From Jiella soli (GTDB lineage Bacteria; Pseudomonadota; Alphaproteobacteria; Rhizobiales; Rhizobiaceae), in the NCBI RefSeq assembly GCF_020615385.1, contig NZ_JAJAVB010000016.1:173332-237331 (forward strand): DNA of 64,000 bases. Direction: 5' to 3'. Shown one piece after another: positions 1 through 64,000 of the stretch (positions are counted from its first letter, which is position 1; every line of letters begins with the position of its first letter). Both the position numbers and the translations under genes were made by a program. The notes under the pieces are model-generated. The model ran no database searches and had not been told where the DNA came from. It was given only the letters and a program-made list of their open reading frames with translations.

Positions 1-290
1 GGCCGGTGGAGATCGCGCCGGTGGACGCGCTCTACGCCAATCCGCTGCATCCCTATACGCGCGCGCTGCTCTCGGCGACGCCTGCGACCGACCCGAAGTC
101 GAAGGGCCAGCGCATCAAGCTTTCGGGCGAACTGCCGTCCCCCTTCAGCCCGCCGCCCGGCTGTTCGTTCAATCCCCGCTGCCCCTATGCCAATGAGCGC
201 TGCCGCACGGAACTGCCGCTTCTGACCGAGCACGGCCCGACCCGGGTCGCGTGCTTCGCGGTTGAGGAGGGCCGCCTGCCGGCGGCGTGA
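1..290 (+). CDS. Oligopeptide/dipeptide ABC transporter ATPase, C-terminal end (partial)
   Basis: Only the last ~95 residues lie in the window; the gene enters from the left in the frame that reaches TGA at 288-290. The visible part contains the NPLHPYTRALL segment and the cysteine-containing tail (GCSFNPRCPYANERC), which are typical of the C-terminal extension of DppD/DppF/OppD/OppF ATPases. In that family the protein energises peptide or nickel import at the inner membrane. The nucleotide-binding domain is outside the window, so DppD-type and DppF-type cannot be separated. The rest of the transporter operon is presumably to the left. Confidence 0.9.
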   Translation, partial: PVEIAPVDALYANPLHPYTRALLSATPATDPKSKGQRIKLSGELPSPFSPPPGCSFNPRCPYANERCRTELPLLTEHGPTRVACFAVEEGRLPAA

Positions 291-376
291 CCGCGCGTCT
301 TCATAGCCAAACGGCCGGAGCCTCTGGCGGCCCCGACCGTTCGTGATGATGACCGGTCTGGATGACCCGGTTGGCG

Positions 377-934
377 TTACTGTGCCGGCTGCGTGCTCGC
401 CGCATCCTCGGCCGGTTCCGCGGACGCCGGCTGCTCGGCGCTTCCGCCAGTCTGCGACGACGCGGCCGCATCGCCCGGCTGCGCGATGTCGGGCGGGGTG
501 ACCGACCCGGTCTGCTCCTCGACCGCCGACTGTGCCTGCGACAGCACCGCGTCGACATCCACGCCGACATCGCGCGCGGCGCTCGCGACGCTCTCGCTGA
601 CCTCGCGGATATTGGTGCGCAGCGGGTCGAGGGAGACGTTCTCATAGCCTTCCTGCGCCAGCGCGCCGGCCAGCTTGTCGAGCTGCCGTTCGGTCTCGCC
701 GAGTGCCGTGAAGGCACTGGTCAGGGGCTCGCGAAGCGTCGCCGGGTCGACGCGGTTGGCGGCGATCGCCTGCTCGCTCTGAAGATCGCGGACCTGTCCC
801 TGCAGCGACTCGTTCTCGGTCTGGACGGTCTGCAGCTGGCCTTCCAGCTCGGTGACCCGGGCCTGGTTGTCGTCGCCGCAGCCCGAAAGGGTGAGGGCCG
901 TTGCGACCGAGGCTGCAAGATAAAGATGTTTCAT
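377..934 (-). CDS. Putative lipoprotein with coiled coil and acidic Ala/Pro-rich tail
   Basis: 185 residues. A short N-terminal signal ends in a lipobox (LTLSGC, lipidated Cys19), so the protein should be membrane anchored on the periplasmic side. Residues ~27-60 are heptad-like and predicted coiled coil (VTELEGQLQTVQTENESLQ). The middle is helical, and the last ~45 residues are low-complexity Ala/Glu/Pro/Gln. An AAGGA ribosome binding site lies 9 nt before the ATG. I do not recognise a family with an assigned function. The architecture suggests an envelope spacer or scaffold, but that is inference. It is transcribed away from the plus-strand transporter end. Confidence 0.75.
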   Translation of the reverse strand: MKHLYLAASVATALTLSGCGDDNQARVTELEGQLQTVQTENESLQGQVRDLQSEQAIAANRVDPATLREPLTSAFTALGETERQLDKLAGALAQEGYENVSLDPLRTNIREVSESVASAARDVGVDVDAVLSQAQSAVEEQTGSVTPPDIAQPGDAAASSQTGGSAEQPASAEPAEDAASTQPAQ

Positions 935-1446
935 GATGTCGCGTCCTTCTCGTGTATCTTCGATGTTCGCGCCACTCCTCGTCCGTGAGCGGCGCGATGC
1001 ACTTGGTTACGCAAGAGAACCGGACCGATTTCGTTCCGCAAAAGTCGATGTGCGGCGAACGAATGCTACAGAGGACATTGCTGCCGATGAAGAAGCATTG
1101 TCGGCAGTGTCGACATGCTTTCCTCGGCGAGAATTAGCGGTGGCGGAAGCAACACGCGGGGCGCAGCAGGGCGCCGCGCCGTGGAGATTGCGCGCCTGAC
1201 AATTGTGCGTCACGCGCTACAGGCGACCGGCGCGAAGCACCCACTCCGAGAGCGGCCGTGCGAACGGAAACAGCCGATCGCCCGTGCTGAAATTTTGCCG
1301 TCCGCGTCTATTGGGATCCAGCGCATCCCATCTGGAGGGGCGCCCTCGGGGCCGGCAAGCGAAGCCGTGGCCGAAGGCGGCGGCGAGCGGCCGGGATTGG
1401 GGGCGCTTCGCTGAATATCCGCCGCGCCCCTGGTCCAGATCAGGCG
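935..1446. other. Gene-free stretch between two minus-strand lipoprotein genes
   Basis: I see no convincing coding region in these ~510 bases: open frames on both strands have unnatural Arg/Ser-rich composition. The part next to 935 must hold the promoter of the 377-934 lipoprotein. An inverted repeat (CTGCCGA at 1081-1087, TCGGCAG at 1101-1107) could form a 7-bp stem. No terminator with a T-run was found for the gene ending at 1447. Confidence 0.5.
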
Positions 1447-2139
1447 TCAGGACGAGCTGTAGGTCACGCCCTGCAGCGTTTCGATGCCCGGATTCGCCTT
1501 CCGTAGCGCCTCGATATAGTTGGGCGGAAACAGCATGTGGTTGACGGTGTGGAGGCCCAGGAAGGAGGCAATGTCGTTGTCGAAGGATGAGCAATTGTAG
1601 ATCTCGGCCTGCCAGAGCGGGCTCGATTTCTGCAGCTTGCGGATATAGGCGACCACCTTGGCGTAGCGCTCGGGGGTGAGCGGAATGGTCAGCTCACTTT
1701 CCAGATAGCCGAGCTCCATGTCGCCGTCGGACGGCCCGGTCTCGGACGGCACCGGCATCATGTGGCCGAGCATGTAGGGGACGACGCTGGTCGAGGCCGG
1801 GTGCAGTCCCGCCACCTCGGTCATCGAGGGGATCAGCACCGCCTTGGTATCGTAAGGCACGCGGCCGTTCGAATCCAGCTCCCCGAAGACCACGAAGGAA
1901 TGGCCGTAAGTGTCGGCGTTGCGGGCGCGGAACGAGAGGAAATAGGGCTTGTCCAGAACGCCGACCGCGCTCTTGCCGGAATAGGGAACGAACGCCACCG
2001 TCTTGCCGGTGGCGGCGAAATCCGGCGATGGTGCGCCGAGGGTCAGACTGGCATTGGAAGCGGTCGACTGGGTCGAGGCGCAGCCGCCGAGCGTCGCGAC
2101 CGCCAGGGCGAGTGCGGAAAGGGTCGAAACCAGTTTCAT
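1447..2139 (-). CDS. Lipoprotein with possible circularly permuted papain/NlpC-P60-like fold
   Basis: 230 residues with a type II signal (lipobox ATLGGC, Cys20). The mature part has a GHSFVVFGE segment near residue 80 and a YNCSSFDNDIASFLGL segment near residue 182. That order (His in a GH-hydrophobic strand, then NC-x-SF followed by a helix ending in a GL) matches the active-site pattern of circularly permuted NlpC/P60-type cysteine hydrolases, where His precedes Cys. If correct, the protein is a periplasmic thiol hydrolase acting on peptide or acyl bonds. The fold call is pattern-based inference from these two segments. Neighbours are other exported proteins of unknown role, not a recognisable pathway. 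Confidence 0.6.
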   Translation of the reverse strand: MKLVSTLSALALAVATLGGCASTQSTASNASLTLGAPSPDFAATGKTVAFVPYSGKSAVGVLDKPYFLSFRARNADTYGHSFVVFGELDSNGRVPYDTKAVLIPSMTEVAGLHPASTSVVPYMLGHMMPVPSETGPSDGDMELGYLESELTIPLTPERYAKVVAYIRKLQKSSPLWQAEIYNCSSFDNDIASFLGLHTVNHMLFPPNYIEALRKANPGIETLQGVTYSSS

Positions 2140-2425
2140 CAGCGCAGGGTCTTTTCGTGGATTGGTCGGAGCCGTCGCCCGTGAGCGCGCGCCGGCAGAA
2201 CACTCTATCCCCGATCAACCAGCCATGATTATGCCTGGTTCCGCGCACCAATCGACGAAGCGGCCAATGCTGCCTTTCGGCAACAGTATTGCGGGTGCTC
2301 GGCCACGCCGATCCGGCGGGGCCTGTCGGTCCACACCCACCGCCGAGGGGCAAGCACGCGGACTTGCGCGGGGCGTCGAGCGGATGCGGCCTCCCGTCCG
2401 AATCCGGCTCGACTGCCCCGCGCCG

Positions 2426-2833
2426 TCAGCACTCGTGTTCGTAGGTGAAGACCAGCCGGTCCGTGGTCCGCCGCCCGGTGGCGCGGCAGTTATCGTAGAC
2501 GTCGCGCGTGCCGGTGACGGTGATCCGCAGTTGATCGGCCGAGACGGGGCCGGAGACGTGGTATTCGAGCGGATCGCATCCGGAGGAAAAGACCCGCGCC
2601 GTCCCGTCATAGGAGTTGCCGCGCTTGACCCCGTCGAAGAGCAGCGTGCCCGGCATGACTCCGGCCCGGCGAAGCGAGGCTTTCGGCCGCTCGTATGTCA
2701 TTTCGCGGTGGTTGCCGCTGGCCTGGAGCCGCATCAGGGACCCGTTGTGGTTCCAGCAGGAATCGGCCAGTGCGCCGGATGTGGTCGCTGCAAGGATGGC
2801 GCAGACGAGCGCAAGACGAAACTGTGCTGCCAT
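2426..2833 (-). CDS. Small secreted protein of unknown function
   Basis: 135 residues from the ATG at 2833, chosen because GGGAGG sits 7 nt upstream; a longer upstream frame is Ser/Arg-rich and unlikely to be translated. An N-terminal signal peptide (to about residue 24, ALA-D) is followed by a ~110-residue domain with four cysteines (the last is the C-terminal residue), compatible with two disulfides in the periplasm. No enzymatic motif is seen. A second exported protein follows on the same strand (2925-3587), separated by 91 nt, so co-expression is possible. Function unknown. Confidence 0.7.
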   Translation of the reverse strand: MAAQFRLALVCAILAATTSGALADSCWNHNGSLMRLQASGNHREMTYERPKASLRRAGVMPGTLLFDGVKRGNSYDGTARVFSSGCDPLEYHVSGPVSADQLRITVTGTRDVYDNCRATGRRTTDRLVFTYEHEC

Positions 2834-2924
2834 TGATCGAACCTCCCATTCGGAGCGATTGCTCGGCTCGTGTCGCCGGCGATCGCCTGTTTCGGTTGCT
2901 GCCCGCTTGCCGGAGCCGCAGGCT

Positions 2925-3587
2925 TCAGTGGCACACCTCGAAGGTGCCTTCGACCGGCTCGTCGATCGGGCAGATGATGCCGCCCCATTGATAGCCGGTG
3001 CGTCCGTCAAAGCGGATCCGGAACCAGGGCAGGTCCTGGAAGAAGGGCGCGTCCGCCTGCTCCAGTATGGTTATCGGTTCGCCTTCGCGCAGGCTGGCGA
3101 TCTTGCGGGAATCGACGTCGGGCGCGGCGCGCACCGATCCGCCCCAGGACTGTGCCGGATGCGGCAGGGCGCCCGCGCGATGGCGGGGACGATCGCCGTC
3201 GCGGCCGCGCCGGTCGTCGCGGCGATCCGACAGGCGGTCGCCGGGGTCGCCGAAAGTATCGCCGCCGGCGCGTCGATCACGCCCGCCTCCCTGCGCGATG
3301 CGGCAATGGACGGTGCCGTAGTCCGGAATCTCGAATTCGACGCGCTGCCCGCGCCGGCCGAAGCGGAGCCCGTACTCGCCATGGGTGAAATATTCGGGGT
3401 CGTTGCGGCTGGAGCGGAAGCGCAGAGAGCCGCCGTCGATCGGGCTCGCAGTCAGGCTGTTGCTGCCGGACGTCGCGATGGTGATCCGCTGGCCGTCGTC
3501 GCAGCGGACGGCGAAGGTCTCGGCGAAGGCCCGCCCCGCGCCGAATGTCGCCACAAGGGCGATCAGCATCACCAGGAGATTGCGCAT
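2925..3587 (-). CDS. Secreted SH3-like (SH3b) domain protein
   Basis: 220 residues from the ATG at 3587. It has a clear signal peptide (MRNLLVMLIALVATFGAGRAFA). Residues ~23-95 form a beta-rich region with a Cys pair, loosely like MliC-type lysozyme-inhibitor domains (RCDDG start). A charged Arg/Gly/Asp-rich linker of ~45 residues follows. Residues ~145-215 look like a bacterial SH3b domain (SVRAAPDVDSRKIASLREGE, then WFRIRFDG and GYQWGGIIC). SH3b domains usually bind cell-wall peptides, so a periplasmic wall-binding role is plausible but unproven. The same bases are open in another minus-strand frame (to 4958), but that frame is Arg-rich and overlaps choV. Confidence 0.7.
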   Translation of the reverse strand: MRNLLVMLIALVATFGAGRAFAETFAVRCDDGQRITIATSGSNSLTASPIDGGSLRFRSSRNDPEYFTHGEYGLRFGRRGQRVEFEIPDYGTVHCRIAQGGGRDRRAGGDTFGDPGDRLSDRRDDRRGRDGDRPRHRAGALPHPAQSWGGSVRAAPDVDSRKIASLREGEPITILEQADAPFFQDLPWFRIRFDGRTGYQWGGIICPIDEPVEGTFEVCH

Positions 3588-3779
3588 GGACGGCTCCGGG
3601 CCCCGACGGTGGTCCACGGAGCCACTGTCACGAAAAGGGCCGCCGCTCCGGGCAATCGTCAGTGCCATGACGTAAGGGAAATATAGATCACAGGCAAGTG
3701 GTTTGTCGGTCGGCACGTCGCTGGGCCGGCGCCGGGCACGGGCCCTCTGGCGCGCTGGCCCGACGCCATATCTTCTCGT

Positions 3780-3816
3780 GAGCACGGGCGGAACGGAGCA
3801 CGCTTCGCCCGCGCTC
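3780..3816 (-). terminator. Hairpin after choV
   Basis: Two bases beyond the choV stop there is an 11-bp stem with one mismatch (arms 3780-3790 and 3806-3816, GC-rich). No T-run follows on the minus strand, so this is a probable 3'-end or mRNA-stability hairpin of the cho operon, not a textbook intrinsic terminator. Confidence 0.5.
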
Positions 3817-3817
3817 C

Positions 3818-4870
3818 TCACCCCTCGGCCTGGTGACGCTCCAGGGCACGAACAATGTCTTCTGGCCCGATCTTGCCGAGGATCTGGCCCTTGCGGGAGA
3901 CGACCACGGAGCCGCCGTTCTTCGACACGGTCGACATCACCTTGCGCAGCGGCGTGTCCGGTTCGGCCATGCCGGCGACCCGGGCCGGCGCTTCGTCCTT
4001 GCCGGCCAGCGGCTTCATGACGTCCTCGGCGGTCAGGACGTTGAGCGGGTTCATGTGGGCGACGAAGTCGGAGACGTAGTCGTCGGCGGGGCGCAGCACG
4101 ATGTCCTGCGCCGTGCCGACCTGGACGATCCGGCCGCCTTCCATGATGGCGATCCGGTTGCCGATCTTGAAGGCTTCGTCGAGATCGTGGCTGACGAAGA
4201 TGATCGTCTTCTGCAGCCGCTGCTGGAATTCCAGGAGTTCGTCCTGCAGGCGCGAGCGGATCAAGGGATCGAGCGCGGAGAATGGCTCGTCCATCAGGAG
4301 GACCGGCGCGTCGGTGGCGAACGCTCTGGCGAGACCCACGCGCTGCTGCATGCCGCCGGAGAGTTCTCCGACGCGGTTGTCCGCCCAGTCCTTCAGGCCG
4401 ACGAGTTCGAGCTGGGTCATCACCCGCTCGCGGCGCTCCGACTTGGGCTCGCCGGCAAGTTCCAGGCCGAGGCCGACATTGTCGGCGACCGAGCGCCAGG
4501 GCAGGAGGGCGAACTGCTGGAACACCATCGCCACTTCGTGGCGGCGCAGGTCCCGCAGCCGTTTGGCGCCGCAGGCCTTGGGGTCGACGGCGCCCTTGCC
4601 GGTGTCGACCACGACACGCCCGCGGGTGATCGGGGCGAGCCCGTTTACGCCGCGCAGGAGTGTCGACTTGCCGGAACCGGACAGGCCCATCAGCACGGCG
4701 ATCTCGCCCTGCCTGATGTCGAGGCTGGCATTGGTGACGCCGACCGTCGCGCCGGTTTCCTCGCGGATCTCGGCGCGGCTCTTGCCGGCATCGGCGAGCG
4801 GCAGGGCCTTGTCGGCATTCTTGCCGAAGACGATCGAGACGTTCTGGAAGGAGACGATGGGATCGGTCAT
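3818..4870 (-). CDS. choV: Choline/glycine betaine ABC transporter ATP-binding protein
   Basis: 350 residues. Walker A GLSGSGKST at 62-70, Q-loop VFQQF near 116-120, ABC signature LSGGMQQ at 170-176, Walker B LLMDEP at 191-196, and H-loop SHD. After the nucleotide-binding domain a C-terminal ~80-residue extension resembles the CBS-type regulatory region of ProV/OpuAA/ChoV ATPases. It energises uptake of choline or betaines across the inner membrane. Its ATG overlaps the choW stop (ATGA, 4867-4870), so the two are translationally coupled. The choX-choW-choV order is that of the Sinorhizobium cho transporter. Substrate choice between choline and betaines cannot be settled from the ATPase. Confidence 0.9.
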   Translation of the reverse strand: MTDPIVSFQNVSIVFGKNADKALPLADAGKSRAEIREETGATVGVTNASLDIRQGEIAVLMGLSGSGKSTLLRGVNGLAPITRGRVVVDTGKGAVDPKACGAKRLRDLRRHEVAMVFQQFALLPWRSVADNVGLGLELAGEPKSERRERVMTQLELVGLKDWADNRVGELSGGMQQRVGLARAFATDAPVLLMDEPFSALDPLIRSRLQDELLEFQQRLQKTIIFVSHDLDEAFKIGNRIAIMEGGRIVQVGTAQDIVLRPADDYVSDFVAHMNPLNVLTAEDVMKPLAGKDEAPARVAGMAEPDTPLRKVMSTVSKNGGSVVVSRKGQILGKIGPEDIVRALERHQAEG

Positions 4871-5751
4871 CGGCCGGCCTCCTCGACGCGGAAGAAGCGA
4901 TCGAGGATGATCGCGAGGAGGACGATCGCGAGGCCCGCCTTGAAGCCGTCGCCGACATTGATGGCGTTGAGGGCGCGCAGCACGGGCACGCCGAGGCCAG
5001 GCGCCCCGACGAGGGCCGCGATCACCACCATCGACAGGGACAGCATGATGGTCTGGGTGAGCCCGGCCATGATCTGCGGCAGGGCGTAGGGGATCTCGAT
5101 CTTGAACAGCCGCTGCATCGGCGTCGCGCCGAAGGCGTCGCCGGCTTCGAGCAGTTGGCGCGGCGTCGAGGCGATGCCGAGCCGGGTCAGGCGGATCGAG
5201 GCCGGCAGCGAGAAGATGACCGTCGCCACGAGGCCCGGCACCATGCCCAGGCCGAAGAGGATCAGCGCCGGGATCAGATAGACGAAGGTCGGGATCGTCT
5301 GCATCAGGTCGAGGATCGGGCGCAGGATCACGTAGACCCATTCGCGCCGCGCCGCCGCCACGCCCAGCGGTACGCCGATCACCATGCAGACGGTGGTCGC
5401 CGCGAGAACCAGCGACAGCGTCTGCGTCGTCTGCTCCCAATAGCCGAGATTGATGATCAGGAGCAGGCCGAACAGGGTGAACAGCGTTATCCCGATCGAG
5501 CGGCGCGAGAACCAGGCGATGGCACAGAACACGGCGACCACCACGAAGGGATGCGGCGTCTGCAGGATCCACAGGATGCCGTCGACGAAGGCTCCGAAGA
5601 TGTTAGTCAGTCCGTCGAAGACGAAGGTGAAGTTGGCGGTCAGCCAGTCAACGAACGCTTCGGCATAATCACCGATCGGCAAGGGGTGGTTTTCGAGCCA
5701 TTCCACGGCGGACGCTATCCTCTTCGCAACGAGACGGGGGATGGAAGGCAA
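4867..5751 (-). CDS. choW: Choline/glycine betaine ABC transporter permease
   Basis: 294 residues, with a soluble N-terminal ~60 residues and then about seven hydrophobic helices. The binding-protein-dependent permease domain spans ~100-285 and carries the EAA-type loop (EAGDAFGATPMQRLFKIEIP) that contacts the ATPase. Length and N-terminal extension match ProW/ChoW permeases. It lies 45 nt downstream of choX, with a hairpin between them, and overlaps choV. It acts in the inner membrane as the translocation pore for quaternary amines delivered by ChoX. Confidence 0.9.
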   Translation of the reverse strand: MPSIPRLVAKRIASAVEWLENHPLPIGDYAEAFVDWLTANFTFVFDGLTNIFGAFVDGILWILQTPHPFVVVAVFCAIAWFSRRSIGITLFTLFGLLLIINLGYWEQTTQTLSLVLAATTVCMVIGVPLGVAAARREWVYVILRPILDLMQTIPTFVYLIPALILFGLGMVPGLVATVIFSLPASIRLTRLGIASTPRQLLEAGDAFGATPMQRLFKIEIPYALPQIMAGLTQTIMLSLSMVVIAALVGAPGLGVPVLRALNAINVGDGFKAGLAIVLLAIILDRFFRVEEAGR

Positions 5752-5752
5752 G

Positions 5753-5773
5753 AAGGCCGGTCAAGCCGGCCTT
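5753..5773 (-). terminator. Intercistronic hairpin between choX and choW
   Basis: A perfect 8-bp inverted repeat (AAGGCCGG at 5753-5760, CCGGCCTT at 5766-5773) with a 5-nt loop fills the space between the choX stop and the choW start. Such hairpins behind binding-protein genes commonly protect the upstream message or partly terminate, so that the binding protein is made in excess over the membrane parts. Confidence 0.6.
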
Positions 5774-5796
5774 CCTGAACTTTCGATCGGGTGGGA

Positions 5797-6747
5797 TCAG
5801 GAGGAGATGCCGAGCTCTTCCTTGACCGCCGGCAGGCCCGGCTTGCCGTCGAGAGTCTTCACTCCTTCGAGCCACTTGTCCAGGATGCCGGGATTGGCCT
5901 TCAGCCACTCGGTCGCGGCCTTCTGCGGCTCCTGCTTGTCGTCGAGGATCTTGCCCATGATCTGGTTTTCCATGTCCAGATTGAACGTGAGGTTCTTCAG
6001 GAGCTTGCCGAGGTTCGGGCAGTCCTCGGAGAAGCCCTTGCGCGTCACGGTGTAGACCGTCGCGCCGCCGAAGTTCGGGCCGAAATAGTCGTCGCCGCCC
6101 GTCAGGTATTCGAGATTGTAGTTGGTGTTCATCGGATGCGGCGCCCAGGCGAGGAAGACGACGCCCTTCTTCGACCGCGTCGCGCGCGCCACCTGGCTGA
6201 GCATGCCCTGCTCGGACGAAGCGACAAGATCGAAGCCCTTTAGGTCGAACTTGTTCTTCTCGATCATGTCGATGATCTTGCCGTTGCCCTCGTTGCCGGG
6301 CTCGATGCCGTAGATCTTGCCGTTCAGCTCATCCTTGAATTTGTGGATGTCGGCGAAGTCGTGCAGGCCCTCGTCGTAGAGGTACTTCGGAACCGCTAGC
6401 GTGTATTTGGCGCCTTCGAGATTGGTCTGGACCCGCTCGATCGAGCCGTCGTCGATGTATTTGCCGATGGCCTCGGTCTGCGCCGGCATCCAGTTGCCGA
6501 GGAAGACGTCGATGTCGTTGTTGGAGAGCGAGGCGAACGTAACCGGGACCGACAGGATCTTGACGTCGGGCTTGTAGCCAAGGCCCTTGAGCACCTCGTT
6601 GGTCGCTGCGGTCGTCGAGGTGATGTCGGTCCAGCCGACGTCCGAAAGACGCACCGTCTTGCAGCTGTCCGCGTCCTGCGCCTGAGCGGGAAGCGCCATC
6701 AGGATCGCGCCGAGCGAAAGGCCCGCGAGGCTCCGAGAAAAGTTCAT
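5797..6747 (-). CDS. choX: Choline/betaine ABC transporter periplasmic binding protein
   Basis: 316 residues from the ATG at 6747. AAGGAG lies 6 nt upstream of this ATG, whereas the in-frame ATG at 6753 abuts it, so 6747 is preferred. Signal peptide MNFSRSLAGLSLGAILMALPAQA, then an OpuAC-type binding domain through the C-terminus (VRLSDVGWTDITSTTAATNEV start, LGNWMPAQ, AWAPHPMNTNY), with aromatic residues suited to a cation-pi cage for quaternary ammonium ligands. First gene of the cho operon. The 10-mer GACGCAACAT in its upstream region also occurs before putA, which hints at shared control by the neighbouring Lrp-family protein (inference). Confidence 0.9.
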   Translation of the reverse strand: MNFSRSLAGLSLGAILMALPAQAQDADSCKTVRLSDVGWTDITSTTAATNEVLKGLGYKPDVKILSVPVTFASLSNNDIDVFLGNWMPAQTEAIGKYIDDGSIERVQTNLEGAKYTLAVPKYLYDEGLHDFADIHKFKDELNGKIYGIEPGNEGNGKIIDMIEKNKFDLKGFDLVASSEQGMLSQVARATRSKKGVVFLAWAPHPMNTNYNLEYLTGGDDYFGPNFGGATVYTVTRKGFSEDCPNLGKLLKNLTFNLDMENQIMGKILDDKQEPQKAATEWLKANPGILDKWLEGVKTLDGKPGLPAVKEELGISS

Positions 6748-6837
6748 CTGCATCTCCTTGTTGAAACGCCGCCAAGCCTCAACGGCAAGGCAGCGCGATA
6801 AGTGCATTCGTCTGATTATTGCGCCAAGGCGGACGCC

Positions 6838-6847
6838 GACGCAACAT
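6838..6847. promoter_or_regulatory. GACGCAACAT motif upstream of choX
   Basis: This 10-base word lies ~90 nt upstream of the choX start and is repeated exactly at 7356-7365 in the lrp-putA intergenic region. The choX copy continues into an imperfect palindrome (GCAACATTTTGC, 6841-6852). It is a candidate operator for the Lrp-family protein encoded between the two sites; no direct proof. Confidence 0.35.
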
Positions 6848-6871
6848 TTTGCGGCAGATTTATCGCTCTGC

Positions 6872-7330
6872 CTAAAACGCGATCTCCGAGGTGTTTTTTA
6901 CCTCTTCCATCACGGCATATGTGTGAGTTTCGCGCACGCCGGGCAGCGCCAGAAGCTTCTCGGAGAGAAATGCGCGATAGGCCGCCATGTTTTCGACCCG
7001 GGCTTTGACGAGATAGTCGAAGCCGCCAGCAACCATATGGCACTCCATGACATCGGCAAGGTCGCAGACCGCCGACTTGAACTCGGAGAAGACTGCGTCC
7101 GAGGTGCGTTCCAACTTCACCTCGACGAAAACGATCATGCCGCGGCCGAGCTTCTCCGGCGAGAGCCTGGCCACGTAGCCGAGGATGAATCCGCCGCGGG
7201 TCAGGCGCTTGACCCGCTCGGCGGTCGCGGTGGGCGACAGGCCCACGCGATCGGCGAGTTCGAGGTTGCTCAGCCGGCCGTTGGCCTGAAGCGCATGGAG
7301 GATCCTGCGGTTCTTCTGATCGATCTCCAT
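6872..7330 (-). CDS. Lrp/AsnC family transcriptional regulator (probable putA regulator)
   Basis: 152 residues from the ATG at 7330, with GGGAG 5 nt upstream; a TTG one codon earlier is the alternative. An AsnC-type winged helix-turn-helix covers ~1-60 (IDQKNRRILHALQANGRLSNLELADRVGLS), followed by a RAM ligand-binding and oligomerisation domain at ~65-145. It is divergent from putA across 122 nt. In many alphaproteobacteria an Lrp-type activator (PutR) sits divergently next to putA and responds to proline. PutA here lacks its own DNA-binding domain, so this is the obvious regulator. Assignment as PutR is from context. Confidence 0.88.
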   Translation of the reverse strand: MEIDQKNRRILHALQANGRLSNLELADRVGLSPTATAERVKRLTRGGFILGYVARLSPEKLGRGMIVFVEVKLERTSDAVFSEFKSAVCDLADVMECHMVAGGFDYLVKARVENMAAYRAFLSEKLLALPGVRETHTYAVMEEVKNTSEIAF

Positions 7331-7355
7331 CAAGACTCCCTGTCAGGCCGCGCTT

Positions 7356-7365
7356 GACGCAACAT
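7356..7365. promoter_or_regulatory. GACGCAACAT motif in the lrp-putA intergenic region
   Basis: Second exact copy of the 10-mer seen before choX, 26 nt from the regulator ATG and ~90 nt from the putA ATG. The position fits an operator for the divergent Lrp-family protein. A CTTGAC (7353-7358) overlaps its left end and could be part of a -35 element. Confidence 0.35.
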
Positions 7366-7452
7366 ATCCTCCGAAACCGCCCATGTCTTTGGTGAGAAGC
7401 GCAGCGTCGCCTTTGCTATGGCTGGGACATCGACCCGCACTGGAGCTTCGCG

Positions 7453-10400
7453 ATGACTGCCATGCCGCAAGCCTTTTCCGCCCCCTTCGCACCGGACGAC
7501 ACGGCTGCCGTCGCCGCGCTGCTGGAAGCCTCCAGAGGCTGGACGCACGAGGAGGCGGCGGTCGACAGGCGGGCGCGCAAGCTGGTCGAGGGCATCCGCA
7601 AGGCCGCGGGCGGCATCGGCGGCGTCGAGGACTTCCTGCGCGAGTTCGGCCTGTCGAGCCGCGAGGGGCTGGCGCTGATGATCCTCGCCGAGGCGCTGCT
7701 CCGCGTGCCGGACGCCAAGACGCAGGACCGGCTGATCGAGGACAAGATCGGGACCGGCGACTGGGCCCATCACGAGGGCGGCGAGGACCGCATGCTGACG
7801 GCGGCTTCCGCCTGGGCGCTCGGCATCTCGGCCCGCATCATCCGTCCCGGCGAGACCCCGCAGGGCGTCATGGCCGGCATGGTCAAGCGGCTCGGGGCGC
7901 CGGCCGTGCGCACCGCGACGCGCCAGGCGATGCGCTTCCTCGGACGCCATTTCGTGCTTGGCGAGACGATCGAGGACGCGCTGGAGCGGGCGCGCGGCTT
8001 CGAGAAGAAGGGGTACCGCCACTCCTACGACATGCTGGGCGAGGGTGCCCGGACCGGCGAGGACGCCGAACGCTACTTCAAGTCATATGCCGACGCGATC
8101 GAGGCGATCGGGCGCAAGGCGGGCAACAAGAAGCTGCCGGACCGGCCGGGCATCTCGGTCAAGCTGTCGGCCCTTCATCCGCGCTACCAGCCGATCCAGC
8201 GCGAACGGGTAATGAAGGAGATCGTCCCGAAGGTCGTCGCCCTCGCGCGGCAGGCCCAGAGCTTCGACCTCAATTTGACCATCGACGCCGAGGAAGCCGA
8301 GCGGCTGGAACTCTCGCTCGACGTCATCGACGCCGTCGCGAGGGAACTCGACTTCAGAGGCTGGGAGGGCTTCGGCCTCGCCATCCAGGCCTATCAGAAG
8401 CGCACGCTCGCGGTGATCGAGCATATCGACCAGCTGGCGAGTGCCCGCGGCATCAAGATGATGGTCCGCCTAGTCAAGGGCGCCTATTGGGATACGGAGG
8501 TCAAGCATGCGCAGGAAAAGGGGCTGGAGGGCTATCCGGTCTATACGCGCAAGCCGGCGACCGATCTCTCCTATCTCGTCGCCGCCAAGGCCCTGCTCGA
8601 CAAGCGCGCGCGGCTTTACCCGCAATTTGCCACCCACAACGCCCTGACCGTCGCGACCATCCTGGAAATGGCCGGCGAGGACGTCTCGGGCTTCGAGTTC
8701 CAGCGGCTCCACGGCATGGGCGAGGCGCTCTACGAGACCATGCGCAAGACCGCCGGCACGCAGGTCGCCTGCCGCATCTATGCGCCTGTCGGCGGCTATC
8801 GCGACCTCCTCGCCTATCTGGTGCGCCGGCTCCTGGAAAACGGCGCCAACTCCTCCTTCGTCGCCATGGTGGGCGACGAGGATGTGCCGATCGACGCGCT
8901 TCTGGTGCGCCCACGCGACAAGCTCGAGGAGGGGCCCGCCCGCCACGCCAAGATCGGCCTGCCGAAGGGCCTCTTCGGCGAACGGATCAACTCGAAGGGC
9001 ATCGAGATCGGCGATCGCCGGGCTGTGGCGCGGTTCGTCGAAAGCCGCGACAGGACGAAGCTTGCGGGTGCGGAAGCCAAGTGCGGCTTCTCCGCCGGGT
9101 CGAGCGAGGCGGTGGAGATCCGCTCGCCGATCGACGGAAGCGTCGTCGGCAAGAGCCACCATCTGTCCGCCGAGGCGGCAACGGCGCTCGTCGCGGAGGC
9201 CGCGCGCCATGTCCGGGCGGCGGAAGCCGTCAAGCCGGCCGAGCGCGCGAAGCTTCTGCGCAAGGCGGCCGACATGATGGAGGCCGAGAGCGGCCCCCTG
9301 ATGAAGCTCCTCGCGGCCGAAGCCGGCAAGACGATCGACGACGGAATCGCCGAGATCCGCGAGGCGGTCGACTTCCTGCGCTTTTATGCGAGCGAGGCCG
9401 AGCGGCTGTTTTCGGCGCCGACGATCCTGCCGGGTCCGACCGGCGAGGAGAACCGGCTCGTCTACCGCTCGCGCGGCGTCGCGGTCTGCATCTCGCCGTG
9501 GAACTTCCCGCTGGCGATCTTCACCGGCCAAGTCGCGGCCGCGCTCGCCGGCGGCAATGTCGTCATCGCCAAGCCGGCCGAGCAGACGCCGCTCGTTGCC
9601 GCCCATGCGGTTCGCCTGCTGCACGAGGCGGGCTTCTCCAAGGAGCATCTCTATCTCGCGCCCGGCGACGGCTCGGCCGGCGCGGCGCTGACCTCGCATC
9701 CGGCGACCGCGGTCGTCGCCTTTACCGGATCGACCGAGACGGCGCATCTCATCAACCGCGCGCTCGCCGCCCGCAACGCGCCGATCGCGCCGCTGATCGC
9801 CGAGACCGGCGGTATCAACGGGCTGATCGTCGATGCGACGGCGCTGCCCGAGCAGGTGGCGGACGATGTCGTGATGTCGGCCTTCCGCTCGGCCGGCCAG
9901 CGCTGCTCGGCGCTGCGGCTCCTGTTCGTCCAGGAGGACGTCGCCGACAAGATGGTTGAGATGATCGCCGGCGCAGCGGCGGAGCTGACGATCGGCGATC
10001 CGCATCATCTGTCCACCGATATCGGACCGGTGATCGACGCCGAGCAGCTGAAGATGCTGACCGACCATGCGGCGAGGATGGAGCGCGAGCAGAAGGTGGT
10101 CTTCAAGGGCCGGTTGCCGCGAGACCTGCCGGCGGCGGGCCACTGGTTCGCGCCCCGGATTGTCGAACTCGACAGGGCGGAATCCCTCGACCGCGAGGTC
10201 TTCGGGCCGATCCTGCACGTGGTGCGCTGGAAGGCGGGCGAACTCGACAAGGTCTGCGCGGCGATCGAGAAGACCGGCTACGGGCTGACGCTCGGCATTC
10301 ACAGCCGCATCAACGACACGGCGCTCACCGTCGCGGACCGGCTGACGGTCGGGAACGTCTATGTCAACCGCAACATCATCGGCGCGATCGTCGGCTCCCA

Positions 10401-10545
10401 GCCCTTCGGCGGCTCCGGCCTGTCGGGCACCGGGCCCAAGGCCGGCGGCCCGAACTACATAGTAAGGTTCGCTCGCGAACAGGTTATCTCGGTGAATACT
10501 GCGGCCGCCGGCGGCAATGCCAGTCTGATCGCGATGGAATCGTAG
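7453..10545 (+). CDS. putA: Bifunctional proline dehydrogenase / L-glutamate gamma-semialdehyde dehydrogenase
   Basis: 1030 residues. It oxidises proline to pyrroline-5-carboxylate with FAD and then oxidises the hydrolysed semialdehyde to glutamate with NAD+. The proline dehydrogenase barrel spans ~90-470 (RLVKGAYWD at 339-347), and the aldehyde dehydrogenase domain spans ~520-1000 with catalytic Glu784 (AETGG) and Cys818 (GQRCSA). The protein starts directly with the alpha-helical arm and lacks the N-terminal ribbon-helix-helix of E. coli PutA, so it is a short, non-DNA-binding PutA. A GGAG 7 nt before the ATG supports the start. It is divergent from an Lrp-family regulator. putP, the likely proline importer, is 23 kb away at 33.3-34.8 kb. 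Confidence 0.96.
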
Positions 10546-10584
10546 CAAACGGGTGACAGCCCATCGCCGTGACCTGTGCTAGAC

Positions 10585-10748
10585 ATATCTTGTCGTCAGC
10601 GGTTCGACGCTTCGGCCGGTGTCCTCCCACCCGGCCGCTGTGGCAGCCCGATATACGACGGCATCGTCTTGAAGGCGTTACTCCTCCCAACGCCGCGTAA
10701 AGACGACTTCCGAATGAAGAGCCCGGTGCAGCGCACCGGGCTTCTTTC
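10585..10748 (+). ncRNA. Candidate sRNA with two anti-Shine-Dalgarno loops (alpha-r14/cuckoo-like)
   Basis: Between putA and fhs three stem-loops follow in series. Hairpin 1 is CGGCCGG (10613-10619) with CCGGCCG (10631-10637), a perfect 7-bp stem whose 11-nt loop contains TCCTCCC. Hairpin 2 is GGCGTT (10674-10679) with AACGCC (10689-10694), a perfect 6-bp stem whose 9-nt loop is ACTCCTCCC. Hairpin 3 is an intrinsic terminator at 10720-10747. Pyrimidine loops complementary to the Shine-Dalgarno sequence plus a Rho-independent terminator are the hallmark of the rhizobial alpha-r14/NfeR1 and 'cuckoo' CUCCUCCC sRNAs, which pair with ribosome binding sites of target mRNAs. The 5' end is approximate, and I cannot exclude processing from the putA 3' end. 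Confidence 0.68.
10720..10747 (+). terminator. Rho-independent terminator behind the sRNA candidate
   Basis: Perfect 9-bp GC-rich stem (GCCCGGTGC at 10721-10729, GCACCGGGC at 10733-10741) with a 3-nt loop, extended by A10720-T10742 and followed by TTCTTTC. It ends the putA/sRNA transcription unit before fhs. Confidence 0.85.
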
Positions 10749-10952
10749 GTCGAGGCGGCTTATCTTCCTGCGCACGAACATATGACATTGGGGAAACTTC
10801 GAACGTGGCGTCCGGCCGCTCGCTCGTCGGATGCAGGCCCTGCTTCCCGGCAGGTCACGGTGGCGGCGACATCCAGGGGCGGGACGCTTTCTGGCAATCG
10901 CCGGCGGCCTCGCCTATGGTCCCGCCCACGATCAAGAACTGCCGGGGAGGCC

Positions 10953-12632
10953 ATGACCGAGGTTTTATCCGACATCGCCATTGCGCGCGCCGCCACCAAG
11001 CGACCGATCCGAGAGATCGCCGAGAAGCTGGGCATCTCCGAGGCCGACATCGTCCCCTATGGCCACGACAAGGCGAAGATCTCGGCCGGCTTCATCAAAT
11101 CGCTGGAGGGGCGCCCCACGGGCCGCCTGATCCTCGTCACGGCGGTCAACCCGACCCCGGCCGGGGAGGGCAAGACGACCACCACGGTCGGGCTTGGCGA
11201 CGGGCTGAACCGCATCGGCAAGAAGGCGATGATCTGCATCCGCGAGGCGTCGCTCGGTCCGAATTTCGGTATGAAAGGCGGGGCCGCCGGCGGCGGCTAT
11301 GCGCAGGTCGTGCCGATGGAGGAAATGAACCTCCATTTCACCGGCGACTTCCACGCGATCACCACGGCGCACAATCTCCTCGCCGCGATGATCGACAACC
11401 ACATCCACTGGGGCAACGAGCTCGGCATCGATTCCCGGCGCGTCACCTTCCGCCGCGTTCTGGACATGAACGACCGGGCGCTGCGCGGCGTCGTCGTCTC
11501 GCTGGGTGGCCCGGCCAACGGCTTTCCGCGCCAGTCCGGCTTCGACATCACGGTCGCGTCCGAGGTCATGGCGATCCTCTGCCTCGCTGGCGACCTTAAG
11601 GACCTCGAACGCCGGCTCGGCGACATCATCGTCGGCTATCGCCGCGACAAGAGCCCGGTGACGGCCCGCGACCTCAAGGCCGACGGCGCCATGGCCGTCC
11701 TCCTCAAGGACGCGATGCAGCCGAACCTCGTGCAGACGCTGGAGAACAATCCCGCCTTCGTCCATGGCGGACCCTTCGCCAACATCGCCCATGGCTGCAA
11801 TTCGGTCGTCGCCACCAAGACCGCCCTGCGCCTTGCCGACTATGTCGTCACCGAGGCCGGCTTCGGCGCCGATCTCGGGGCGGAGAAGTTCTTCGACATC
11901 AAGTGCCGCAAGGCCGGGCTGAAGCCCGACGCGGCGGTGATCGTCGCGACGGTGCGGGCGATGAAGATGAATGGCGGCGTCGCCAAGGCCGACCTCGGGA
12001 CGGAGGACGTCGCGGCGGTCCGGCGCGGCTGCGCCAATCTCGGCCGGCATATCGAGAACGTCAAAGGCTTCGGCGTTCCGGTGGTGGTCGCGATCAACCA
12101 TTTCGTCTCCGACACCGAGGCGGAGATCGAGGCGCTCAAGGCCTATGCGGCCGAACTCGGCACGGAGGCGATCCTCTGCCGGCACTGGGCGAAGGGCTCG
12201 GCAGGCATCGAAGACCTCGCCCGCAGAGTGGCGGACCTCGCCGATTCCGGCGTGGCCGACTTCCAGCCGATCTATGGCGACGATCTGACCCTGCTCGACA
12301 AGATCGAGACGGTCGTGAAACGCATCTATCGCGGGGCGGAGGTGACGGCGCCGCAGGCCGTCCGCGACCAGCTCGCCGCCTGGGAAGAGGCCGGCTACGG
12401 CAAGCTGCCGGTCTGCATGGCGAAGACGCAGTATTCCTTCTCCACCGATCCGACGCTTCGCGGCGCGCCGGAGGGCTTTTCCGTGCATGTGCGCGAAGTG
12501 CGCCTGTCGGCGGGGGCCGGCTTCGTCGTCGCGATCTGCGGAGAGATCATGACCATGCCCGGCCTGCCGTCGAAGCCGGCGGCGGAATCGATCCGGCTGA
12601 ATGCGGACGGCGAAATCGAGGGGCTGTTCTGA
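10953..12632 (+). CDS. fhs: Formate-tetrahydrofolate ligase
   Basis: 559 residues, the usual family length. It makes 10-formyl-tetrahydrofolate from formate, THF and ATP in the cytoplasm, feeding purine and one-carbon pools or running in reverse during demethylation-based catabolism. The ATP-binding loop TPAGEGKT is at 68-75, preceded by the conserved KISAGF segment, with [15 protein letters not shown] further on. The ATG at 10953 has GGGGAGG just before it; upstream in-frame residues do not resemble the family. Co-location with choline/betaine uptake fits use of one-carbon units released by betaine demethylation (inference). The next gene is convergent. Confidence 0.96.
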
Positions 12633-12714
12633 GAAGAACCCGAAGGGCCAGCCCGGCCCGATGGAAGGCGGTCCCGGTCCGTGGGGCCGCCCGGAGCTGC
12701 CGGAAGGCCTTCTG

Positions 12715-14124
12715 TCAGGCGGCGGCTGCGCCCGATGCCTTGCCGGGTTCGCGGTTCATCTGCTCTGACAGCGCCTTGAGCGCGTCGAGCCCGTTCTCTT
12801 CGATCGGCCCGGATGCCAAACGGCCGGCATAGGCGGCGACGTCTTCCATGCGCTTCAGCGTGCGCCAGTAGATGTCTTCCATCAGGATATGGGCGAATTC
12901 GCCGTTCCGCCCGATCGAGTAGAGTCCATCGACGCCCGTCGATCGGGAGAAGGCGACCCGCTCCGCCTCGTATTCGAGGCGGTAGACCGGATAGGAGACT
13001 GGCGTGCGCACGATGCCGCCGGCGCCGAGACATTTGCCGCGCAGATGCGGATAGAGCTCGCAGATCCCGTCGAGGCAGAGAGAAGCGAGCTTGTCGTCCG
13101 GCATCGTCCAGTGTTCGTCGCCGATCTGGCAGCCGATGTCGAAGGTGATCAGCGTCTTGCCCTCGGGCGCGAGCCAGGGCATCGAGATCGGCGTCTCGGT
13201 CAGCCGGAAGAAGGGCAGGTCGCGGCGCGGCACCCACAGCATGGTGTCCGGCAGATGATGGCGGCCCTCGAAATGCAGGTTCGCAAAGACCATCGGCCGG
13301 TAGCGGAAGCCGGCGAGGGGAGCGAGCGCGTCGGTGCCTTCGACGAGCTTGGGCAGGACATGGACCGGCGCGGTCGAGATCACCGCCGAGGCTTCGAGCG
13401 TTTCGCCCTTCACCCTGATGCCGCGGACTTGGCCCTCCTCCACCAGGATCTTCTCGACCGGCGATTCCAGCCGGATCAGGTGCTTTACCTTCTCGACCGT
13501 CGGCTCGAGCAGCTTGGCGATGCCGCCTTCGGGATAGACGTGGAAGATGCCGGCGTTTTCCGGCGCCTCGTGCGAATAGCCGATGCAGACCGCGCGGCCG
13601 GTGACGCGGGCCGCCGCCTTGAGGTACAGCGACTTCATCGCGCCATGCATCATCTTGTTGCCGATGGCCGGCGAGAGCTGATCGGCCGGCGCGCCCGACC
13701 AGGCTTCGGCAAGCGGCATGGCTACATCCTCGGCGAGCGCATCGCCATAGGCCTGGCGGAACCAGTCCTCGGCGGTCCGCACGTCGCGGCTGCGCAGGCG
13801 GGAGGCCATGGCGCTTCTCAGGAAATGCGGCGAGCGCATCAGTCCCAGCGGGTAGCCATAGGTCCGGCCTCCGAGATGGACGGCCTCGCCATAATGCTTC
13901 ACCGTCCGGCAAATGCCGCTCGCGCCGAGCGTGGCGGCGAGCCGGTTGTTCACGAAATGTGCGCCGACGTCGTAGGTGAAGCCCTGCGGGTCCTTGAAGG
14001 AGGAGGCCATGCCGCCGACCGCCTTCCCGGCCTCGAACACGATCACCGGCAGTCCCCGCCGATGAAGCTCGGCCGCCGCGGTCAGCCCCGCGATGCCGGC
14101 ACCCAGTATGGCGATCGGCTGCAT
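12715..14124 (-). CDS. FAD-dependent amine oxidoreductase (protoporphyrinogen oxidase / UDP-galactopyranose mutase-like)
   Basis: 469 residues from the ATG at 14124 (GGAGAG 7 nt upstream). The N-terminal Rossmann motif ILGAGIAGLTAA has its GxGxxG at residues 8-13, followed by a second FAD contact (VFEAGKAVGGMASSF). The C-terminal SIGRNGEFAHILMEDIYW region is typical of NAD(P)-binding-8 and amino-oxidase flavoproteins that act on carotenoids, sugars or amines. The substrate cannot be read from the sequence, and no partner genes (glycosyltransferases, carotenoid or haem genes) are adjacent. It faces fhs tail to tail, separated by 82 nt that contain a short GGGCC/GGCCC hairpin near 12645-12659. 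Confidence 0.75.
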   Translation of the reverse strand: MQPIAILGAGIAGLTAAAELHRRGLPVIVFEAGKAVGGMASSFKDPQGFTYDVGAHFVNNRLAATLGASGICRTVKHYGEAVHLGGRTYGYPLGLMRSPHFLRSAMASRLRSRDVRTAEDWFRQAYGDALAEDVAMPLAEAWSGAPADQLSPAIGNKMMHGAMKSLYLKAAARVTGRAVCIGYSHEAPENAGIFHVYPEGGIAKLLEPTVEKVKHLIRLESPVEKILVEEGQVRGIRVKGETLEASAVISTAPVHVLPKLVEGTDALAPLAGFRYRPMVFANLHFEGRHHLPDTMLWVPRRDLPFFRLTETPISMPWLAPEGKTLITFDIGCQIGDEHWTMPDDKLASLCLDGICELYPHLRGKCLGAGGIVRTPVSYPVYRLEYEAERVAFSRSTGVDGLYSIGRNGEFAHILMEDIYWRTLKRMEDVAAYAGRLASGPIEENGLDALKALSEQMNREPGKASGAAAA

Positions 14125-14350
14125 CTGTCGTCTCTCCGTGGCCCGCTCGTTGGAACCTGCCGACGGACGCCATCTCGTATGCGTGAGCGTCTGGCGCCTG
14201 CCTCGGGTCGGCAAGACCGTATGGCGGCCTTGCTTAAGGACCGCTTGAAGAGATCACGGATTGTTGTTTTGCGCCCGTCCGAATGCCATTCTTGGTGAAT
14301 GGACCATGAAGCCGGCCACTGCAGCTTGTTCCGCTGGCGACTTCGCCGGG

Positions 14351-14380
14351 CACCGGGCCGAACGCGTCCGACGCCCGGTG
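14351..14380 (-). terminator. Possible hairpin downstream of opgD
   Basis: CACCGGGC (14351-14358) and GCCCGGTG (14373-14380) form a perfect 8-bp stem around a 14-nt loop, ~40 nt beyond the opgD stop. No T-run follows on the minus strand, so terminator function is uncertain. The remaining ~240 bases up to 14124 show no gene. Confidence 0.35.
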
Positions 14381-14420
14381 GCCGGCCGTCTTGCGGACCG
14401 GCCGTTGCGCAGGGCGTTGG

Positions 14421-16040
14421 TCAGGACCGGTTGACGGCTTCCTCCGACCTCGGGAGAAACTGATAGAGCCATGTCTCGGTCAGCGGGGTATCGCCCTGCC
14501 TGAGAAAGGCGCGCAGGTCGACTGGATCATGCCCGTCCGGCGCGATGTCGAACGTCATCCGCCAGGCGGTGCCGACCTTCACCGAATAGCAGTCGACCTT
14601 CGACAGCGTCCCGCGCGAGGCGGTGACCACCGCTTCGACCCCCTTGGCCTCGCGCGGCAGACCGGCGACGAGGCCGCCGTCGAAATCGACCGCGATCTTG
14701 AAGACGCCTTCCGGCCGCGGCTGGCCGGGCACGCCGCCCTGGCCGATCCGCGTCGCCGTGACCGTGCCGGCGGCTGGCGGGTTCGGCTGGTCCTTCGACC
14801 AGGTCAGGCGATAGGACAGGGCGATCTCCTGGCCCTTCTCGACCGGCCGGTTCGAGACCCAGTAGGCGACGATATTGTCGTGGATCTCGTCGTCGGTGGG
14901 GATCTCTACGAGCTGGATCTCGCCGCGGCCCCATCCTTCTTTCGGCTCCACCCAGACGCTGGGGCGCTTGTCGTAGAAGACCCCATCGTCCTGATAGTCG
15001 GAGAAGGCGCGGTCGCGCTGCATGAGGCCGAAGCCCTTCGGGTCCGAATCCGAGAAGCTCGACGTCATCACCGAAGCGGGATTGTTCAGCGGGCGCCAGA
15101 TCCGTTCGCCGGCGCCGGTCCACATCGCCAGGCCGTCGCTGTCGTGCACCTCCGGCCGCCAGTCGACGCGCCGTGGCCGGTCGGTCTCGGAATACCAGTA
15201 CATCGAGGTGAGCGGGGCGAGGCCCACCCGGGCGATCTTGTCGCGAGCGTAGAAGCGCGCATCGACGTCCATCACCACCGGCCCGTCCTTGACGATATCC
15301 ATGCGGAAGGCGCCGGTCATGCGCCGCGAATTCATCAGGCAGGTGATCGTCAGGTCGCGGCCGGGCGTTTGCGATGGTCCGATATAATAGTCGGTGAAGC
15401 GGGGAAATTCCTCCGGCGTCGGCATGGCGACGTCGATCGCCACCGCCCGCGCCGACAGGCCGTACTGGTCGAGCTCGCCGGATGAGCGGAAATAGGCCGC
15501 GCCAAGGAAGGCCAGCCAGTCGCTCTTCTCGTCCCGCGCCATCACCCGCATGCCGGCAAAGCCGATGTCGCGCGGCAGCTTGCGGGCCGGGCTGTCGGCC
15601 GGCATCTCGAAGAGATCCGGATCGTAGATCAGCTGGCGTGCCGTCTCGCCGTCGACGACATGGATGCCGACCGGGAACTGGAAGTAGCGGCCGAGATGGA
15701 AGAGCCGGACCGGCGCCTCGCCCCCGGCGAGCTTCAGCGTCGCGTCCTCGCGATATTTGATCTTCCAGTGCGCGGTGTAGTCGATCTCGTCGAGCACTTT
15801 CGGGTCGCGGGGCGTCTCCGGCAGATAGGCCTCCATGGCCATCCGCCGGGCCCGGTCGGCCAGCATCTCGAAGGAGAAGGGCTTGGGCTCGCGGAAATGC
15901 AGAAGGTCCGGTTCGGCCATCGCCCGGCGCGTCGGCGGCAAGAGGCCGAGCGCGGCGGCGGCGGCGAGAAAGCGGCGGCGCGACAGGCCGCCTGCTGCGG
16001 ATGGCGTTCCGCCGGTCCGGTGGTCGGTATCGTAGCTCAT
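14421..16040 (-). CDS. opgD: Periplasmic glucan biosynthesis protein OpgD/MdoG family, Tat-exported
   Basis: 539 residues. A twin-arginine signal (SRRRFLAAAA, Arg pair at ~21-23) ends near residue 42; Tat export is characteristic of OpgD (MdoD), whereas OpgG uses Sec. The mature protein is the MdoG/OpgD beta-sandwich domain (FSFEMLADRARRMA start, FPVGIHVVDG, RFTDYYIG, WVEPKEGWGRGEI, then a C-terminal Ig-like region ending near YQFLPRSEEAVN). The family shapes or trims osmoregulated periplasmic glucan backbones. No opgH or cgs glucosyltransferase is visible nearby, so the polymer partner must lie elsewhere. Length is normal and the start fits the signal peptide. Confidence 0.88.
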   Translation of the reverse strand: MSYDTDHRTGGTPSAAGGLSRRRFLAAAAALGLLPPTRRAMAEPDLLHFREPKPFSFEMLADRARRMAMEAYLPETPRDPKVLDEIDYTAHWKIKYREDATLKLAGGEAPVRLFHLGRYFQFPVGIHVVDGETARQLIYDPDLFEMPADSPARKLPRDIGFAGMRVMARDEKSDWLAFLGAAYFRSSGELDQYGLSARAVAIDVAMPTPEEFPRFTDYYIGPSQTPGRDLTITCLMNSRRMTGAFRMDIVKDGPVVMDVDARFYARDKIARVGLAPLTSMYWYSETDRPRRVDWRPEVHDSDGLAMWTGAGERIWRPLNNPASVMTSSFSDSDPKGFGLMQRDRAFSDYQDDGVFYDKRPSVWVEPKEGWGRGEIQLVEIPTDDEIHDNIVAYWVSNRPVEKGQEIALSYRLTWSKDQPNPPAAGTVTATRIGQGGVPGQPRPEGVFKIAVDFDGGLVAGLPREAKGVEAVVTASRGTLSKVDCYSVKVGTAWRMTFDIAPDGHDPVDLRAFLRQGDTPLTETWLYQFLPRSEEAVNRS

Positions 16041-16237
16041 CGCGGCGTCCCTAACTCCGCTTGCAAGACGGGCCGGGCGCACCGACCCCTGCACGCTGCA
16101 ATGCGGCAACGTCTGCGTCGAAAGTTTGGCGAAGTGACCGTTTCTGGCGAGAGCAATACGCAGGAAGGTTAACGGAGCATGGCGAGGACGGCCAACCGGT
16201 CGGTAGGCGGGCGTCGAAGCAGGCCGACGTCGTCGAC

Positions 16238-18343
16238 CTACTCTGCTTTCCCCATCAGCCGCAGCGCGAAGGCGTAGACATAGGCGATCTCCTCGAGCTT
16301 GGAGAACCGGCCGGAGGCGCCGGCATGGCCGGACTCCATGTTGGTCCTCAAGAGCACCGGATTGTCGTCGGTCTTCATCTCGCGCAGGCGCGCCACCCAT
16401 TTCGCCGGCTCCCAATAGGTGACGCGCGGGTCGGTGAGGCCGGCGAGCACCAGGATCGGCGGATAGGCCTGGGCCTTGACGTTGTCGTAGGGCGAATAGG
16501 AGGAGATCACCTCGTAGTCCTCGCCGGACATGACCGGATTGCCCCATTCGGGCCATTCCGGCGGTGTCAGCGGCAGCGTATCGTCGAGCATCGTGTTGAG
16601 CACGTCGACGAAGGGGACGACCGCAACGATGCCGCCGAACTTTTCCGGCGCCATGTTGGCGACGGCGCCCATCAGCATGCCGCCGGCCGAGCCTCCCTCG
16701 GCGACGATCTTCTCGTATGACGTGAACTTCTCGGCGACGAGATGGTCCGCGCAGGCGATGAAGTCGGTAAAGGTGTTCGCCTTGTTGCGCCGGCGCCCGG
16801 CGTCGTACCAGGCGAAGCCCTTGTCCTTGCCGCCGCGGATATGCGCGATCGCATAGACGAAGCCGCGATCCACCAGCGAGAGCGAGTTGGTGTTGAAGGA
16901 GGCGGGGATGGTGATCCCGTAGGAGCCGTAGCCGTAGAGAAGGCACGGCGCCGAGCCGTCGAGCGGCGTATCCTTGTGATAGAGCAGCGAGATCGGAACC
17001 AGTTCGCCGTCCTTGGCGGGGGCGAAGATCCGGCGCGTCACATAGTCCTTCGGGTCGTGGCCGGACGGCACTTCCTGCGTCTTCAGGAGCGTGCGCTCCC
17101 GCGTTTCGACATCGTAGTCGAAGGTCTGCGACGGTGTCGTCAGCGAGGAATAGGTGAAGCGGATGACGTCGGTGTCGAATTCATAGGTGCCCGCAAGGCC
17201 GAGCGAATAGGCCTCCTCGTCGAAGGCGATGGCATGTTCCTCGCCGTCCGAGAGACGCTTGACGACGATCCGCGGCAGGCCGTCGCGCCGCTCCAGCCAG
17301 ATCAGGTGCCGCTTCAGCACCATGTGGTTGAGGATCAGCCGTCCCTCCTCATGCGGGACGTAGTCGACCCAGTCCGCGCGGCGCGCCGAATCGACGGCCG
17401 CGGTGACGACCTTGTAGTCCCGCGCTCCGTCGGCATTGGTGCGGATGTAGAGGGTGCCGTTCGCCTCGTCGACGTCGTATTCGACCCCGGTCTCGCGTTC
17501 GGCGAGGAGCCGCGGTTCGGCCGCCGGATTGGCCGAAGGGATCAGCCAGCACTCGGCGGTCTCGTGGTCGTGGATGTCGATGACGACGAATTCGCCGGAC
17601 TGCGTTTCGCCGACCGACATGAAGAAGCCGGCATCGGTCTCCTCGTAGATCAGCGCGTCGTCGAGCGGATCGGTGCCGAGCTTGTGGAAGAAGACGCGGC
17701 TCGGCCGGTGGTTGAAGTCGAGCCGGGTGTAGAAAAAGCCGTTGGACCGCGCGGTCCAGACCGCAGAGCCGCTGGTATCCTCGATCCGGTAGGAGAGATC
17801 CTCGCCCGTCTCGGTGTCGCGGATCGAGACGGCGTAGAATTCCGAGCCCTTGTCGTCATGCGACCAGGCAAGCCAGCGATGGTCGGAGGAATGCGACACG
17901 CCGCCGAGCGAGAAATAGGCGCGATCGGCGGCCTCCTTCTGGCCGTCGAGGAGGAGGGTCTCGGCGCCGCCGCCGCGCGGGCGGCGGATGAAGCGCGGAT
18001 ATTCCGCGCCTGTCTCATAGGAAATTCCGTAGGCCCAATCGCCGTCCGGCGCCGGCACCGACGAATCGTCTTCCTTGATTCGCCCCCGCATCTCCGCGAT
18101 CAGGCGCTCGCGCAGCGTTTCCGTCCCCGTCATCACGGCCTGTTGATAGGCATTCTCGGCCATCAGATGCGCGCGGATAGCCGGATCGAGGACGGCGGTA
18201 TCCTTGAACACCTCCTGCCAATTGTCGGCCCGCAGCCAGGCATAATCGTCGGCGCGTTCGCGTCCGTGGCGCACGTCGCGAACCGGACGCCGCTCGGCGA
18301 CCGGGGGTTTTGCAGGTGCGACGGGCTTCGCGGGCTGTGTCAT
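16238..18343 (-). CDS. ptrB: Oligopeptidase B (prolyl oligopeptidase family, S9A)
   Basis: 701 residues. It cleaves short peptides after basic residues, probably in the cytoplasm (no signal peptide). The N-terminal beta-propeller spans ~70-420 and the C-terminal alpha/beta hydrolase ~430-701. The catalytic triad is Ser552 (GGSAGG), Asp638 (GLTDPRV) and His673 (SGHAG). Other family marks are YGYGSYG and AHIRGG. The ATG at 18343 was chosen because the upstream in-frame stretch is Ser/Arg-rich and unlike the family. It stands alone between opgD and the divergent mrp operon. Confidence 0.93.
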   Translation of the reverse strand: MTQPAKPVAPAKPPVAERRPVRDVRHGRERADDYAWLRADNWQEVFKDTAVLDPAIRAHLMAENAYQQAVMTGTETLRERLIAEMRGRIKEDDSSVPAPDGDWAYGISYETGAEYPRFIRRPRGGGAETLLLDGQKEAADRAYFSLGGVSHSSDHRWLAWSHDDKGSEFYAVSIRDTETGEDLSYRIEDTSGSAVWTARSNGFFYTRLDFNHRPSRVFFHKLGTDPLDDALIYEETDAGFFMSVGETQSGEFVVIDIHDHETAECWLIPSANPAAEPRLLAERETGVEYDVDEANGTLYIRTNADGARDYKVVTAAVDSARRADWVDYVPHEEGRLILNHMVLKRHLIWLERRDGLPRIVVKRLSDGEEHAIAFDEEAYSLGLAGTYEFDTDVIRFTYSSLTTPSQTFDYDVETRERTLLKTQEVPSGHDPKDYVTRRIFAPAKDGELVPISLLYHKDTPLDGSAPCLLYGYGSYGITIPASFNTNSLSLVDRGFVYAIAHIRGGKDKGFAWYDAGRRRNKANTFTDFIACADHLVAEKFTSYEKIVAEGGSAGGMLMGAVANMAPEKFGGIVAVVPFVDVLNTMLDDTLPLTPPEWPEWGNPVMSGEDYEVISSYSPYDNVKAQAYPPILVLAGLTDPRVTYWEPAKWVARLREMKTDDNPVLLRTNMESGHAGASGRFSKLEEIAYVYAFALRLMGKAE

Positions 18344-18720
18344 CGAGCCAAACTTTCCGGGGTTTGTCGGGAACGATCGAGAGGCGGACGAAACCCGGCT
18401 CCAGCGACATTCTAGCGAGGATCGGCTTTGGCGCAAAATACCCCCGCATTCGGGTTCGCGGGAGGTTGCGTGAGCGCCTATCAAGTCTCGCCCTTACGAA
18501 AAGGTGAAGACGGGCGGTGAATTTCGCGAAACCGGGAGCCGCGCGTCGGCAGAACCTCAAGTGGGAATCCGCTGCCGGAGCCGCAAGCCACGCGCATTCC
18601 CGCCGACATTCGCCCCGGCGGCCACCTTGCCCGCGGGCGGCGGCCTTCCTATTAGAGGGCGGCCCCTGTCAGCCGGCACGGGTCGCGCGGGATCAATCGG
18701 GCAGGGAGTGCTGACGGCGA
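18344..18720. other. Divergent intergenic region between ptrB and mrpA
   Basis: These ~375 bases separate two divergent genes and must contain promoters for ptrB (minus) and the mrp operon (plus). No coding region is credible here. I could not identify a convincing -35/-10 pair or operator by eye. Confidence 0.4.
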
Positions 18721-21078
18721 ATGAGGGGCCTCGAACCGACGGCGGGATATCTGGCGCTCGCCCTGCCGTTCATCGCTGCGGCCCTGGCCCCGACCCTCAC
18801 AAGGCTATTCGGCCGCCACGCCGCCTGGGTGCTGGCGCTTGCGCCGGCCGCCGCCTTCGGCATCGTCCTGTCCGCTCTCCCCGCCGTCGCCGAGGGCAAG
18901 GTGTTCCTCTTCGGTTTCGACTGGATTCCCTCCTTCGGGGTGCGGTTCTCGGTCCGGCTGGACGGCCTGTCCTCGACCTTCGCCCTGCTGATCACCGGCA
19001 TCGGAACGCTGATCGTCCTTTATTCCGGCGGCTATCTCGCCGGGCATCGGGACCAGGGCCGATTCCTGTCCTTCATCCTGATGTTCATGGGCTCGATGCT
19101 CGGCCTCGTCCTCGCCGACGACCTGATCACCCTGTTCGTCTATTGGGAACTGACGTCGATCACCTCCTTCCTCCTGATCGGCTTCGATCACGAGAGGGAG
19201 GCGGCGCGGCGCGGCGCGGTCCAGGCGCTGGTGGTGACCGGGGGCGGCGGCCTCGTGCTCCTCGGCGGACTGATCGCGATCCGCGAGCTCACCGGCCTGA
19301 CCTCGGCGAGCGACATGCTGGCGGCGAGCGATCTCGTCCGCAACAGCCCGTATTACGTCCCGATCCTCCTGATGGTGCTCGCCGGCGCATTCACCAAGTC
19401 GGCGCAGATGCCGTTCCACGTCTGGCTGCCCAATGCGATGGAGGCGCCGACGCCCGTGTCCGCCTATCTGCATTCGGCGACCATGGTGAAGGCGGGGATC
19501 TATCTCCTCCTGCGCTTCCAGCCGGCCCTCGGCGACACCGATCTGTGGACGACGATCCTGCCGTCCTTCGGCGCCGTCACGCTGGTCGTCGGCGCGCTGC
19601 TTTCGATCCGCGCGACGGACATCAAGATCACGCTCGCCTATACGACCGTCGCGTCGCTCGGCCTTCTGGTCATGCTCATCGGGGTCGGAACGCCGGAGGC
19701 GCTGGAGGGCGCGGTCCTCTATCTGATCGCCCATTCCTTCTTCAAGGGCGGCCTGTTCATGGTGGCGGGCTCGGTCGACCACGGCGCCGGCACGCGCGAA
19801 CTCTCCGGCCTCGGCGGGCTGAAGCGGGCGATGCCGATCACCTTCGCCGCCGCGCTCCTCTGCGCGCTGTCGATGGGCGGCGTCACGCCTTTCGTCGGCT
19901 TCCTCTCCAAGGAGACGATGTATCACGCGCTGGAGGAGGGCGACGCCTATCATGTGGCGATCCTTGCCGCCGCGGTCGTCGGCAATGCCCTGATGTTCGC
20001 CGCAGCCTTCATCGTCGCGCTGAAGCCGTTCCTCGGCCGGCTGCCGGAGACCATCCACCATCCCCACGAGGGGGCGCTGACGATCTGGCTCGGACCGCTC
20101 GTCCTCGGCCTCGTCTCGCTGCTCGGCGGCCTCTTCTACGAGACCTACCACCACTTCCTGTCCTCCCCGATGGCTTCGTCCGCGATCGGCGAGGCGGTGG
20201 CGATCGAGATCGGCTTCGTGCCGCATCTCAACCTCGCCTTCGCGCTGTCCTGCCTGACGATCCTCGCCGGCATCGGGCTCTATCTCGTCTCCGAGCCTCT
20301 GCGCGGGGCGATCGCGGCGACCCTTCGCGGCATCGGCTGGGGTCCGGATAAGGGCTTCGACCAGGCGATGCGCGGGCTGGTCCGCTTCTCCTTCAAGCTG
20401 ACGTCGACGCTGCAGTCCGGCCGGCTCGACTACTACATGACCGTCACTGTCGGCGCGATCGTCGCCGCGCTGCTCGTGCCGATGATCTGGCTCGGCGGAT
20501 TGCCGGCCATGCCGAAAATGCCCGAGTTGCGCTTCTACGAATGGCTGGTGCTCGGCCTGATCCTGGTCGGCATCCTGGCGGTGGTCGTCGCCAAGAACCG
20601 GCTGACGGCGATCGTGTCGCTCGGCATCCAGGGCTTTGCCGTGGCGCTGATCTTCATGCTGCTCGGCGCGCCGGATCTCTCCTTCACGCAGTTCATGGTC
20701 GAGACGCTGTCGGTCGTGATCCTCGCCCTCGTCATGACCCGGCTGAAGCTGTCGCCAGCCGACCACAGGCCGTTCCGCGAGGTTCTGCCGGACGCCGCGC
20801 TCGCAGTGGCGGGCGGGGCTGGGTTCGGCCTCTTCCTCCTCTCGGTCGTCCAGCGGCCGTTCGACCCGTTCCTCTCCGACTTCTTCGAGCGCTACAGCTA
20901 TGCGATCGCCCACGGCCACAACATCGTCAACGTCATCATCGTCGACTTCCGCGGGGTTGATACGATGGGCGAGATCGCCGTGGTGATGACGACCGGCCTC
21001 GCCATTCTCGCCCTGATCCGCATCCGGGTCGGCCGCAGGGGCGCCGCCCAGCCGGATCCGACGGAGACGACGCCATGA
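18721..21078 (+). CDS. mrpA: Na+/H+ antiporter subunit A
   Basis: 785 residues, strongly hydrophobic (about 20 membrane helices). Residues ~1-500 are the NuoL/ND5-like proton-translocating module ([56 protein letters not shown]). A DUF4040 region follows at ~600-680 ([17 protein letters not shown]) and then the MrpA C-terminal piece. It forms the large inner-membrane subunit of the Mrp complex that exchanges Na+ (or K+) for H+ and supports alkali and salt tolerance. mrpB is a separate gene here, overlapping by ATGA, instead of being fused to mrpA as in the Pha systems of many rhizobia. The ATG is 11 nt behind GGGAG. Confidence 0.94.
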
Positions 21079-21494
21079 GGACCATCATCTTCCGCTTCAC
21101 GGCGCCGTATCTGACAAGTCTGATGGTGCTGTTCTCTATCTTCGTGCTCCTGCGCGGCCACAACGAGCCGGGCGGGGGCTTCATCGGCGGGCTGATCGCG
21201 GCATCCGCCTTCGCAATCTACGGCATCGCCTGCGGCGTCGATCCGGTTCGCCGCGCGCTGTACTTCCATCCGATGGCGATCGCCGGCGCCGGCCTGATGC
21301 TGGCCGTGCTCGCCGGCTGCCTGTCGATCCCGTACGGCACGCAGTTCATGACCGGGCTTTGGTCGTTCCCGGAGATCCTGGGCGGCGACATCGCCCTGTC
21401 GACGCCGATGTTCTTCGATATCGGCGTCTATCTCGTCGTCGTCGGATCGATCTCCTCGATCGCGCTCGCGCTCGAAGAGCGGGACAGCGACTGA
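21075..21494 (+). CDS. mrpB: Na+/H+ antiporter subunit B
   Basis: 139 residues with four predicted membrane helices of the MnhB domain. The diagnostic [21 protein letters not shown] lies near residues 30-50. It overlaps mrpA by four bases (ATGA) and mrpC by one base, so translation is coupled. Stand-alone B subunits mark the seven-gene (group 1) form of the antiporter. Subunit of the inner-membrane Mrp complex. Confidence 0.93.
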
Positions 21495-21871
21495 TGGAGG
21501 CCGCGCTCAGTTTCGTCGTCGCCGCGCTATTCGCGGTGTCGCTCTACCTCCTCCTGTCGAAACACATCATCCGCATGCTGCTCGGCATCGTCCTGCTCAG
21601 CAATGCCGTCAACCTTCTCATCTTCACCGCCGGCCGGATCGGTCCGATCGCTCCGCCGCTCATCGAGGAGGGACAGGAGACGGTCACGCAGGCGGTCGCC
21701 AACCCCCTGCCGCAGGCGCTCATCCTGACCGCGATCGTCATCTCCTTCTCCTTCTTCGCCTTTCTTCTGGTGCTGGCATATCGCGCCTACCAGGACCTCG
21801 GCACGGACGACACCGACCAGATGCGTATCGCAGAACCCGAGGACCAGGGGCTGCCGCCCCTGGGGTACTGA
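21494..21871 (+). CDS. mrpC: Na+/H+ antiporter subunit C
   Basis: 125 residues, a NuoK-like protein with three membrane helices. HIIRMLLGIVLLSNAVNLLIF lies in helix 2, and DPLPQALILTAIVI in other family members appears here as NPLPQALILTAIVI. The ATG at 21494 overlaps the mrpB TGA (TGATG). The acidic C-terminal tail (TDDTDQMRIAEPED) is cytoplasmic in family models. Part of the proton channel module of the Mrp complex. Confidence 0.93.
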   Translation: MEAALSFVVAALFAVSLYLLLSKHIIRMLLGIVLLSNAVNLLIFTAGRIGPIAPPLIEEGQETVTQAVANPLPQALILTAIVISFSFFAFLLVLAYRAYQDLGTDDTDQMRIAEPEDQGLPPLGY

Positions 21872-21877
21872 TCCCCG

Positions 21878-23572
21878 ATGGCTGTCGAGAGTTCCCACGT
21901 TGCCGGGCTGAAGGCGGAAGCGATGGCCTCCGCCGGGCTCAACGCGAGCGACTATCTTGTCGTCCTGCCGGTCGCCGTCTGCTTCCTGTTCGGCGCGGGC
22001 CTCCTGATGCTGCGCAAGCGGACGGACTGGCAGCCCTACTTCGCCATTCCGGGCCTCGTCCTGCTCTTCGTGGTCGACGTGGCGTTGCTCCTGAAGGTCG
22101 CCGCCGAAGGCCCGCAGACGATGATGATGGGCGGCTGGAAGGCGCCCTTCGGCATCGCCTTCACCGTCGATCTGATGGGGGCGTTGTTCGCCACCGTCGC
22201 CGGCTTCGTAGCGCTCTGCTGCGGCATCTACGCGGCCGCCGCGATCAGCAAGGGCGAGCGCCGCTACGGCTTCTATCCCTTCCTGTTCCTGATGATCGGG
22301 GGTGTCTCCGGCGCGTTCCTGACCGGCGACGTCTTCAACCTCTACGTCTGGTTCGAGGTGCTGCTGATCGGCTCCTTCGGCCTCCTGATCCTCGGCTCGG
22401 AGCACGAACAGCTCGACGGCGCGACCAAGTACTGCTTCCTCAACCTCGTCGGCACCACGCTCTTCCTGATCGCCACCGGCTATCTCTATGGCATCTTCGG
22501 CACGCTCAACATGGCCGACATCGCCCAGAAGGCCGCGACGATGAAGAGCGACGGGGTGATCACCACGCTCGCGGTCCTCTACCTCGTCTCCTTTGCGATG
22601 AAGGCCGCGGCTTTCCCGCTGAACTACTGGCTGCCGGCCTCCTATCACACGCCGCGCTTTGTCGTGTCGGCGCTGTTCGCGGGTCTGCTGACCAAGGTCG
22701 GCATCTATGCGATGATCCGCATCCTGATGATGCTGTTTCCGCCCGAACGGGCGGCGATGGCGCCGCTGATCGCCTGGATCGCCGGCCTCACCATGCTGGT
22801 CGGCGGGTTCGGCGCTCTCGCCCAGACCGACCTTCGGCGGCTTCTCAACTACATCGTCATCGCCGGCATCGGCACGATCCTCGCCGGCATCGCGCTGCCG
22901 CCGGTCGCCGCCTCGATGCCGGCGCTCCTGACGGCCGCGACCGACGCGGCAGCGGGTGTCGCCGCTTCGGCGGACAAGGCCTCCCAGGTTCTGCAGACCG
23001 GGCTGTCCGGCGCGATCTACTACGCGCTCCATTCCATTGTTGTCATGACCGGCCTGTATCTCGCCGCCGGGGTCGCCGCCTATCTCAACGGCTCCTCCTC
23101 GCTCGCCGAGATGGGCGGGCTGTGGCGGCGCCATCCGATGCTGGCCGCTATCATGCTGGTCTTCCTATTCTCCGTCTCGGGCCTGCCGCCGTTCTCCGGC
23201 TTCTGGCCGAAGGTCGCGCTGGTCAGGGCTTCGATCGCGGCGGACATGCCGTGGCTCGCAGCGGCCGTCCTGTTCTCCGGCTTCCTCATCACGGTCGCCT
23301 CGGCGCGGCTCTTCGCGCTCGCCTTCTGGCGGCCGCTGCCGGCGGCGCAGGCCGCGGGCGACGAGGCGGAGGCGAAGCGCGTCGCCGGCGAGATGTTCCA
23401 GGCGGCCGGGCCCGATAAGCCGCTGTCGTTGATCCCGCTCCTGGCGCTCGTCGCCTTCGTCGTGGCCGCAGGCGTCTGGCCGGAATGGCTGGCGCGGCTG
23501 ACGGACGGCGCCGCCGCGGGCGTGCTCGATCCCACCGCCTACTTCTCCTCGGTGTTCGGAGGCGGGTCGTGA
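21878..23572 (+). CDS. mrpD: Na+/H+ antiporter subunit D
   Basis: 564 residues, a NuoM/NuoN-like proton-translocating subunit with about 14 membrane helices. Conserved segments are YVWFEVLLIGSFGLLILG, FPLNYWLPASYHTP and LFAGLLTKVGIYAMIR, with the essential Glu and Lys of the proton path. It follows mrpC after 6 nt, the only real gap in the operon, and overlaps mrpE by GTGA. A methionine at residue 16 is an alternative start nearer to the first helix. An Ala-rich insert (~residues 345-370) between helices is longer than in many homologues. Confidence 0.93.
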   Translation: MAVESSHVAGLKAEAMASAGLNASDYLVVLPVAVCFLFGAGLLMLRKRTDWQPYFAIPGLVLLFVVDVALLLKVAAEGPQTMMMGGWKAPFGIAFTVDLMGALFATVAGFVALCCGIYAAAAISKGERRYGFYPFLFLMIGGVSGAFLTGDVFNLYVWFEVLLIGSFGLLILGSEHEQLDGATKYCFLNLVGTTLFLIATGYLYGIFGTLNMADIAQKAATMKSDGVITTLAVLYLVSFAMKAAAFPLNYWLPASYHTPRFVVSALFAGLLTKVGIYAMIRILMMLFPPERAAMAPLIAWIAGLTMLVGGFGALAQTDLRRLLNYIVIAGIGTILAGIALPPVAASMPALLTAATDAAAGVAASADKASQVLQTGLSGAIYYALHSIVVMTGLYLAAGVAAYLNGSSSLAEMGGLWRRHPMLAAIMLVFLFSVSGLPPFSGFWPKVALVRASIAADMPWLAAAVLFSGFLITVASARLFALAFWRPLPAAQAAGDEAEAKRVAGEMFQAAGPDKPLSLIPLLALVAFVVAAGVWPEWLARLTDGAAAGVLDPTAYFSSVFGGGS

Positions 23573-24042
23573 CGCTCTACCTGATCAACCTCGTCCTGGC
23601 GCTCGTCTGGGTCACGGTCACCGGCTCCTTCAGCCTCGTCAACCTCATCTTCGGTTTCGTCCTCGGCGGCTTCGCGCTCTACCTGATCCGCGAGCAGGTG
23701 GGCACGGTCGGCTATATCAGCCGGGGGTATCGGATCGCCGTCCTCGCGCTCTTCTTCTTTAAGGAGCTGATCCTGTCGGCCTGGCGCGTGCTCGTGCTCG
23801 TCCTGTCCCCGCGGCCCGACCTCAAGCCCGGCATCTTCGCATACCGGCTCAAGGTCGACCGCGATTTCGAGATCACGCTGCTTGCGAACATGATCACGCT
23901 CACGCCGGGAACGCTTTCCGTCGACGTCTCCGAGGACCGGTCGACGCTTTACGTCCACGCCATCGACTGTTCCGATCCGGAAGCGGCGCGCGCGGACATC
24001 GCCGGCGGCTTCGAGCGCAAGATCCTGGAGGCGTTCCGATGA
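23569..24042 (+). CDS. mrpE: Na+/H+ antiporter subunit E
   Basis: 157 residues from the GTG at 23569, whose GTGA overlaps the mrpD stop; an upstream in-frame stretch would be Arg-rich and lies inside mrpD. Two or three N-terminal helices are followed by a cytoplasmic domain containing [14 protein letters not shown], the MrpE signature. MrpE is needed for assembly and full activity of the Mrp complex. It overlaps mrpF by ATGA. Confidence 0.92.
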
Positions 24043-24407
24043 GCCTGCACGAATTCGCGGTCTCCTTCCTCGACATCTCGCTCGCGATCTCGCTCGGCCT
24101 CCTGGCGCTCGCCTTCATCCTGACCACGATCCGCATCATCCTCGGGCCGACGCTGCCGGACCGGGTGCTCGGCCTGGACATGCTGACCTCCGTCGCCATC
24201 GGATTCATCGCCGTCATCGGTATCGACACCGGCTTCACCCTCTATGTGGATGTCGCCATCGCGCTCGGCCTCGTCGGCTTCCTGGCGACGGTCGCCTTCG
24301 CGCGCTTCATCCTCGCCCGCGGCAAGACCGAGGACGAGCCGGACGCCGAGACGCTGCCATTCGAGAATCCCAATCGTGGCGCGCAAGGGGAGGCGGGCCG
24401 GTCATGA
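24039..24407 (+). CDS. mrpF: Na+/H+ antiporter subunit F
   Basis: 122 residues with three membrane helices and the MrpF/PhaF motif ([20 protein letters not shown]). The C-terminal ~25 residues are charged and cytoplasmic. MrpF homologues can also carry cholate/Na+ efflux activity. It overlaps mrpE and mrpG by four bases each, typical of a stoichiometrically translated complex. Confidence 0.92.
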
Positions 24408-24802
24408 TCTCCGACATCGCCATCATCCTGGCCGGCCTCCTGATGATCGCGGGCTCGATCTTCGCTGCGGTCGCGGCTCTCGGCATCATCCGCCTGCCGG
24501 ACCTCTACACCCGCATGCACGCTGCCTCGAAAGCCGGTTCCGTCGGCTCGGGCATGATGCTGATCGCGCTGGCTCTCACCTCCAATGCGACGGGTGAGAC
24601 GCTGCGGGCCATCGCGGCGGTCTTCTTCTTCCTGCTGACGGCGCCGATCTCGGCGCATCTCCTGGCCAAGGCCGCCTATGCGGTCGGCTACCGGCTCTGG
24701 TCCGGGTCGGTGCTCGACGAGATGCCCCCGCTGCCGGTCGACGAGCGCAGCTCCGGGACGCCGTCGCCCGAGGAGGCCGGCTCGGCCGAGGGGCGGACGT
24801 GA
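24404..24802 (+). CDS. mrpG: Na+/H+ antiporter subunit G
   Basis: 132 residues with three membrane helices and the PhaG/MnhG motif ([22 protein letters not shown]). It completes the seven-subunit set. The C-terminal tail ([20 protein letters not shown]) is hydrophilic. It overlaps the following DUF423 gene by GTGA at 24799-24802, so the operon continues past mrpG. Confidence 0.92.
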
Positions 24803-25242
24803 GCCCGCGCGGCAGCGGAACGGTCCGCTCGCTTGCGGCGGCGCTGGCCCGCCTGTTTGCCGGCCTGTTCGGCGCCGGCGGCGTTGCCGGTGCTGCCATC
24901 GCGGCGCATGGCGGCGATATCCGGCTCGTGGCGATCGCCGCCGCAATGGCGCTGTTCCATGCGCCGGCGCTTCTCGCCCTGTCTCTGCGCGCTCCGGCTG
25001 TGCCCCGGACGAGCGGCGCCGCAATCGTGCTGATGATCGTCGGCGTCCTGTTGTTCTCCGGCGACCTCGCCGTTCTCGCCGTCACCGGCTCCGGTCTCTT
25101 TTCCGGTGCCGCGCCGACCGGCGGCTCGGCGATGATCCTCGCCTGGCTCGTCGTCGCGGGGGGCGGCCTTTTCGACGTCTTCGTCCAGCCGTCCCGCGAG
25201 GGAGGCCGGACGGGTCGACATGAGGATAGCCCGATCGCATGA
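24799..25242 (+). CDS. DUF423 family membrane protein, eighth gene of the mrp operon
   Basis: 147 residues from the GTG at 24799 that overlaps the mrpG stop. Four hydrophobic helices; the pattern GAGGVAGAAIAAHG, an FHAPALLAL helix, LFSGDLAVLAVTG and the PTGGSAMILAWL end match the small DUF423 (YgdD-like) inner-membrane family, whose function is not established. Translational coupling to mrpG suggests a role with the antiporter, such as assembly or an accessory ion function; this is inference from position. 22 nt separate it from the next gene. Confidence 0.75.
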   Translation: MSPRGSGTVRSLAAALARLFAGLFGAGGVAGAAIAAHGGDIRLVAIAAAMALFHAPALLALSLRAPAVPRTSGAAIVLMIVGVLLFSGDLAVLAVTGSGLFSGAAPTGGSAMILAWLVVAGGGLFDVFVQPSREGGRTGRHEDSPIA

Positions 25243-25264
25243 TCGGTCGAAGGAGGAAGCAGCC

Positions 25265-26050
25265 ATGCAGGGATTCGATCGAGAGCTCTTCGCGGGCAGG
25301 AGGATCGTCGTCACCGGGGCGGGCCGAGGAATCGGCGCGGCGGTGGCCCGCGCATTCCTCGCCTGCGGAGGCCGGGTCGTCGCCCATGCCGGGCGATCGC
25401 TCGAACATGCCGAGAAGGATCTTCTCGCCGGGATGGCTGCGGCCGAGCGCGAGCGGCTGACCCTCCTCGTCGAGGACCTTTCCGATCCGGGCGGCGGCGA
25501 GCGGCTTGCCGAGGCGGTGCTGGCGGCCTCCGGCGGGCTGATCGACGTCCTCGTCAACAATGCCGGGACGATGGGCGGACGCGTCGCTGCCGAGGCGATC
25601 GATGCGGCGCAGTACGACGCCGTCCTCGACCTCAACATCCGCCAGGTCGTCGCTCTCACGAGCGGGCTCCTGCCGGCCCTGAAGACCGGGCGCGAGCCCG
25701 CGATCGTCAATACCTCCTCGATCTCCGCCCGCATCGGCGGCAGCCCCGGCTCCTCGCTCTATTCCGCCTCAAAGGCCTTCGTCTCGACCTGGACGCGGGC
25801 CCTGGCGCGGGAACTCGCGCCCGACGGCATCCGCGTCAACGCGGTCTCGCCCGGAACGATCATGACTGATTTCCACCGCCGCTACTCCACCAAGGAGAAG
25901 CTCGATGCGACAGCGGCTTCGATCCCGATGAAGCGGCTCGGTACTGCCGAGGATTGTGCGCCGGCCTATCTGTTCCTCGCCAGCGCCCTGTTGTCCGGAT
26001 ACATCACCGGGCAGGTAATCGAGGTGAATGGCGGCCAGTTCATGGCCTGA
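25265..26050 (+). CDS. Short-chain dehydrogenase/reductase (SDR), probable 3-oxoacyl or sugar/alcohol oxidoreductase
   Basis: 261 residues from the ATG at 25265 (AGGAGG 8 nt upstream). Classical SDR: cofactor motif TGAGRGIG at 17-24, NNAG near 100, catalytic Ser in NTSSIS and YxxxK at Tyr166-Lys170. PG-T near 197 and a GQVIEVNGGQFMA C-terminus follow. It reduces or oxidises a hydroxyl/keto group with NAD(P)H; the substrate cannot be inferred. It follows the DUF423 gene closely but is functionally unrelated to the antiporter, so it may simply be read through. Confidence 0.85.
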   Translation: MQGFDRELFAGRRIVVTGAGRGIGAAVARAFLACGGRVVAHAGRSLEHAEKDLLAGMAAAERERLTLLVEDLSDPGGGERLAEAVLAASGGLIDVLVNNAGTMGGRVAAEAIDAAQYDAVLDLNIRQVVALTSGLLPALKTGREPAIVNTSSISARIGGSPGSSLYSASKAFVSTWTRALARELAPDGIRVNAVSPGTIMTDFHRRYSTKEKLDATAASIPMKRLGTAEDCAPAYLFLASALLSGYITGQVIEVNGGQFMA

Positions 26051-26148
26051 CCTCTTTCGACGCAACCCTACGCAAGACAACGGCTTTTTCGGCTGTTAGG
26101 AAAATTTGCGAGCCGGTTTCACGGGGTGCCGGCCGCCGTGGGGGCGCC

Positions 26149-27780
26149 TTGAGAAAGCGGGTCATTTCGATAGCGGTGTTTGCCATCGCCACGGCGATCG
26201 GCCTGGCGCTTGCGGCGCAGGTCTGGATGTCGAGCGAGGATGCCGACCGGCTCCGCTTCGCGCAGGAGGCCGACGACGCTCTGGCGAGGGTGGAGGCGCG
26301 ACTGCAGCTCCATCTGTCTCTGCTCTTCGCGACCCAGGCCTTCCTCGCCGTCGAAGAACGGGACGTGAGCCGCGTGCAGTTCGCCGACTTCGTCGACCAT
26401 CTCGACCTTGCCGGCCGCTATGACGGCATCCAGGGCGTCGGCTTCGCCATGACCGTGCCGGCCGATGCCGAGGGGCCAGCGGTGGATGCCATCGCCAGGA
26501 ACTACGGCCAGGGCTTTCCCATCCGGCCGCAGGCCACCGATCAGGCGATCCGCACGCCCATCGTGCTGATCGAGCCGCAGGACGCGCGCAATCGCGCGGC
26601 GGTCGGCTTCGACATGTTTTCCGCCGAGACACGGCGCACCGCGATGATCGCGGCGGCGCGAACCGGCGGGGCGCAGGCGACGGGCCCGGTCCGCCTCGTC
26701 CAGGAGATCGACGAGAACCGGCAGCAGGGCTTCCTGATTTATCTGCCCCTGTTCGCCAATCCCTTGCAGACTGTCGGGGAAGCGGCGGCGACGAGGGGCT
26801 TCGTCTATGCGCCGTTCCGCGTCGGCGACCTGTTCCAGGCGGCTTTCGGGCATAAGGCGCATCTGCCGGTGCATGTGGAGGTATTCGACGGCGCGGTGGC
26901 GACGCCGGAGGCGCGGATCTACGCTTCCCCCGAAGCGGCGGACCCGCAGTGGGGCGAACGGCTCGGCGCGACCCGCGAACTGACGGTCGCCGGACGCAAA
27001 TGGCTCTTGAGGATGCACCCCACCCCGGAGTTTCGACGGATCGGCTCCGGCTATCCGGCTGCGCTCCTTGCCGCGGCTGTCGTGATGCTGGCGCTGGTCC
27101 TGGCGCTGCTGACGCTAGTCCAGTCGCGCCGCGCCGAGGCGGTGGCCGCCCTCAATGCCGAGGGGGTGCGCAATCTTGCGCAGAAGGACCTGATGCTGGG
27201 AGAGATGAACCACCGCATCAAGAACTCGATCGCGCGGGTGATCGCGATCGCCCGGCAGACGGCGCGGGGCGCGAGCGGGCTCGACGATTTCATGGAACGC
27301 TATGCTTCGCGCCTCAACGCCATGGCGGCGGCGCAGGAAGTGCTGACCCGCTCAAGATGGGGCAGGGCAAAGATGGACGAACTGCTGACCCGCGAACTGA
27401 GCCAGGTCCTGGGAGAGGGGCTGGAGAACTGCAACATCGCCGGCCCAGAGGTCGAACTCGGCGAGGCGGCGACACAGGCACTCGGCCTCACCTTCCACGA
27501 GCTTGCGACCAATGCGCTCAAATACGGGGCGCTCGCCTCTCAGAACGGATCGCTCTCGGTTACCTGGCGGCTGGTCGGCGAGACCGTGGCGATCGACTGG
27601 ACCGAGACCGGCGGCGCGGCCCCCGTTGCGGAACCGCAGCGCCGCGGCTTCGGTACGCGCCTCATTAACATGAGCATCGGCAGCGAACTCGGCGGGACGA
27701 TCGAACGCCATTTCGCCGAGAGCGGCCTGCGGATTGCGATCCGCTTTCCTGCCGAGGCGGCAGGCGCCGCGCCGGCCTGA
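26149..27780 (+). CDS. CHASE-domain sensor histidine kinase of the HWE family
   Basis: 543 residues from a TTG at 26149, preceded by a GGGGG run; no in-frame ATG lies between it and the preceding gene except inside that gene. Helix 1 is ~5-23, an extracytoplasmic CHASE domain ~45-215 (GIQGVGFAMTVP) extends into a ~80-residue membrane-proximal part, and helix 2 is ~303-325. The kinase core has phospho-acceptor His355 in EMNHRIKNSIA, then HELATNALKYG at 450-460 and WTE at 484-486, the HWE hallmarks. It would sense a small ligand outside the membrane and phosphorylate a response regulator, but none is encoded nearby. Confidence 0.85.
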   Translation: MRKRVISIAVFAIATAIGLALAAQVWMSSEDADRLRFAQEADDALARVEARLQLHLSLLFATQAFLAVEERDVSRVQFADFVDHLDLAGRYDGIQGVGFAMTVPADAEGPAVDAIARNYGQGFPIRPQATDQAIRTPIVLIEPQDARNRAAVGFDMFSAETRRTAMIAAARTGGAQATGPVRLVQEIDENRQQGFLIYLPLFANPLQTVGEAAATRGFVYAPFRVGDLFQAAFGHKAHLPVHVEVFDGAVATPEARIYASPEAADPQWGERLGATRELTVAGRKWLLRMHPTPEFRRIGSGYPAALLAAAVVMLALVLALLTLVQSRRAEAVAALNAEGVRNLAQKDLMLGEMNHRIKNSIARVIAIARQTARGASGLDDFMERYASRLNAMAAAQEVLTRSRWGRAKMDELLTRELSQVLGEGLENCNIAGPEVELGEAATQALGLTFHELATNALKYGALASQNGSLSVTWRLVGETVAIDWTETGGAAPVAEPQRRGFGTRLINMSIGSELGGTIERHFAESGLRIAIRFPAEAAGAAPA

Positions 27781-27793
27781 GAAATAGGGTCCC

Positions 27794-27812
27794 AGCCGGC
27801 ATTCCCCCGGCT
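27794..27812. terminator. Hairpin between convergent kinase and prfC genes
   Basis: AGCCGG (27794-27799) and CCGGCT (27807-27812) form a 6-bp stem with a 7-nt loop in the 62-nt convergent gap. It may serve both genes. No T-run is present. Confidence 0.35.
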
Positions 27813-27842
27813 CCCTCGGCCGATCCGCGAAATACAGGTCCG

Positions 27843-29528
27843 CTACTGCCCGACGATCTCGCGGGTCGCGTCAAACACGATGTCCTTGTTGCGCTCCGAT
27901 TCGTAGCGCAGCTCCCAGTCGTCGCGGGCGAGGAAGACAGGCCGCCCGTCGCGGTCGCGCGCGACGTTCATCGTGTGGTCCTTGATGAAGGCTGCGAGCT
28001 TGGCCTCGCTCTCGCAGCGGATCCAGCGCGCGACATTGTACTGCACCGGCTCGAAGGTGACGTCCGCCTTGTATTCGCCGGAGATGCGCGAGGCGAGGAC
28101 GTCGAGCTGCAGCGGGCCGACGACGCCGACGATCCAGTCCGAGCCGATGGTCGGCCGGAATACCTGCACCAGGCCCTCTTCCGCGAGGTCCTCGAGCGCC
28201 CGGCGCATCTGCTTGACCTTCATCGTGTCGTCGAGCCTCGCCCGGCGCAGGACTTCCGGCGCGAAGGCCGGCAGGCCTGTGAAGCGGAAGCTCTCGCCCT
28301 CCGTCAGCGTGTCGCCGACGCGCAGCGTGCCGTGGTTCGGGATTCCGATGACGTCGCCGGCGAAGGCCTCCTCGGTCAGCGCCCGTTCCTGGGCGAAGAA
28401 GTAGATCGGGTTGGAGACCGCGATCGCCTTGCCCGAGCGCACATGATCGAGCTTCATGCCGCGCTTGAAGTGGCCCGAGCAGAACCGCACGAAGGCGACG
28501 CGGTCGCGATGCTTGGGGTCCATGTTCGCCTGCACCTTGAAGACGAAGCCCGAGACCTTGTTGCCCGCAGGGTCGATCGGCCCATTGTCGGAAGGCTGCG
28601 GCCGCGGCGAGGGCGCATGAGCGGCGATGATGTCCATCAGCCGGTCGACGGCGAAGTTCTGCAGCGCGCTGCCGAAGACGACCGGTGTCAGATGGCCCTG
28701 CCGATAGGCATCCGCGTCGAAGGCGGAATAGCCGTCGCGGGCGAGCTCGGCCGTATCGCGGAAGGTCGCATAGACGTCGGCGGGCAGCGATGCCTCGAAT
28801 TCGGGATCGTCCATCCCCCGATAGCGCTTGACCCCCGCTTGGCGGTTGGCACCGCTGGTGAAGAGGAAGTCGTCGTTCGACAGGTCGTAGCAGCCCTTGA
28901 ACGTCCCGCCCTGGCCGACCGGCCACACCATCGGCGCGACCGACAATGCGAGCATCTCCTCGATCGCGTCGAGAAGCTCGAACGGGTCGCGGCCCTCGCG
29001 GTCGACCTTGTTGACGAAGGTGACGATCGGAATATCGCGCAGGCGACAGATCTCGAACAGCTTGCGGGTCTGGCTCTCGATGCCCTTGGCCGCGTCAATC
29101 ACCATGATCGCCGAATCGACGGCCGTCAGCGTGCGGTAGGTGTCTTCGGAGAAGTCGCTGTGGCCGGGCGTGTCGAGGAGGTTGAAGGTGATGCCCTCCT
29201 TCTCGAAGGTCATCACCGAGGAGGTCACGGAGATGCCGCGGCTCCTCTCGATGTCCATCCAGTCGGATTTCGCCCGTCGGCCGTCGCCCTTGGAGCGGAC
29301 GGCGCCGGCCATCTCGATGGCGCCGCCGGCGAGCAGCAGTTTCTCGGTCAGCGTCGTCTTGCCGGCGTCCGGATGCGAGATGATCGCGAAGGTGCGGCGG
29401 GTGGTGAAGCCGTTCGCCTGCGCGGGCGCACGCGGCGCCTGAGTCTCCGTCTCGCTCGAGGCCGCGGCCGTCGTCGCCTCTGTGGTCACGGTGGCGCTCA
29501 AGATTGCTTGCTCTCCGGGTTCTGTCAC
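27843..29528 (-). CDS. prfC: Peptide chain release factor 3
   Basis: 561 residues from a GTG at 29528 with AGAGG 8 nt upstream; an ATG at 29573 and a TTG further in are alternatives, because the first ~40 residues are a variable Thr/Ala-rich extension. Translational GTPase with G1 SHPDAGKT (near 51), G2 RSRGISVTSS, G3 DTPGHSDFSEDTYR and G4 NKVDREGRDP; the SEDTY after G3 is diagnostic for RF3. It recycles RF1/RF2 from the ribosome after termination. The stand-alone gene is convergent with the sensor kinase. Confidence 0.95.
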   Translation of the reverse strand: MTEPGEQAILSATVTTEATTAAASSETETQAPRAPAQANGFTTRRTFAIISHPDAGKTTLTEKLLLAGGAIEMAGAVRSKGDGRRAKSDWMDIERSRGISVTSSVMTFEKEGITFNLLDTPGHSDFSEDTYRTLTAVDSAIMVIDAAKGIESQTRKLFEICRLRDIPIVTFVNKVDREGRDPFELLDAIEEMLALSVAPMVWPVGQGGTFKGCYDLSNDDFLFTSGANRQAGVKRYRGMDDPEFEASLPADVYATFRDTAELARDGYSAFDADAYRQGHLTPVVFGSALQNFAVDRLMDIIAAHAPSPRPQPSDNGPIDPAGNKVSGFVFKVQANMDPKHRDRVAFVRFCSGHFKRGMKLDHVRSGKAIAVSNPIYFFAQERALTEEAFAGDVIGIPNHGTLRVGDTLTEGESFRFTGLPAFAPEVLRRARLDDTMKVKQMRRALEDLAEEGLVQVFRPTIGSDWIVGVVGPLQLDVLASRISGEYKADVTFEPVQYNVARWIRCESEAKLAAFIKDHTMNVARDRDGRPVFLARDDWELRYESERNKDIVFDATREIVGQ

Positions 29529-30009
29529 GCGCTCGTCCTCTCGTGTGGATCCGAGCGCCTGGTCACGCCGCATAGGCGCCGGAAACGTCGCGTCAGCCGC
29601 GTCCGCACGGCAAGCCCGGCGGAATGCGGCCCGCTCGGACGGCGGCTCGCGGGAATTTCCGTTTCAGATAGTGGGTTTTGTACCAAATTGCACGCCCCAA
29701 TGCGCGGGGGGGCGACGCCGTCGCAGGCGGTCGGGAACGGCGGCGGGAGCCGGGGAGGGGCGGCGGCCCCGCCTTCGAGGCGGGTGCGGGGAGGACGAAA
29801 CGACCACTTGATTCTCGAGGGCTCGAAGAATCTAACGGCCCGGCATGGCCGCGCGGCCGTGTCCTGCGGCGGCAGACACAGGGCGTCGGCGTCGGCGCCG
29901 GCCGGAAGCGACAATCGCGTCCCCGGGAGCGCTGCATTGCCGGCGCTGCGCCGGACTGCTGGCCGCTCGGCCGGGCCGGGCGCCTGAGCCCGAAGATTGC
30001 GGAGGATCG
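29529..30009. other. GC-rich divergent intergenic region prfC-ctaG
   Basis: Some 480 bases with no credible gene. The segment 29700-29800 is G-rich and contains a CCGCC-TTCGA-GGCGG hairpin. The ctaG ribosome binding site (GGAGG, 30001-30005) closes the region. Promoters for prfC and ctaG must lie here but were not pinpointed. Confidence 0.4.
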
Positions 30010-30666
30010 ATGAAGTTTCGTTTGGGAAGAAACGCGGTCGTGGTCGGCGCGCTGAGCTGCGTCCTCGCCGTCATGATCACGCTCGTTTCCTACGCGCCGA
30101 CGCTCTACCAGCTGTTCTGCGCGGCGACCGGCTACAACGGCACCGTCCAGCGCGCCAATGCGGCGACGGCGCCGAAAGAGGCTTCGAAGAAGACCGTGAC
30201 CGTGCGCTTCGACGCCAATGTCGCGCCCGGACTCGACTGGGAGTTTCGCCCGGAAAAGCCGGAGATCGTCACCCATTACGGTGAACCGACCAAGACATAC
30301 TATTACGCCAAGAACAATTCCGAGCATACGATCGTCGCGCATGCCCTGTTCAACGTGACCCCTTACCAGGCGGCGCCGTATTTCTTCAAGATCGAGTGCT
30401 TCTGCTTCACCGACGAGAAGCTGAAGCCGGGCGAGAGCGCCAAGATGCCGCTGGTCCTGTTCGTCGATGATCAGATGGCGAAGGATCCGACGACGGCGTC
30501 CCTGGAAAGCGTGACCCTGTCCTACACCTTCTTCGAGCAGGAGAACCCCACGCCGGAGCAGATCGCGGCTGCGCGCGATCTCGGCACCGGCTCGGCACAG
30601 AAGGATGCCGAGCTGAAGAAGGATCTCGGCAAGGCCGCCTATGCCAATGACGCGCCGCGCGGCTGA
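30010..30666 (+). CDS. ctaG: Cytochrome c oxidase assembly protein (Cox11 family, CuB insertion)
   Basis: 218 residues with a GGAGG 4 nt before the ATG. One N-terminal membrane helix (~10-29) is followed by a periplasmic immunoglobulin-like copper-binding domain. The conserved CFCF motif has Cys130 and Cys132, and Cys37 is the third conserved cysteine just after the helix. It delivers copper to the CuB site of cytochrome oxidase subunit I. Unusually, no coxBAC, ctaB or surf1 genes are adjacent. The gene is instead followed after 42 nt by a PCuAC-like periplasmic protein, suggesting a small copper-delivery unit apart from the structural operon. Confidence 0.92.
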   Translation: MKFRLGRNAVVVGALSCVLAVMITLVSYAPTLYQLFCAATGYNGTVQRANAATAPKEASKKTVTVRFDANVAPGLDWEFRPEKPEIVTHYGEPTKTYYYAKNNSEHTIVAHALFNVTPYQAAPYFFKIECFCFTDEKLKPGESAKMPLVLFVDDQMAKDPTTASLESVTLSYTFFEQENPTPEQIAAARDLGTGSAQKDAELKKDLGKAAYANDAPRG

Positions 30667-30708
30667 CCCGCCCGCCCGCAAGTCCCGCAATCGCGCAAAG
30701 GTGTCCGC

Positions 30709-31182
30709 ATGACCCTCGCTCAGACCTCCATCTCCGGTCGGTTCGTCCGCTTCGCGGCCGCGGCGGCGCTCGGGCTTGCTGCCGCCATTTCGCCGGTCGC
30801 GGCGTCCGCCCACAGCTATAAGCTCGGCAGCCTTCGGATCGGCCATGTCTGGGCGAAGCCTGCGGCGAAGGGAGAGGACGCGATCGTCTACGGCCCGATC
30901 TTCAACACGGCGCCGGAGCCCGCCGCACTGAAAGGGGCATCCTCGCCCGCCGCGACGGCCACCGAGTTACGCAGCGCCGTGGACGGGGCGAACAAGCGCC
31001 TCGACGCCATCGCCCTGCCGCCCGGCAGGCCTGTGGCGCTCGCCCCGTGGCGCGAGCACATCGTCCTCACCGGCCTGAAACAGCCGCTGCAGAACGGCGA
31101 CGCGGTCGATCTCGATCTCGACTTCGGCAGCCTCGGAAAGATTTCGGTGCAGGTGGAGATCGAGGACCAGGCGAGCGACTGA
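30709..31182 (+). CDS. PCuAC-like (DUF461) periplasmic protein lacking the usual copper ligands
   Basis: 157 residues; signal peptide to about residue 34 (ASA-H). The mature part follows the PCuAC beta-sandwich: RIGHVWAKP, VYGPIFN (60-66), ASSPAATATEL, LPPGRPVALAPW, and HIVLTGLKQPLQNGD (117-131). Family members bind Cu(I) with His and Met at four positions (YMxI, ELH, MRM and HLM). Here these read VYGPI, ELR, LDA and HIV, so only one His remains. The fold call is firm, but classical copper transfer is doubtful. Position directly after ctaG suggests a role in oxidase metallation or as a binding partner (inference). Confidence 0.75.
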   Translation: MTLAQTSISGRFVRFAAAAALGLAAAISPVAASAHSYKLGSLRIGHVWAKPAAKGEDAIVYGPIFNTAPEPAALKGASSPAATATELRSAVDGANKRLDAIALPPGRPVALAPWREHIVLTGLKQPLQNGDAVDLDLDFGSLGKISVQVEIEDQASD

Positions 31183-31204
31183 GCACCGGCGCCTTCGCCG
31201 GTGC
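31183..31204 (+). terminator. Hairpin directly after the PCuAC-like gene
   Basis: A perfect 9-bp stem (GCACCGGCG 31183-31191, CGCCGGTGC 31196-31204) with a CCTT loop begins on the base after the stop codon. No T-run follows, so it may be a stability hairpin or a weak terminator of the ctaG unit. Confidence 0.55.
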
Positions 31205-31356
31205 AACGCTGGCGGGCGCAGGAACCGGCAACCTCGAAGATTTTCATAAATTCTTCATCATCGCGAGCAGCTTCCGCCGTATGGCGGCGATTGTTCGGAA
31301 CCCTTATGATCGTCGATCTGTTACAAGCGCACTGAAATCTCAGAAGGTTATGAGAT

Positions 31357-31608
31357 ATGCGCAGACTGCTCCTCGCCTCCGCTCTCGCCCTGACGGCTTC
31401 GCTCTCCTTCGGGGCGTCGGCCCAGGCGGCCGGCGTCACCGTCGTGATCGGCGACCATCACCCCGATCACGTCAGGGACCATCATCGGCGGCCGGTGACG
31501 CATCGCGAGCGCCGCCACATGGCCCGCGCGCACGACTGCTTCACGAAGAAGGTGGTGACGCGCCAGCACGGCCGTAAGGTGGTGAAGACCACGAAGGTCT
31601 GCCGCTAG
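31357..31608 (+). CDS. Small secreted His/Arg-rich protein of unknown function
   Basis: 83 residues. A clean signal peptide (MRRLLLASALALTASLSFGASAQA) is followed by ~58 mature residues rich in His and Arg (DHHPDHVRDHHRRPVTH, then RRHMARAHD) with two cysteines near the end (HDCF and VCR). An AAGG ribosome binding site lies upstream, and a strong terminator lies 28 nt behind the stop, so it is a monocistronic unit. The His clusters suggest metal binding in the periplasm, consistent with the copper-related genes upstream, but this is inference. Confidence 0.72.
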   Translation: MRRLLLASALALTASLSFGASAQAAGVTVVIGDHHPDHVRDHHRRPVTHRERRHMARAHDCFTKKVVTRQHGRKVVKTTKVCR

Positions 31609-31636
31609 GCGCATCGGCAGGGCATGGGGATAGAAT

Positions 31637-31672
31637 GGCCCGGCCGGCTTATCCGGCCGGGCCTTTTGTTTT
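31637..31672 (+). terminator. Strong Rho-independent terminator
   Basis: A perfect 11-bp stem (GGCCCGGCCGG 31637-31647, CCGGCCGGGCC 31653-31663) with a 5-nt loop, followed by TTTTGTTTT. It ends transcription of the small His-rich gene before the convergent phospholipase gene. Confidence 0.93.
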
Positions 31673-31722
31673 GGGCAATCGTCGCCGCTTTTGGCGATCC
31701 GCGGGCAAGTGTGGCGCTGGTC

Positions 31723-33153
31723 TCACGCGAAGGAGTCGAGGAACTCCTCGAGGAACGGTTTTGGCCGCTCCGGGTCCGCGATATCGGATTCGGCGAACAT
31801 CTCTTCGGCTTCGGTCAGCTCGCGCATCGGCAGCGGCTCAAGACGCCGGCCTTCCTTGCCGCAGCCATCGAGAAGCCCGACGATCGAGCCGCCGTTTTCG
31901 GCAAGCCTTGCCTCGACCGTCTCGGCCGCCAGGCCGAGATGCTCACCGAGGAGCCCGTTGCGGATCCGCCTGATGCCCTTCTCGACGTCTTCTCGGCCCT
32001 CGGCCTCGATCATGACGTCGCATTCGGTGTCGAAGCCCATCGAGCGATTGTTCAGGTTGGCCGAGCCGATCTTCAGCACCGCATCGTCGGCGATCATGAT
32101 CTTGGCGTGGACGTAGATCGGCGAGCCGGCCGCATTCACCGGATAGACGATGCGGAAACGGTCGTGTGCGTCGGCCTCGTGCACCAGCTTCATCATCCGG
32201 ATCCGGGCCGAATCCATCGCCTCGGCCTCCAGCCAGCCATCCGCCGTATCCGGATTGACGACAACGATCTCCGGTCCGTGCGGCTCCTTCAGCCGCTCCG
32301 CAATCGCCCGGGCGATGTCGCGCGAGGCGAAATACTGGCTCTCGACATAGAGCGTCTTGCGCGCCGCCGCGATGATCGCCAGCGTAGCCTTCTGGATCTC
32401 GTCGGTCTGCTCGACGTCGCCGAAGGCGGGCAGCGTGCGGGATATGGCGACCGGAACGTCCTCGAAATCGATGGTGAGCCCGTCCGGCCAAATATCCGCC
32501 TCGCCCGCATAGGGGCCAAGGTCCTCGCCGGTCGCCAGCGCCCAGCGTTCGCGCGCGAGCCGCGCCAGGCCCTTCGCCGCCGGGCCGCTCATGCAGCTCG
32601 TCGCATCGTGCCAGGGGCCGAGCGGGGTGCCATGCGGCGTATGCCGGCCGGGGCGGCCCTCTTCATGGTCGCGCGTGTCCCAGCGCCCCATGGTCATGTC
32701 GATCCCACCGCAGAACGCCAGTGTCTCGTCGATGATCAGGAGCTTCATGTGATGGGCCGCCATCGCCGGATGTGCCCCGTCGAGCCGCATCTCGACGGGT
32801 CCCGCCACCTTCCAGCGTAGCATGTAGAAGGGGGTCTCGCCGCGCCCGAAGGAGCGCAGCATGCCGGTGTCCCACTTGAGAACTCGCAGTTCGAGTTCGC
32901 TCCGACGTTTTCCGAGCCAGGAAAGAAACTCGCCGACGCTGTTCGGGCCCTCGAGAGTCTGGTTCTCTGGTTCGAGTTCGATGCGCGCGTCGAAGTCCCA
33001 GCCGATCAGAAGGATCGAATGGCGCGCCTTCAACATGGCGTCCTTTGCGGCCCGGAAGAAGTCTGCGGCGTCGACGATGACGGCCAGACGATCCGCGGTT
33101 TCCCGGCGCCAGCAGGTCGAGCCGGTCTCGGCCAGCGTTCGGTCGGCTGCCAA
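31723..33153 (-). CDS. Phospholipase D / cardiolipin synthase-like protein
   Basis: 476 residues from a TTG at 33153 (GGGGG 8 nt upstream; the next in-frame ATG would remove conserved sequence). Two HKD motifs, H-x-K-x4-D at 135-142 (HMKLLIID) and at 349-356 (HAKIMIAD) followed by GSANLNNRS, define the PLD superfamily. It hydrolyses or transfers phosphatidyl groups, so it could be a phospholipase D or a cardiolipin synthase. The lack of N-terminal membrane helices argues against a standard ClsA. It faces the small His-rich gene tail to tail. Confidence 0.87.
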   Translation of the reverse strand: MAADRTLAETGSTCWRRETADRLAVIVDAADFFRAAKDAMLKARHSILLIGWDFDARIELEPENQTLEGPNSVGEFLSWLGKRRSELELRVLKWDTGMLRSFGRGETPFYMLRWKVAGPVEMRLDGAHPAMAAHHMKLLIIDETLAFCGGIDMTMGRWDTRDHEEGRPGRHTPHGTPLGPWHDATSCMSGPAAKGLARLARERWALATGEDLGPYAGEADIWPDGLTIDFEDVPVAISRTLPAFGDVEQTDEIQKATLAIIAAARKTLYVESQYFASRDIARAIAERLKEPHGPEIVVVNPDTADGWLEAEAMDSARIRMMKLVHEADAHDRFRIVYPVNAAGSPIYVHAKIMIADDAVLKIGSANLNNRSMGFDTECDVMIEAEGREDVEKGIRRIRNGLLGEHLGLAAETVEARLAENGGSIVGLLDGCGKEGRRLEPLPMRELTEAEEMFAESDIADPERPKPFLEEFLDSFA

Positions 33154-33311
33154 AGGCGTGCCCCCTGATCCGTGTTTTTTTCCTCGCCCGGCAAGCTAGA
33201 GAGGTACGGCCGGGCGTGAAGGGACGATCCGGGACCGGGGCGCGAAAGCCGTGCTGCACGACCAGTCGTCAGCCGCAGGTCCGCCTCCCGCGGCCGGCTT
33301 CTGGTCTGCTG

Positions 33312-34823
33312 TCACTCTGCCGGGCTGGCGTCCCTTTCGGGGAGGGGGCGAAACTCGCCCGAGGATTCCGTCGACAGGCTGACGGCCACGATCACCAGCC
33401 AGGCTGCCAGGAAGCCCGGGATGATCTCGTAGACGCCCGGGCCGCCGAGGAAGCTGTCGCTCCAGCCGATCGCGATCCAGACGATGACCGTGACTGCCCC
33501 CGTCACGAGCCCAGCCACGGCGCCGGCGCCGGTCATCCGGTCCCAGGTGAGCGCCAGGATGATCAGCGGACCGAAGGCGGCGCCGAAACCCGCCCAGGCA
33601 TTGGCGACGAGGCCAAGCACCTTGGAGTCCGGATCTCCGGCGATGATCGCGGCAGCGATCGCCACCAGAACGACGCAGACCCGGCCGACATTGACCATTT
33701 CCCGCTCGCCCGCCTCCTTGCGCAGGAAGAGCCGGTAGAAATCCTCGGTCAGCGACGAGGAGGCGACCAGCAGCTGGCTGGAGATCGTGCTCATGATCGC
33801 CGCGAGCAGTGCCGCGAGCAGAAAGCCGGTGATCAGCGGGTGGAACAGGAGATCGGCCAGGATGATGAAGATCGTCTCGGGATCCTCGACCGTAAGGCCG
33901 TTGCGCGTCGCATAGGCCCGGCCGAAGATGCCGACGCCGATCGCCCCGATGAGCGAGATCGCCATCCAGGTCATGCCGATGTTGCGGGCCCGCGGCACCT
34001 CGCGGACGCTACGCACCGCCATGAAGCGGACGATGATGTGCGGCTGGCCGAAATAGCCGAGGCCCCAGGTGACGGCTGAGAAGAAGCCGACGATCGTCAG
34101 GCCGTTGGTCAGCGATAGAAAATTCGGGTCGACGGAGCCGAGCGTCTCGGCTGCCTGATCGAAGCCGCCGCCCTCGCCGGCGAAGAGCACCACGATCGGC
34201 ATCAGGACGAGGGCCACCATCATGATGCAGCCCTGGACGAAATCGGTGAGGCTCACGGCGAGAAATCCGCCGACGACGGTGTAGGTGAGGACGATGCCGA
34301 GGGTCAGCCAGATGCCGACGGAATAGTCGCTCATCGCGGACAGGTTGACGAGGTCGCCGAAGGCGCTGTCGAAGAGCTTGCCGCCCGCCACAAGGCCGGA
34401 CGCGGTATAGACCGAGAAGAAGACGACGATGATCACCGCCGAGATCGTCCTGAGCGCGATCGCCTTGGTCGGAAAGCGCCTCGCAAGGAATTCCGGGATG
34501 GTCAGGCTGTTGTCGTAGCGCTGGGTCTGCTCGCGCAGCCGGGGCGCAACGATGATCCAGTTGGCGAGGGCGCCAACGAACAGGCCGATCCCGATCCAGG
34601 CCTCGACCAGGCCCGAGGCGTAGAGCGCGCCGGGAAGGCCGAGCAGCAGCCAGCCGCTCATGTCGGACGCTCCGGCCGACAAGGCAGCCACTGCCGGCGG
34701 CAGCTGCCGGCCGCCCAGCATGTACTCTTCCGAACTCGCGGTCGACTTCCGCCAGGCGTAGAAGCCGATGGCGAGCATCAGCACGAAGTAGAGCGTGAGG
34801 CTGATCCAGACTCCGACGCTCAT
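33312..34823 (-). CDS. putP: Sodium/proline symporter
   Basis: 503 residues, about 13 membrane helices, solute:sodium symporter family. Markers are SAGASDMSGWLLLGLPGALY near residues 49-68, TASGLVAGGKLF, YFGQPHIIVRFMA and STISSQLLVASSSLTEDFY in later helices, all close to PutP. It imports proline with Na+ across the inner membrane. GGGAGG 5 nt before the ATG supports the start. It is not linked to putA (7.5-10.5 kb) but would supply its substrate. The Na+ gradient it uses may be maintained by the Mrp antiporter in the same window (inference). Confidence 0.93.
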   Translation of the reverse strand: MSVGVWISLTLYFVLMLAIGFYAWRKSTASSEEYMLGGRQLPPAVAALSAGASDMSGWLLLGLPGALYASGLVEAWIGIGLFVGALANWIIVAPRLREQTQRYDNSLTIPEFLARRFPTKAIALRTISAVIIVVFFSVYTASGLVAGGKLFDSAFGDLVNLSAMSDYSVGIWLTLGIVLTYTVVGGFLAVSLTDFVQGCIMMVALVLMPIVVLFAGEGGGFDQAAETLGSVDPNFLSLTNGLTIVGFFSAVTWGLGYFGQPHIIVRFMAVRSVREVPRARNIGMTWMAISLIGAIGVGIFGRAYATRNGLTVEDPETIFIILADLLFHPLITGFLLAALLAAIMSTISSQLLVASSSLTEDFYRLFLRKEAGEREMVNVGRVCVVLVAIAAAIIAGDPDSKVLGLVANAWAGFGAAFGPLIILALTWDRMTGAGAVAGLVTGAVTVIVWIAIGWSDSFLGGPGVYEIIPGFLAAWLVIVAVSLSTESSGEFRPLPERDASPAE

Positions 34824-35195
34824 CGTGACCTCCCGGATTGCGGTTCACCGCGAACGAGGCCTTTGGGGTCCCGTGCCTGCAACCAACTATGGCAATCCTG
34901 TGACAAGTCGAGCGCTGCCCATCCGAAGCACTATGTCGCAGAGACTTGCCGTGCTGCGGAATAGTCCTGGTGCAGCGCAGAAACTGTGCGGGCGCTACGG
35001 CCCGGCGCTCAGAATATCGACCGGTTGTCGCTGCGCGATCGCGCGAGCCAGGCCCACGGCGGCAGTCGGCGGTCGTTCCGATCTTGCAAACGTCGCAGCG
35101 TCCGGTCCGCGCCGCCGCCGAGCGGTCGATCAAGTCCCGCCTGCAGACCATCCACGTCCGGGTTCCGTCCGGATCGGATAGCCGAACAGGGCCCC
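34824..35195. other. Intergenic region between phaC end and putP start
   Basis: About 370 bases on the same-strand junction of phaC and putP. No coding region is credible. It must hold the putP promoter. An AGGGCCCCCT palindrome lies just beyond the phaC stop, but no intrinsic terminator with a T-run was found. Confidence 0.4.
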
Positions 35196-37037
35196 CTAGG
35201 ACTTGGCCTTCACATAGCGGCCCGGCGCATCCTCGATCGGCTTCAGCTTTCCGCCGCCGGGCTGCCGTGCCTCCACCTGTTCGCCCGAGAGTGGCGCGAT
35301 CCACTCCTGCCAGTGCGGCCACCAGGAGCCCGCCGTCTCCTTGGCGGCCAGAAGCCAGTCCTCGAAGCTGGCGACTTCCTTCGGCGCGGGGCCGGTCCAG
35401 AACTGGTACTTCTTCTTGCCCGGTGGATTGACGACGCCGGCGATATGGCCGGAGCCGGTGAGGACGTAGGTCACGTTCGAGCCGAAGGCCCGGCAGCCGG
35501 TGAACACGCTGCGGGCTGGCGCGATGTGATCTTCCTTGGTTGCGAGGTTGTAGATCGGGATCGTCACCTTGGAGAGGTCGAGCTTGACGCCGCCGATCTC
35601 CATCCGGCCGCACGACAGCCGGTTTTCGAGATAGCAGTTGCGCAGGTAGAAGAGGTGGTTCGCCTTCGGCATCCGCGTGGAATCGGCGTTCCAGTAGAGA
35701 AGGTCGAAGGGCAGCGGCTCCTTGCCCTTCAGATAGTTGTTGACGAAATAGGGCCAGATCAGATCGCCGGACCGCAGAAGGTTGAAGGCCGTCGCCATCT
35801 GCGAGCCGTCGAGATAGCCTCTGGCCTCCATCGATTCCTCGAGCGACTTGAGTTGGGCCTCGTCCACGAAGACCTTCAGATCGCCGGCATGGGTGAAGTC
35901 GATCTGGGTGGTCAGGAAGGTCGTCGAACTGATGCGCTCGTCGCCGCGCTGCTTCAGATAGGCGAGCGAGGCGCCGAGCAGCGTACCGCCGACGCAGTAG
36001 CCGACGGCGTTGACCTCCCGCTCGCCCGTCGCCGTCTCGACCGTGTCGAGGCCGAAGACGATGCCCTCCTCGATATAGTCCTTCCAGTCCTTGGCGGCCT
36101 GCTTCTCCGTCGGGTTCACCCAGGAGACGACGAAGACGGTGTGGCCCTGCGCGACGAGCCAGCCGATCAGGGACTTCTCCGGATTGAGGTCGAGGATGTA
36201 GAACTTGTTGATCCAGGGCGGCACGATCATCAGCGGCCGCTTGAACACGGTCTCGGTCTGCGGCGCGTACTGGATGATCTGGCAGACGTCGTTCTCGGCG
36301 ATCACCTTGCCGGGGCTGACGGCCATGTCGCGGCCGACCTCGTATTTGGAATAGTCGGCCTGCCGCAGTCGCAGGTTTCCGCCGCCGGCGGCCATGTCCT
36401 CGGCGAACATCTTCATTCCGCGCACGAGGTTCTCGCCATTGGAGGCGATCGTCTCCCGGTAGAGTTCGGGGTTGGTCAGCACGAAGTTGGACGGCGCGAC
36501 GGCGTTCGACAGCTGCTTGACGTAGAAGGCCGCCTTGTGGCGCGTGTGCTCGTCGAGCCCCTCGGTGCGGGTGACGAGGTCGTCGGCCCATTGTGAGGTC
36601 AGGAGATAGGTCTGCTTGATGAAGTCGAAGAAGAGATTCGAGTTCCAGCCTTCGTCGGCAAAGCGCCTGTCGCCCTTGGCGGGCTCGATCGGGGAGGGGG
36701 GATTGTCTCCCGCCAGCCGTCGGATCGAGTTGTTCCAGACGGTCAGGTAGCCGGCGAAGAGGCTGGTCTGCGCCTCCATCGCACGGGCGGGGTCGGTCAG
36801 CCAGTATTCCGACACGCGCGACAGCGTCTGGACCAGTTCGGCCATCGGGATCGGGCTGGAATCGACCGGCTCGCCCTTCTCGCGCGGAGCGACCCAGGCC
36901 GCGGCGGCCTTGCCGATCTGCTCGAGCATCCTCGCCATGTTGAGGGTGAAGGCCTCCGGGTCCTTGACGACGAACTCCTCGCCCGGCTGCCCCGTCTTCG
37001 CTCCACCGGGAGCGCTCCGTCCTTCCTCGGCGGCCAT
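35196..37037 (-). CDS. phaC: Class I poly(3-hydroxyalkanoate) synthase
   Basis: 613 residues from the ATG at 37037, chosen because GGGAGG lies 7 nt upstream; in-frame ATGs at 37052 and 37100 are alternatives that add a short basic tail. It polymerises 3-hydroxyacyl-CoA (typically 3-hydroxybutyryl-CoA) on storage granules. An N-terminal PhaC domain precedes the alpha/beta hydrolase core with catalytic Cys348 (GYCVGG lipase-like box), Asp503 (TKEDHIAP) and His531 (GSGHIAG). The length fits class I, with no PhaE or PhaR needed. phaA and phaB are not in the window. It is divergent from the following lipoprotein gene. Confidence 0.95.
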   Translation of the reverse strand: MAAEEGRSAPGGAKTGQPGEEFVVKDPEAFTLNMARMLEQIGKAAAAWVAPREKGEPVDSSPIPMAELVQTLSRVSEYWLTDPARAMEAQTSLFAGYLTVWNNSIRRLAGDNPPSPIEPAKGDRRFADEGWNSNLFFDFIKQTYLLTSQWADDLVTRTEGLDEHTRHKAAFYVKQLSNAVAPSNFVLTNPELYRETIASNGENLVRGMKMFAEDMAAGGGNLRLRQADYSKYEVGRDMAVSPGKVIAENDVCQIIQYAPQTETVFKRPLMIVPPWINKFYILDLNPEKSLIGWLVAQGHTVFVVSWVNPTEKQAAKDWKDYIEEGIVFGLDTVETATGEREVNAVGYCVGGTLLGASLAYLKQRGDERISSTTFLTTQIDFTHAGDLKVFVDEAQLKSLEESMEARGYLDGSQMATAFNLLRSGDLIWPYFVNNYLKGKEPLPFDLLYWNADSTRMPKANHLFYLRNCYLENRLSCGRMEIGGVKLDLSKVTIPIYNLATKEDHIAPARSVFTGCRAFGSNVTYVLTGSGHIAGVVNPPGKKKYQFWTGPAPKEVASFEDWLLAAKETAGSWWPHWQEWIAPLSGEQVEARQPGGGKLKPIEDAPGRYVKAKS

Positions 37038-37179
37038 GCTCGATCCTCCCATTTTCGACCGCTTGGCGGGCGCCGGTTTCGGCTTTACCACTCGATCCAT
37101 GCAGTCTTCGTTGGCGACACGCCGCGAATCCGACCAGAAGCGGACGTAATCGCTTTTGTAAATGCCGCAGGTGTAGGAT

Positions 37180-37677
37180 ATGACACACGGCGCTCATTCA
37201 AAAAGGCCCTTCGGCATGTTCGCGCCCAAGCTGATCCGATCGCTCGCATTCGTCGCCGTCCTGCTGCCGGTCGGCGCCTGCCAGTCGATCTTTCCGGATT
37301 CGGAGGATCCGTCGCTGGCGCTGCTGCAGGCCGCGCCGACGCCACCCGGCGGCTCCGGCCAGCGGCTCGACGAGAACGGCTATCCCCTGCTCGGCGCGAC
37401 GCCTCGGGCAGCGACGACGCAGCTGAGGGACGACGAGGTGAAGGCCGAGCAGGCGCGCCTGTCGGCCGCCGCAGCAAATCTCGGCCAGTCGACGGCCGGC
37501 ATGAACTCGTCGAGTTATGATGCAGAGATCCGGCGCCTCCAGAACGTGCGCAAGGACCAGGCCGCCGAACTCGACAAGGCGCTCGCCGCCCGGCCGAAGC
37601 CCGCCGAGCCGGCGAAGAAGAAGGCGCCGGTGACGAGCCCCGAAGAGGTGCTCCGCCAGATCGAAGCCGGGCAGTAG
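37180..37677 (+). CDS. Putative lipoprotein
   Basis: 165 residues from the ATG at 37180 (AGG-rich site upstream); an ATG at 37216 gives a shorter signal. The hydrophobic core SLAFVAVLLPVGAC ends in a lipobox cysteine, so the protein is predicted to be lipid anchored. The mature part is ~130 residues, Ala/Gln/Lys-rich, mostly helical (VKAEQARLSAAAANLGQ and AEIRRLQNVRKDQAAEL), with a PKPAEPAKKKAP linker. Unknown function. It precedes the aminotransferase gene by 83 nt and may share its transcript. Confidence 0.72.
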   Translation: MTHGAHSKRPFGMFAPKLIRSLAFVAVLLPVGACQSIFPDSEDPSLALLQAAPTPPGGSGQRLDENGYPLLGATPRAATTQLRDDEVKAEQARLSAAAANLGQSTAGMNSSSYDAEIRRLQNVRKDQAAELDKALAARPKPAEPAKKKAPVTSPEEVLRQIEAGQ

Positions 37678-37760
37678 CCTTCGCCCGGCCCGAACGGAAG
37701 ACGAATACGGTTCGATCCCCCCATTTGTCCGGCATTCGCGCCGGCGGGACAGAAGAGACG

Positions 37761-38978
37761 ATGGAAGAGTTCCACAAGGTTCGCAGACTGCCGCCCTACG
37801 TCTTCGAGGAGGTCAACCGCCTCAAGGCCAGTGCCCGGGCGGGGGGCGCCGACATCATCGATCTCGGCATGGGCAATCCGGATCTGCCGACGCCGAAATT
37901 CGTGGTCGACAAGATGTGCGAGGTCATCCGCGACCCGCGCACGCACCGCTATTCCGCCTCCAAGGGGATCGCCGGGCTTCGCCGTGCCCAGGCAGGTTAC
38001 TACGCGCGCCGCTTCGGGGTGAAGCTCGATCCGAACACCCAAATCGTCGCGACGCTCGGCTCCAAGGAAGGCTTCGCCAATATGGCGCAGGCCATCACGG
38101 CGCCCGGCGACGTCGTGCTCTGCCCGAACCCGACCTATCCGATCCACGCCTTCGGCTTCCTGATGGCCGGCGGAACGATCCGCGCCATTCCCGCCAAGCC
38201 CGACGCCGACTTCATGGCGGCGATCGATCGAGCGGTGCGGCACTCGATTCCCAAGCCGATCGCCATCATCCTCAATTACCCGTCGAACCCTACCGCCTAC
38301 GAGGCGGATCTCGACTTCTACCGCGAGATGGTCGCCTTCGCCCGGCGCCACGAGATCATCCTCCTGTCGGATCTCGCCTATGCCGAGATCTATTTCGACG
38401 GCGCGCCGCCGCCGTCGATCCTTCAGGTCGAGGGGGCGATGGACATCGCCGTCGAGTTCACCTCGATGTCGAAGACCTTCTCCATGCCCGGCTGGCGGAT
38501 CGGTTTCGCCGTCGGCAACGAGCGGCTGCTGGCCGCGCTCGCCCGGGTGAAGTCCTATCTCGACTACGGCGCCTTCACGCCGATCCAGGTCGCGGCGACC
38601 GCAGCGCTGAACGCCGGCGACGAGGCGGTGGAGGAGGTGCGGGCGATCTATCGCCGCCGCCGCGACGTCCTCGTGGAAACCTTCGCGCGGGCCGGCTGGC
38701 ACGTGCCGCCGCCGTCCTCGACCATGTTTGCCTGGGCGCCGATCCCGCCGCAGTACCGCCATCTCGGCTCGCTGGAATTCTCCAAGCTCCTGATCGGCGA
38801 GGCCGACGTCGCGGTGGCGCCCGGCATCGGCTTTGGCGAGCATGGCGACGACCATGTCCGCATCGCCCTCGTCGAGAACGAGCATCGAATCCGCCAGGCC
38901 GCCCGCAACATCCGCCGCTTCCTTGCCAGCGACGCCGAAGACGGGCAGAAGGTCGTCTCTCTAAGGGCGCGGTCGTAA
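37761..38978 (+). CDS. PLP-dependent aminotransferase, AlaC-like (alanine/glutamate transaminase)
   Basis: 405 residues from the ATG at 37761 (MEEFHKVRRLPPYVF start, typical of AlaC/YfdZ-like class I aminotransferases). The internal aldimine lysine is Lys238 (SMSKTFSMPGWR). Other marks are DLGMGNPDLPTP, YSASKGIAGLR, NYPSNPTA and DLAYAEIYF. The family makes alanine from pyruvate and glutamate; related enzymes act on LL-diaminopimelate or methionine/aspartate-family keto acids. Placement directly before hom may reflect a role near the aspartate pathway, as seen in other Hyphomicrobiales, so the exact substrate is uncertain. Confidence 0.88.
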   Translation: MEEFHKVRRLPPYVFEEVNRLKASARAGGADIIDLGMGNPDLPTPKFVVDKMCEVIRDPRTHRYSASKGIAGLRRAQAGYYARRFGVKLDPNTQIVATLGSKEGFANMAQAITAPGDVVLCPNPTYPIHAFGFLMAGGTIRAIPAKPDADFMAAIDRAVRHSIPKPIAIILNYPSNPTAYEADLDFYREMVAFARRHEIILLSDLAYAEIYFDGAPPPSILQVEGAMDIAVEFTSMSKTFSMPGWRIGFAVGNERLLAALARVKSYLDYGAFTPIQVAATAALNAGDEAVEEVRAIYRRRRDVLVETFARAGWHVPPPSSTMFAWAPIPPQYRHLGSLEFSKLLIGEADVAVAPGIGFGEHGDDHVRIALVENEHRIRQAARNIRRFLASDAEDGQKVVSLRARS

Positions 38979-39019
38979 GGGCCGCTCCCGGATTTCATGT
39001 CCGAGACGATGGAAGTGCC

Positions 39020-40324
39020 ATGGACAGTCAATTGCGGCTCGGCGTTGCCGGGCTCGGAACCGTGGGGGCAAGCCTCGGCCGACTGATCGAGATGAAGGCC
39101 GACACGCTGGCGATGCGCGTCGGCCGGCCGATCGCGATCACCGCGGTCTGTGCGCGCGATCGTTCGCGCAGCCGCGGCTTCGATCTGTCCGGCGCTGAAT
39201 GGTTCGACGATCCGGTGGAGCTTGCGCGCAGCGCCGAGATCGACGTCTTTGTCGAGCTGATCGGCGGAGCGGAGGGGTCGGCCCGCGAGGCCGTCGAGGC
39301 GGCGCTGAAGCGCGGCATTCCCGTCGTCACCGCCAACAAGGCGCTGCTTGCCCATCACGGCGTGGCGCTCGCCAAGATGGCGGCGAAGAAGGACACCGAG
39401 ATCCTGTTCGAGGCCGCTGTCGCCGGCGGCATCCCGATCATCAAGACCATGCGCGAAGCGCTGTCGGGCAACGACGTTTCGCGCGTCTACGGCATTCTCA
39501 ACGGCACCTGCAATTACATGCTGACGCGCATGGAGAAGGAGGGCATCGCCTTCGACGCCTGTCTCGCCGACGCCCAGCGCCTCGGCTATGCCGAAGCCGA
39601 CCCGACCTTCGACATCGGCGGCTTCGACGCGGCACACAAGCTGGCGATCCTGACGGCGCTCGCCTTCGGCTGCGAGATCGACCTGTCCAGCATCTTCATC
39701 GAGGGCATTTCGGCCGTCTCCAACGAAGATATCGAAGCCGCGGCCGAACTTGGCTATCGGATCAAGCTTTTGGCGGTCGCGCTGAAGACCGACACAGGCA
39801 TCGAGCAGCGCGTCCATCCCGCCATGATCCCGGCAAGCTCGGCGCTCGCTCAGGTCGACGGCGTCACCAATGCGGTCGCCGTCGACAGCGATCTCCTCGG
39901 CTCGATCCTCCTCGCCGGTCCCGGGGCCGGGGGAGAAGCCACCGCATCTGCGGTCCTGTCCGACATCATGGACGTTGCCGGCGGCGTGCTGCCGCCGACG
40001 CTCGGCCTGCCGCCGGCGCGGCTCGCTCCCTACAAGCGGGCGCGGATGCGCGCGCATGAAGGCGGCTACTACATTCGCCTGTCGGTCTACGACCGGGTCG
40101 GGGCATTCGCGTCGATCGCCCGGCGCATGGCCGAGAACCAGATCTCGCTGGAATCGATCGTCCAGCGAAAGCGCGGCAATGGCGACGATGCCGGCACGGC
40201 GCCGGTCATCCTCGTCACACACGAGACGACCGAGGCGGCCGTGCGCAAGGCGCTCGAACTCGTCTCCAAGGACGGCCATCTGAAGGACGAACCGCGGATG
40301 ATCCGCATCGAGGCGCTGGATTGA
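39020..40324 (+). CDS. hom: Homoserine dehydrogenase
   Basis: 434 residues from the ATG at 39020. An NAD(P)-binding domain (GVAGLGTVGASL at 8-19) is followed by the catalytic domain with VVTANKALLAHHG, GILNGTCNYMLTRM and EADPTFDIGGFDAAHKL, and a C-terminal ACT domain (~345-434) for allosteric control, usually by threonine. It reduces aspartate semialdehyde to homoserine for threonine and methionine. It follows the aminotransferase by 41 nt and probably shares a transcript with it; glpX follows after 227 nt. Confidence 0.96.
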   Translation: MDSQLRLGVAGLGTVGASLGRLIEMKADTLAMRVGRPIAITAVCARDRSRSRGFDLSGAEWFDDPVELARSAEIDVFVELIGGAEGSAREAVEAALKRGIPVVTANKALLAHHGVALAKMAAKKDTEILFEAAVAGGIPIIKTMREALSGNDVSRVYGILNGTCNYMLTRMEKEGIAFDACLADAQRLGYAEADPTFDIGGFDAAHKLAILTALAFGCEIDLSSIFIEGISAVSNEDIEAAAELGYRIKLLAVALKTDTGIEQRVHPAMIPASSALAQVDGVTNAVAVDSDLLGSILLAGPGAGGEATASAVLSDIMDVAGGVLPPTLGLPPARLAPYKRARMRAHEGGYYIRLSVYDRVGAFASIARRMAENQISLESIVQRKRGNGDDAGTAPVILVTHETTEAAVRKALELVSKDGHLKDEPRMIRIEALD

Positions 40325-40551
40325 GGCAGCCGGTCGCGGCCTCGTGCGGCGTTTGCCTTCGCTCGCTCGGCGGCGCGGAGGGCGTTGCGCGGGGCGCTGC
40401 ACGAATTGCGTGGGAGTGAAAGCCGCTGCGCGGGAGTACCGGGCGGAGGCGCCGTGAAGCCGCCGACATGGCGGGTTCACGGACAGACGGCATATGAGGC
40501 GCAGGATCGCGGCTCGCCCTTCGGCGCGGCCGGGCGAGTGAGGGAACGGAC

Positions 40552-41529
40552 ATGAGCGAGAACGCGGCGGAAAGCGGATCGCTGGATCGGGTGCTGACTC
40601 TCGAACTGGCGCGGGTCACGGAGCAGGCGGCGATCGCGGCCGCAAGGCTGCGCGGACGCGGCGACGAGAAGGCTGCCGACCAGGCGGCGGTCGACGCCAT
40701 GCGGTCGGCGCTCAACGGCCTGACGATCGACGGCGTCATCGTCATCGGCGAGGGCGAGCGCGACGAGGCGCCGATGCTCTATATCGGCGAGCGCGTCGGC
40801 AGGGGCCACGGTCCGCAGGTCGACATCGCGCTCGATCCTTTGGAAGGCACCACGGTCTGCGCCAAGAACCTGCCCAACTCGCTGGCGGTGGTCGCAATGG
40901 CGGAACGCGGCAGCCTCCTCAATGCGCCGGACGTCTACATGGAGAAGATCGCGGTGGGGCCGGGCTATCCGCCGGGGATCGTCGATCTCAACCGCTCGGC
41001 CGAGGAAAATCTCCAGGCGCTCGCCGAGGCGAAAGGCGTGCCGGTGGCGGCGATCACTGCCTGCATCCTCGACCGGCCGCGCCACGCCCAGCTGATCGAG
41101 CAGGTGCGGGCGGCCGGCGCGGCGATCCGTCTGATCGGGGACGGCGACGTTGCCGGCGTCATCCATACGACCGATCCGGAGGAGACCGGCATCGACATCT
41201 ATATGGGCATCGGCGGCGCGCCCGAGGGCGTCCTCGCCGCGGCAGCGCTGCGCTGCACCGGCGGCCAGATGCAGGCGCGCCTGCAGCTCAACACACATGA
41301 GAAGCGCGCCCGGGCTGAGCGCATGGGCGTCGACGATCCCGGCCGGATCTATTCGGCCGAGGAGATGGCATCCGGCAACGTGATGTTCGCCGCGACCGGT
41401 GTCACCGACGGCAATCTCCTGGACGGCGTCCGCTTCTACAAGGACCGGATCACCACGCACACTCTGGTCATGCGGTCATACTCGCGGACCATCCGCGAGG
41501 TGCGGGCGCATCACCACGGACCGATTTAA
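40552..41529 (+). CDS. glpX: Fructose-1,6-bisphosphatase class II
   Basis: 325 residues of the GlpX family. The metal/phosphate motif DPLEGTT is at 95-101, with GEGERDEAPMLY before it and GIGGAPEGVLAAAALRC later. It hydrolyses fructose-1,6-bisphosphate (and often sedoheptulose-1,7-bisphosphate) in gluconeogenesis. The hom-glpX-recJ order is common in Hyphomicrobiales. Its TAA at 41527-41529 overlaps the stop codon of the convergent AT-rich gene (41526-41528), so the foreign-looking gene begins exactly at the glpX end. Confidence 0.95.
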   Translation: MSENAAESGSLDRVLTLELARVTEQAAIAAARLRGRGDEKAADQAAVDAMRSALNGLTIDGVIVIGEGERDEAPMLYIGERVGRGHGPQVDIALDPLEGTTVCAKNLPNSLAVVAMAERGSLLNAPDVYMEKIAVGPGYPPGIVDLNRSAEENLQALAEAKGVPVAAITACILDRPRHAQLIEQVRAAGAAIRLIGDGDVAGVIHTTDPEETGIDIYMGIGGAPEGVLAAAALRCTGGQMQARLQLNTHEKRARAERMGVDDPGRIYSAEEMASGNVMFAATGVTDGNLLDGVRFYKDRITTHTLVMRSYSRTIREVRAHHHGPI

Positions 41530-42245
41530 AACGGTATTTCATCATCCAATTCGAAATTGTGACTACGGGTGGGTGAGGCTTTAGGTCCTTCGATCGCTAA
41601 TGGCTGAGGCGGGGCACCGAGACGCTCGCGCTCTGCATCCTCCAACTCTTTGTCAGCATTTATCAATTTCAAAATATTCTCGTAAGCTTGTCTATACTGA
41701 GCCGTAAAAGCTGTTGCATTGACAGCAACGAGACCGATGCTCCCTATTATCGCCAAAGATTTTACGATATTGAACCTATTCATGTGGAGCTCGGTTCGTA
41801 AGCTCTCCAGCATTTTGAGAAGCTTTTCCTTCTTCTTATCAGGAAGATCAGACTCCACAATCGAAGTGCGAAGCGAAGATATCTCTCGTTCAATAAAATT
41901 TCTGGTGCGGCTGGCTAGTCGGACCGAATTTTCAAGAGAGACGTCATCTTCCGACTCGAGCATTATCTGAGAAGAAAGAGAAATTGCTTTTAGACGAAAT
42001 GCGTTATATTCATCGATAAAATCCCGATCAGTGCTCAAACTAAGATCAAGGCTGGCATAACGGGCTGCTCCTTCGACAATCGCGATATATTCTGCCCTTG
42101 CCTCATCATCGTAGCTGCCATTCTGCGACTGTGAAATCAATTCGCCCAGACTTGCGCGACATTTGCGCTCTATGGCAGCAAATTTCTTTCTCTTATTTTC
42201 TGGCAAGTCTGCGTAGTCATTGTCAGTTAGCAGATAGTTGCTCAT
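41526..42245 (-). CDS. AT-rich orphan: coiled-coil/membrane-segment protein with SSB-like C-terminal tip
   Basis: 239 residues from the ATG at 42245 (AGGA 8 nt upstream). No recognised family. Residues ~14-160 are charged and helical with probable coiled coils, 161-182 are hydrophobic (VKSLAIIGSIGLVAVNATAF), and the rest is a flexible tail. The last residues, ELDDEIPF, match the acidic C-terminal tip of bacterial single-stranded-DNA-binding protein (DDDIPF type), which docks RecJ, RecQ, PriA and others. Composition is foreign: 42001-42060 has 24 G/C of 60, against 49 of 60 in glpX at 41221-41280. It sits between glpX and recJ, sharing stop-codon bases with glpX. Likely acquired; function unknown. 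Confidence 0.85.
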   Translation of the reverse strand: MSNYLLTDNDYADLPENKRKKFAAIERKCRASLGELISQSQNGSYDDEARAEYIAIVEGAARYASLDLSLSTDRDFIDEYNAFRLKAISLSSQIMLESEDDVSLENSVRLASRTRNFIEREISSLRTSIVESDLPDKKKEKLLKMLESLRTELHMNRFNIVKSLAIIGSIGLVAVNATAFTAQYRQAYENILKLINADKELEDAERERLGAPPQPLAIEGPKASPTRSHNFELDDEIPF

Positions 42246-42442
42246 GCGTGATTCCTGATGGCGTGGTTCAGTGGGTGGCACGGCTTCGACTTGCAATACT
42301 CGCTCAGATGGATGGCCACACCCTTATTAAATCACTGGGCGGTCGTTGAAGATAGCTTGAGACGTCAGCAAGCAGAAACATGAGTGCGGGATGCAGGCTA
42401 ATCTTGCAGGGTGGTCCCTAAGACGGCACAAGGCTCGACACT

Positions 42443-44236
42443 ATGACGTCTTCTATACGCAGCTTTCTCGGAGTGGACCGCTCGATCTCCGGCCGGCGCT
42501 GGACGAGCGCTCTCGATCAGCGAATGGAGGCGGCCGCGCTCGCCATGGCGCAGAAGCTCGGCCTGCCGGACATCGTCGCGCGGGTACTCGCCGCGCGCGG
42601 CATCGGCGAGGCGGATGCCGGCTCCTTCCTGGAGCCGCGGCTGCGCGACCTGATGCCCGATCCCTCCAGCCTCACCGACATGGACGCGGCCGCCGCGCGG
42701 ATCGCCGACGCGATCGATCGGCGCGAACAGGTCGCGATCTTCGGCGACTACGACGTCGACGGGGCCGCCTCGTCGGCGCTTCTGTGGCGCTATCTCAGCC
42801 ATTTCGGCATCAAGGCCACCATCCGGATCCCCGACCGGATCACCGAAGGCTACGGCCCGAACCCGCCGGCCATGCGCGCGCTCGTCGAAGAGGGCGCGAC
42901 GCTCATCGTGACGGTCGACTGCGGAACCGGCAGTTTCGAGGCGATCGCCGAAGCGCGGAGCGCGGGCGCCGACGTCGTCGTCCTCGACCATCACCAGACC
43001 GGGCCGGCGCTGCCGGAAGCCTCGGCCGTGGTCAATCCGAACCGGCAGGACGATCTCTCCGGCCTCGGCCATCTCTGTGCCGCCGGCGTCGTCTTCATGA
43101 CGCTGGTCGCCACCTCGCGGGTCCTGCGCGCGCGCGGCCGCGCCTCTGCGGCAATGCCCGACATCCTCGGCCTCATCGACCTTGTCGCACTGGCGACCGT
43201 CTGCGACGTCGTCCCGCTGAAGGCGCTGAACCGTGCCTTTGTCGTGCAGGGGCTGAAGATCATGCGCGAGCAGCGCAATCACGGGCTCGCCGCTCTCGCC
43301 CGCGTCGCCCGACTCGCGGGCCCGGTCGAAAGCCACCATCTCGGCTTCCTGATCGGCCCGAGGATCAACGCCGGCGGCCGGATCGGCGACGCCTGGCTCG
43401 GCAGCCATCTCCTCTGTCTCGACGATGCGGAAGCGGCGCAGGAGCTCGCCGAAAGGTTGCACGGCCTGAACGAGGAGCGGCAGGCCATGGAGCAGGTGAT
43501 GCTGGCCACGGCCGAGGCCGAGGTCGTCGCGGAAATCGGGGCAGGGCCGGGGCCGGCCGTCCTGGTGACGGGCTCGGACGACTGGCATCCCGGCATCGTG
43601 GGCCTGATCGCCGCACGGCTGAAGGAGCGCCACCGGCGGCCGGCCTTCGCGATCGCGTTCGACGGGAGCGATCGTGGCACAGGATCGGGCCGGTCGATCC
43701 CGGGGATCGATCTCGGCCGCCTTGTTCGCCAAGCCGTGTCGGAGGGAATCCTCGAGAAGGGCGGCGGCCATGCCATGGCAGCAGGTGTGACGATCCGTCG
43801 CACCCATTTGGGGGCATTCCGGCAGTTTCTGGAAACCGAATCCCGCGCAGGGATCGATGCGCTGCGTTCGGCCGAATCACTCCGGCTCGACGGGGCGGTC
43901 AGCGGCAGCGGCCTTACCCTGTCCCTTTATGAGACGCTGTCCAAGGCCGGTCCCTTCGGCGCCGGGCATGAGACCCCGCTACTGGCGCTCCCGCGCCAGC
44001 GCGTCGCGGACGCGGGGGTCGTCGGCAAGGGCCATGTCCGCGCCACCTTGAAAGGTGCCGAGGGCCGGACGGTCCGTGCCATCGCCTTCAAGGCTGCGGA
44101 TGGAGAGATGGGGCAGAGGCTGTTGCGGGGACGTGACGACGTCTTGCACGTGGCCGGTACCGTGTCGCTCGACCGGTTTCGCGGTCAGGAATCGATCGGC
44201 TTTCGGATCGTCGATGTTGCCGAGGCCTTCGACTGA
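42443..44236 (+). CDS. recJ: Single-stranded-DNA-specific exonuclease
   Basis: 597 residues. A DHH phosphoesterase domain carries DYDVDG at 102-107 (metal ligands) and DHH at 182-184, followed by the DHHA1 domain with GGGHAMAAG near 440 and a C-terminal OB-like region. It degrades 5' single-stranded ends in recombination and mismatch repair; known RecJ proteins are stimulated by binding the C-terminal tip of SSB. It is divergent from the AT-rich gene whose product carries such a tip, with 197 nt between the starts. Length is normal. Confidence 0.95.
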   Translation: MTSSIRSFLGVDRSISGRRWTSALDQRMEAAALAMAQKLGLPDIVARVLAARGIGEADAGSFLEPRLRDLMPDPSSLTDMDAAAARIADAIDRREQVAIFGDYDVDGAASSALLWRYLSHFGIKATIRIPDRITEGYGPNPPAMRALVEEGATLIVTVDCGTGSFEAIAEARSAGADVVVLDHHQTGPALPEASAVVNPNRQDDLSGLGHLCAAGVVFMTLVATSRVLRARGRASAAMPDILGLIDLVALATVCDVVPLKALNRAFVVQGLKIMREQRNHGLAALARVARLAGPVESHHLGFLIGPRINAGGRIGDAWLGSHLLCLDDAEAAQELAERLHGLNEERQAMEQVMLATAEAEVVAEIGAGPGPAVLVTGSDDWHPGIVGLIAARLKERHRRPAFAIAFDGSDRGTGSGRSIPGIDLGRLVRQAVSEGILEKGGGHAMAAGVTIRRTHLGAFRQFLETESRAGIDALRSAESLRLDGAVSGSGLTLSLYETLSKAGPFGAGHETPLLALPRQRVADAGVVGKGHVRATLKGAEGRTVRAIAFKAADGEMGQRLLRGRDDVLHVAGTVSLDRFRGQESIGFRIVDVAEAFD

Positions 44237-44293
44237 CCCCGCAACATTGCGCGACCGGCCGCAGTCGATCGCGACCGGCTTCGGGGCAAAGGC

Positions 44294-44665
44294 TTACTTG
44301 GCGGTCTCGACCGGGCTCGGATTGAGCGTGATGAGCAGAGCGTCGATCGCCCGGCGCGTCTCGGCCGGCAATGCCTTGAGATTGCGCAGCACGCGCAGGT
44401 CCGCCTTCGACAGGGTCGGGTAGGATTCGAAGGAGGGCATCTCCTCGAAGAACCAGGTGATGTCCCGCCCGAGCGTGTCGGAGATCTCACGCAGGCGCCC
44501 GGCGGACACTCGGTTCATGCCCTTTTCGTACTTCTGAACCTGTTGGAACGTGATGCCGAGGGCGTCGGCGAGTTTCTCCTGGGACATACCGCTCTCCAGA
44601 CGCGCGATGCGAATCCGGGCGGCGATCTGACGATCGATATCCGAGGCGGCTTTTGTACTCGACAT
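44294..44665 (-). CDS. XRE-family helix-turn-helix regulator
   Basis: 123 residues. A cro/C1-type HTH at ~17-70 (ARIRIARLESGMSQEKLADALG, then TFQQVQKYEKGMNR) is followed by a ~50-residue helical tail. This layout is common in rhizobial single-gene regulators similar to the SinR/HipB fold, and the target is unknown. It faces recJ tail to tail. A possible promoter on its strand is TTGACA (44705-44710) and TCAAGA (44682-44687) spaced by 17 nt. Start at the ATG 44665; the ribosome binding site is weak. Confidence 0.85.
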   Translation of the reverse strand: MSSTKAASDIDRQIAARIRIARLESGMSQEKLADALGITFQQVQKYEKGMNRVSAGRLREISDTLGRDITWFFEEMPSFESYPTLSKADLRVLRNLKALPAETRRAIDALLITLNPSPVETAK

Positions 44666-44681
44666 GCAGGCAGCAACCTAT

Positions 44682-44710
44682 CTTGACGACGCCGGCTCCG
44701 CACGTGTCAA
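44682..44710 (-). promoter_or_regulatory. Possible promoter of the XRE regulator gene
   Basis: On the minus strand a perfect TTGACA (44705-44710) is followed after 17 nt by TCAAGA (44682-44687), about 20 nt before the start codon. The -35 is ideal and the -10 is poor. Assigned by eye. Confidence 0.4.
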
Positions 44711-45355
44711 AATGAACAGCACGGGGAGGATCGGTCGTCCCATCTTCCAGTGCTGACATGTGTAACTTGGCGACTGCATAATTCAAGGTGTGCAGCGCGC
44801 AATGGTCGTTGATTCGCCGGCCCGCACGCGGCAACAGTAAACGAAGAACTGCCGATCGCCTTTCCGGACCGCAACTTACCTCGCGGCGTCCATCCTGTGG
44901 AAAACGTCGGAGATTGTAACATCGCCTGCTCTTTCGAAGTCGTAAGCAGGCAGTGCTTTTCGCCTCGTGGCGGGCTTTCTGCCCTTGCGTCGCGGGGCCG
45001 GCCCCGGTTGCGGCGGGCTCGATAACGCATGCCATTACGGCGGATGCGCCACTTGTTCTTTCCCTGGGGCAAGGAACGCACAGAGCGCTTATCCTCACCG
45101 TCGTTGATGATGGTCCGGCAACGCCGCGACCGGTTACGACCTGATATCCCGAAAGTTGTTTCGCACCGCCCGCCTTTCGCACCGATCTGCAACCTCCGGT
45201 GCGGTAATGCGCCGGGGCTGCTCGGTTCCGCCGGCACGGGCTATCGCCTCGGGCGCGGGTGCTCCGACCGTTCGCCGAACCTCGCATCACCACCCGCGGA
45301 CCGGCGCCCGACGGGTGATGAAGGACGAAGAAAGCGTTTTGGCAGCGAGGGCGGC
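44711..45355. other. Long gene-free region between XRE regulator and transglycosylase
   Basis: About 650 bases without a credible coding region: open frames on either strand have atypical composition and no family resemblance. G+C appears lower than in flanking genes in the first ~250 bases. I see no tRNA, terminator or clear sRNA. It may be a remnant of a lost gene. Confidence 0.4.
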
Positions 45356-46543
45356 TCAGAGCGAGGACAAGAGGTCCGTGGTCGGCCAGCCGTCGGCCGG
45401 AAGTCCGAGCCGCTTCTGCTCGGCTCGCACTGCCTGGCGGGTGTTCTCGCCGATGATCCCGTCCACCCCGCCGACGTCATGGCCGAGTTCGGTCAGGCGC
45501 TGCTGCAGCTGCTTGGTCTGGTCGACCGAGAGGCCCGGCGCCGGATTGCCCATGTCCACCGGTGGTGCGCCGTCGAGACGAGTGGCGAAGTAGGCGGCGG
45601 TCAGCGAATAGACCAGCGACTTGTTCCAGGCGAGGTAGATCTCGAAGTTCGGATAGGAGAGGAAGGCCGGGCCACCGCGGCCCATGGGCAGCAGAAGCGC
45701 CGCCGGCAGTTGGTCGCTCTCGATCGGCGAGCCGTCGGCCTTGGTCACGCCGAGCGCGGCGTAGTTCGCCCGCGGTTCCTTGTTGACCAGCGCCGCGCGC
45801 TCCCACGGGAAGTTCTCCGGCACGTTCACCTCCTGGAGCCAGGGCTCGCCCCGGCGCCAGCCGAGCGACTGGATGTATTTGCCGGTGGTGAAGAGGACGT
45901 CGGGCGTGTCCTTGCGAAGGTCGATGGTGCCGTTGCCGTCGCCATCGGTTCCGAAGGCGACGTATTCCTCGGGCAGGAGCTGGGTTTGGCCGATCTCGCC
46001 CGCCCAGGCGCCCTCCATTTCCGCTGGCTTCAGATAGCCCCGTTCGACGATCTCGATGGCCGCCAGGAGATGCGGGCGGAAGAGCTCCGGCCGGCGGCAG
46101 TCATGCGCCAGCGTCGCCAGCGCGGCCAGGGTGTCGAAGCTGCCGAGAACGGCGCCGTAGTCGGTCTCAAGGCCCCAGAAGCTTGCGATGACCGGTCCCG
46201 GTACGCCGGTTTCGGCTTTCACCTTGTCGAAGACGGCGGCGTATTTCTCGAGATTGGCCTTGCCCTGCTTCAGCCGGTAGCCGTTGACCATGCGGCTGGC
46301 GAACTGCCGCCAATCCTGAGCGAAGACACCCTGCGCCCGATCCCGCTCCAGGACCTTCTCGTCGATCCGCATGTCGGCGATCGAGGCGTCGATTGCGGCC
46401 TTGGACATGCCCTTGGCAAGCGCCTCCTGGCGGACCCCGTCGAGGAACTGGCCGAAATCGCCGCCGCACTGTTGAGCCTTGGCGAGGGCGGTGCCGCCCA
46501 GAAGCAGCGCGGCGGCCAAGGCGAGACGAGGGGCTGCGGTCAT
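45356..46543 (-). CDS. Lytic murein transglycosylase (MltB/SLT_2 type) with peptidoglycan-binding domain
   Basis: 395 residues from the ATG at 46543 (GGAGA 9 nt upstream). Signal peptide to about residue 23 (AKA-Q). The SLT_2 catalytic domain spans ~25-325 with catalytic Glu126 in FWGLETDYG and the GEIGQTQLLPEEY segment, and a C-terminal PG_binding_1 domain spans ~335-393 (LQQRLTELGHDVGGVDGIIG). It cleaves peptidoglycan glycan strands with 1,6-anhydromuramyl ends in the periplasm. There is no lipobox, so it is soluble rather than lipoprotein MltB. It lies next to a GH25 lysozyme on the same strand, separated by 73 nt. Confidence 0.92.
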   Translation of the reverse strand: MTAAPRLALAAALLLGGTALAKAQQCGGDFGQFLDGVRQEALAKGMSKAAIDASIADMRIDEKVLERDRAQGVFAQDWRQFASRMVNGYRLKQGKANLEKYAAVFDKVKAETGVPGPVIASFWGLETDYGAVLGSFDTLAALATLAHDCRRPELFRPHLLAAIEIVERGYLKPAEMEGAWAGEIGQTQLLPEEYVAFGTDGDGNGTIDLRKDTPDVLFTTGKYIQSLGWRRGEPWLQEVNVPENFPWERAALVNKEPRANYAALGVTKADGSPIESDQLPAALLLPMGRGGPAFLSYPNFEIYLAWNKSLVYSLTAAYFATRLDGAPPVDMGNPAPGLSVDQTKQLQQRLTELGHDVGGVDGIIGENTRQAVRAEQKRLGLPADGWPTTDLLSSL

Positions 46544-46616
46544 GAAAAGCGGTCTCCGGTTCGAAGTCACGAGGTTTGGGCGCGCGTACCGTCTCAAGGT
46601 CGCGCTTTGAAGAAGG

Positions 46617-47456
46617 TCAGCGATCGATATGGGCCTTCAGCCACCGGGTCCAGTCCCCCCGGCTTCCGGCGAAGGCATTGCGGTCGACGCTGCCGGAGAT
46701 GCCGGCGACCTTTCCATCCTCGGTGTACTGCCAGAAGCGGAAGCTGCGGTTCTCGTAGACATTGGCCGGATGGTCCTTGACCGCCCGCAGCCAGAAATCG
46801 TGTTTCGGAAAGGCGCCGACCAGACGGTCGCGGTGCACGTCGATCGGGATGTAGAGGATCGGCCGCTTGCCGTAATGGCGCTCCAGGAGGTCGGACATCT
46901 CGCCAACCTCGCGGACGAGTTCGTCGCGCGGCGGGCGGCGGGTGCAGGTCGGCGAGAACGGCGTCCATTCGACGTCGATCGCGGGAGGAAGCGACACCTG
47001 CTCCCTCGGAACATTGTCGATGAACCAGGCCGCCTGCTCGCGGCCGGGCCGGCAATGGTACCAGAAATGATAGGCGCCGCGCGGCACGCCGGCGGAGCCG
47101 GCCTGCTTCCAGTTGGCATCGAACATGTCGTCGACGCGGTCGCCGCCTTCGGTCGCCTTCAGCCAGGCAAAGGCGACGCCGGCGTGACGGGCCGCGCTCC
47201 AGTCGATGTCACCCTGATACTTGGACACGTCGACGCCATGGATCGGATAGCCATGGGCGCTGTCGACGGCCATGTCCGAAAGGCCGAGGTCGGCGAGGTT
47301 GGTCGGCGTCGAGCGGCAGCCGGCGAGGGCCGCCGTCGCGGCAAGCCCGCCGAGAAAGGCGCGGCGCGAGGTTGCGGCCGGCAGATGCCGCGAGATGGTC
47401 CTGGCAGCGCTGCGGCGAGCCGGGTCTGCGTCTTTGGTGAAAAGCGAGTTCGTCAC
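46617..47456 (-). CDS. GH25 lysozyme-like lipoprotein
   Basis: About 279 residues if started at the GTG 47456; a GTG at 47495 is the alternative and neither has a strong ribosome binding site. The N-terminus carries a twin arginine (SRRAFLGG) and ends in a lipobox (AALAGC), indicating Tat-exported lipidation. The GH25 barrel follows: GVDVSKYQGDIDW, FAWLKATEGG, GAYHFWY, PAIDVEWTP and RFWQYTEDG, with Asp and Glu of the DxE motif in place. It hydrolyses the muramic acid-glucosamine bond of peptidoglycan. Its neighbour is a lytic transglycosylase. Confidence 0.88.
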   Translation of the reverse strand: MTNSLFTKDADPARRSAARTISRHLPAATSRRAFLGGLAATAALAGCRSTPTNLADLGLSDMAVDSAHGYPIHGVDVSKYQGDIDWSAARHAGVAFAWLKATEGGDRVDDMFDANWKQAGSAGVPRGAYHFWYHCRPGREQAAWFIDNVPREQVSLPPAIDVEWTPFSPTCTRRPPRDELVREVGEMSDLLERHYGKRPILYIPIDVHRDRLVGAFPKHDFWLRAVKDHPANVYENRSFRFWQYTEDGKVAGISGSVDRNAFAGSRGDWTRWLKAHIDR

Positions 47457-47861
47457 GGGCGGTTCACTTGCGTTTCGGCGTTGCAGACAAACCACGGGAA
47501 AGGCTCGGAGCCGAGGAGGTCGCCGCGCAATGCCGGCTGAATCATGGCAGCTGACGCATGGTCAGATGGGATCTTGGTCGATGTTGCCGAACTGCAACGC
47601 TGCGCATTCGATCACAACAGGGTTTACAGGGGCTTAAGCGGGTCCGGAGGGCGTTGCCGCCGGCCGCCGGAAGATCATGTTGCGGCAGGTGCTTTCGGGC
47701 TGGAGACCTGCACCGGGCGAGGGTCTGGAAGGCGCGGCGGTGCCTGCGGCGGAACGCCTCCGCGTCTCCCCGCACAGGCGCAGGTGAACGCTGCGTCATT
47801 TGCCTCGCGCTGGCGGTTGACCGATAATCCGGAATCTGCCGAACACCATGGACCTTGAGAG
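47457..47861. other. Divergent intergenic region GH25 lysozyme - djlA-like gene
   Basis: About 400 bases with no credible gene. It must hold promoters in both directions. A TTGACC at 47817-47822 lies 40 nt before the djlA-like ATG and could be its -35 element; a matching -10 is not clear. Confidence 0.35.
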
Positions 47862-48575
47862 ATGCGGATACTCTCCAGCCTCAATACCCTGTTGCAGACG
47901 CTACCGGCCAGCGGCCGGGCGACCTTCGACGCCGTGATCGAAGCCATTCGCTCGCTCTTCGCCGGCGATCGCGACACGCGGCGGCGGGTCGCCTTCGGCG
48001 TGGCGGTGATCGCGCTGTCGGCGAAGATGGCGAAGGCCGACGGCATCGTCAGCCCGGCGGAGGTGACTGCCTTCCAGGAGATTCTCGAGATCCCGCCCGA
48101 GGAGATGCGCAACGTCTTCCGCCTCTACGATCTCGCCAAGCAGGACATCGCCGGCTTCGATGTCTACGCGATGCGGCTGCGGGGGCTGTGCCGCGACGAG
48201 GACGGCGATTGCCGGCTGCTCGGCGACGTTCTCGACGGGCTGTTCCACATCGCCAAGGCGGACGGGCTGGTGCATGAGCGCGAACTTGCCTTCCTCGCCG
48301 AGGTGGCGCGGATCTTCGGCCTGACCAAGACCGACTTCGTGCGGCTTCGCGATCGGCACATTCTCGGCCCGGACGATCCCTATGCCGTGCTGGGGCTCGA
48401 TCACGACACCAAGCCCGAGGAGGCGCGGGCGCGCTATCTGTCGCTGGTCAAGGAGAACCATCCCGATCGGCTTGCCGCCCGCGGCGTGCCCGACGAGTTC
48501 ATGTTCATCGCCAACGAACGGATGAAGGCGATCAACCAGGCCTATGACCGCATCGCCGGAAAGACTGCTGCGTGA
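47862..48575 (+). CDS. DjlA-like co-chaperone (TerB and DnaJ domains)
   Basis: 237 residues. A TerB-like helical domain (~35-150, with KMAKADGIVSPAE and IAKADGLVHEREL, two acidic metal-binding-like repeats) is followed by a C-terminal J domain (~167-235: DPYAVLGLDHDTKPEEARARY, HPD motif in ENHPDRL). It would recruit DnaK. E. coli DjlA has an N-terminal membrane helix; here only a weakly hydrophobic N-terminus is present. It overlaps the AmpD-like amidase by GTGA, a pairing often seen in Hyphomicrobiales near rnpB and mraZ. Confidence 0.88.
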   Translation: MRILSSLNTLLQTLPASGRATFDAVIEAIRSLFAGDRDTRRRVAFGVAVIALSAKMAKADGIVSPAEVTAFQEILEIPPEEMRNVFRLYDLAKQDIAGFDVYAMRLRGLCRDEDGDCRLLGDVLDGLFHIAKADGLVHERELAFLAEVARIFGLTKTDFVRLRDRHILGPDDPYAVLGLDHDTKPEEARARYLSLVKENHPDRLAARGVPDEFMFIANERMKAINQAYDRIAGKTAA

Positions 48576-49363
48576 AGCCGGACAGCCCCTTCGTTTCGGA
48601 CCTGCGGCCGTCGCCGAACCACAATGCGCGCCGCGGCGAGGGCATCCCCAACATCCTGCTCCTCCATTACACGGGCATGGGGACGGGCGCGGGCGCTCTC
48701 AGCTGGCTCTGCGATCCGGCGAGCGAGGTCTCCTGCCATTATCTCGTCCATGAAGACGGGCGCATCGTCCAACTCGTCCCGGAGGACAGGCGCGCCTGGC
48801 ACGCCGGGCAGGGAAGTTGGCGCGGCCGCGGCGACGTCAATTCCCGTTCGATCGGCATCGAGATCGTCAATCTCGGTCACGGCAACGGCTATCCGGACTT
48901 TCCTGACGAGCAGATCGCCGCGGTGATCGCGCTGGCCGGCGACATCGTAAAGCGCCGGTCGATCCCGGCGGAATTCGTGCTCGCCCATTCCGACATCGCG
49001 CCGGCGAGGAAGAGCGATCCCGGCGAGAAGTTTCCCTGGGATGCGCTTCATCGGGCCGGCATCGGCCATTACGTCACGCCGTCGCCGCGCCGGGGCGGGC
49101 GGTATTTCGGTCTCGGCGACGCCGGCCAGCCGGTCGAGGCCTATCAGGCCCTGCTCGCGGCCTATGGCTACGAGGTGCCGCAGGACGGCGGTTTCGACGA
49201 GGCGACGCGCCTCGCCACCATCGCCTTCCAGCGCCACTTCCGGCCGGCATGCGTCGATGGGATCGCCGACGCGTCGACAATCGAGACTCTGCACCGGCTC
49301 TTGCGGACGCTGCCGCGCTCGCCCTTCCGGCGCGAGGAAGCGGCTGCAGGCGCCGCGGTGTGA
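48572..49363 (+). CDS. N-acetylmuramoyl-L-alanine amidase, AmpD-like, with peptidoglycan-binding domain
   Basis: 263 residues from a GTG that overlaps the preceding stop. An Amidase_2 zinc domain (~20-165) has the first His in ILLLHYTG, and the second His and Asp in LAHSDIAPARKSDPG. A C-terminal PG_binding_1 domain spans ~185-250. There is no signal peptide, so it probably acts in the cytoplasm on imported anhydromuropeptides, as AmpD does. It completes a set of peptidoglycan turnover enzymes beside the wall-synthesis cluster. Confidence 0.9.
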   Translation: MKPDSPFVSDLRPSPNHNARRGEGIPNILLLHYTGMGTGAGALSWLCDPASEVSCHYLVHEDGRIVQLVPEDRRAWHAGQGSWRGRGDVNSRSIGIEIVNLGHGNGYPDFPDEQIAAVIALAGDIVKRRSIPAEFVLAHSDIAPARKSDPGEKFPWDALHRAGIGHYVTPSPRRGGRYFGLGDAGQPVEAYQALLAAYGYEVPQDGGFDEATRLATIAFQRHFRPACVDGIADASTIETLHRLLRTLPRSPFRREEAAAGAAV

Positions 49364-49602
49364 CGAGACATCCACTGGGCCGCGGCGATCCGGCGCCGCC
49401 GTCTTCACGCCGGGACCGCTGATCCCCACCTGCTCAGAGGTCCCGCATCGATGATGGTGGGCGATGCCGCGTCCTGCCGGCTCGCCTGGGGTCTGGACCG
49501 CGACGGTGGGGCGCCGGAGTGAATCTGGCACGACCTTCGCGCGCTTCGCACGGCCAAAGTCAGGGAAATCGCACCTGCGCGGGCACGTCCGAAATGATCT
49601 GG

Positions 49603-49633
49603 CTTGACTTCGGCCTGCGCTCCCGACACTGAC
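49603..49633 (+). promoter_or_regulatory. Probable rnpB promoter
   Basis: CTTGAC (49603-49608) with a hexamer ACTGAC (49628-49633) about 18 nt later places transcription start near 49638-49640, right where the first RNase P RNA helix begins. The -35 matches the alphaproteobacterial sigma-70 form; the -10 is weak. Confidence 0.5.
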
Positions 49634-49638
49634 GGGCC

Positions 49639-50081
49639 GCCAGCCGGCCGGGCGGCCGCTCTCGTCACATGTCGAAAGACGGCGGGAGAGGAAAGTCCGG
49701 GCTCCACGGAGAAACGGTGCCGGATAACGTCCGGCGGGGGCGACCCCAGGGAAAGTGCCACAGAAAGGAAACCGCCCCGCCTGCAGTGCGGCTCGTCGCG
49801 ATGAGCGTCGCGAGGTTTGAGCCGCAGTGCCGGCGGGGTAAGGGTGAAAGGGTGGGGTAAGAGCCCACCGCGTCTCTGGCAACAGCGGCGGCATGGTAAA
49901 CCCCACCGGGAGCAAGACCGAATAGGGACGACGCGGCGCATGGGACGGTGTCCCACCGCCGGCCTTTCTCCGGGCCAGTCGTCCGGGTGGGTTGCTCGAG
50001 GCGTCCCGCGAGGGACGTCCCAGAGGAATGGTCGCCAGGCGGCACTGCCGTCGACAGAACCCGGCTTACAGGCCGGCTGGC
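49639..50081 (+). ncRNA. rnpB: RNase P RNA (bacterial class A)
   Basis: Recognised by the conserved core: GGAAAGTCCGGGCTCC near 49690-49705, CAGGGAAAGTGCCACAGAAA near 49747-49766, a GGTAAACCCC block near 49895, and the 3' block ACAGAACCCGGCTTACAG (50055-50072). The ends are fixed by a perfect 11-bp P1 helix: GCCAGCCGGCC (49639-49649) pairs with GGCCGGCTGGC (50071-50081). It is the catalytic RNA that cuts tRNA 5' leaders. Length ~443 nt is normal for the group. Location just upstream of mraZ is common in Hyphomicrobiales. Confidence 0.97.
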
Positions 50082-50325
50082 ACATTAACGTCCTCCGACG
50101 TGACGCTTTGAGCGGCTCGATCCGCACGCCGCACGCCGCGCGCCGCCCGCCGTCCGTTGGCCGCGACCACTCTCCATTCCATGAAATTTTTTCGACAGGA
50201 AACGACCCTGGCGCGGGAGCTTTTTTCGCTCGGAACTTTCAGCCGCTTCAGGGCCCTATCCCAGCCCCTGCGGTGAAGCATTACCGAACCAGTATATAAC
50301 ATATCCGAAAAGGAATAGTTTAATA

Positions 50326-50340
50326 TTAATAGGGCGTTAA
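50326..50340. promoter_or_regulatory. CtrA box (TTAA-N7-TTAA) upstream of the division cluster
   Basis: TTAA at 50326-50329 and TTAA at 50337-50340 are separated by exactly 7 nt, the binding consensus of the cell-cycle regulator CtrA. A third TTAA lies at 50320-50323. The site is in a short AT-rich island (about 50285-50340) in a GC-rich chromosome, 277 nt before mraZ. It would couple the mra/dcw operon to the cell cycle. By-eye match; binding not shown. Confidence 0.6.
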
Positions 50341-50393
50341 GCCGGGGTCGGTAAACATACGCACTGGTCTTCGCCGACCCTTGGTGGAGCCGT

Positions 50394-50428
50394 TCCCATT
50401 GACGCCCATGGTCGCCCATGTTATCCCA
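50394..50428 (-). promoter_or_regulatory. MraZ-type operator: four TGGG boxes at 10-bp spacing
   Basis: On the minus strand the word TGGG occurs at 50425-50428, 50415-50418, 50405-50408 and 50395-50398, so four TGGGN boxes are separated by exact 5-nt spacers. This is the repeat bound by E. coli MraZ in front of its own operon, and it lies ~190 nt before mraZ here. The orientation is reversed relative to the operon. It is the probable autoregulatory operator of the cluster. Confidence 0.72.
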
Positions 50429-50616
50429 AATGCCATCTGACGGGGGTCGTTCCGGGCCTCATTTCAAACAAGTTGGGCAGCGTCTCCGGCGATCGGAGAT
50501 GTCCGGCGCAGGTCCCTTTCGGATCTGCGCGAGGGGGGCCTTTTGTGCGATCGAGGACGGACAGTTGGGGGCTTTGATGGAATGCGAGCCGGTCGCGCCG
50601 AGACGCTCGACGACTG

Positions 50617-51087
50617 ATGGATCGGTTCCTCTCCAACTTCGTCCACAACATCGACTCCAAGGGCCGGGTCTCCGTGCCCGCCGCCTTTCGGCAGGTGATC
50701 GCGGCGCGCGGTATTCGCGAGCTGTTCGCCATGCGCAGCCTGACTCATCCGGTCATGGATGTCGGCGGGCCGGAGCTGATGGAGCGGTTCGAGAAGGAGA
50801 TGGATGCCGAGGATCCGTTCGCCGAGGCGTTTCAGGACTTGTCGATCTTCGCGTTCGGAGACGGGGCCTATCTGAAGTTCGACAGCGAGGGGCGCATCCA
50901 GGTGACCGACTTCATCCGCTCGCATACCGGTATCAGGGACCGGGTCGCCTTTGTCGGTGCGAAGGATTTCTTCCAGCTCTGGGAGCCGGACTATTTCGAG
51001 GCCTATCGGAACGAGGCGCGCTCGCGGCTTCTGGCTGCTCGCAGCCGCGCGCGTCCGACGGGCACTCCACCCGGATCACCGGAATGA
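50617..51087 (+). CDS. mraZ: Transcriptional regulator MraZ
   Basis: 156 residues with two AbrB-like swapped-hairpin repeats. [13 protein letters not shown] near 14-26 and [13 protein letters not shown] near 89-101 carry the DxxxR signature. It forms a ring and represses or tunes the mra/dcw operon; matching TGGG boxes lie upstream. First gene of the division cluster, overlapping rsmH by ATGA. The C-terminal ~20 residues ([14 protein letters not shown]) are a loose tail. Cytoplasmic. Confidence 0.95.
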
Positions 51088-52115
51088 TGGCGGGCCACGG
51101 CGGGGACGAGGAACCCACCGTTGGCGGACCGGCTCGCCATATTCCGGTGTTACTTTCGGAGGTCGTCGCTGCGCTGGAGCCAGCGCCGGGGGCAATCTTC
51201 GTCGACGGGACCTTCGGTGCGGGCGGCTATTCGGCTGCGGTGCTCAGTGAGGGCGCGACGGTCCTGGGTATCGATCGGGATCCGCGGGCGATCGCCGGCG
51301 CGGCCGACCGCGTCGCCGCTTCCGGCGGCCGCCTGACCGTCGTCGAAGGCCGTTTCGGCGATCTCGAGACGATCGTCGCCGAGCAGCTCGGCGGTTCGGT
51401 CGACGGCGTCGTCCTCGACATCGGCGTCTCCTCTATGCAGATCGACGAGGCCGAGCGCGGCTTCTCCTTCCAGAAGGATGGGCCGCTCGACATGCGCATG
51501 GGCGCCTCGGGGCCGACGGCTGCCGATGTCGTCAACCGGATGAAGCCCGGCGACCTCGCGCGGATCCTCGGCTTTTACGGCGAGGAGCGCCAGGCGGGTC
51601 GCATCGCCCGGGCGATCGTGGCGCGCCGCGAGGAGCGGGCCTTCACCCGCACGCTCGACCTTGCCGAGACGATCGGCAAGGTGGTGGGGCGCTCGCCCAA
51701 GGATAAGATCGACCCGGCGACGCGGAGCTTCCAGGCGCTGCGCATCTTCGTCAACGACGAGCTCGCAGAGCTGGCGCGCGCGCTCGTCGCGGCCGAGCGG
51801 GTGCTGAAGCCCGGCGGTCGGCTGGTCGTCGTCACCTTCCATTCGCTGGAGGACAGGATCGTCAAGCGCTTCCTGCGCGAGCGGTCCGCTCCTCCTGCCG
51901 CCTCGCGGCACATGCCCGATGTGACGCCGGTTCCTGTGACATTTTCCGCCCGCAACAAGGCCGTCGCCGCGACGCCGGAGGAAGCCGCGCGCAATCCGCG
52001 GGCGAGGTCCGCCAAGCTGCGGTCCGGCATCCGCACCGAGGCCGCGCCGCGCGGCGGCGATCTCGGTTTTGCCGGCCTGCCGGCGCTCGCCGATCTTCCC
52101 GAGAGCGGAGACTGA
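51084..52115 (+). CDS. rsmH: 16S rRNA (cytosine1402-N4)-methyltransferase
   Basis: 343 residues from the ATG at 51084 (a second ATG follows at 51087). AdoMet-binding motif [16 protein letters not shown] near 38-53, then [27 protein letters not shown] and [15 protein letters not shown], all diagnostic for MraW/RsmH. It methylates C1402 in the ribosomal decoding centre. Translationally coupled to mraZ; ftsL follows after 3 nt. Confidence 0.96.
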
Positions 52116-52118
52116 CAG

Positions 52119-52475
52119 ATGGTGCGAACACTCGATATCGTCCTCATCGCCGTCATGATTTCGGCTGCGGCCTGGACCTACAAGATCAAGCACGACGCCC
52201 AGGCGATCGAGACCGAGGTCAACCGGCTCGAGAAGAAGATCGCCCTGCAGAAGGAGACGATCCAGCTCCTGCAGGCCGACTGGACGCTGCTCGACCAGCC
52301 GGGGCGCCTCGAAGACCTCGTCAGCGCGTTCGCGGACGATCTCCAGCTGAAGCCACTGCAGCCGAACCAGATCGTCGAGCCCGACGAATTGCCGGCGCGA
52401 CCGGTCGGGATCGACCACGACCCTTCCCGCAAGCTCGGCGGCTACGCCGACAACTCCCACACGATGGTTCGGTGA
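52119..52475 (+). CDS. ftsL: Cell division protein FtsL
   Basis: 118 residues: one N-terminal membrane helix (~5-20, LDIVLIAVMISAAAWTY), then a periplasmic coiled coil (~28-60, IETEVNRLEKKIALQKETI) and an LLDQPGRLEDL segment. It belongs to the FtsQLB divisome complex. The family is poorly conserved, but size, layout and position between rsmH and ftsI are decisive. Confidence 0.92.
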   Translation: MVRTLDIVLIAVMISAAAWTYKIKHDAQAIETEVNRLEKKIALQKETIQLLQADWTLLDQPGRLEDLVSAFADDLQLKPLQPNQIVEPDELPARPVGIDHDPSRKLGGYADNSHTMVR

Positions 52476-54226
52476 TGCGCGTATCCTCCATCCTCCGCCG
52501 CGCCGTCGCTCAAACGCCCCCAGAGGCGCAGGGCTCCGCGGTTTCGCCCTATGATCGCTTCGGCCGCCGGCGCCGGCTCTGCGAGCCGCCCAAGAACCGC
52601 GGCCGCTTCCTGATCGCGCTCGGCCTGTTCTTCGGCGTCTACGGGGTGATCGGCGGGCGGCTGGTGGAATGGGGCATGGCGCCGGAGGAGACCGCCTCCT
52701 ATTACGGAGTCCACGACCAGATCATGGCCGCGCGGCCCGACATCGTCGACCGCAACGGGCAGGTGCTGGCAACCGACATCAAGACCGCCTCGCTCTTTGC
52801 CGAGCCCCGCAGGATCATCGATCCGGACGAAGCGAGCGAACTGCTGCTCAGCGTCTTGCCGGAGATGGACCCCAAGTGGCTCTACAAGCGGCTGTCCTCG
52901 AAAGCCGGCTTCACCTGGCTGCGCCGCGAGCTGACGCCGGGCCAGCAGCAACAGATCCTCGACCTCGGCATCCCCGGTATCGGCTTCCGCACCGAGAAGC
53001 GCCGCTTCTATCCCGGTGGCAACACTGCGTCCTTCATCGTCGGCCATGTGAACGTCGACAATCAGGGCACGGCCGGGATGGAGAAATATATCGACGACAA
53101 CGACGGCTATCTCGCCCTGCAGAAGGCCGGACTTGCCGTCAGCGCCGACCTTAAACCGGTGAAGCTCTCGCTCGACCTGCGCGTCCAGCACATCGTGCGC
53201 GACGAGATCGAGGCGGCGATGACGCGCTACGACGCCAAGGCGGCGGGCGGCGTGATCCTCGACGTCAATACCGGCGAAGTGCTCGCGATGAGTTCGGTCC
53301 CGGACTACGACCCCAACGATCCGGCGCAGGCGCTCGACAAGGATCGCCTCAACCGCATGTCGGCGGGCCTGTTCGAGATGGGCTCGACCTTCAAGACCTT
53401 CACCACCGCGATGGCGCTCGATTCCGGCAAGGTGAAGCTCTCCGACTCGTTCGACGCGACGAAGCCCCTGCATATCGGCGGCTTCACCATTCACGACTTC
53501 CACGCCAAGCGCCGCATGCTGTCGGTTCCGGAGGTCTTCATCTACTCCTCCAATGTCGGCTCGGCGCATGAGGCGATGGCGGTCGGCATTCCCGGCCATC
53601 AGGCCTTCCTGACCAAACTCGGCCTGTTGTCGCGGATGCAGACGGAGCTCCCGGAGGTCGCGACCCCGACGCAGCCGAAGGAGTGGAAGCTGATCAACTC
53701 GATGACCATCGCCTTCGGCCACGGCGTCTCGACGACGCCGCTGCAGACGGCGGTCGCCGCGGCGGCGCTGATGAACGGCGGCCGGCTGATCGAGCCGACC
53801 TTCCTGCCGCGCACCGAGGAAGAGGCTGACAAGGTCGCACAGCAGGTCGTGTCGAAGCAGACCTCGGACGAGATGCGCTATCTCTTCCGGCTCAACGTCG
53901 CCGACCAGCGTGGCTCGGGCAACCGGGCGGACGTGCCGGGCTACAAGGTCGGCGGCAAGACCGGCACCGCCAACAAGGTCGTCAACGGCCGTTATTCCGA
54001 TACCAAGAAGTTCAACGCCTTCCTGGCCGCCTTCCCGACCGACCATCCCCGCTATGTCGTGCTCGTGGTGATCGACGAGCCGCATCCGGAAAAGGGCCAG
54101 CATTACGCGACGGCTGGCATGAACGCGGCTCCGACGGTCGGCAACATCATCCGCCGCACTGCGGCTCTCCTTGGAGTGAAGCCGGACTTCGGTGAAGACG
54201 GCAAGCAGCTGCTGGTATCTTATTAG
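52475..54226 (+). CDS. ftsI: Division-specific penicillin-binding protein 3 (peptidoglycan transpeptidase)
   Basis: 583 residues from the ATG at 52475 (TGATG overlap with ftsL); the GTG one codon earlier is equivalent. A short cytoplasmic tail and a membrane helix (~45-62) precede the PBP dimerisation domain and the transpeptidase domain with SxxK Ser304-x-x-Lys307 (GSTFK), SSN (YSSNVGS) and KTGT (GKTGTAN). It crosslinks septal peptidoglycan and is the target of beta-lactams. A 254-nt gap separates it from murE, the largest break in the cluster. Confidence 0.96.
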   Translation: MRVSSILRRAVAQTPPEAQGSAVSPYDRFGRRRRLCEPPKNRGRFLIALGLFFGVYGVIGGRLVEWGMAPEETASYYGVHDQIMAARPDIVDRNGQVLATDIKTASLFAEPRRIIDPDEASELLLSVLPEMDPKWLYKRLSSKAGFTWLRRELTPGQQQQILDLGIPGIGFRTEKRRFYPGGNTASFIVGHVNVDNQGTAGMEKYIDDNDGYLALQKAGLAVSADLKPVKLSLDLRVQHIVRDEIEAAMTRYDAKAAGGVILDVNTGEVLAMSSVPDYDPNDPAQALDKDRLNRMSAGLFEMGSTFKTFTTAMALDSGKVKLSDSFDATKPLHIGGFTIHDFHAKRRMLSVPEVFIYSSNVGSAHEAMAVGIPGHQAFLTKLGLLSRMQTELPEVATPTQPKEWKLINSMTIAFGHGVSTTPLQTAVAAAALMNGGRLIEPTFLPRTEEEADKVAQQVVSKQTSDEMRYLFRLNVADQRGSGNRADVPGYKVGGKTGTANKVVNGRYSDTKKFNAFLAAFPTDHPRYVVLVVIDEPHPEKGQHYATAGMNAAPTVGNIIRRTAALLGVKPDFGEDGKQLLVSY

Positions 54227-54480
54227 GCGACCATCGTTCGCCGCGGCACTGCAGGCGCCGCGGCGATGCCGGGGCCTGCAAAGGGCGGGTCTGGCCTGGC
54301 GGAGGTCACCGTGCCCGGCCGCCCGTCTTTGTGCAGAGCCGGCGGCGGTGTCGCACGTTTGGCCCGTCGGCGTGGCGCGAAGACATCGCCCCCGTATTCC
54401 CGTGTCGGGCTCTAGACTATAGAAGACCCGTCGGCCGGAATGATGGAAACCGGCGAATAACATAGCGCGGAACATGGTGA

Positions 54481-55926
54481 ATGAAGCTTTCGACCCTCGC
54501 AGACGGCCTCGGCGCACGTCCTAGCGATCGCGATCCCGAGATCCTTGGCCTGTCGGCAGATTCGCGCGTCGTCGAGCCAGGCTTCCTGTTCGCTGCCCTG
54601 CCAGGGGTAAAGGCCGATGGCGCGAAATTCGTTGCCGCTGCCGAGGCGGCGGGGGCCGCCGCGGTCCTCTGCGGCGAGGGCGCTTCGATCAGTACAGCGC
54701 TGCCGGTCGTGCAGGCGGCCGATCCGCGGCGCGCGCTGGCGCTGATGGCTGCTCGCTTTTTCGGCCGCCAGCCGGATCACGTGGTCGCCGTCACCGGTAC
54801 CGCTGGCAAGACCTCGATCGCGACCTTCACCCGCCAGATCTGGGAGAAGACCGGCCATGCCGCCGCCTCCATCGGCACCACCGGCGTCGTCGCGCCCGGC
54901 CGCGACGACTACGGCTCGCTGACCACCCCCGATCCGGTCGCGCTCGCCCGGCTGATGGCAGAGCTCGCAGCTGCAGGCGTCACCCATGCGGCGATGGAGG
55001 CATCGAGCCACGGCATCGACCAGCGCCGGCTCGACGGCGTCGTCCTGTCGGCCGCTGGCTTCAGCAATCTTGGGCACGACCATCTCGACTACCACCCGGA
55101 CCTCGACTCCTACTTCGCCGCCAAGATGCGGTTGTTCACGACGCTTCTGCCGAAGGGCGCGCCGGCCGTCATCAATGCCGACGATGCCTGGTCGGGCCGT
55201 GCGATCGAGGTCGCGACCGCGGTTGGAGCGCGCGTCCTGACCGTCGGCCGGGGCGGCCAGCTCCTGACCTTGAAGCGGCTCGAGCACGAGCGCAGCCGCC
55301 AGATCGGCGAGATCGAGGCGGACGGGCGCATCCACCGCGTCGTCCTGCCGCTCGCCGGCGGCTTCCAGATGTCGAACGCGCTGGTCGCGGCGGGCCTTGC
55401 CATCGCCACCGGGACGAAGCCCGCCGAGGCGCTGGAAGCGCTGGAGACGCTGAAGGGTGCGTCGGGCCGGTTGGAGCTTGCCGGCACGACCTCGTCCGGT
55501 GCCCCGGTCTTCGTCGACTACGCTCACAAGCCGGAGGCGCTGGAGAACGTCCTGTCGTCGGTCCGTCCCTTCACGACGGGTCGGGTGATCGTCGTCATCG
55601 GTTGCGGCGGCGACCGCGACAGGGCCAAGCGGCCGATGATGGGGGAGATCGCCACCCGGCTCGCCGACGTCGTCTTCGTCACCGACGACAATCCCCGCAC
55701 CGAGGATCCCGCGGCGATCCGCGCCGAGATCATGGCCGCGGCGCCGGGTGCGCAGGAGATCGGCGACCGCCGTGCGGCGATCCGCGCCGCCGTCGGCGAG
55801 GCGAAGGCCGGCGACAGCGTCGTCGTCGCCGGCAAGGGCCACGAGATCGGTCAGACCGTCGGCACGACGACCCATCACTTCAGCGACCATGAAGAAGTTC
55901 GCGCAGCCATCGCGGGAACCGCCTGA
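54481..55926 (+). CDS. murE: UDP-MurNAc-tripeptide synthetase (meso-diaminopimelate-adding)
   Basis: 481 residues. ATP-binding loop TGTAGKTS at 105-112, and DNPR at 403-406, the motif that selects meso-diaminopimelate over lysine. It adds meso-DAP to UDP-MurNAc-Ala-Glu in the cytoplasm. It follows a 254-nt gene-free gap after ftsI that could hold an internal promoter (CTAGACTATAG near 54413 is -10-like). It overlaps murF by TGATG. Confidence 0.96.
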
Positions 55927-57398
55927 TGACCGATATGCTCTGGGAAACCTCCGTCCTTCTGCAGGCGATGAACGCCCGGCCGATCGGCGTTCCGCCATCG
56001 GGCATAACCGGCATCTCCATCGATACCCGCACGCTGGAGCCGGGCGACGCCTTCTTCGCCATCCGCGGCGAACGCTTCGACGGGCACGACTTCCTGACCG
56101 CCGCGACCAAGGCCGGCGCGGCGCTGCACGTCGTGGCGGAGCAGAAGCTTCCCGCGCTCGGCCGGGTGCAGTCGCCGATCCTCGTCGTCGACGACGTCCT
56201 GCAGGCGCTGTCGCGCCTCGCCGAGGCTTCGCGCGCCCGCTCCAAGGCGCAGATCGTCGCCGTCACCGGGAGCGTCGGCAAGACCACCACCAAGGAGGCG
56301 CTCCGCCACGGCCTGTCGGCCGTCGGCACCGTCCATGCGAGCGCGGCCTCGTTCAACAATCATTGGGGCGTCCCGCTCAGCCTCGCGCGCCTGCCGGCTG
56401 ACGCCCGCTATGCGGTGTTCGAGATCGGGATGAACCATCCGGGCGAGATCCGCCCGCTGGTGAAGCTCGTGCGGCCGCATGTCGCCATCGTCACGCTGAT
56501 CGCGCCCGCCCATCTCGGGCATTTCCGCGATCTCGACGAGATCGCCGAGGCCAAGGCCGAGATCTTCGAGGGTCTGGTTCCGGGCGGCACGGCGCTCCTC
56601 AATGCCGACGATCCGCAATGCGGGCCGCTCGCCACCTTCGCCCGCAAGGCCGGCGTCACCGAGATCGCGACCTTCGGCGAGGCGACGGGTGCCGACTTCC
56701 GGCTCCTGAACTTCGCCCCGCAATCGGGCGGAGCCGAGGTGGAGGCGGAGATCGCGGGCGAGCCCGTCCGCTTCACGCTTGCCTCCCCCGGCCGGCACAT
56801 GGCGCAGAACTGCCTCGCCGTGCTCGGCGCCGCGCACCGGATCGGCGCCGACGTCCATGCCGTCGCCGCGGCGCTCTCCTCCTGGCGAGCGGTCAAGGGC
56901 CGCGGCGCGCGCTACCGGCTGGCGATGCCGGGCGGCGGAACGGTCGAACTGATCGACGACAGCTACAATGCCAACCCGGCCTCGATGCGCGCGGCGATCG
57001 AGGTTCTCGCCGGCGCCGAGACCGGCGAGGGCGGGCGCCGCATCGCGGTTCTCGGCGACATGCTGGAGCTCGGCCGCCATGCGCCCGAATTGCATGCCGC
57101 GCTTGCCGAACCGCTCGGCTCGGCCGGCATCGACATGGTCTTCCTCGCCGGCGAGGAGATGAAGGCGCTCGACGACGTCCTCGCCGGGGGCGTCGCCTGT
57201 GAATGGCACGAGACCAATGACGAGCTCCTCGCAGCGCTCTTGAAGACGATGCGCGCTGGCGACGTCGTGATGATGAAGGCTTCCAAGAGCATCGGCTTTG
57301 CGCCGCTGATCGAACGGGTGCTGTCGAAATATCCACCGCACGCGGCCGACGCCGCCCTGTCGACCCCTTCGAACGCCGACGCTCCGGGAGCCGCTTGA
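55926..57398 (+). CDS. murF: UDP-MurNAc-pentapeptide synthetase (D-Ala-D-Ala-adding)
   Basis: 490 residues. Mur ligase fold with ATP-binding [10 protein letters not shown] at 114-123, [21 protein letters not shown] and [11 protein letters not shown]. It adds D-Ala-D-Ala to the UDP-MurNAc-tripeptide. It overlaps murE and mraY by one base each (TGATG). The C-terminal ~25 residues are Ala/Pro-rich and longer than in E. coli. Confidence 0.96.
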
Positions 57399-58480
57399 TG
57401 ATCGCCTATCTCGGGAACTTCGCCGACGTCTTTCCGCTGTTCAACGTTTTCCGCTACATCACCTTCCGCACCGGCGCGTCGATGATCACCGGCTTCATCG
57501 TCGTCTTCCTGTTCGGGCCGGCGATCATCGCGGCGCTCAGGATCCGCCAGGGCAAGGGCCAGCCGATCCGTGCCGACGGGCCGCAGACGCATTTCAAGAA
57601 GGCCGGCACGCCGACCATGGGGGGGCTGATGATCCTGTCGGGCGTTCTCGTCTCGACGCTTCTTTGGGCCGACCTTTCCAATGTCTATGTCTGGACCGTG
57701 CTGCTCGTCACCGTCGGCTTCGGCGGCATCGGCTTCTACGACGACTATCTGAAGGTGACGAAGCAGAGCCACAAGGGCTATTCCGGCAAGGCCCGTCTGG
57801 CGCTCGAATTCATGATCGCGGGCCTTGCCGCCGTAATCATCGTGCGCGCGGGGACGGGCAGCTTCGCCACCTCGCTCGCCTTTCCCTTCATCAAGGAACT
57901 CCTGCTCGACCTCGGCTGGTTCTATGTCGGCTTCGCAGCCGTCGTCGTCGTCGGTGCCGGCAATGCCGTCAACCTCACCGACGGGCTGGATGGTCTAGCG
58001 ATCGTGCCGATCATGATTGCTGCGGCGGCCCTCGGCCTTATCGCCTATGTCGCCGGCAATGTGAACTTCGCCAACTACCTGCAGATCCACTACGTCCTCG
58101 GCACGGGCGAGTTGTCGCCGCTTTGCGGCGCGGTGATCGGCGCGGGCCTCGGCTTTCTCTGGTTCAACGCGCCGCCCGCCGCGATCTTCATGGGCGACAC
58201 CGGCTCTCTGGCGCTCGGCGGCCTCACCGGAACGGTCGCCGTCGCCACCAAGCACGAACTGGTGCTGGCCATCATCGGCGGTCTCTTCGTGATCGAGGCG
58301 CTGTCGGTGATCATCCAGGTCGCCTCGTTCAAGCTGACGGGCAAGCGGGTGTTCCTGATGGCGCCGATCCACCATCATTTCGAAAAGCTCGGCTGGACGG
58401 AGAGCCAGGTCGTGGTCCGCTTCTGGATCATCGCCTTCATGCTCGCCTTCGTCGGACTGTCGACACTGAAACTGAGATAG
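57398..58480 (+). CDS. mraY: Phospho-MurNAc-pentapeptide transferase
   Basis: 360 residues with ten membrane helices. It transfers phospho-MurNAc-pentapeptide to undecaprenyl phosphate, making lipid I on the inner face of the membrane. Motifs: [11 protein letters not shown] near 68-78, [17 protein letters not shown] (Asp195 and Asp198), and [12 protein letters not shown] near the end. The start is the ATG overlapping the murF stop. Confidence 0.97.
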
Positions 58481-58494
58481 GGTGCCGCCTTAAG

Positions 58495-59889
58495 ATGATT
58501 CCGGCCCGCTCCTTCTTCGGCAAATCCGTGGCGCTCTTCGGGCTCGGCGGCTCGGGGCTCGCCACGGCGCGCGCGCTCGTCGCCGGCGGCGCCGACGTGC
58601 TTGCCTTCGACGACAATCCCAACAGCGTCGCGGCGGCCGAGGCGGAGGGCATTCCGACCGGCGACCTTCGCAAGGCAGACTGGTCCCGCTTCCTCGCCCT
58701 CGTCCTGTCGCCCGGCGTGCCGCTCACCCATCCCAAGCCGCACTGGACGGTGGAACTCGCGCGGCTCGCCGAGATCCCGGTGATCGGCGACATCGAGTTG
58801 TTCTGCCGTGAGCGCAGGCTGGTCGCGCCCGAGGCGCCGTTCTGCGCGATCACAGGAACCAACGGCAAGTCGACGACGACGGCGCTGATCGCGCACTGCG
58901 TGAAGTCGGCGGGCCGCGACTCCCAGCTCGGCGGCAATATCGGCGTCGCCGTCATGACGCTCGATCCGATCGCGCCCGAACGGCATTACGTCGTCGAATG
59001 CTCATCCTATCAGATCGATCTTGCGCCGACGATCGATCCCTCGGTCGGGATCCTGCTCAACCTGACGCCCGACCATCTCGACCGCCACGGCTCGATGGGC
59101 AATTACGCGGCGATCAAGGCGCGCCTCGTTGCCGGCTCCCGGCGTGCGGTGATTGGTATCGACGACGACCCGTGCCGGCAGATCGCCGCCGAACTGGAAT
59201 CGGACGGCGCGGAGGTCACGCGGATCTCGACGGCTGGTCCCGTGGCCGGCGGTGTCGGGCTCGCTGGCGGGGCGCTTGTCCGCTCGATGCCGGGCGCGCC
59301 GGAGGCGAGGTTCGACGTCGCCGGCATCGGATCCTTGCGCGGGCGCCACAATGCGCAGAACGCCGCCGCGGCCATCGCCGCCCTGACGCTCTTCGGCCTG
59401 TCGGACGAGGAGATCAGGGAAGGGCTCAGAAGCTTTCCGGGCCTCGTCCACAGGATGGAGGAGGTCGCGATGCGCGGCCGGGTGCTCTTCGTCAACGACT
59501 CCAAGGCCACCAATGCGGACGCCGCGGCGCCGGCGCTCGCCGCCTTCGGCCGGATCTATTGGATCGCCGGCGGACTGCCCAAAGAAGGCGGGATCGCGCC
59601 GCTCGCGCCCTTCTTCCCGCGGATCGCCAAGGCCTATCTGATCGGCGAGGCGGCTCCGGCCTTCGCCGCCACGCTTGGTAAACGGATTCCTTACGAAATC
59701 TCTGGCACACTCGCGGTTGCCGTCGCCAATGCGGCTGCGGACGCCGCGGCGGCCGACGAGGACGCGGTCGTCCTTCTGTCTCCGGCCTGTGCCAGTTTCG
59801 ACCAGTTCCGCAACTTCGAGGTGCGCGGCGAGGCGTTCCGCGAAACGGTCTGCGCGCTGCCGGGCGTTGAACCGATCCGCAAGGGGTGA
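58495..59889 (+). CDS. murD: UDP-MurNAc-L-alanine:D-glutamate ligase
   Basis: 464 residues from the ATG at 58495, 14 nt after mraY; upstream in-frame residues lie inside mraY and are not family-like. An N-terminal Rossmann-like UDP-binding domain ([17 protein letters not shown]) precedes the ATP loop TGTNGKST at 120-127, with [31 protein letters not shown] and [12 protein letters not shown] following. It adds D-glutamate to UDP-MurNAc-Ala. Confidence 0.96.
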
Positions 59890-59891
59890 AG

Positions 59892-61046
59892 ATGACGAGC
59901 CGGGCCAAACGCAACGTGATCAGCGACTGGTGGTGGGGGATCGACCGCTGGCTCCTGGCGGCCTTCCTGACGCTGCTCGTCGGCGGCGTCGTCCTGTCCT
60001 TTGCCGCCAGCCCGCCGGTTGCCGAGCGCATCGGGCTCGAACCGTTTCACTTCGTCAAGCGCCATGCCGCCTTCCTGGTGCCTTCGGCGCTCGTCATGTT
60101 CGGCTGTTCGCTGCTCACGCCGAAGCAGGTGCGGCGGGCCTCGCTTCTCGGCCTCGGCATCTCGCTGGTGCTGATGGCGCTGGCGCTTTTCGTGGGAACC
60201 GAGATCAAGGGCGCTAGGCGCTGGATCGATTTTGGGCCTTTGAACATCCAGCCGTCGGAGTTCATGAAGCCCTGCTTCGTCGTCGTCTGCGCCTGGCTCT
60301 TCGCGGAGAAGGCGCAGCGGCCGGAGATTCCGGGCAATCTGTTCGCGCTGATCCTGCTTCTCGTCGTCGCCGCGCTGCTCGTCGCCCAGCCCGATCTCGG
60401 CCAGACCATCCTGACCGCGGGCGTCTGGGGCGGCCTCTTCTTCATGGCCGGCATGCCCTGGCTCTGGATCGTCGTTCTCGGCGGCTTCGGCCTCGCCGGC
60501 GTCTCGGGCGCCTATTTCGTGTTCCCGCACGTGGCGAGCCGCATCAACCGGTTTTGGACCGGCGAGGGCGACACCTACCAGACCGATACGGCGCGCGAGG
60601 CGATCATGCATGGCGGCTGGCTCGGCCAGGGACCCGGCGAGGGCACCGTCAAGCGCCTCCTGCCCGACAGCCACACCGATTTCGCCTTCTCGGTCCTCGC
60701 CGAGGAGTTCGGCATCATCGCCTGCATGATCCTCGCCGCGATCTTCGCCTTTATCGTCCTGCGCGGCCTGTCGGTGGCGATGAAGCAGCGCGACGTCTCC
60801 ACGCGGCTGTCGATCTGCGGCCTCGTCTTCCTGTTCGGCCTGCAGTCGATCATCAACATGGCGGTGAACCTGCAGCTGATGCCGGCCAAGGGCATGACGC
60901 TGCCCTTCATTTCCTATGGCGGCTCCTCGATGATCGCCGTGGCGATGGCCGCCGGCTTCGTCCTGGCCCTCACGCGGCGAAGGCCGGAAAACCGCTCCTA
61001 TACCGATCACCTCGTCCAGCGCACGGCGGTGCTGCACGGGGTGTAG
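59892..61046 (+). CDS. ftsW: Septal peptidoglycan polymerase FtsW (SEDS family)
   Basis: 384 residues from the ATG at 59892, with AAGGGG 5 nt upstream; a GTG at 59886 is the alternative. Ten membrane helices of the SEDS fold, with KGARRWIDFGPLNIQPSEFMK, GEGTVKRLLPDSHTDFAFSVLAEEFG and PFISYGGSSM. It polymerises lipid II at the septum with FtsI. It overlaps or abuts murD and is followed by the frameshifted small gene. Confidence 0.96.
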   Translation: MTSRAKRNVISDWWWGIDRWLLAAFLTLLVGGVVLSFAASPPVAERIGLEPFHFVKRHAAFLVPSALVMFGCSLLTPKQVRRASLLGLGISLVLMALALFVGTEIKGARRWIDFGPLNIQPSEFMKPCFVVVCAWLFAEKAQRPEIPGNLFALILLLVVAALLVAQPDLGQTILTAGVWGGLFFMAGMPWLWIVVLGGFGLAGVSGAYFVFPHVASRINRFWTGEGDTYQTDTAREAIMHGGWLGQGPGEGTVKRLLPDSHTDFAFSVLAEEFGIIACMILAAIFAFIVLRGLSVAMKQRDVSTRLSICGLVFLFGLQSIINMAVNLQLMPAKGMTLPFISYGGSSMIAVAMAAGFVLALTRRRPENRSYTDHLVQRTAVLHGV

Positions 61047-61047
61047 A

Positions 61048-61328
61048 ATGGGCGGCGGAGACGATGAACGACCAGACGGCCCGCAAGGTGCTCCCCGCGC
61101 CCCCAAGACAGAAGTCGAACGAGAACAGATCAAGCTGGGTGCGGCCTATTTGAATGGTATAGCCGTCGGACTGTTTCTGGTCGGGGCCTCTCGCTTCCTA
61201 CCTCCATTCTCCTGGCCGGCTCGACCGGCTGGAACGTCTTGATTGCCGTTCTCGTCGGTTTGTTTTGCCTTGGCGGAAGTCCGGTCCTACATATGAGGGC
61301 GAGACGAATGCACGAGGGGTCTGGAACG
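61048..61328 (+). pseudogene. Frameshifted small two-helix membrane protein
   Basis: One frame reads from the ATG at 61048 through a first helix (QIKLGAAYLNGIAVGLFLVGA) and stops at 61242. The expected second helix and a basic end (NVLIAVLVGLFCLGGSP, then LHMRARRMHEG) are encoded in the next frame from about 61200. Joined, they give the two-helix layout common to small rhizobial membrane proteins with a terminal LH-x-x-AR-type end. A TGA in the first frame at 61330-61332 overlapping the next ATG suggests the original stop. Either a one-base loss near 61195-61205 (plus a later compensating change) or a sequencing error would explain it. Confidence 0.45.
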
Positions 61329-61463
61329 ATGATGATCGTCGCCTATGCGCTGGCAGTTCTACTGATCCCGGCTTCCGCCTACGCCATTTCCCTCTGGGTC
61401 GAGCGGGAAAATCGGAAGATCGATGACCGTGCGCGTGCCCGGGTGCGCGTACAGCATCGCTAG
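61329..61463 (+). CDS. Small membrane protein (44 residues)
   Basis: From the ATG at 61329: one membrane helix (IVAYALAVLLIPASAYAISLW) followed by a basic and acidic tail (RENRKIDDRARARVRVQHR). Its start overlaps a TGA in the frame of the preceding broken gene, as for a coupled gene pair. The same frame continues without a stop from the second-helix segment upstream, so it could instead be the C-terminus of one longer frameshifted product. Unknown function. Confidence 0.45.
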   Translation: MMIVAYALAVLLIPASAYAISLWVERENRKIDDRARARVRVQHR

Positions 61464-61515
61464 GATCCGCCGAACGGCGCTTGTCCCTGCGCCTCCAACG
61501 CTCTAACCCCACCGC

Positions 61516-62616
61516 ATGACCACGATCCTTCTCGCCGCCGGCGGTACCGGCGGCCACCTCTTTCCCGCCGAAGCGCTGGCGCACGAACTCCTCGCGCGCG
61601 GCTTCTCCGTCGAGCTCGTCACCGACGAGCGGGCCGGGCGCTTTGCCGAGCGCTTTCCGGTGCCGTCGGTCCATCGCGTCCGATCGGCGACCTTCGGCTC
61701 GAAGAATCCCATCGCCGTCGCGTCGTCGCTGTGGACCCTGTGGCGCGGATTCCGTGAGGCCGGCGCGCTGGTGCGTACGCTGCGGCCTGCGGTCGTCGTC
61801 GGCTTCGGCGGCTATCCGACCGTGCCGCCGCTGATGGCGGCGATCCGGGCCGGGCGTGCGACGCTGATCCACGAGCAGAACGCGGTGATGGGACGCGCCA
61901 ACAAGTTTCTGGCGGGCCGGGTCGACCGCATCGCCGCCGGCATCCCGCAGGACGGCGCCGATCCGGCCTATGCCGCAAAGATCACCGTCACCGGCAATCC
62001 CGTGCGCCCGCCCGTGCTGGAGGCGGCGAAGTCGCCTTACGAGGTGCCGCTGCCGGACGGCCCGTTCCGGCTCGTCGTCTTCGGCGGCAGCCAGGGCGCG
62101 CAGTTCTTCTCCGAAGCCGTTCCGAAGGCGATCGACCACTTGCCCGAGGATCTGCGCCGGCGGCTGGTCGTCACGCAGCAGGCCCGTCCCGATGACGAGG
62201 CGCGGGTGCGCGCGTTCTATGCCGAGCGCGGGATCGAAGCCCATGTCGCCCCCTTCTTCAACGACATGGCCGAGCGCATCGGCGCGGCGCATCTGGTCGT
62301 CAGTCGCTCGGGCGCCTCGACGGTCTCGGAGATCGCGGTGATCGGGCGTCCGGCGATCCTTGTGCCCTATCCCTACGCGCTCGACCACGACCAGGCGGCG
62401 AATGCGGCACGGCTGGAGGCTGCGGGCGGCTGCATCGTGGCGCGGCAGGCGGAGCTCTCGCCAGAGCGTCTGGCGGCGCTCGTCGCGGACATCGCCGCCG
62501 ATCCGGCCAAAGCCGAGGCGATGGCCGCAGCGGCGCGCTCGACCGGCATCGCCAATGCCGCCGCCTTGCTTGCCGATCTGGTTGCGTCTATGCCCCGGGC
62601 CGAGAAAACCGCCTGA
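61516..62616 (+). CDS. murG: UDP-GlcNAc:lipid I N-acetylglucosaminyltransferase
   Basis: 366 residues of the GT28 family. [13 protein letters not shown] (6-18) at the N-terminus is the glycine-rich acceptor loop; [34 protein letters not shown] and [11 protein letters not shown] follow. It converts lipid I to lipid II at the inner membrane. The ribosome binding site is weak. Separated by 28 nt from murC. Confidence 0.96.
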
Positions 62617-62644
62617 TCTTGCAAAGTTACGGGGAGGTGCGGCC

Positions 62645-64000
62645 ATGAAGATGCCGCCGAATATCGGACCGGTCCATTTCATCGGGATCGGCGGCATCGG
62701 GATGAGCGGCATCGCCGAGGTGCTGGTCAATCTCGGCTACACCGTCCAGGGCTCCGACCAGTCGGAAAACGCCAATGTGCAGCGGCTGCGCGAAAAGGGC
62801 GTGACGATCGCGATCGGCCATGCGGCTGAGAATCTCGGGGCTGCCGAAGTCGTCGTGGTCTCGACCGCGATCCGGCGCTCCAATCCCGAGCTCGCAGCGG
62901 CCCGCGAACGCCTCCTGCCGATCGTGCGCCGCGCCGAGATGCTGGCCGAACTCATGCGCTTCCGCCAGGCGATCGCCGTCGGTGGCACCCACGGCAAGAC
63001 GACGACGACCTCGATGGTCGCCGCCCTGCTCGATGCCGGCGGCTTCGACCCGACGGTCGTCAATGGCGGCATCATCAATGCCTACGGCACCAACGCGCGC
63101 ATGGGCAAGGGCGACTGGATGGTCGTCGAGGCCGATGAGAGCGACGGTACCTTCCTGAAGCTGCCGGCGGACGTCGCGATCGTCACCAATATCGATCCCG
63201 AGCATCTCGACCATTACGGCACGTTCGAAAAGGTCCAGGAGGCCTTCCTCACCTTCGTCGAGAACGTACCCTTCTACGGCTTCGCGGTGATGTGCCTCGA
63301 CCATCCGGTGGTCCAGACCGTCGTCTCCAAGATCGAGGACAGGCGCGTCATCACCTATGGCGAGACCATCCAGGCCGATGTGCGCTTTGCCGACGTCGTC
63401 TTCGAGCCCGGCAGGACGAAGTTCAACGTGACGATCCGCGACCGCGTGAGCGGGGCGACGGAGGCGATCGATAACCTCGAACTGCCGATGCCCGGGCGCC
63501 ACAACGTCTCCAACGCGACCGCCGCGATCGCCGTCGCGCATCGCCTCGGCATTCCGGCCGACGAGATCCGCAAGGGCCTCGCCGCCTTCGGTGGCGTCAA
63601 GCGGCGCTTCACCCTGACCGGCATCGTCGACGGCGTCGCGATCTACGACGATTATGGCCACCATCCCGTCGAGATCCGCGCGGTGCTCGCGGCTGCGCGC
63701 GCCTCGGCGCCGGGCCGGGTCGTCGCCGTCGTCCAGCCGCACCGCTACAGCCGGCTGCAGGCGCTGTTTCCGGATTTCGCCGCCTGCTTCAACGATGCCG
63801 ACACCGTCGTCATCGCGCCGGTCTATGCGGCGGGCGAGGACCCGATCGAGTTCGTCAATTCCGAGATGCTCGTCGAGCGGCTGAAGCTCGGCGGTCATCG
63901 CGACGCCAGGATGATCGACGGACCGGAGGAACTCGCCCCGCTCGTCCACCAGATCGCGCAGGAGGGCGACATGGTCGTCTGTCTCGGCGCCGGGTCGATC
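62645..64000 (+). CDS. murC: UDP-MurNAc:L-alanine ligase (partial, runs off the window)
   Basis: The first 452 residues are visible; the last ~15-25 lie beyond the window. GGGGAGG 7 nt before the ATG supports the start. N-terminal [16 protein letters not shown] (UDP-binding), ATP loop [10 protein letters not shown] at 113-122, [22 protein letters not shown] and [11 protein letters not shown] identify MurC. It adds L-alanine to UDP-MurNAc, the first step of stem-peptide synthesis. murB, ddl and ftsQAZ would be expected to the right. Confidence 0.96.

Follow-up and report, generated by a model that had tools for sequence, protein, structure and literature searches.

In the alpha-r14 RNAs, each of three hairpins with hypervariable stems carries an unpaired anti-Shine-Dalgarno (aSD) motif in its loop, and these RNAs act on translation initiation regions through any of the three motifs redundantly, according to the available parts of two papers (PMC7143759, PMC10746234). 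The CcsR RNAs occur in several copies and are transcribed together with a DUF1127 gene, in the ccaF1-CcsR arrangement (PMC10253847, available part). An aSD motif is present in both stem loops of RS0680a of Rhodobacter, and SmelA075 and SmelA099 of Sinorhizobium have three and four hairpins with CCUCCUCCC loops; a single family whose members differ in module number was proposed for such RNAs (PMC3927594, section 2.7). GsrN of Caulobacter pairs through an exposed C-rich loop with G-rich mRNA leaders, as described in the available part of PMC5869019.

We analysed a 64,000-nt stretch of Jiella soli DNA (the window), in which a candidate sRNA gene of this known kind lies between putA and fhs (Table 1). 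Both aSD motifs that an earlier note had placed in this interval are present on the + strand, TCCTCCC in the first hairpin (HP1) and CTCCTCCC at 10681-10688 in the second (HP2), reading UCCUCCC and CUCCUCCC as RNA; the second motif occurs nowhere else in the window on either strand. The same note had called both hairpins perfect, which is true of HP2 with its 6-bp inner stem, but slightly too strong for HP1, whose 7-bp stem CGGCCGG/CCGGCCG has a possible GTG/CAC extension past a one-base bulge. When the 158-nt candidate was folded, every base of the HP2 loop was unpaired at a probability of 1.0; in the HP1 motif the five middle bases were unpaired at 1.0, the first at 0.67 and the last at 0.39. 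What had been described as a strong intrinsic terminator proved to be a stable hairpin, but its tail, TTCTTTCG, is interrupted and has no clean U-run, and the hairpin was absent from the output of a consensus terminator scan. Its loop carries an aSD motif in several relatives and is without the motif in this window.

Table 1. Positions of the candidate sRNA, its parts and neighbours, and other features in the window
Feature	Position	Strand	Remarks
putA (bifunctional proline dehydrogenase / P5C dehydrogenase, 1030 aa)	7453..10545	+	left neighbour of the RNA; ORF; name taken from the earlier note, in agreement with homologous PutA loci across the family
Conserved block GCCGTGACCTGTGCTA	10566..10581	+	5' of HP1; possible promoter part; from motif search
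Candidate sRNA	10590..10748	+	from structure and conservation; 5' end predicted
Hairpin 1 (HP1)	10613..10637	+	aSD loop TCCTCCC at 10622-10628
Hairpin 2 (HP2)	10664..10706	+	outer helix TCGTCTT/AAGACGA, inner helix GGCGTT/AACGCC
HP2 aSD loop ACTCCTCCC	10680-10688	+	ACUCCUCCC as RNA
Terminator-like hairpin (HP3)	10716..10748	+	GC-rich; interrupted U-tract
fhs (formate--tetrahydrofolate ligase)	10953..12632	+	right neighbour; Pfam FTHFS, E 2.3e-268; N-terminus via tblastn
phaC (PHB polymerase)	35196..37037	-	Pfam PhaC_N, E 4.7e-74; best candidate target in the window
RNase P RNA class A	49640-50084	+	292.8 bits

Folding of the 201-nt region gave z = -3.5 against dinucleotide shuffles, and z = -2.7 for the opposite strand. 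With an aSD hairpin defined by TCCTCC in the loop, a stem of at least 6 and a loop of at most 12, two such hairpins no more than 100 nt apart were seen, counting both strands, in 2 of 200 windows shuffled by dinucleotides. Single aSD hairpins are common enough to arise by chance, since the window contains five and a shuffle 2.6 on average. Conservation in relatives is stronger evidence than this shuffle test. At the gathering threshold, the sole Rfam match in the window was RNase P RNA.

The C-terminal 137 residues of PutA were used to query 394 genomes of the family, 366 of which matched, and we examined 70 putA loci: the 30 top-ranking ones, with flanks, and 40 of those ranked next. Among named proteins, those of Aurantimonas and Jiella are most similar to the window PutA (the ten nearest show 75-82% identity). 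The 22 best putA loci represent an Aurantimonas/Jiella/Aureimonas group, a label that rests on six of them, and the genus of the window itself is represented by one genome in the collection. The RNA occupies the putA-fhs slot in all 22 of these best loci of the clade, and is present in four further named loci (L044, L045, L049 and L080). The earlier note had named loss of the loop sequences in close relatives as the observation that would speak against the RNA; the loops are kept across the clade. Their spacing from each other is 48-65 nt in 15 representatives, and between the putA stop codon and the first loop lie 78-94 nt in all but one of 15 representatives, the exception having 142 nt. Outside this group, paired aSD hairpins within 420 nt after putA were found in none of 48 loci from other genera (8 + 40), a range that farther copies would escape, and three of these loci (L130, L203, L205) contain one weak or relaxed hairpin match. 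Since fhs is in view beside putA in 22 of these 48 loci, the putA-fhs neighbourhood is older than the RNA. Whole-DNA searches of relatives and plasmids retrieved no convincing homologue, because the stems diverge too fast; three weak matches came up in relatives.

The RNA lies directly 3' of putA in 17 of the 22 best loci, in the same direction and 78-142 nt past the stop codon, an arrangement that fits an sRNA cut from the 3' UTR of the putA mRNA, whose level would then follow proline catabolism. Such an origin has precedents in CcsR1-4, which are cut from ccaF1, and in other R. sphaeroides sRNAs (PMC8625941, available part), and it would agree with the promoter scan that gave no match (see below). 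We nevertheless regard it as unlikely. In the five remaining genomes the RNA is displaced by 1.1-4.6 kb from putA and sits directly before fhs (1.2 kb in G036, 1.1 kb in G410, about 2.2 kb in G381, 3.4 kb in G189 and 4.6 kb in G344); in the one annotated case (L050, an Aurantimonas, genome G036), the intervening genes are a MarR gene and, on the opposite strand, a SnoaL-like gene. Because other genes, including at least one opposite-strand case, intervene in these five genomes, dependence on putA transcription is unlikely, and the conserved block 5' of HP1 also argues against processing from putA. The possible functional link to proline catabolism that had been put forward for this RNA rests on its position. 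One of the genomes with inserted genes (G344) carries a terC RNA element about 280 nt after putA (RF03067; L115 2191-2251, + strand; 62.2 bits, over the cut-off).

That all five displaced copies remain directly before fhs could point instead to a cis element of fhs, such as a leader, an attenuator or a riboswitch-like structure. This is very unlikely, since the RNA is intact in four of the 17 adjacent genomes although their examined flank showed no fhs (L105, L109, L123 and L124), and also in A. marina (L051), where a GMC oxidoreductase gene on the opposite strand follows. In addition, the terminator-like hairpin precedes fhs, and the Shine-Dalgarno (SD) sequence of fhs differs between species by eye. 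The RNA is thus tied to neither putA nor fhs, which favours an independent gene.

Folding an alignment of 17 copies gave a poor consensus structure (-3.66 kcal/mol, 13 pairs, with HP2 unpredicted) because the aligner could not align the hypervariable stems. In place of a covariance model built from this alignment, we used an arm-swap test in which native arm pairs were compared with cross-species chimeras (16 representatives, 2000 permutations; the near-duplicates L108, L113, L119, L044, L045 and L080 and the displaced copies except L050 were omitted). Native pairs were more stable than chimeras in HP1 (-18.4 vs -12.0 kcal/mol, n = 16), HP2 (-17.8 vs -12.2 kcal/mol, n = 15) and HP3 (-27.7 vs -19.2 kcal/mol, n = 9), a mean native advantage of 5.6-8.5 kcal/mol across the three hairpins, and for each of them none of the 2000 permutations was as stable. 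Control arms taken around the midpoint between hairpins showed no difference (-10.7 vs -10.6). The stems therefore covary, with 32-35% identity in the stem arms as compared to 88-93% in the loops, the latter value being partly by construction as the loop motif served as anchor. An aSD-type motif was also found in the terminator loop of 9 of the 16 representatives.

Stable hairpins close after a stop codon could be no more than a transcription terminator and stability structure of putA, the C-rich loops being incidental. This is extremely unlikely, as two separate loops retain the same 6-7 bases against a background of changing stems, and copies away from putA have these bases too.

Some copies are imperfect. 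Of the 17 adjacent copies, 15 gave at least two motif hairpins in an automatic fold test and the other two gave one each, namely the window itself (L104) and L120, whose HP1 loop reads CCCTCCC. One HP2 (G020/L121) is without the motif, and in L225 the HP2 stem has 4 bp. In the arm-swap test the native HP2 was matched by 21 of 28 chimeras for L050, 11 for L106, 8 for L125 and 7 for L116. The weakest copy is that of G381, with an inner HP1 stem of 4 bp and a C-rich middle loop without UCCUCC; its terminator loop carries UCCUCCC.

Scanning the region for a sigma-70-type promoter gave no match, and the pattern TTGAC-N15-19-TAnnnT was found in none of 25 sequences. An EcfG promoter, attractive by eye for the Jiella copies, was rejected, its consensus GGAAC-N15-18-CGTT occurring in 0/25 sequences and a relaxed form in 6/25. 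The LsrB-type site of NfeR1, TGCA-N6-GCAT, was likewise found in none of the 25. A conserved block lies 44-77 nt before the first loop and reads AACYTGYGCTA in most Aurantimonas/Jiella copies and CAAGCYTCRC in Aureimonas-type copies. Its information content over 19 non-redundant upstream regions is 13.4 bits, as compared to 9.4-10.1 bits in 8 shuffled sets, an excess to which shared ancestry contributes in part. The block fits none of the promoter consensuses tried.

The overall architecture is like that of the alpha-r14 and cuckoo/CcsR RNAs, as the earlier note had recognized, with hypervariable stems, fixed aSD loops and a terminator. As far as the available descriptions of alpha-r14/NfeR1 (RF02344) go, the putA-side RNA shares with it the hypervariable stems with conserved loops, loops of the CCUCCUCCC type, a GC-rich 3' hairpin and the presence of several loops suited to ribosome binding sites (RBSs). 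It differs in carrying two aSD loops rather than three, so that in the window two of three hairpins have the motif that ar14 RNAs have in all three, in having no LsrB-type site, and in being a single copy in the putA-fhs slot. The missing LsrB site may not exclude it from the family, as the available part of the literature ties parts of the NfeR1 promoter to plant symbionts. Formal alpha-r14 membership did not withstand the covariance-model check, with the Rfam ar14 model scoring 28.7 bits against a cut-off of 58.8. The same model matched at the RNA in 11 of 20 scanned loci of the clade (E up to 1), with a best score of 40.0 bits and none reaching 58.8; it exceeds the cut-off in 137 of 151 family genomes, and the putA-side RNA is not among the 8 ar14 matches of its own whole genome.

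The cuckoo/CcsR1-4 RNAs (RSs0680) resemble the putA-side RNA in having two aSD stem loops, but differ from it in their DUF1127 partner (the CIN1 locus) and tandem copies, its own neighbours being putA and fhs. Relatives of the putA-side RNA vary between two or three aSD loops, much as SmelA075 and SmelA099 vary; both of these are multicopy and belong to another lineage and another genomic place. GsrN differs in being an activator of katG under the control of the general-stress sigma factor, according to the available part of its description; the EcfG element was found in none of the 25 sequences here. Our searches of the literature on Aurantimonas/Jiella aSD RNAs and on putA-fhs sRNAs yielded no account of this locus, and a prior listing in the cuckoo family paper is possible.

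On another contig of the same genome lies an array (G000:C45:28034-28528, - strand; locus L098) of four ar14 units in tandem directly downstream of a DUF1127 gene, an organization like that of ccaF1-CcsR; every unit has three aSD-loop hairpins. The putA-side RNA therefore represents an additional locus of this kind, distinct from the DUF1127-linked array. It shares the loop motif and hairpin plan with the array and has a weak ar14 score, and could thus be a recently copied or degenerate ar14/cuckoo array unit that is functionless by itself. We give this a very slight chance: nucleotide similarity to the array does not extend beyond the motif (best non-self match 22 bases, E 0.14), the RNA holds the same slot clade-wide, and its stems covary. 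By DNA search it is single-copy in its own genome, and four other tandem TCCTCCC sites in that genome do not form paired aSD hairpins with a terminator.

Further elements with such motifs were seen in relatives. Three loci of one genus (L214, G020:C12; L215, G145:C3; L216, G271:C13) share a GCAAAC.../...GTTTGC hairpin with a TCCTCCC loop, followed by a long terminator hairpin with GGATCCTCCCCC, and this element is likely another aSD RNA. A possible third is found in three Aurantimonas-type loci of one genus (L217, G064:C1; L218, G395:C1; L219, G224:C1), in which three near-identical TCCTCCC sites spanning about 53 nt are followed by a strong terminator. At L211, L212, L213 and L220, TCCTCCC is the other strand of GGGAGGAG a few bases before an ATG, and by eye these sites look target-like, not RNA-like.

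The expectation that such an RNA targets transport genes was neither borne out nor excluded in the window, where the best-placed site belongs to phaC and not to a transporter. The phaC SD, TGGGAGGA (core 37044-37050), is complementary to both RNA loops, and the site reads UGGGAGGA (8 nt). Its predicted duplex with the HP2 loop has an energy of -15.4 kcal/mol, as compared to -12.5 for a sodium:solute symporter, -12.2 for fhs, -6.0 for putA and -2.8 for an OpuAC-type protein. The core GGGAGGA is found in 16 of 21 clade orthologues of phaC, where the surrounding sequence is not kept, and in 7 of 25 outside the clade (Fisher p 0.003, with kinship ignored); the remaining clade SDs comprise two GGGAGGC, two CGGAGGA and one with GGGAG only. 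One clade genome (G075) gave no phaC match, nor did 2 of 27 genomes outside the clade, where some start codons are uncertain. In the window and 53 loci, ORFs of at least 150 aa are preceded by 41 GGAGG-type sites, four of which are GGGAGGA, this phaC site included. Strong SDs exist for ribosomes alone. On sequence grounds, the retention of GGGAGGA makes phaC a likelier target of the clade's aSD RNAs, from either locus, as the ar14/cuckoo array RNAs could read the site equally well. Autoregulation of putA through its own SD found no support, a GGGAGG match being absent from 11 putA start regions in which the choice of start is uncertain.

Taken together, the locus probably encodes a single-copy, trans-acting aSD-hairpin sRNA, fixed in the putA-fhs interval of the clade, that blocks RBSs. 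The RNA would be transcribed from the + strand, probably from its own promoter, and would end at the GC-rich hairpin. Its two rigid loops would present UCCUCCC and CUCCUCCC and pair in trans with the G-rich GGGAGGA RBSs of selected mRNAs, phaC presumably among them, keeping the ribosome off and thus repressing translation. The stems would act as scaffolds, constrained to pair but otherwise free to change in sequence. A more specific reading, which we put forward tentatively and consider rather doubtful, is that a lineage-specific aSD RNA was born in the putA-fhs interval of the clade ancestor and controls carbon storage through the phaC RBS; the clade would then keep the GGGAGGA of phaC as a match to the RNA and not to the 16S rRNA tail, and PHB synthesis would depend on the conditions under which the RNA is switched on.

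This conserved sRNA gene candidate is new as a locus and as a lineage-specific family, not in its mechanism, and if class membership alone holds, it would interest sRNA specialists without being a surprise. RNAs of this class are known mainly from multicopy arrays; this one would be a single-copy member with a stable position, and the Rfam model does not capture it. The alignment illustrates the evolution of such RNAs, with fixed loops, drifting stems and a terminator loop with or without the motif, and presents a clean gain of an RNA within an older putA-fhs neighbourhood. The locus also supplies a specific and testable candidate target, phaC.
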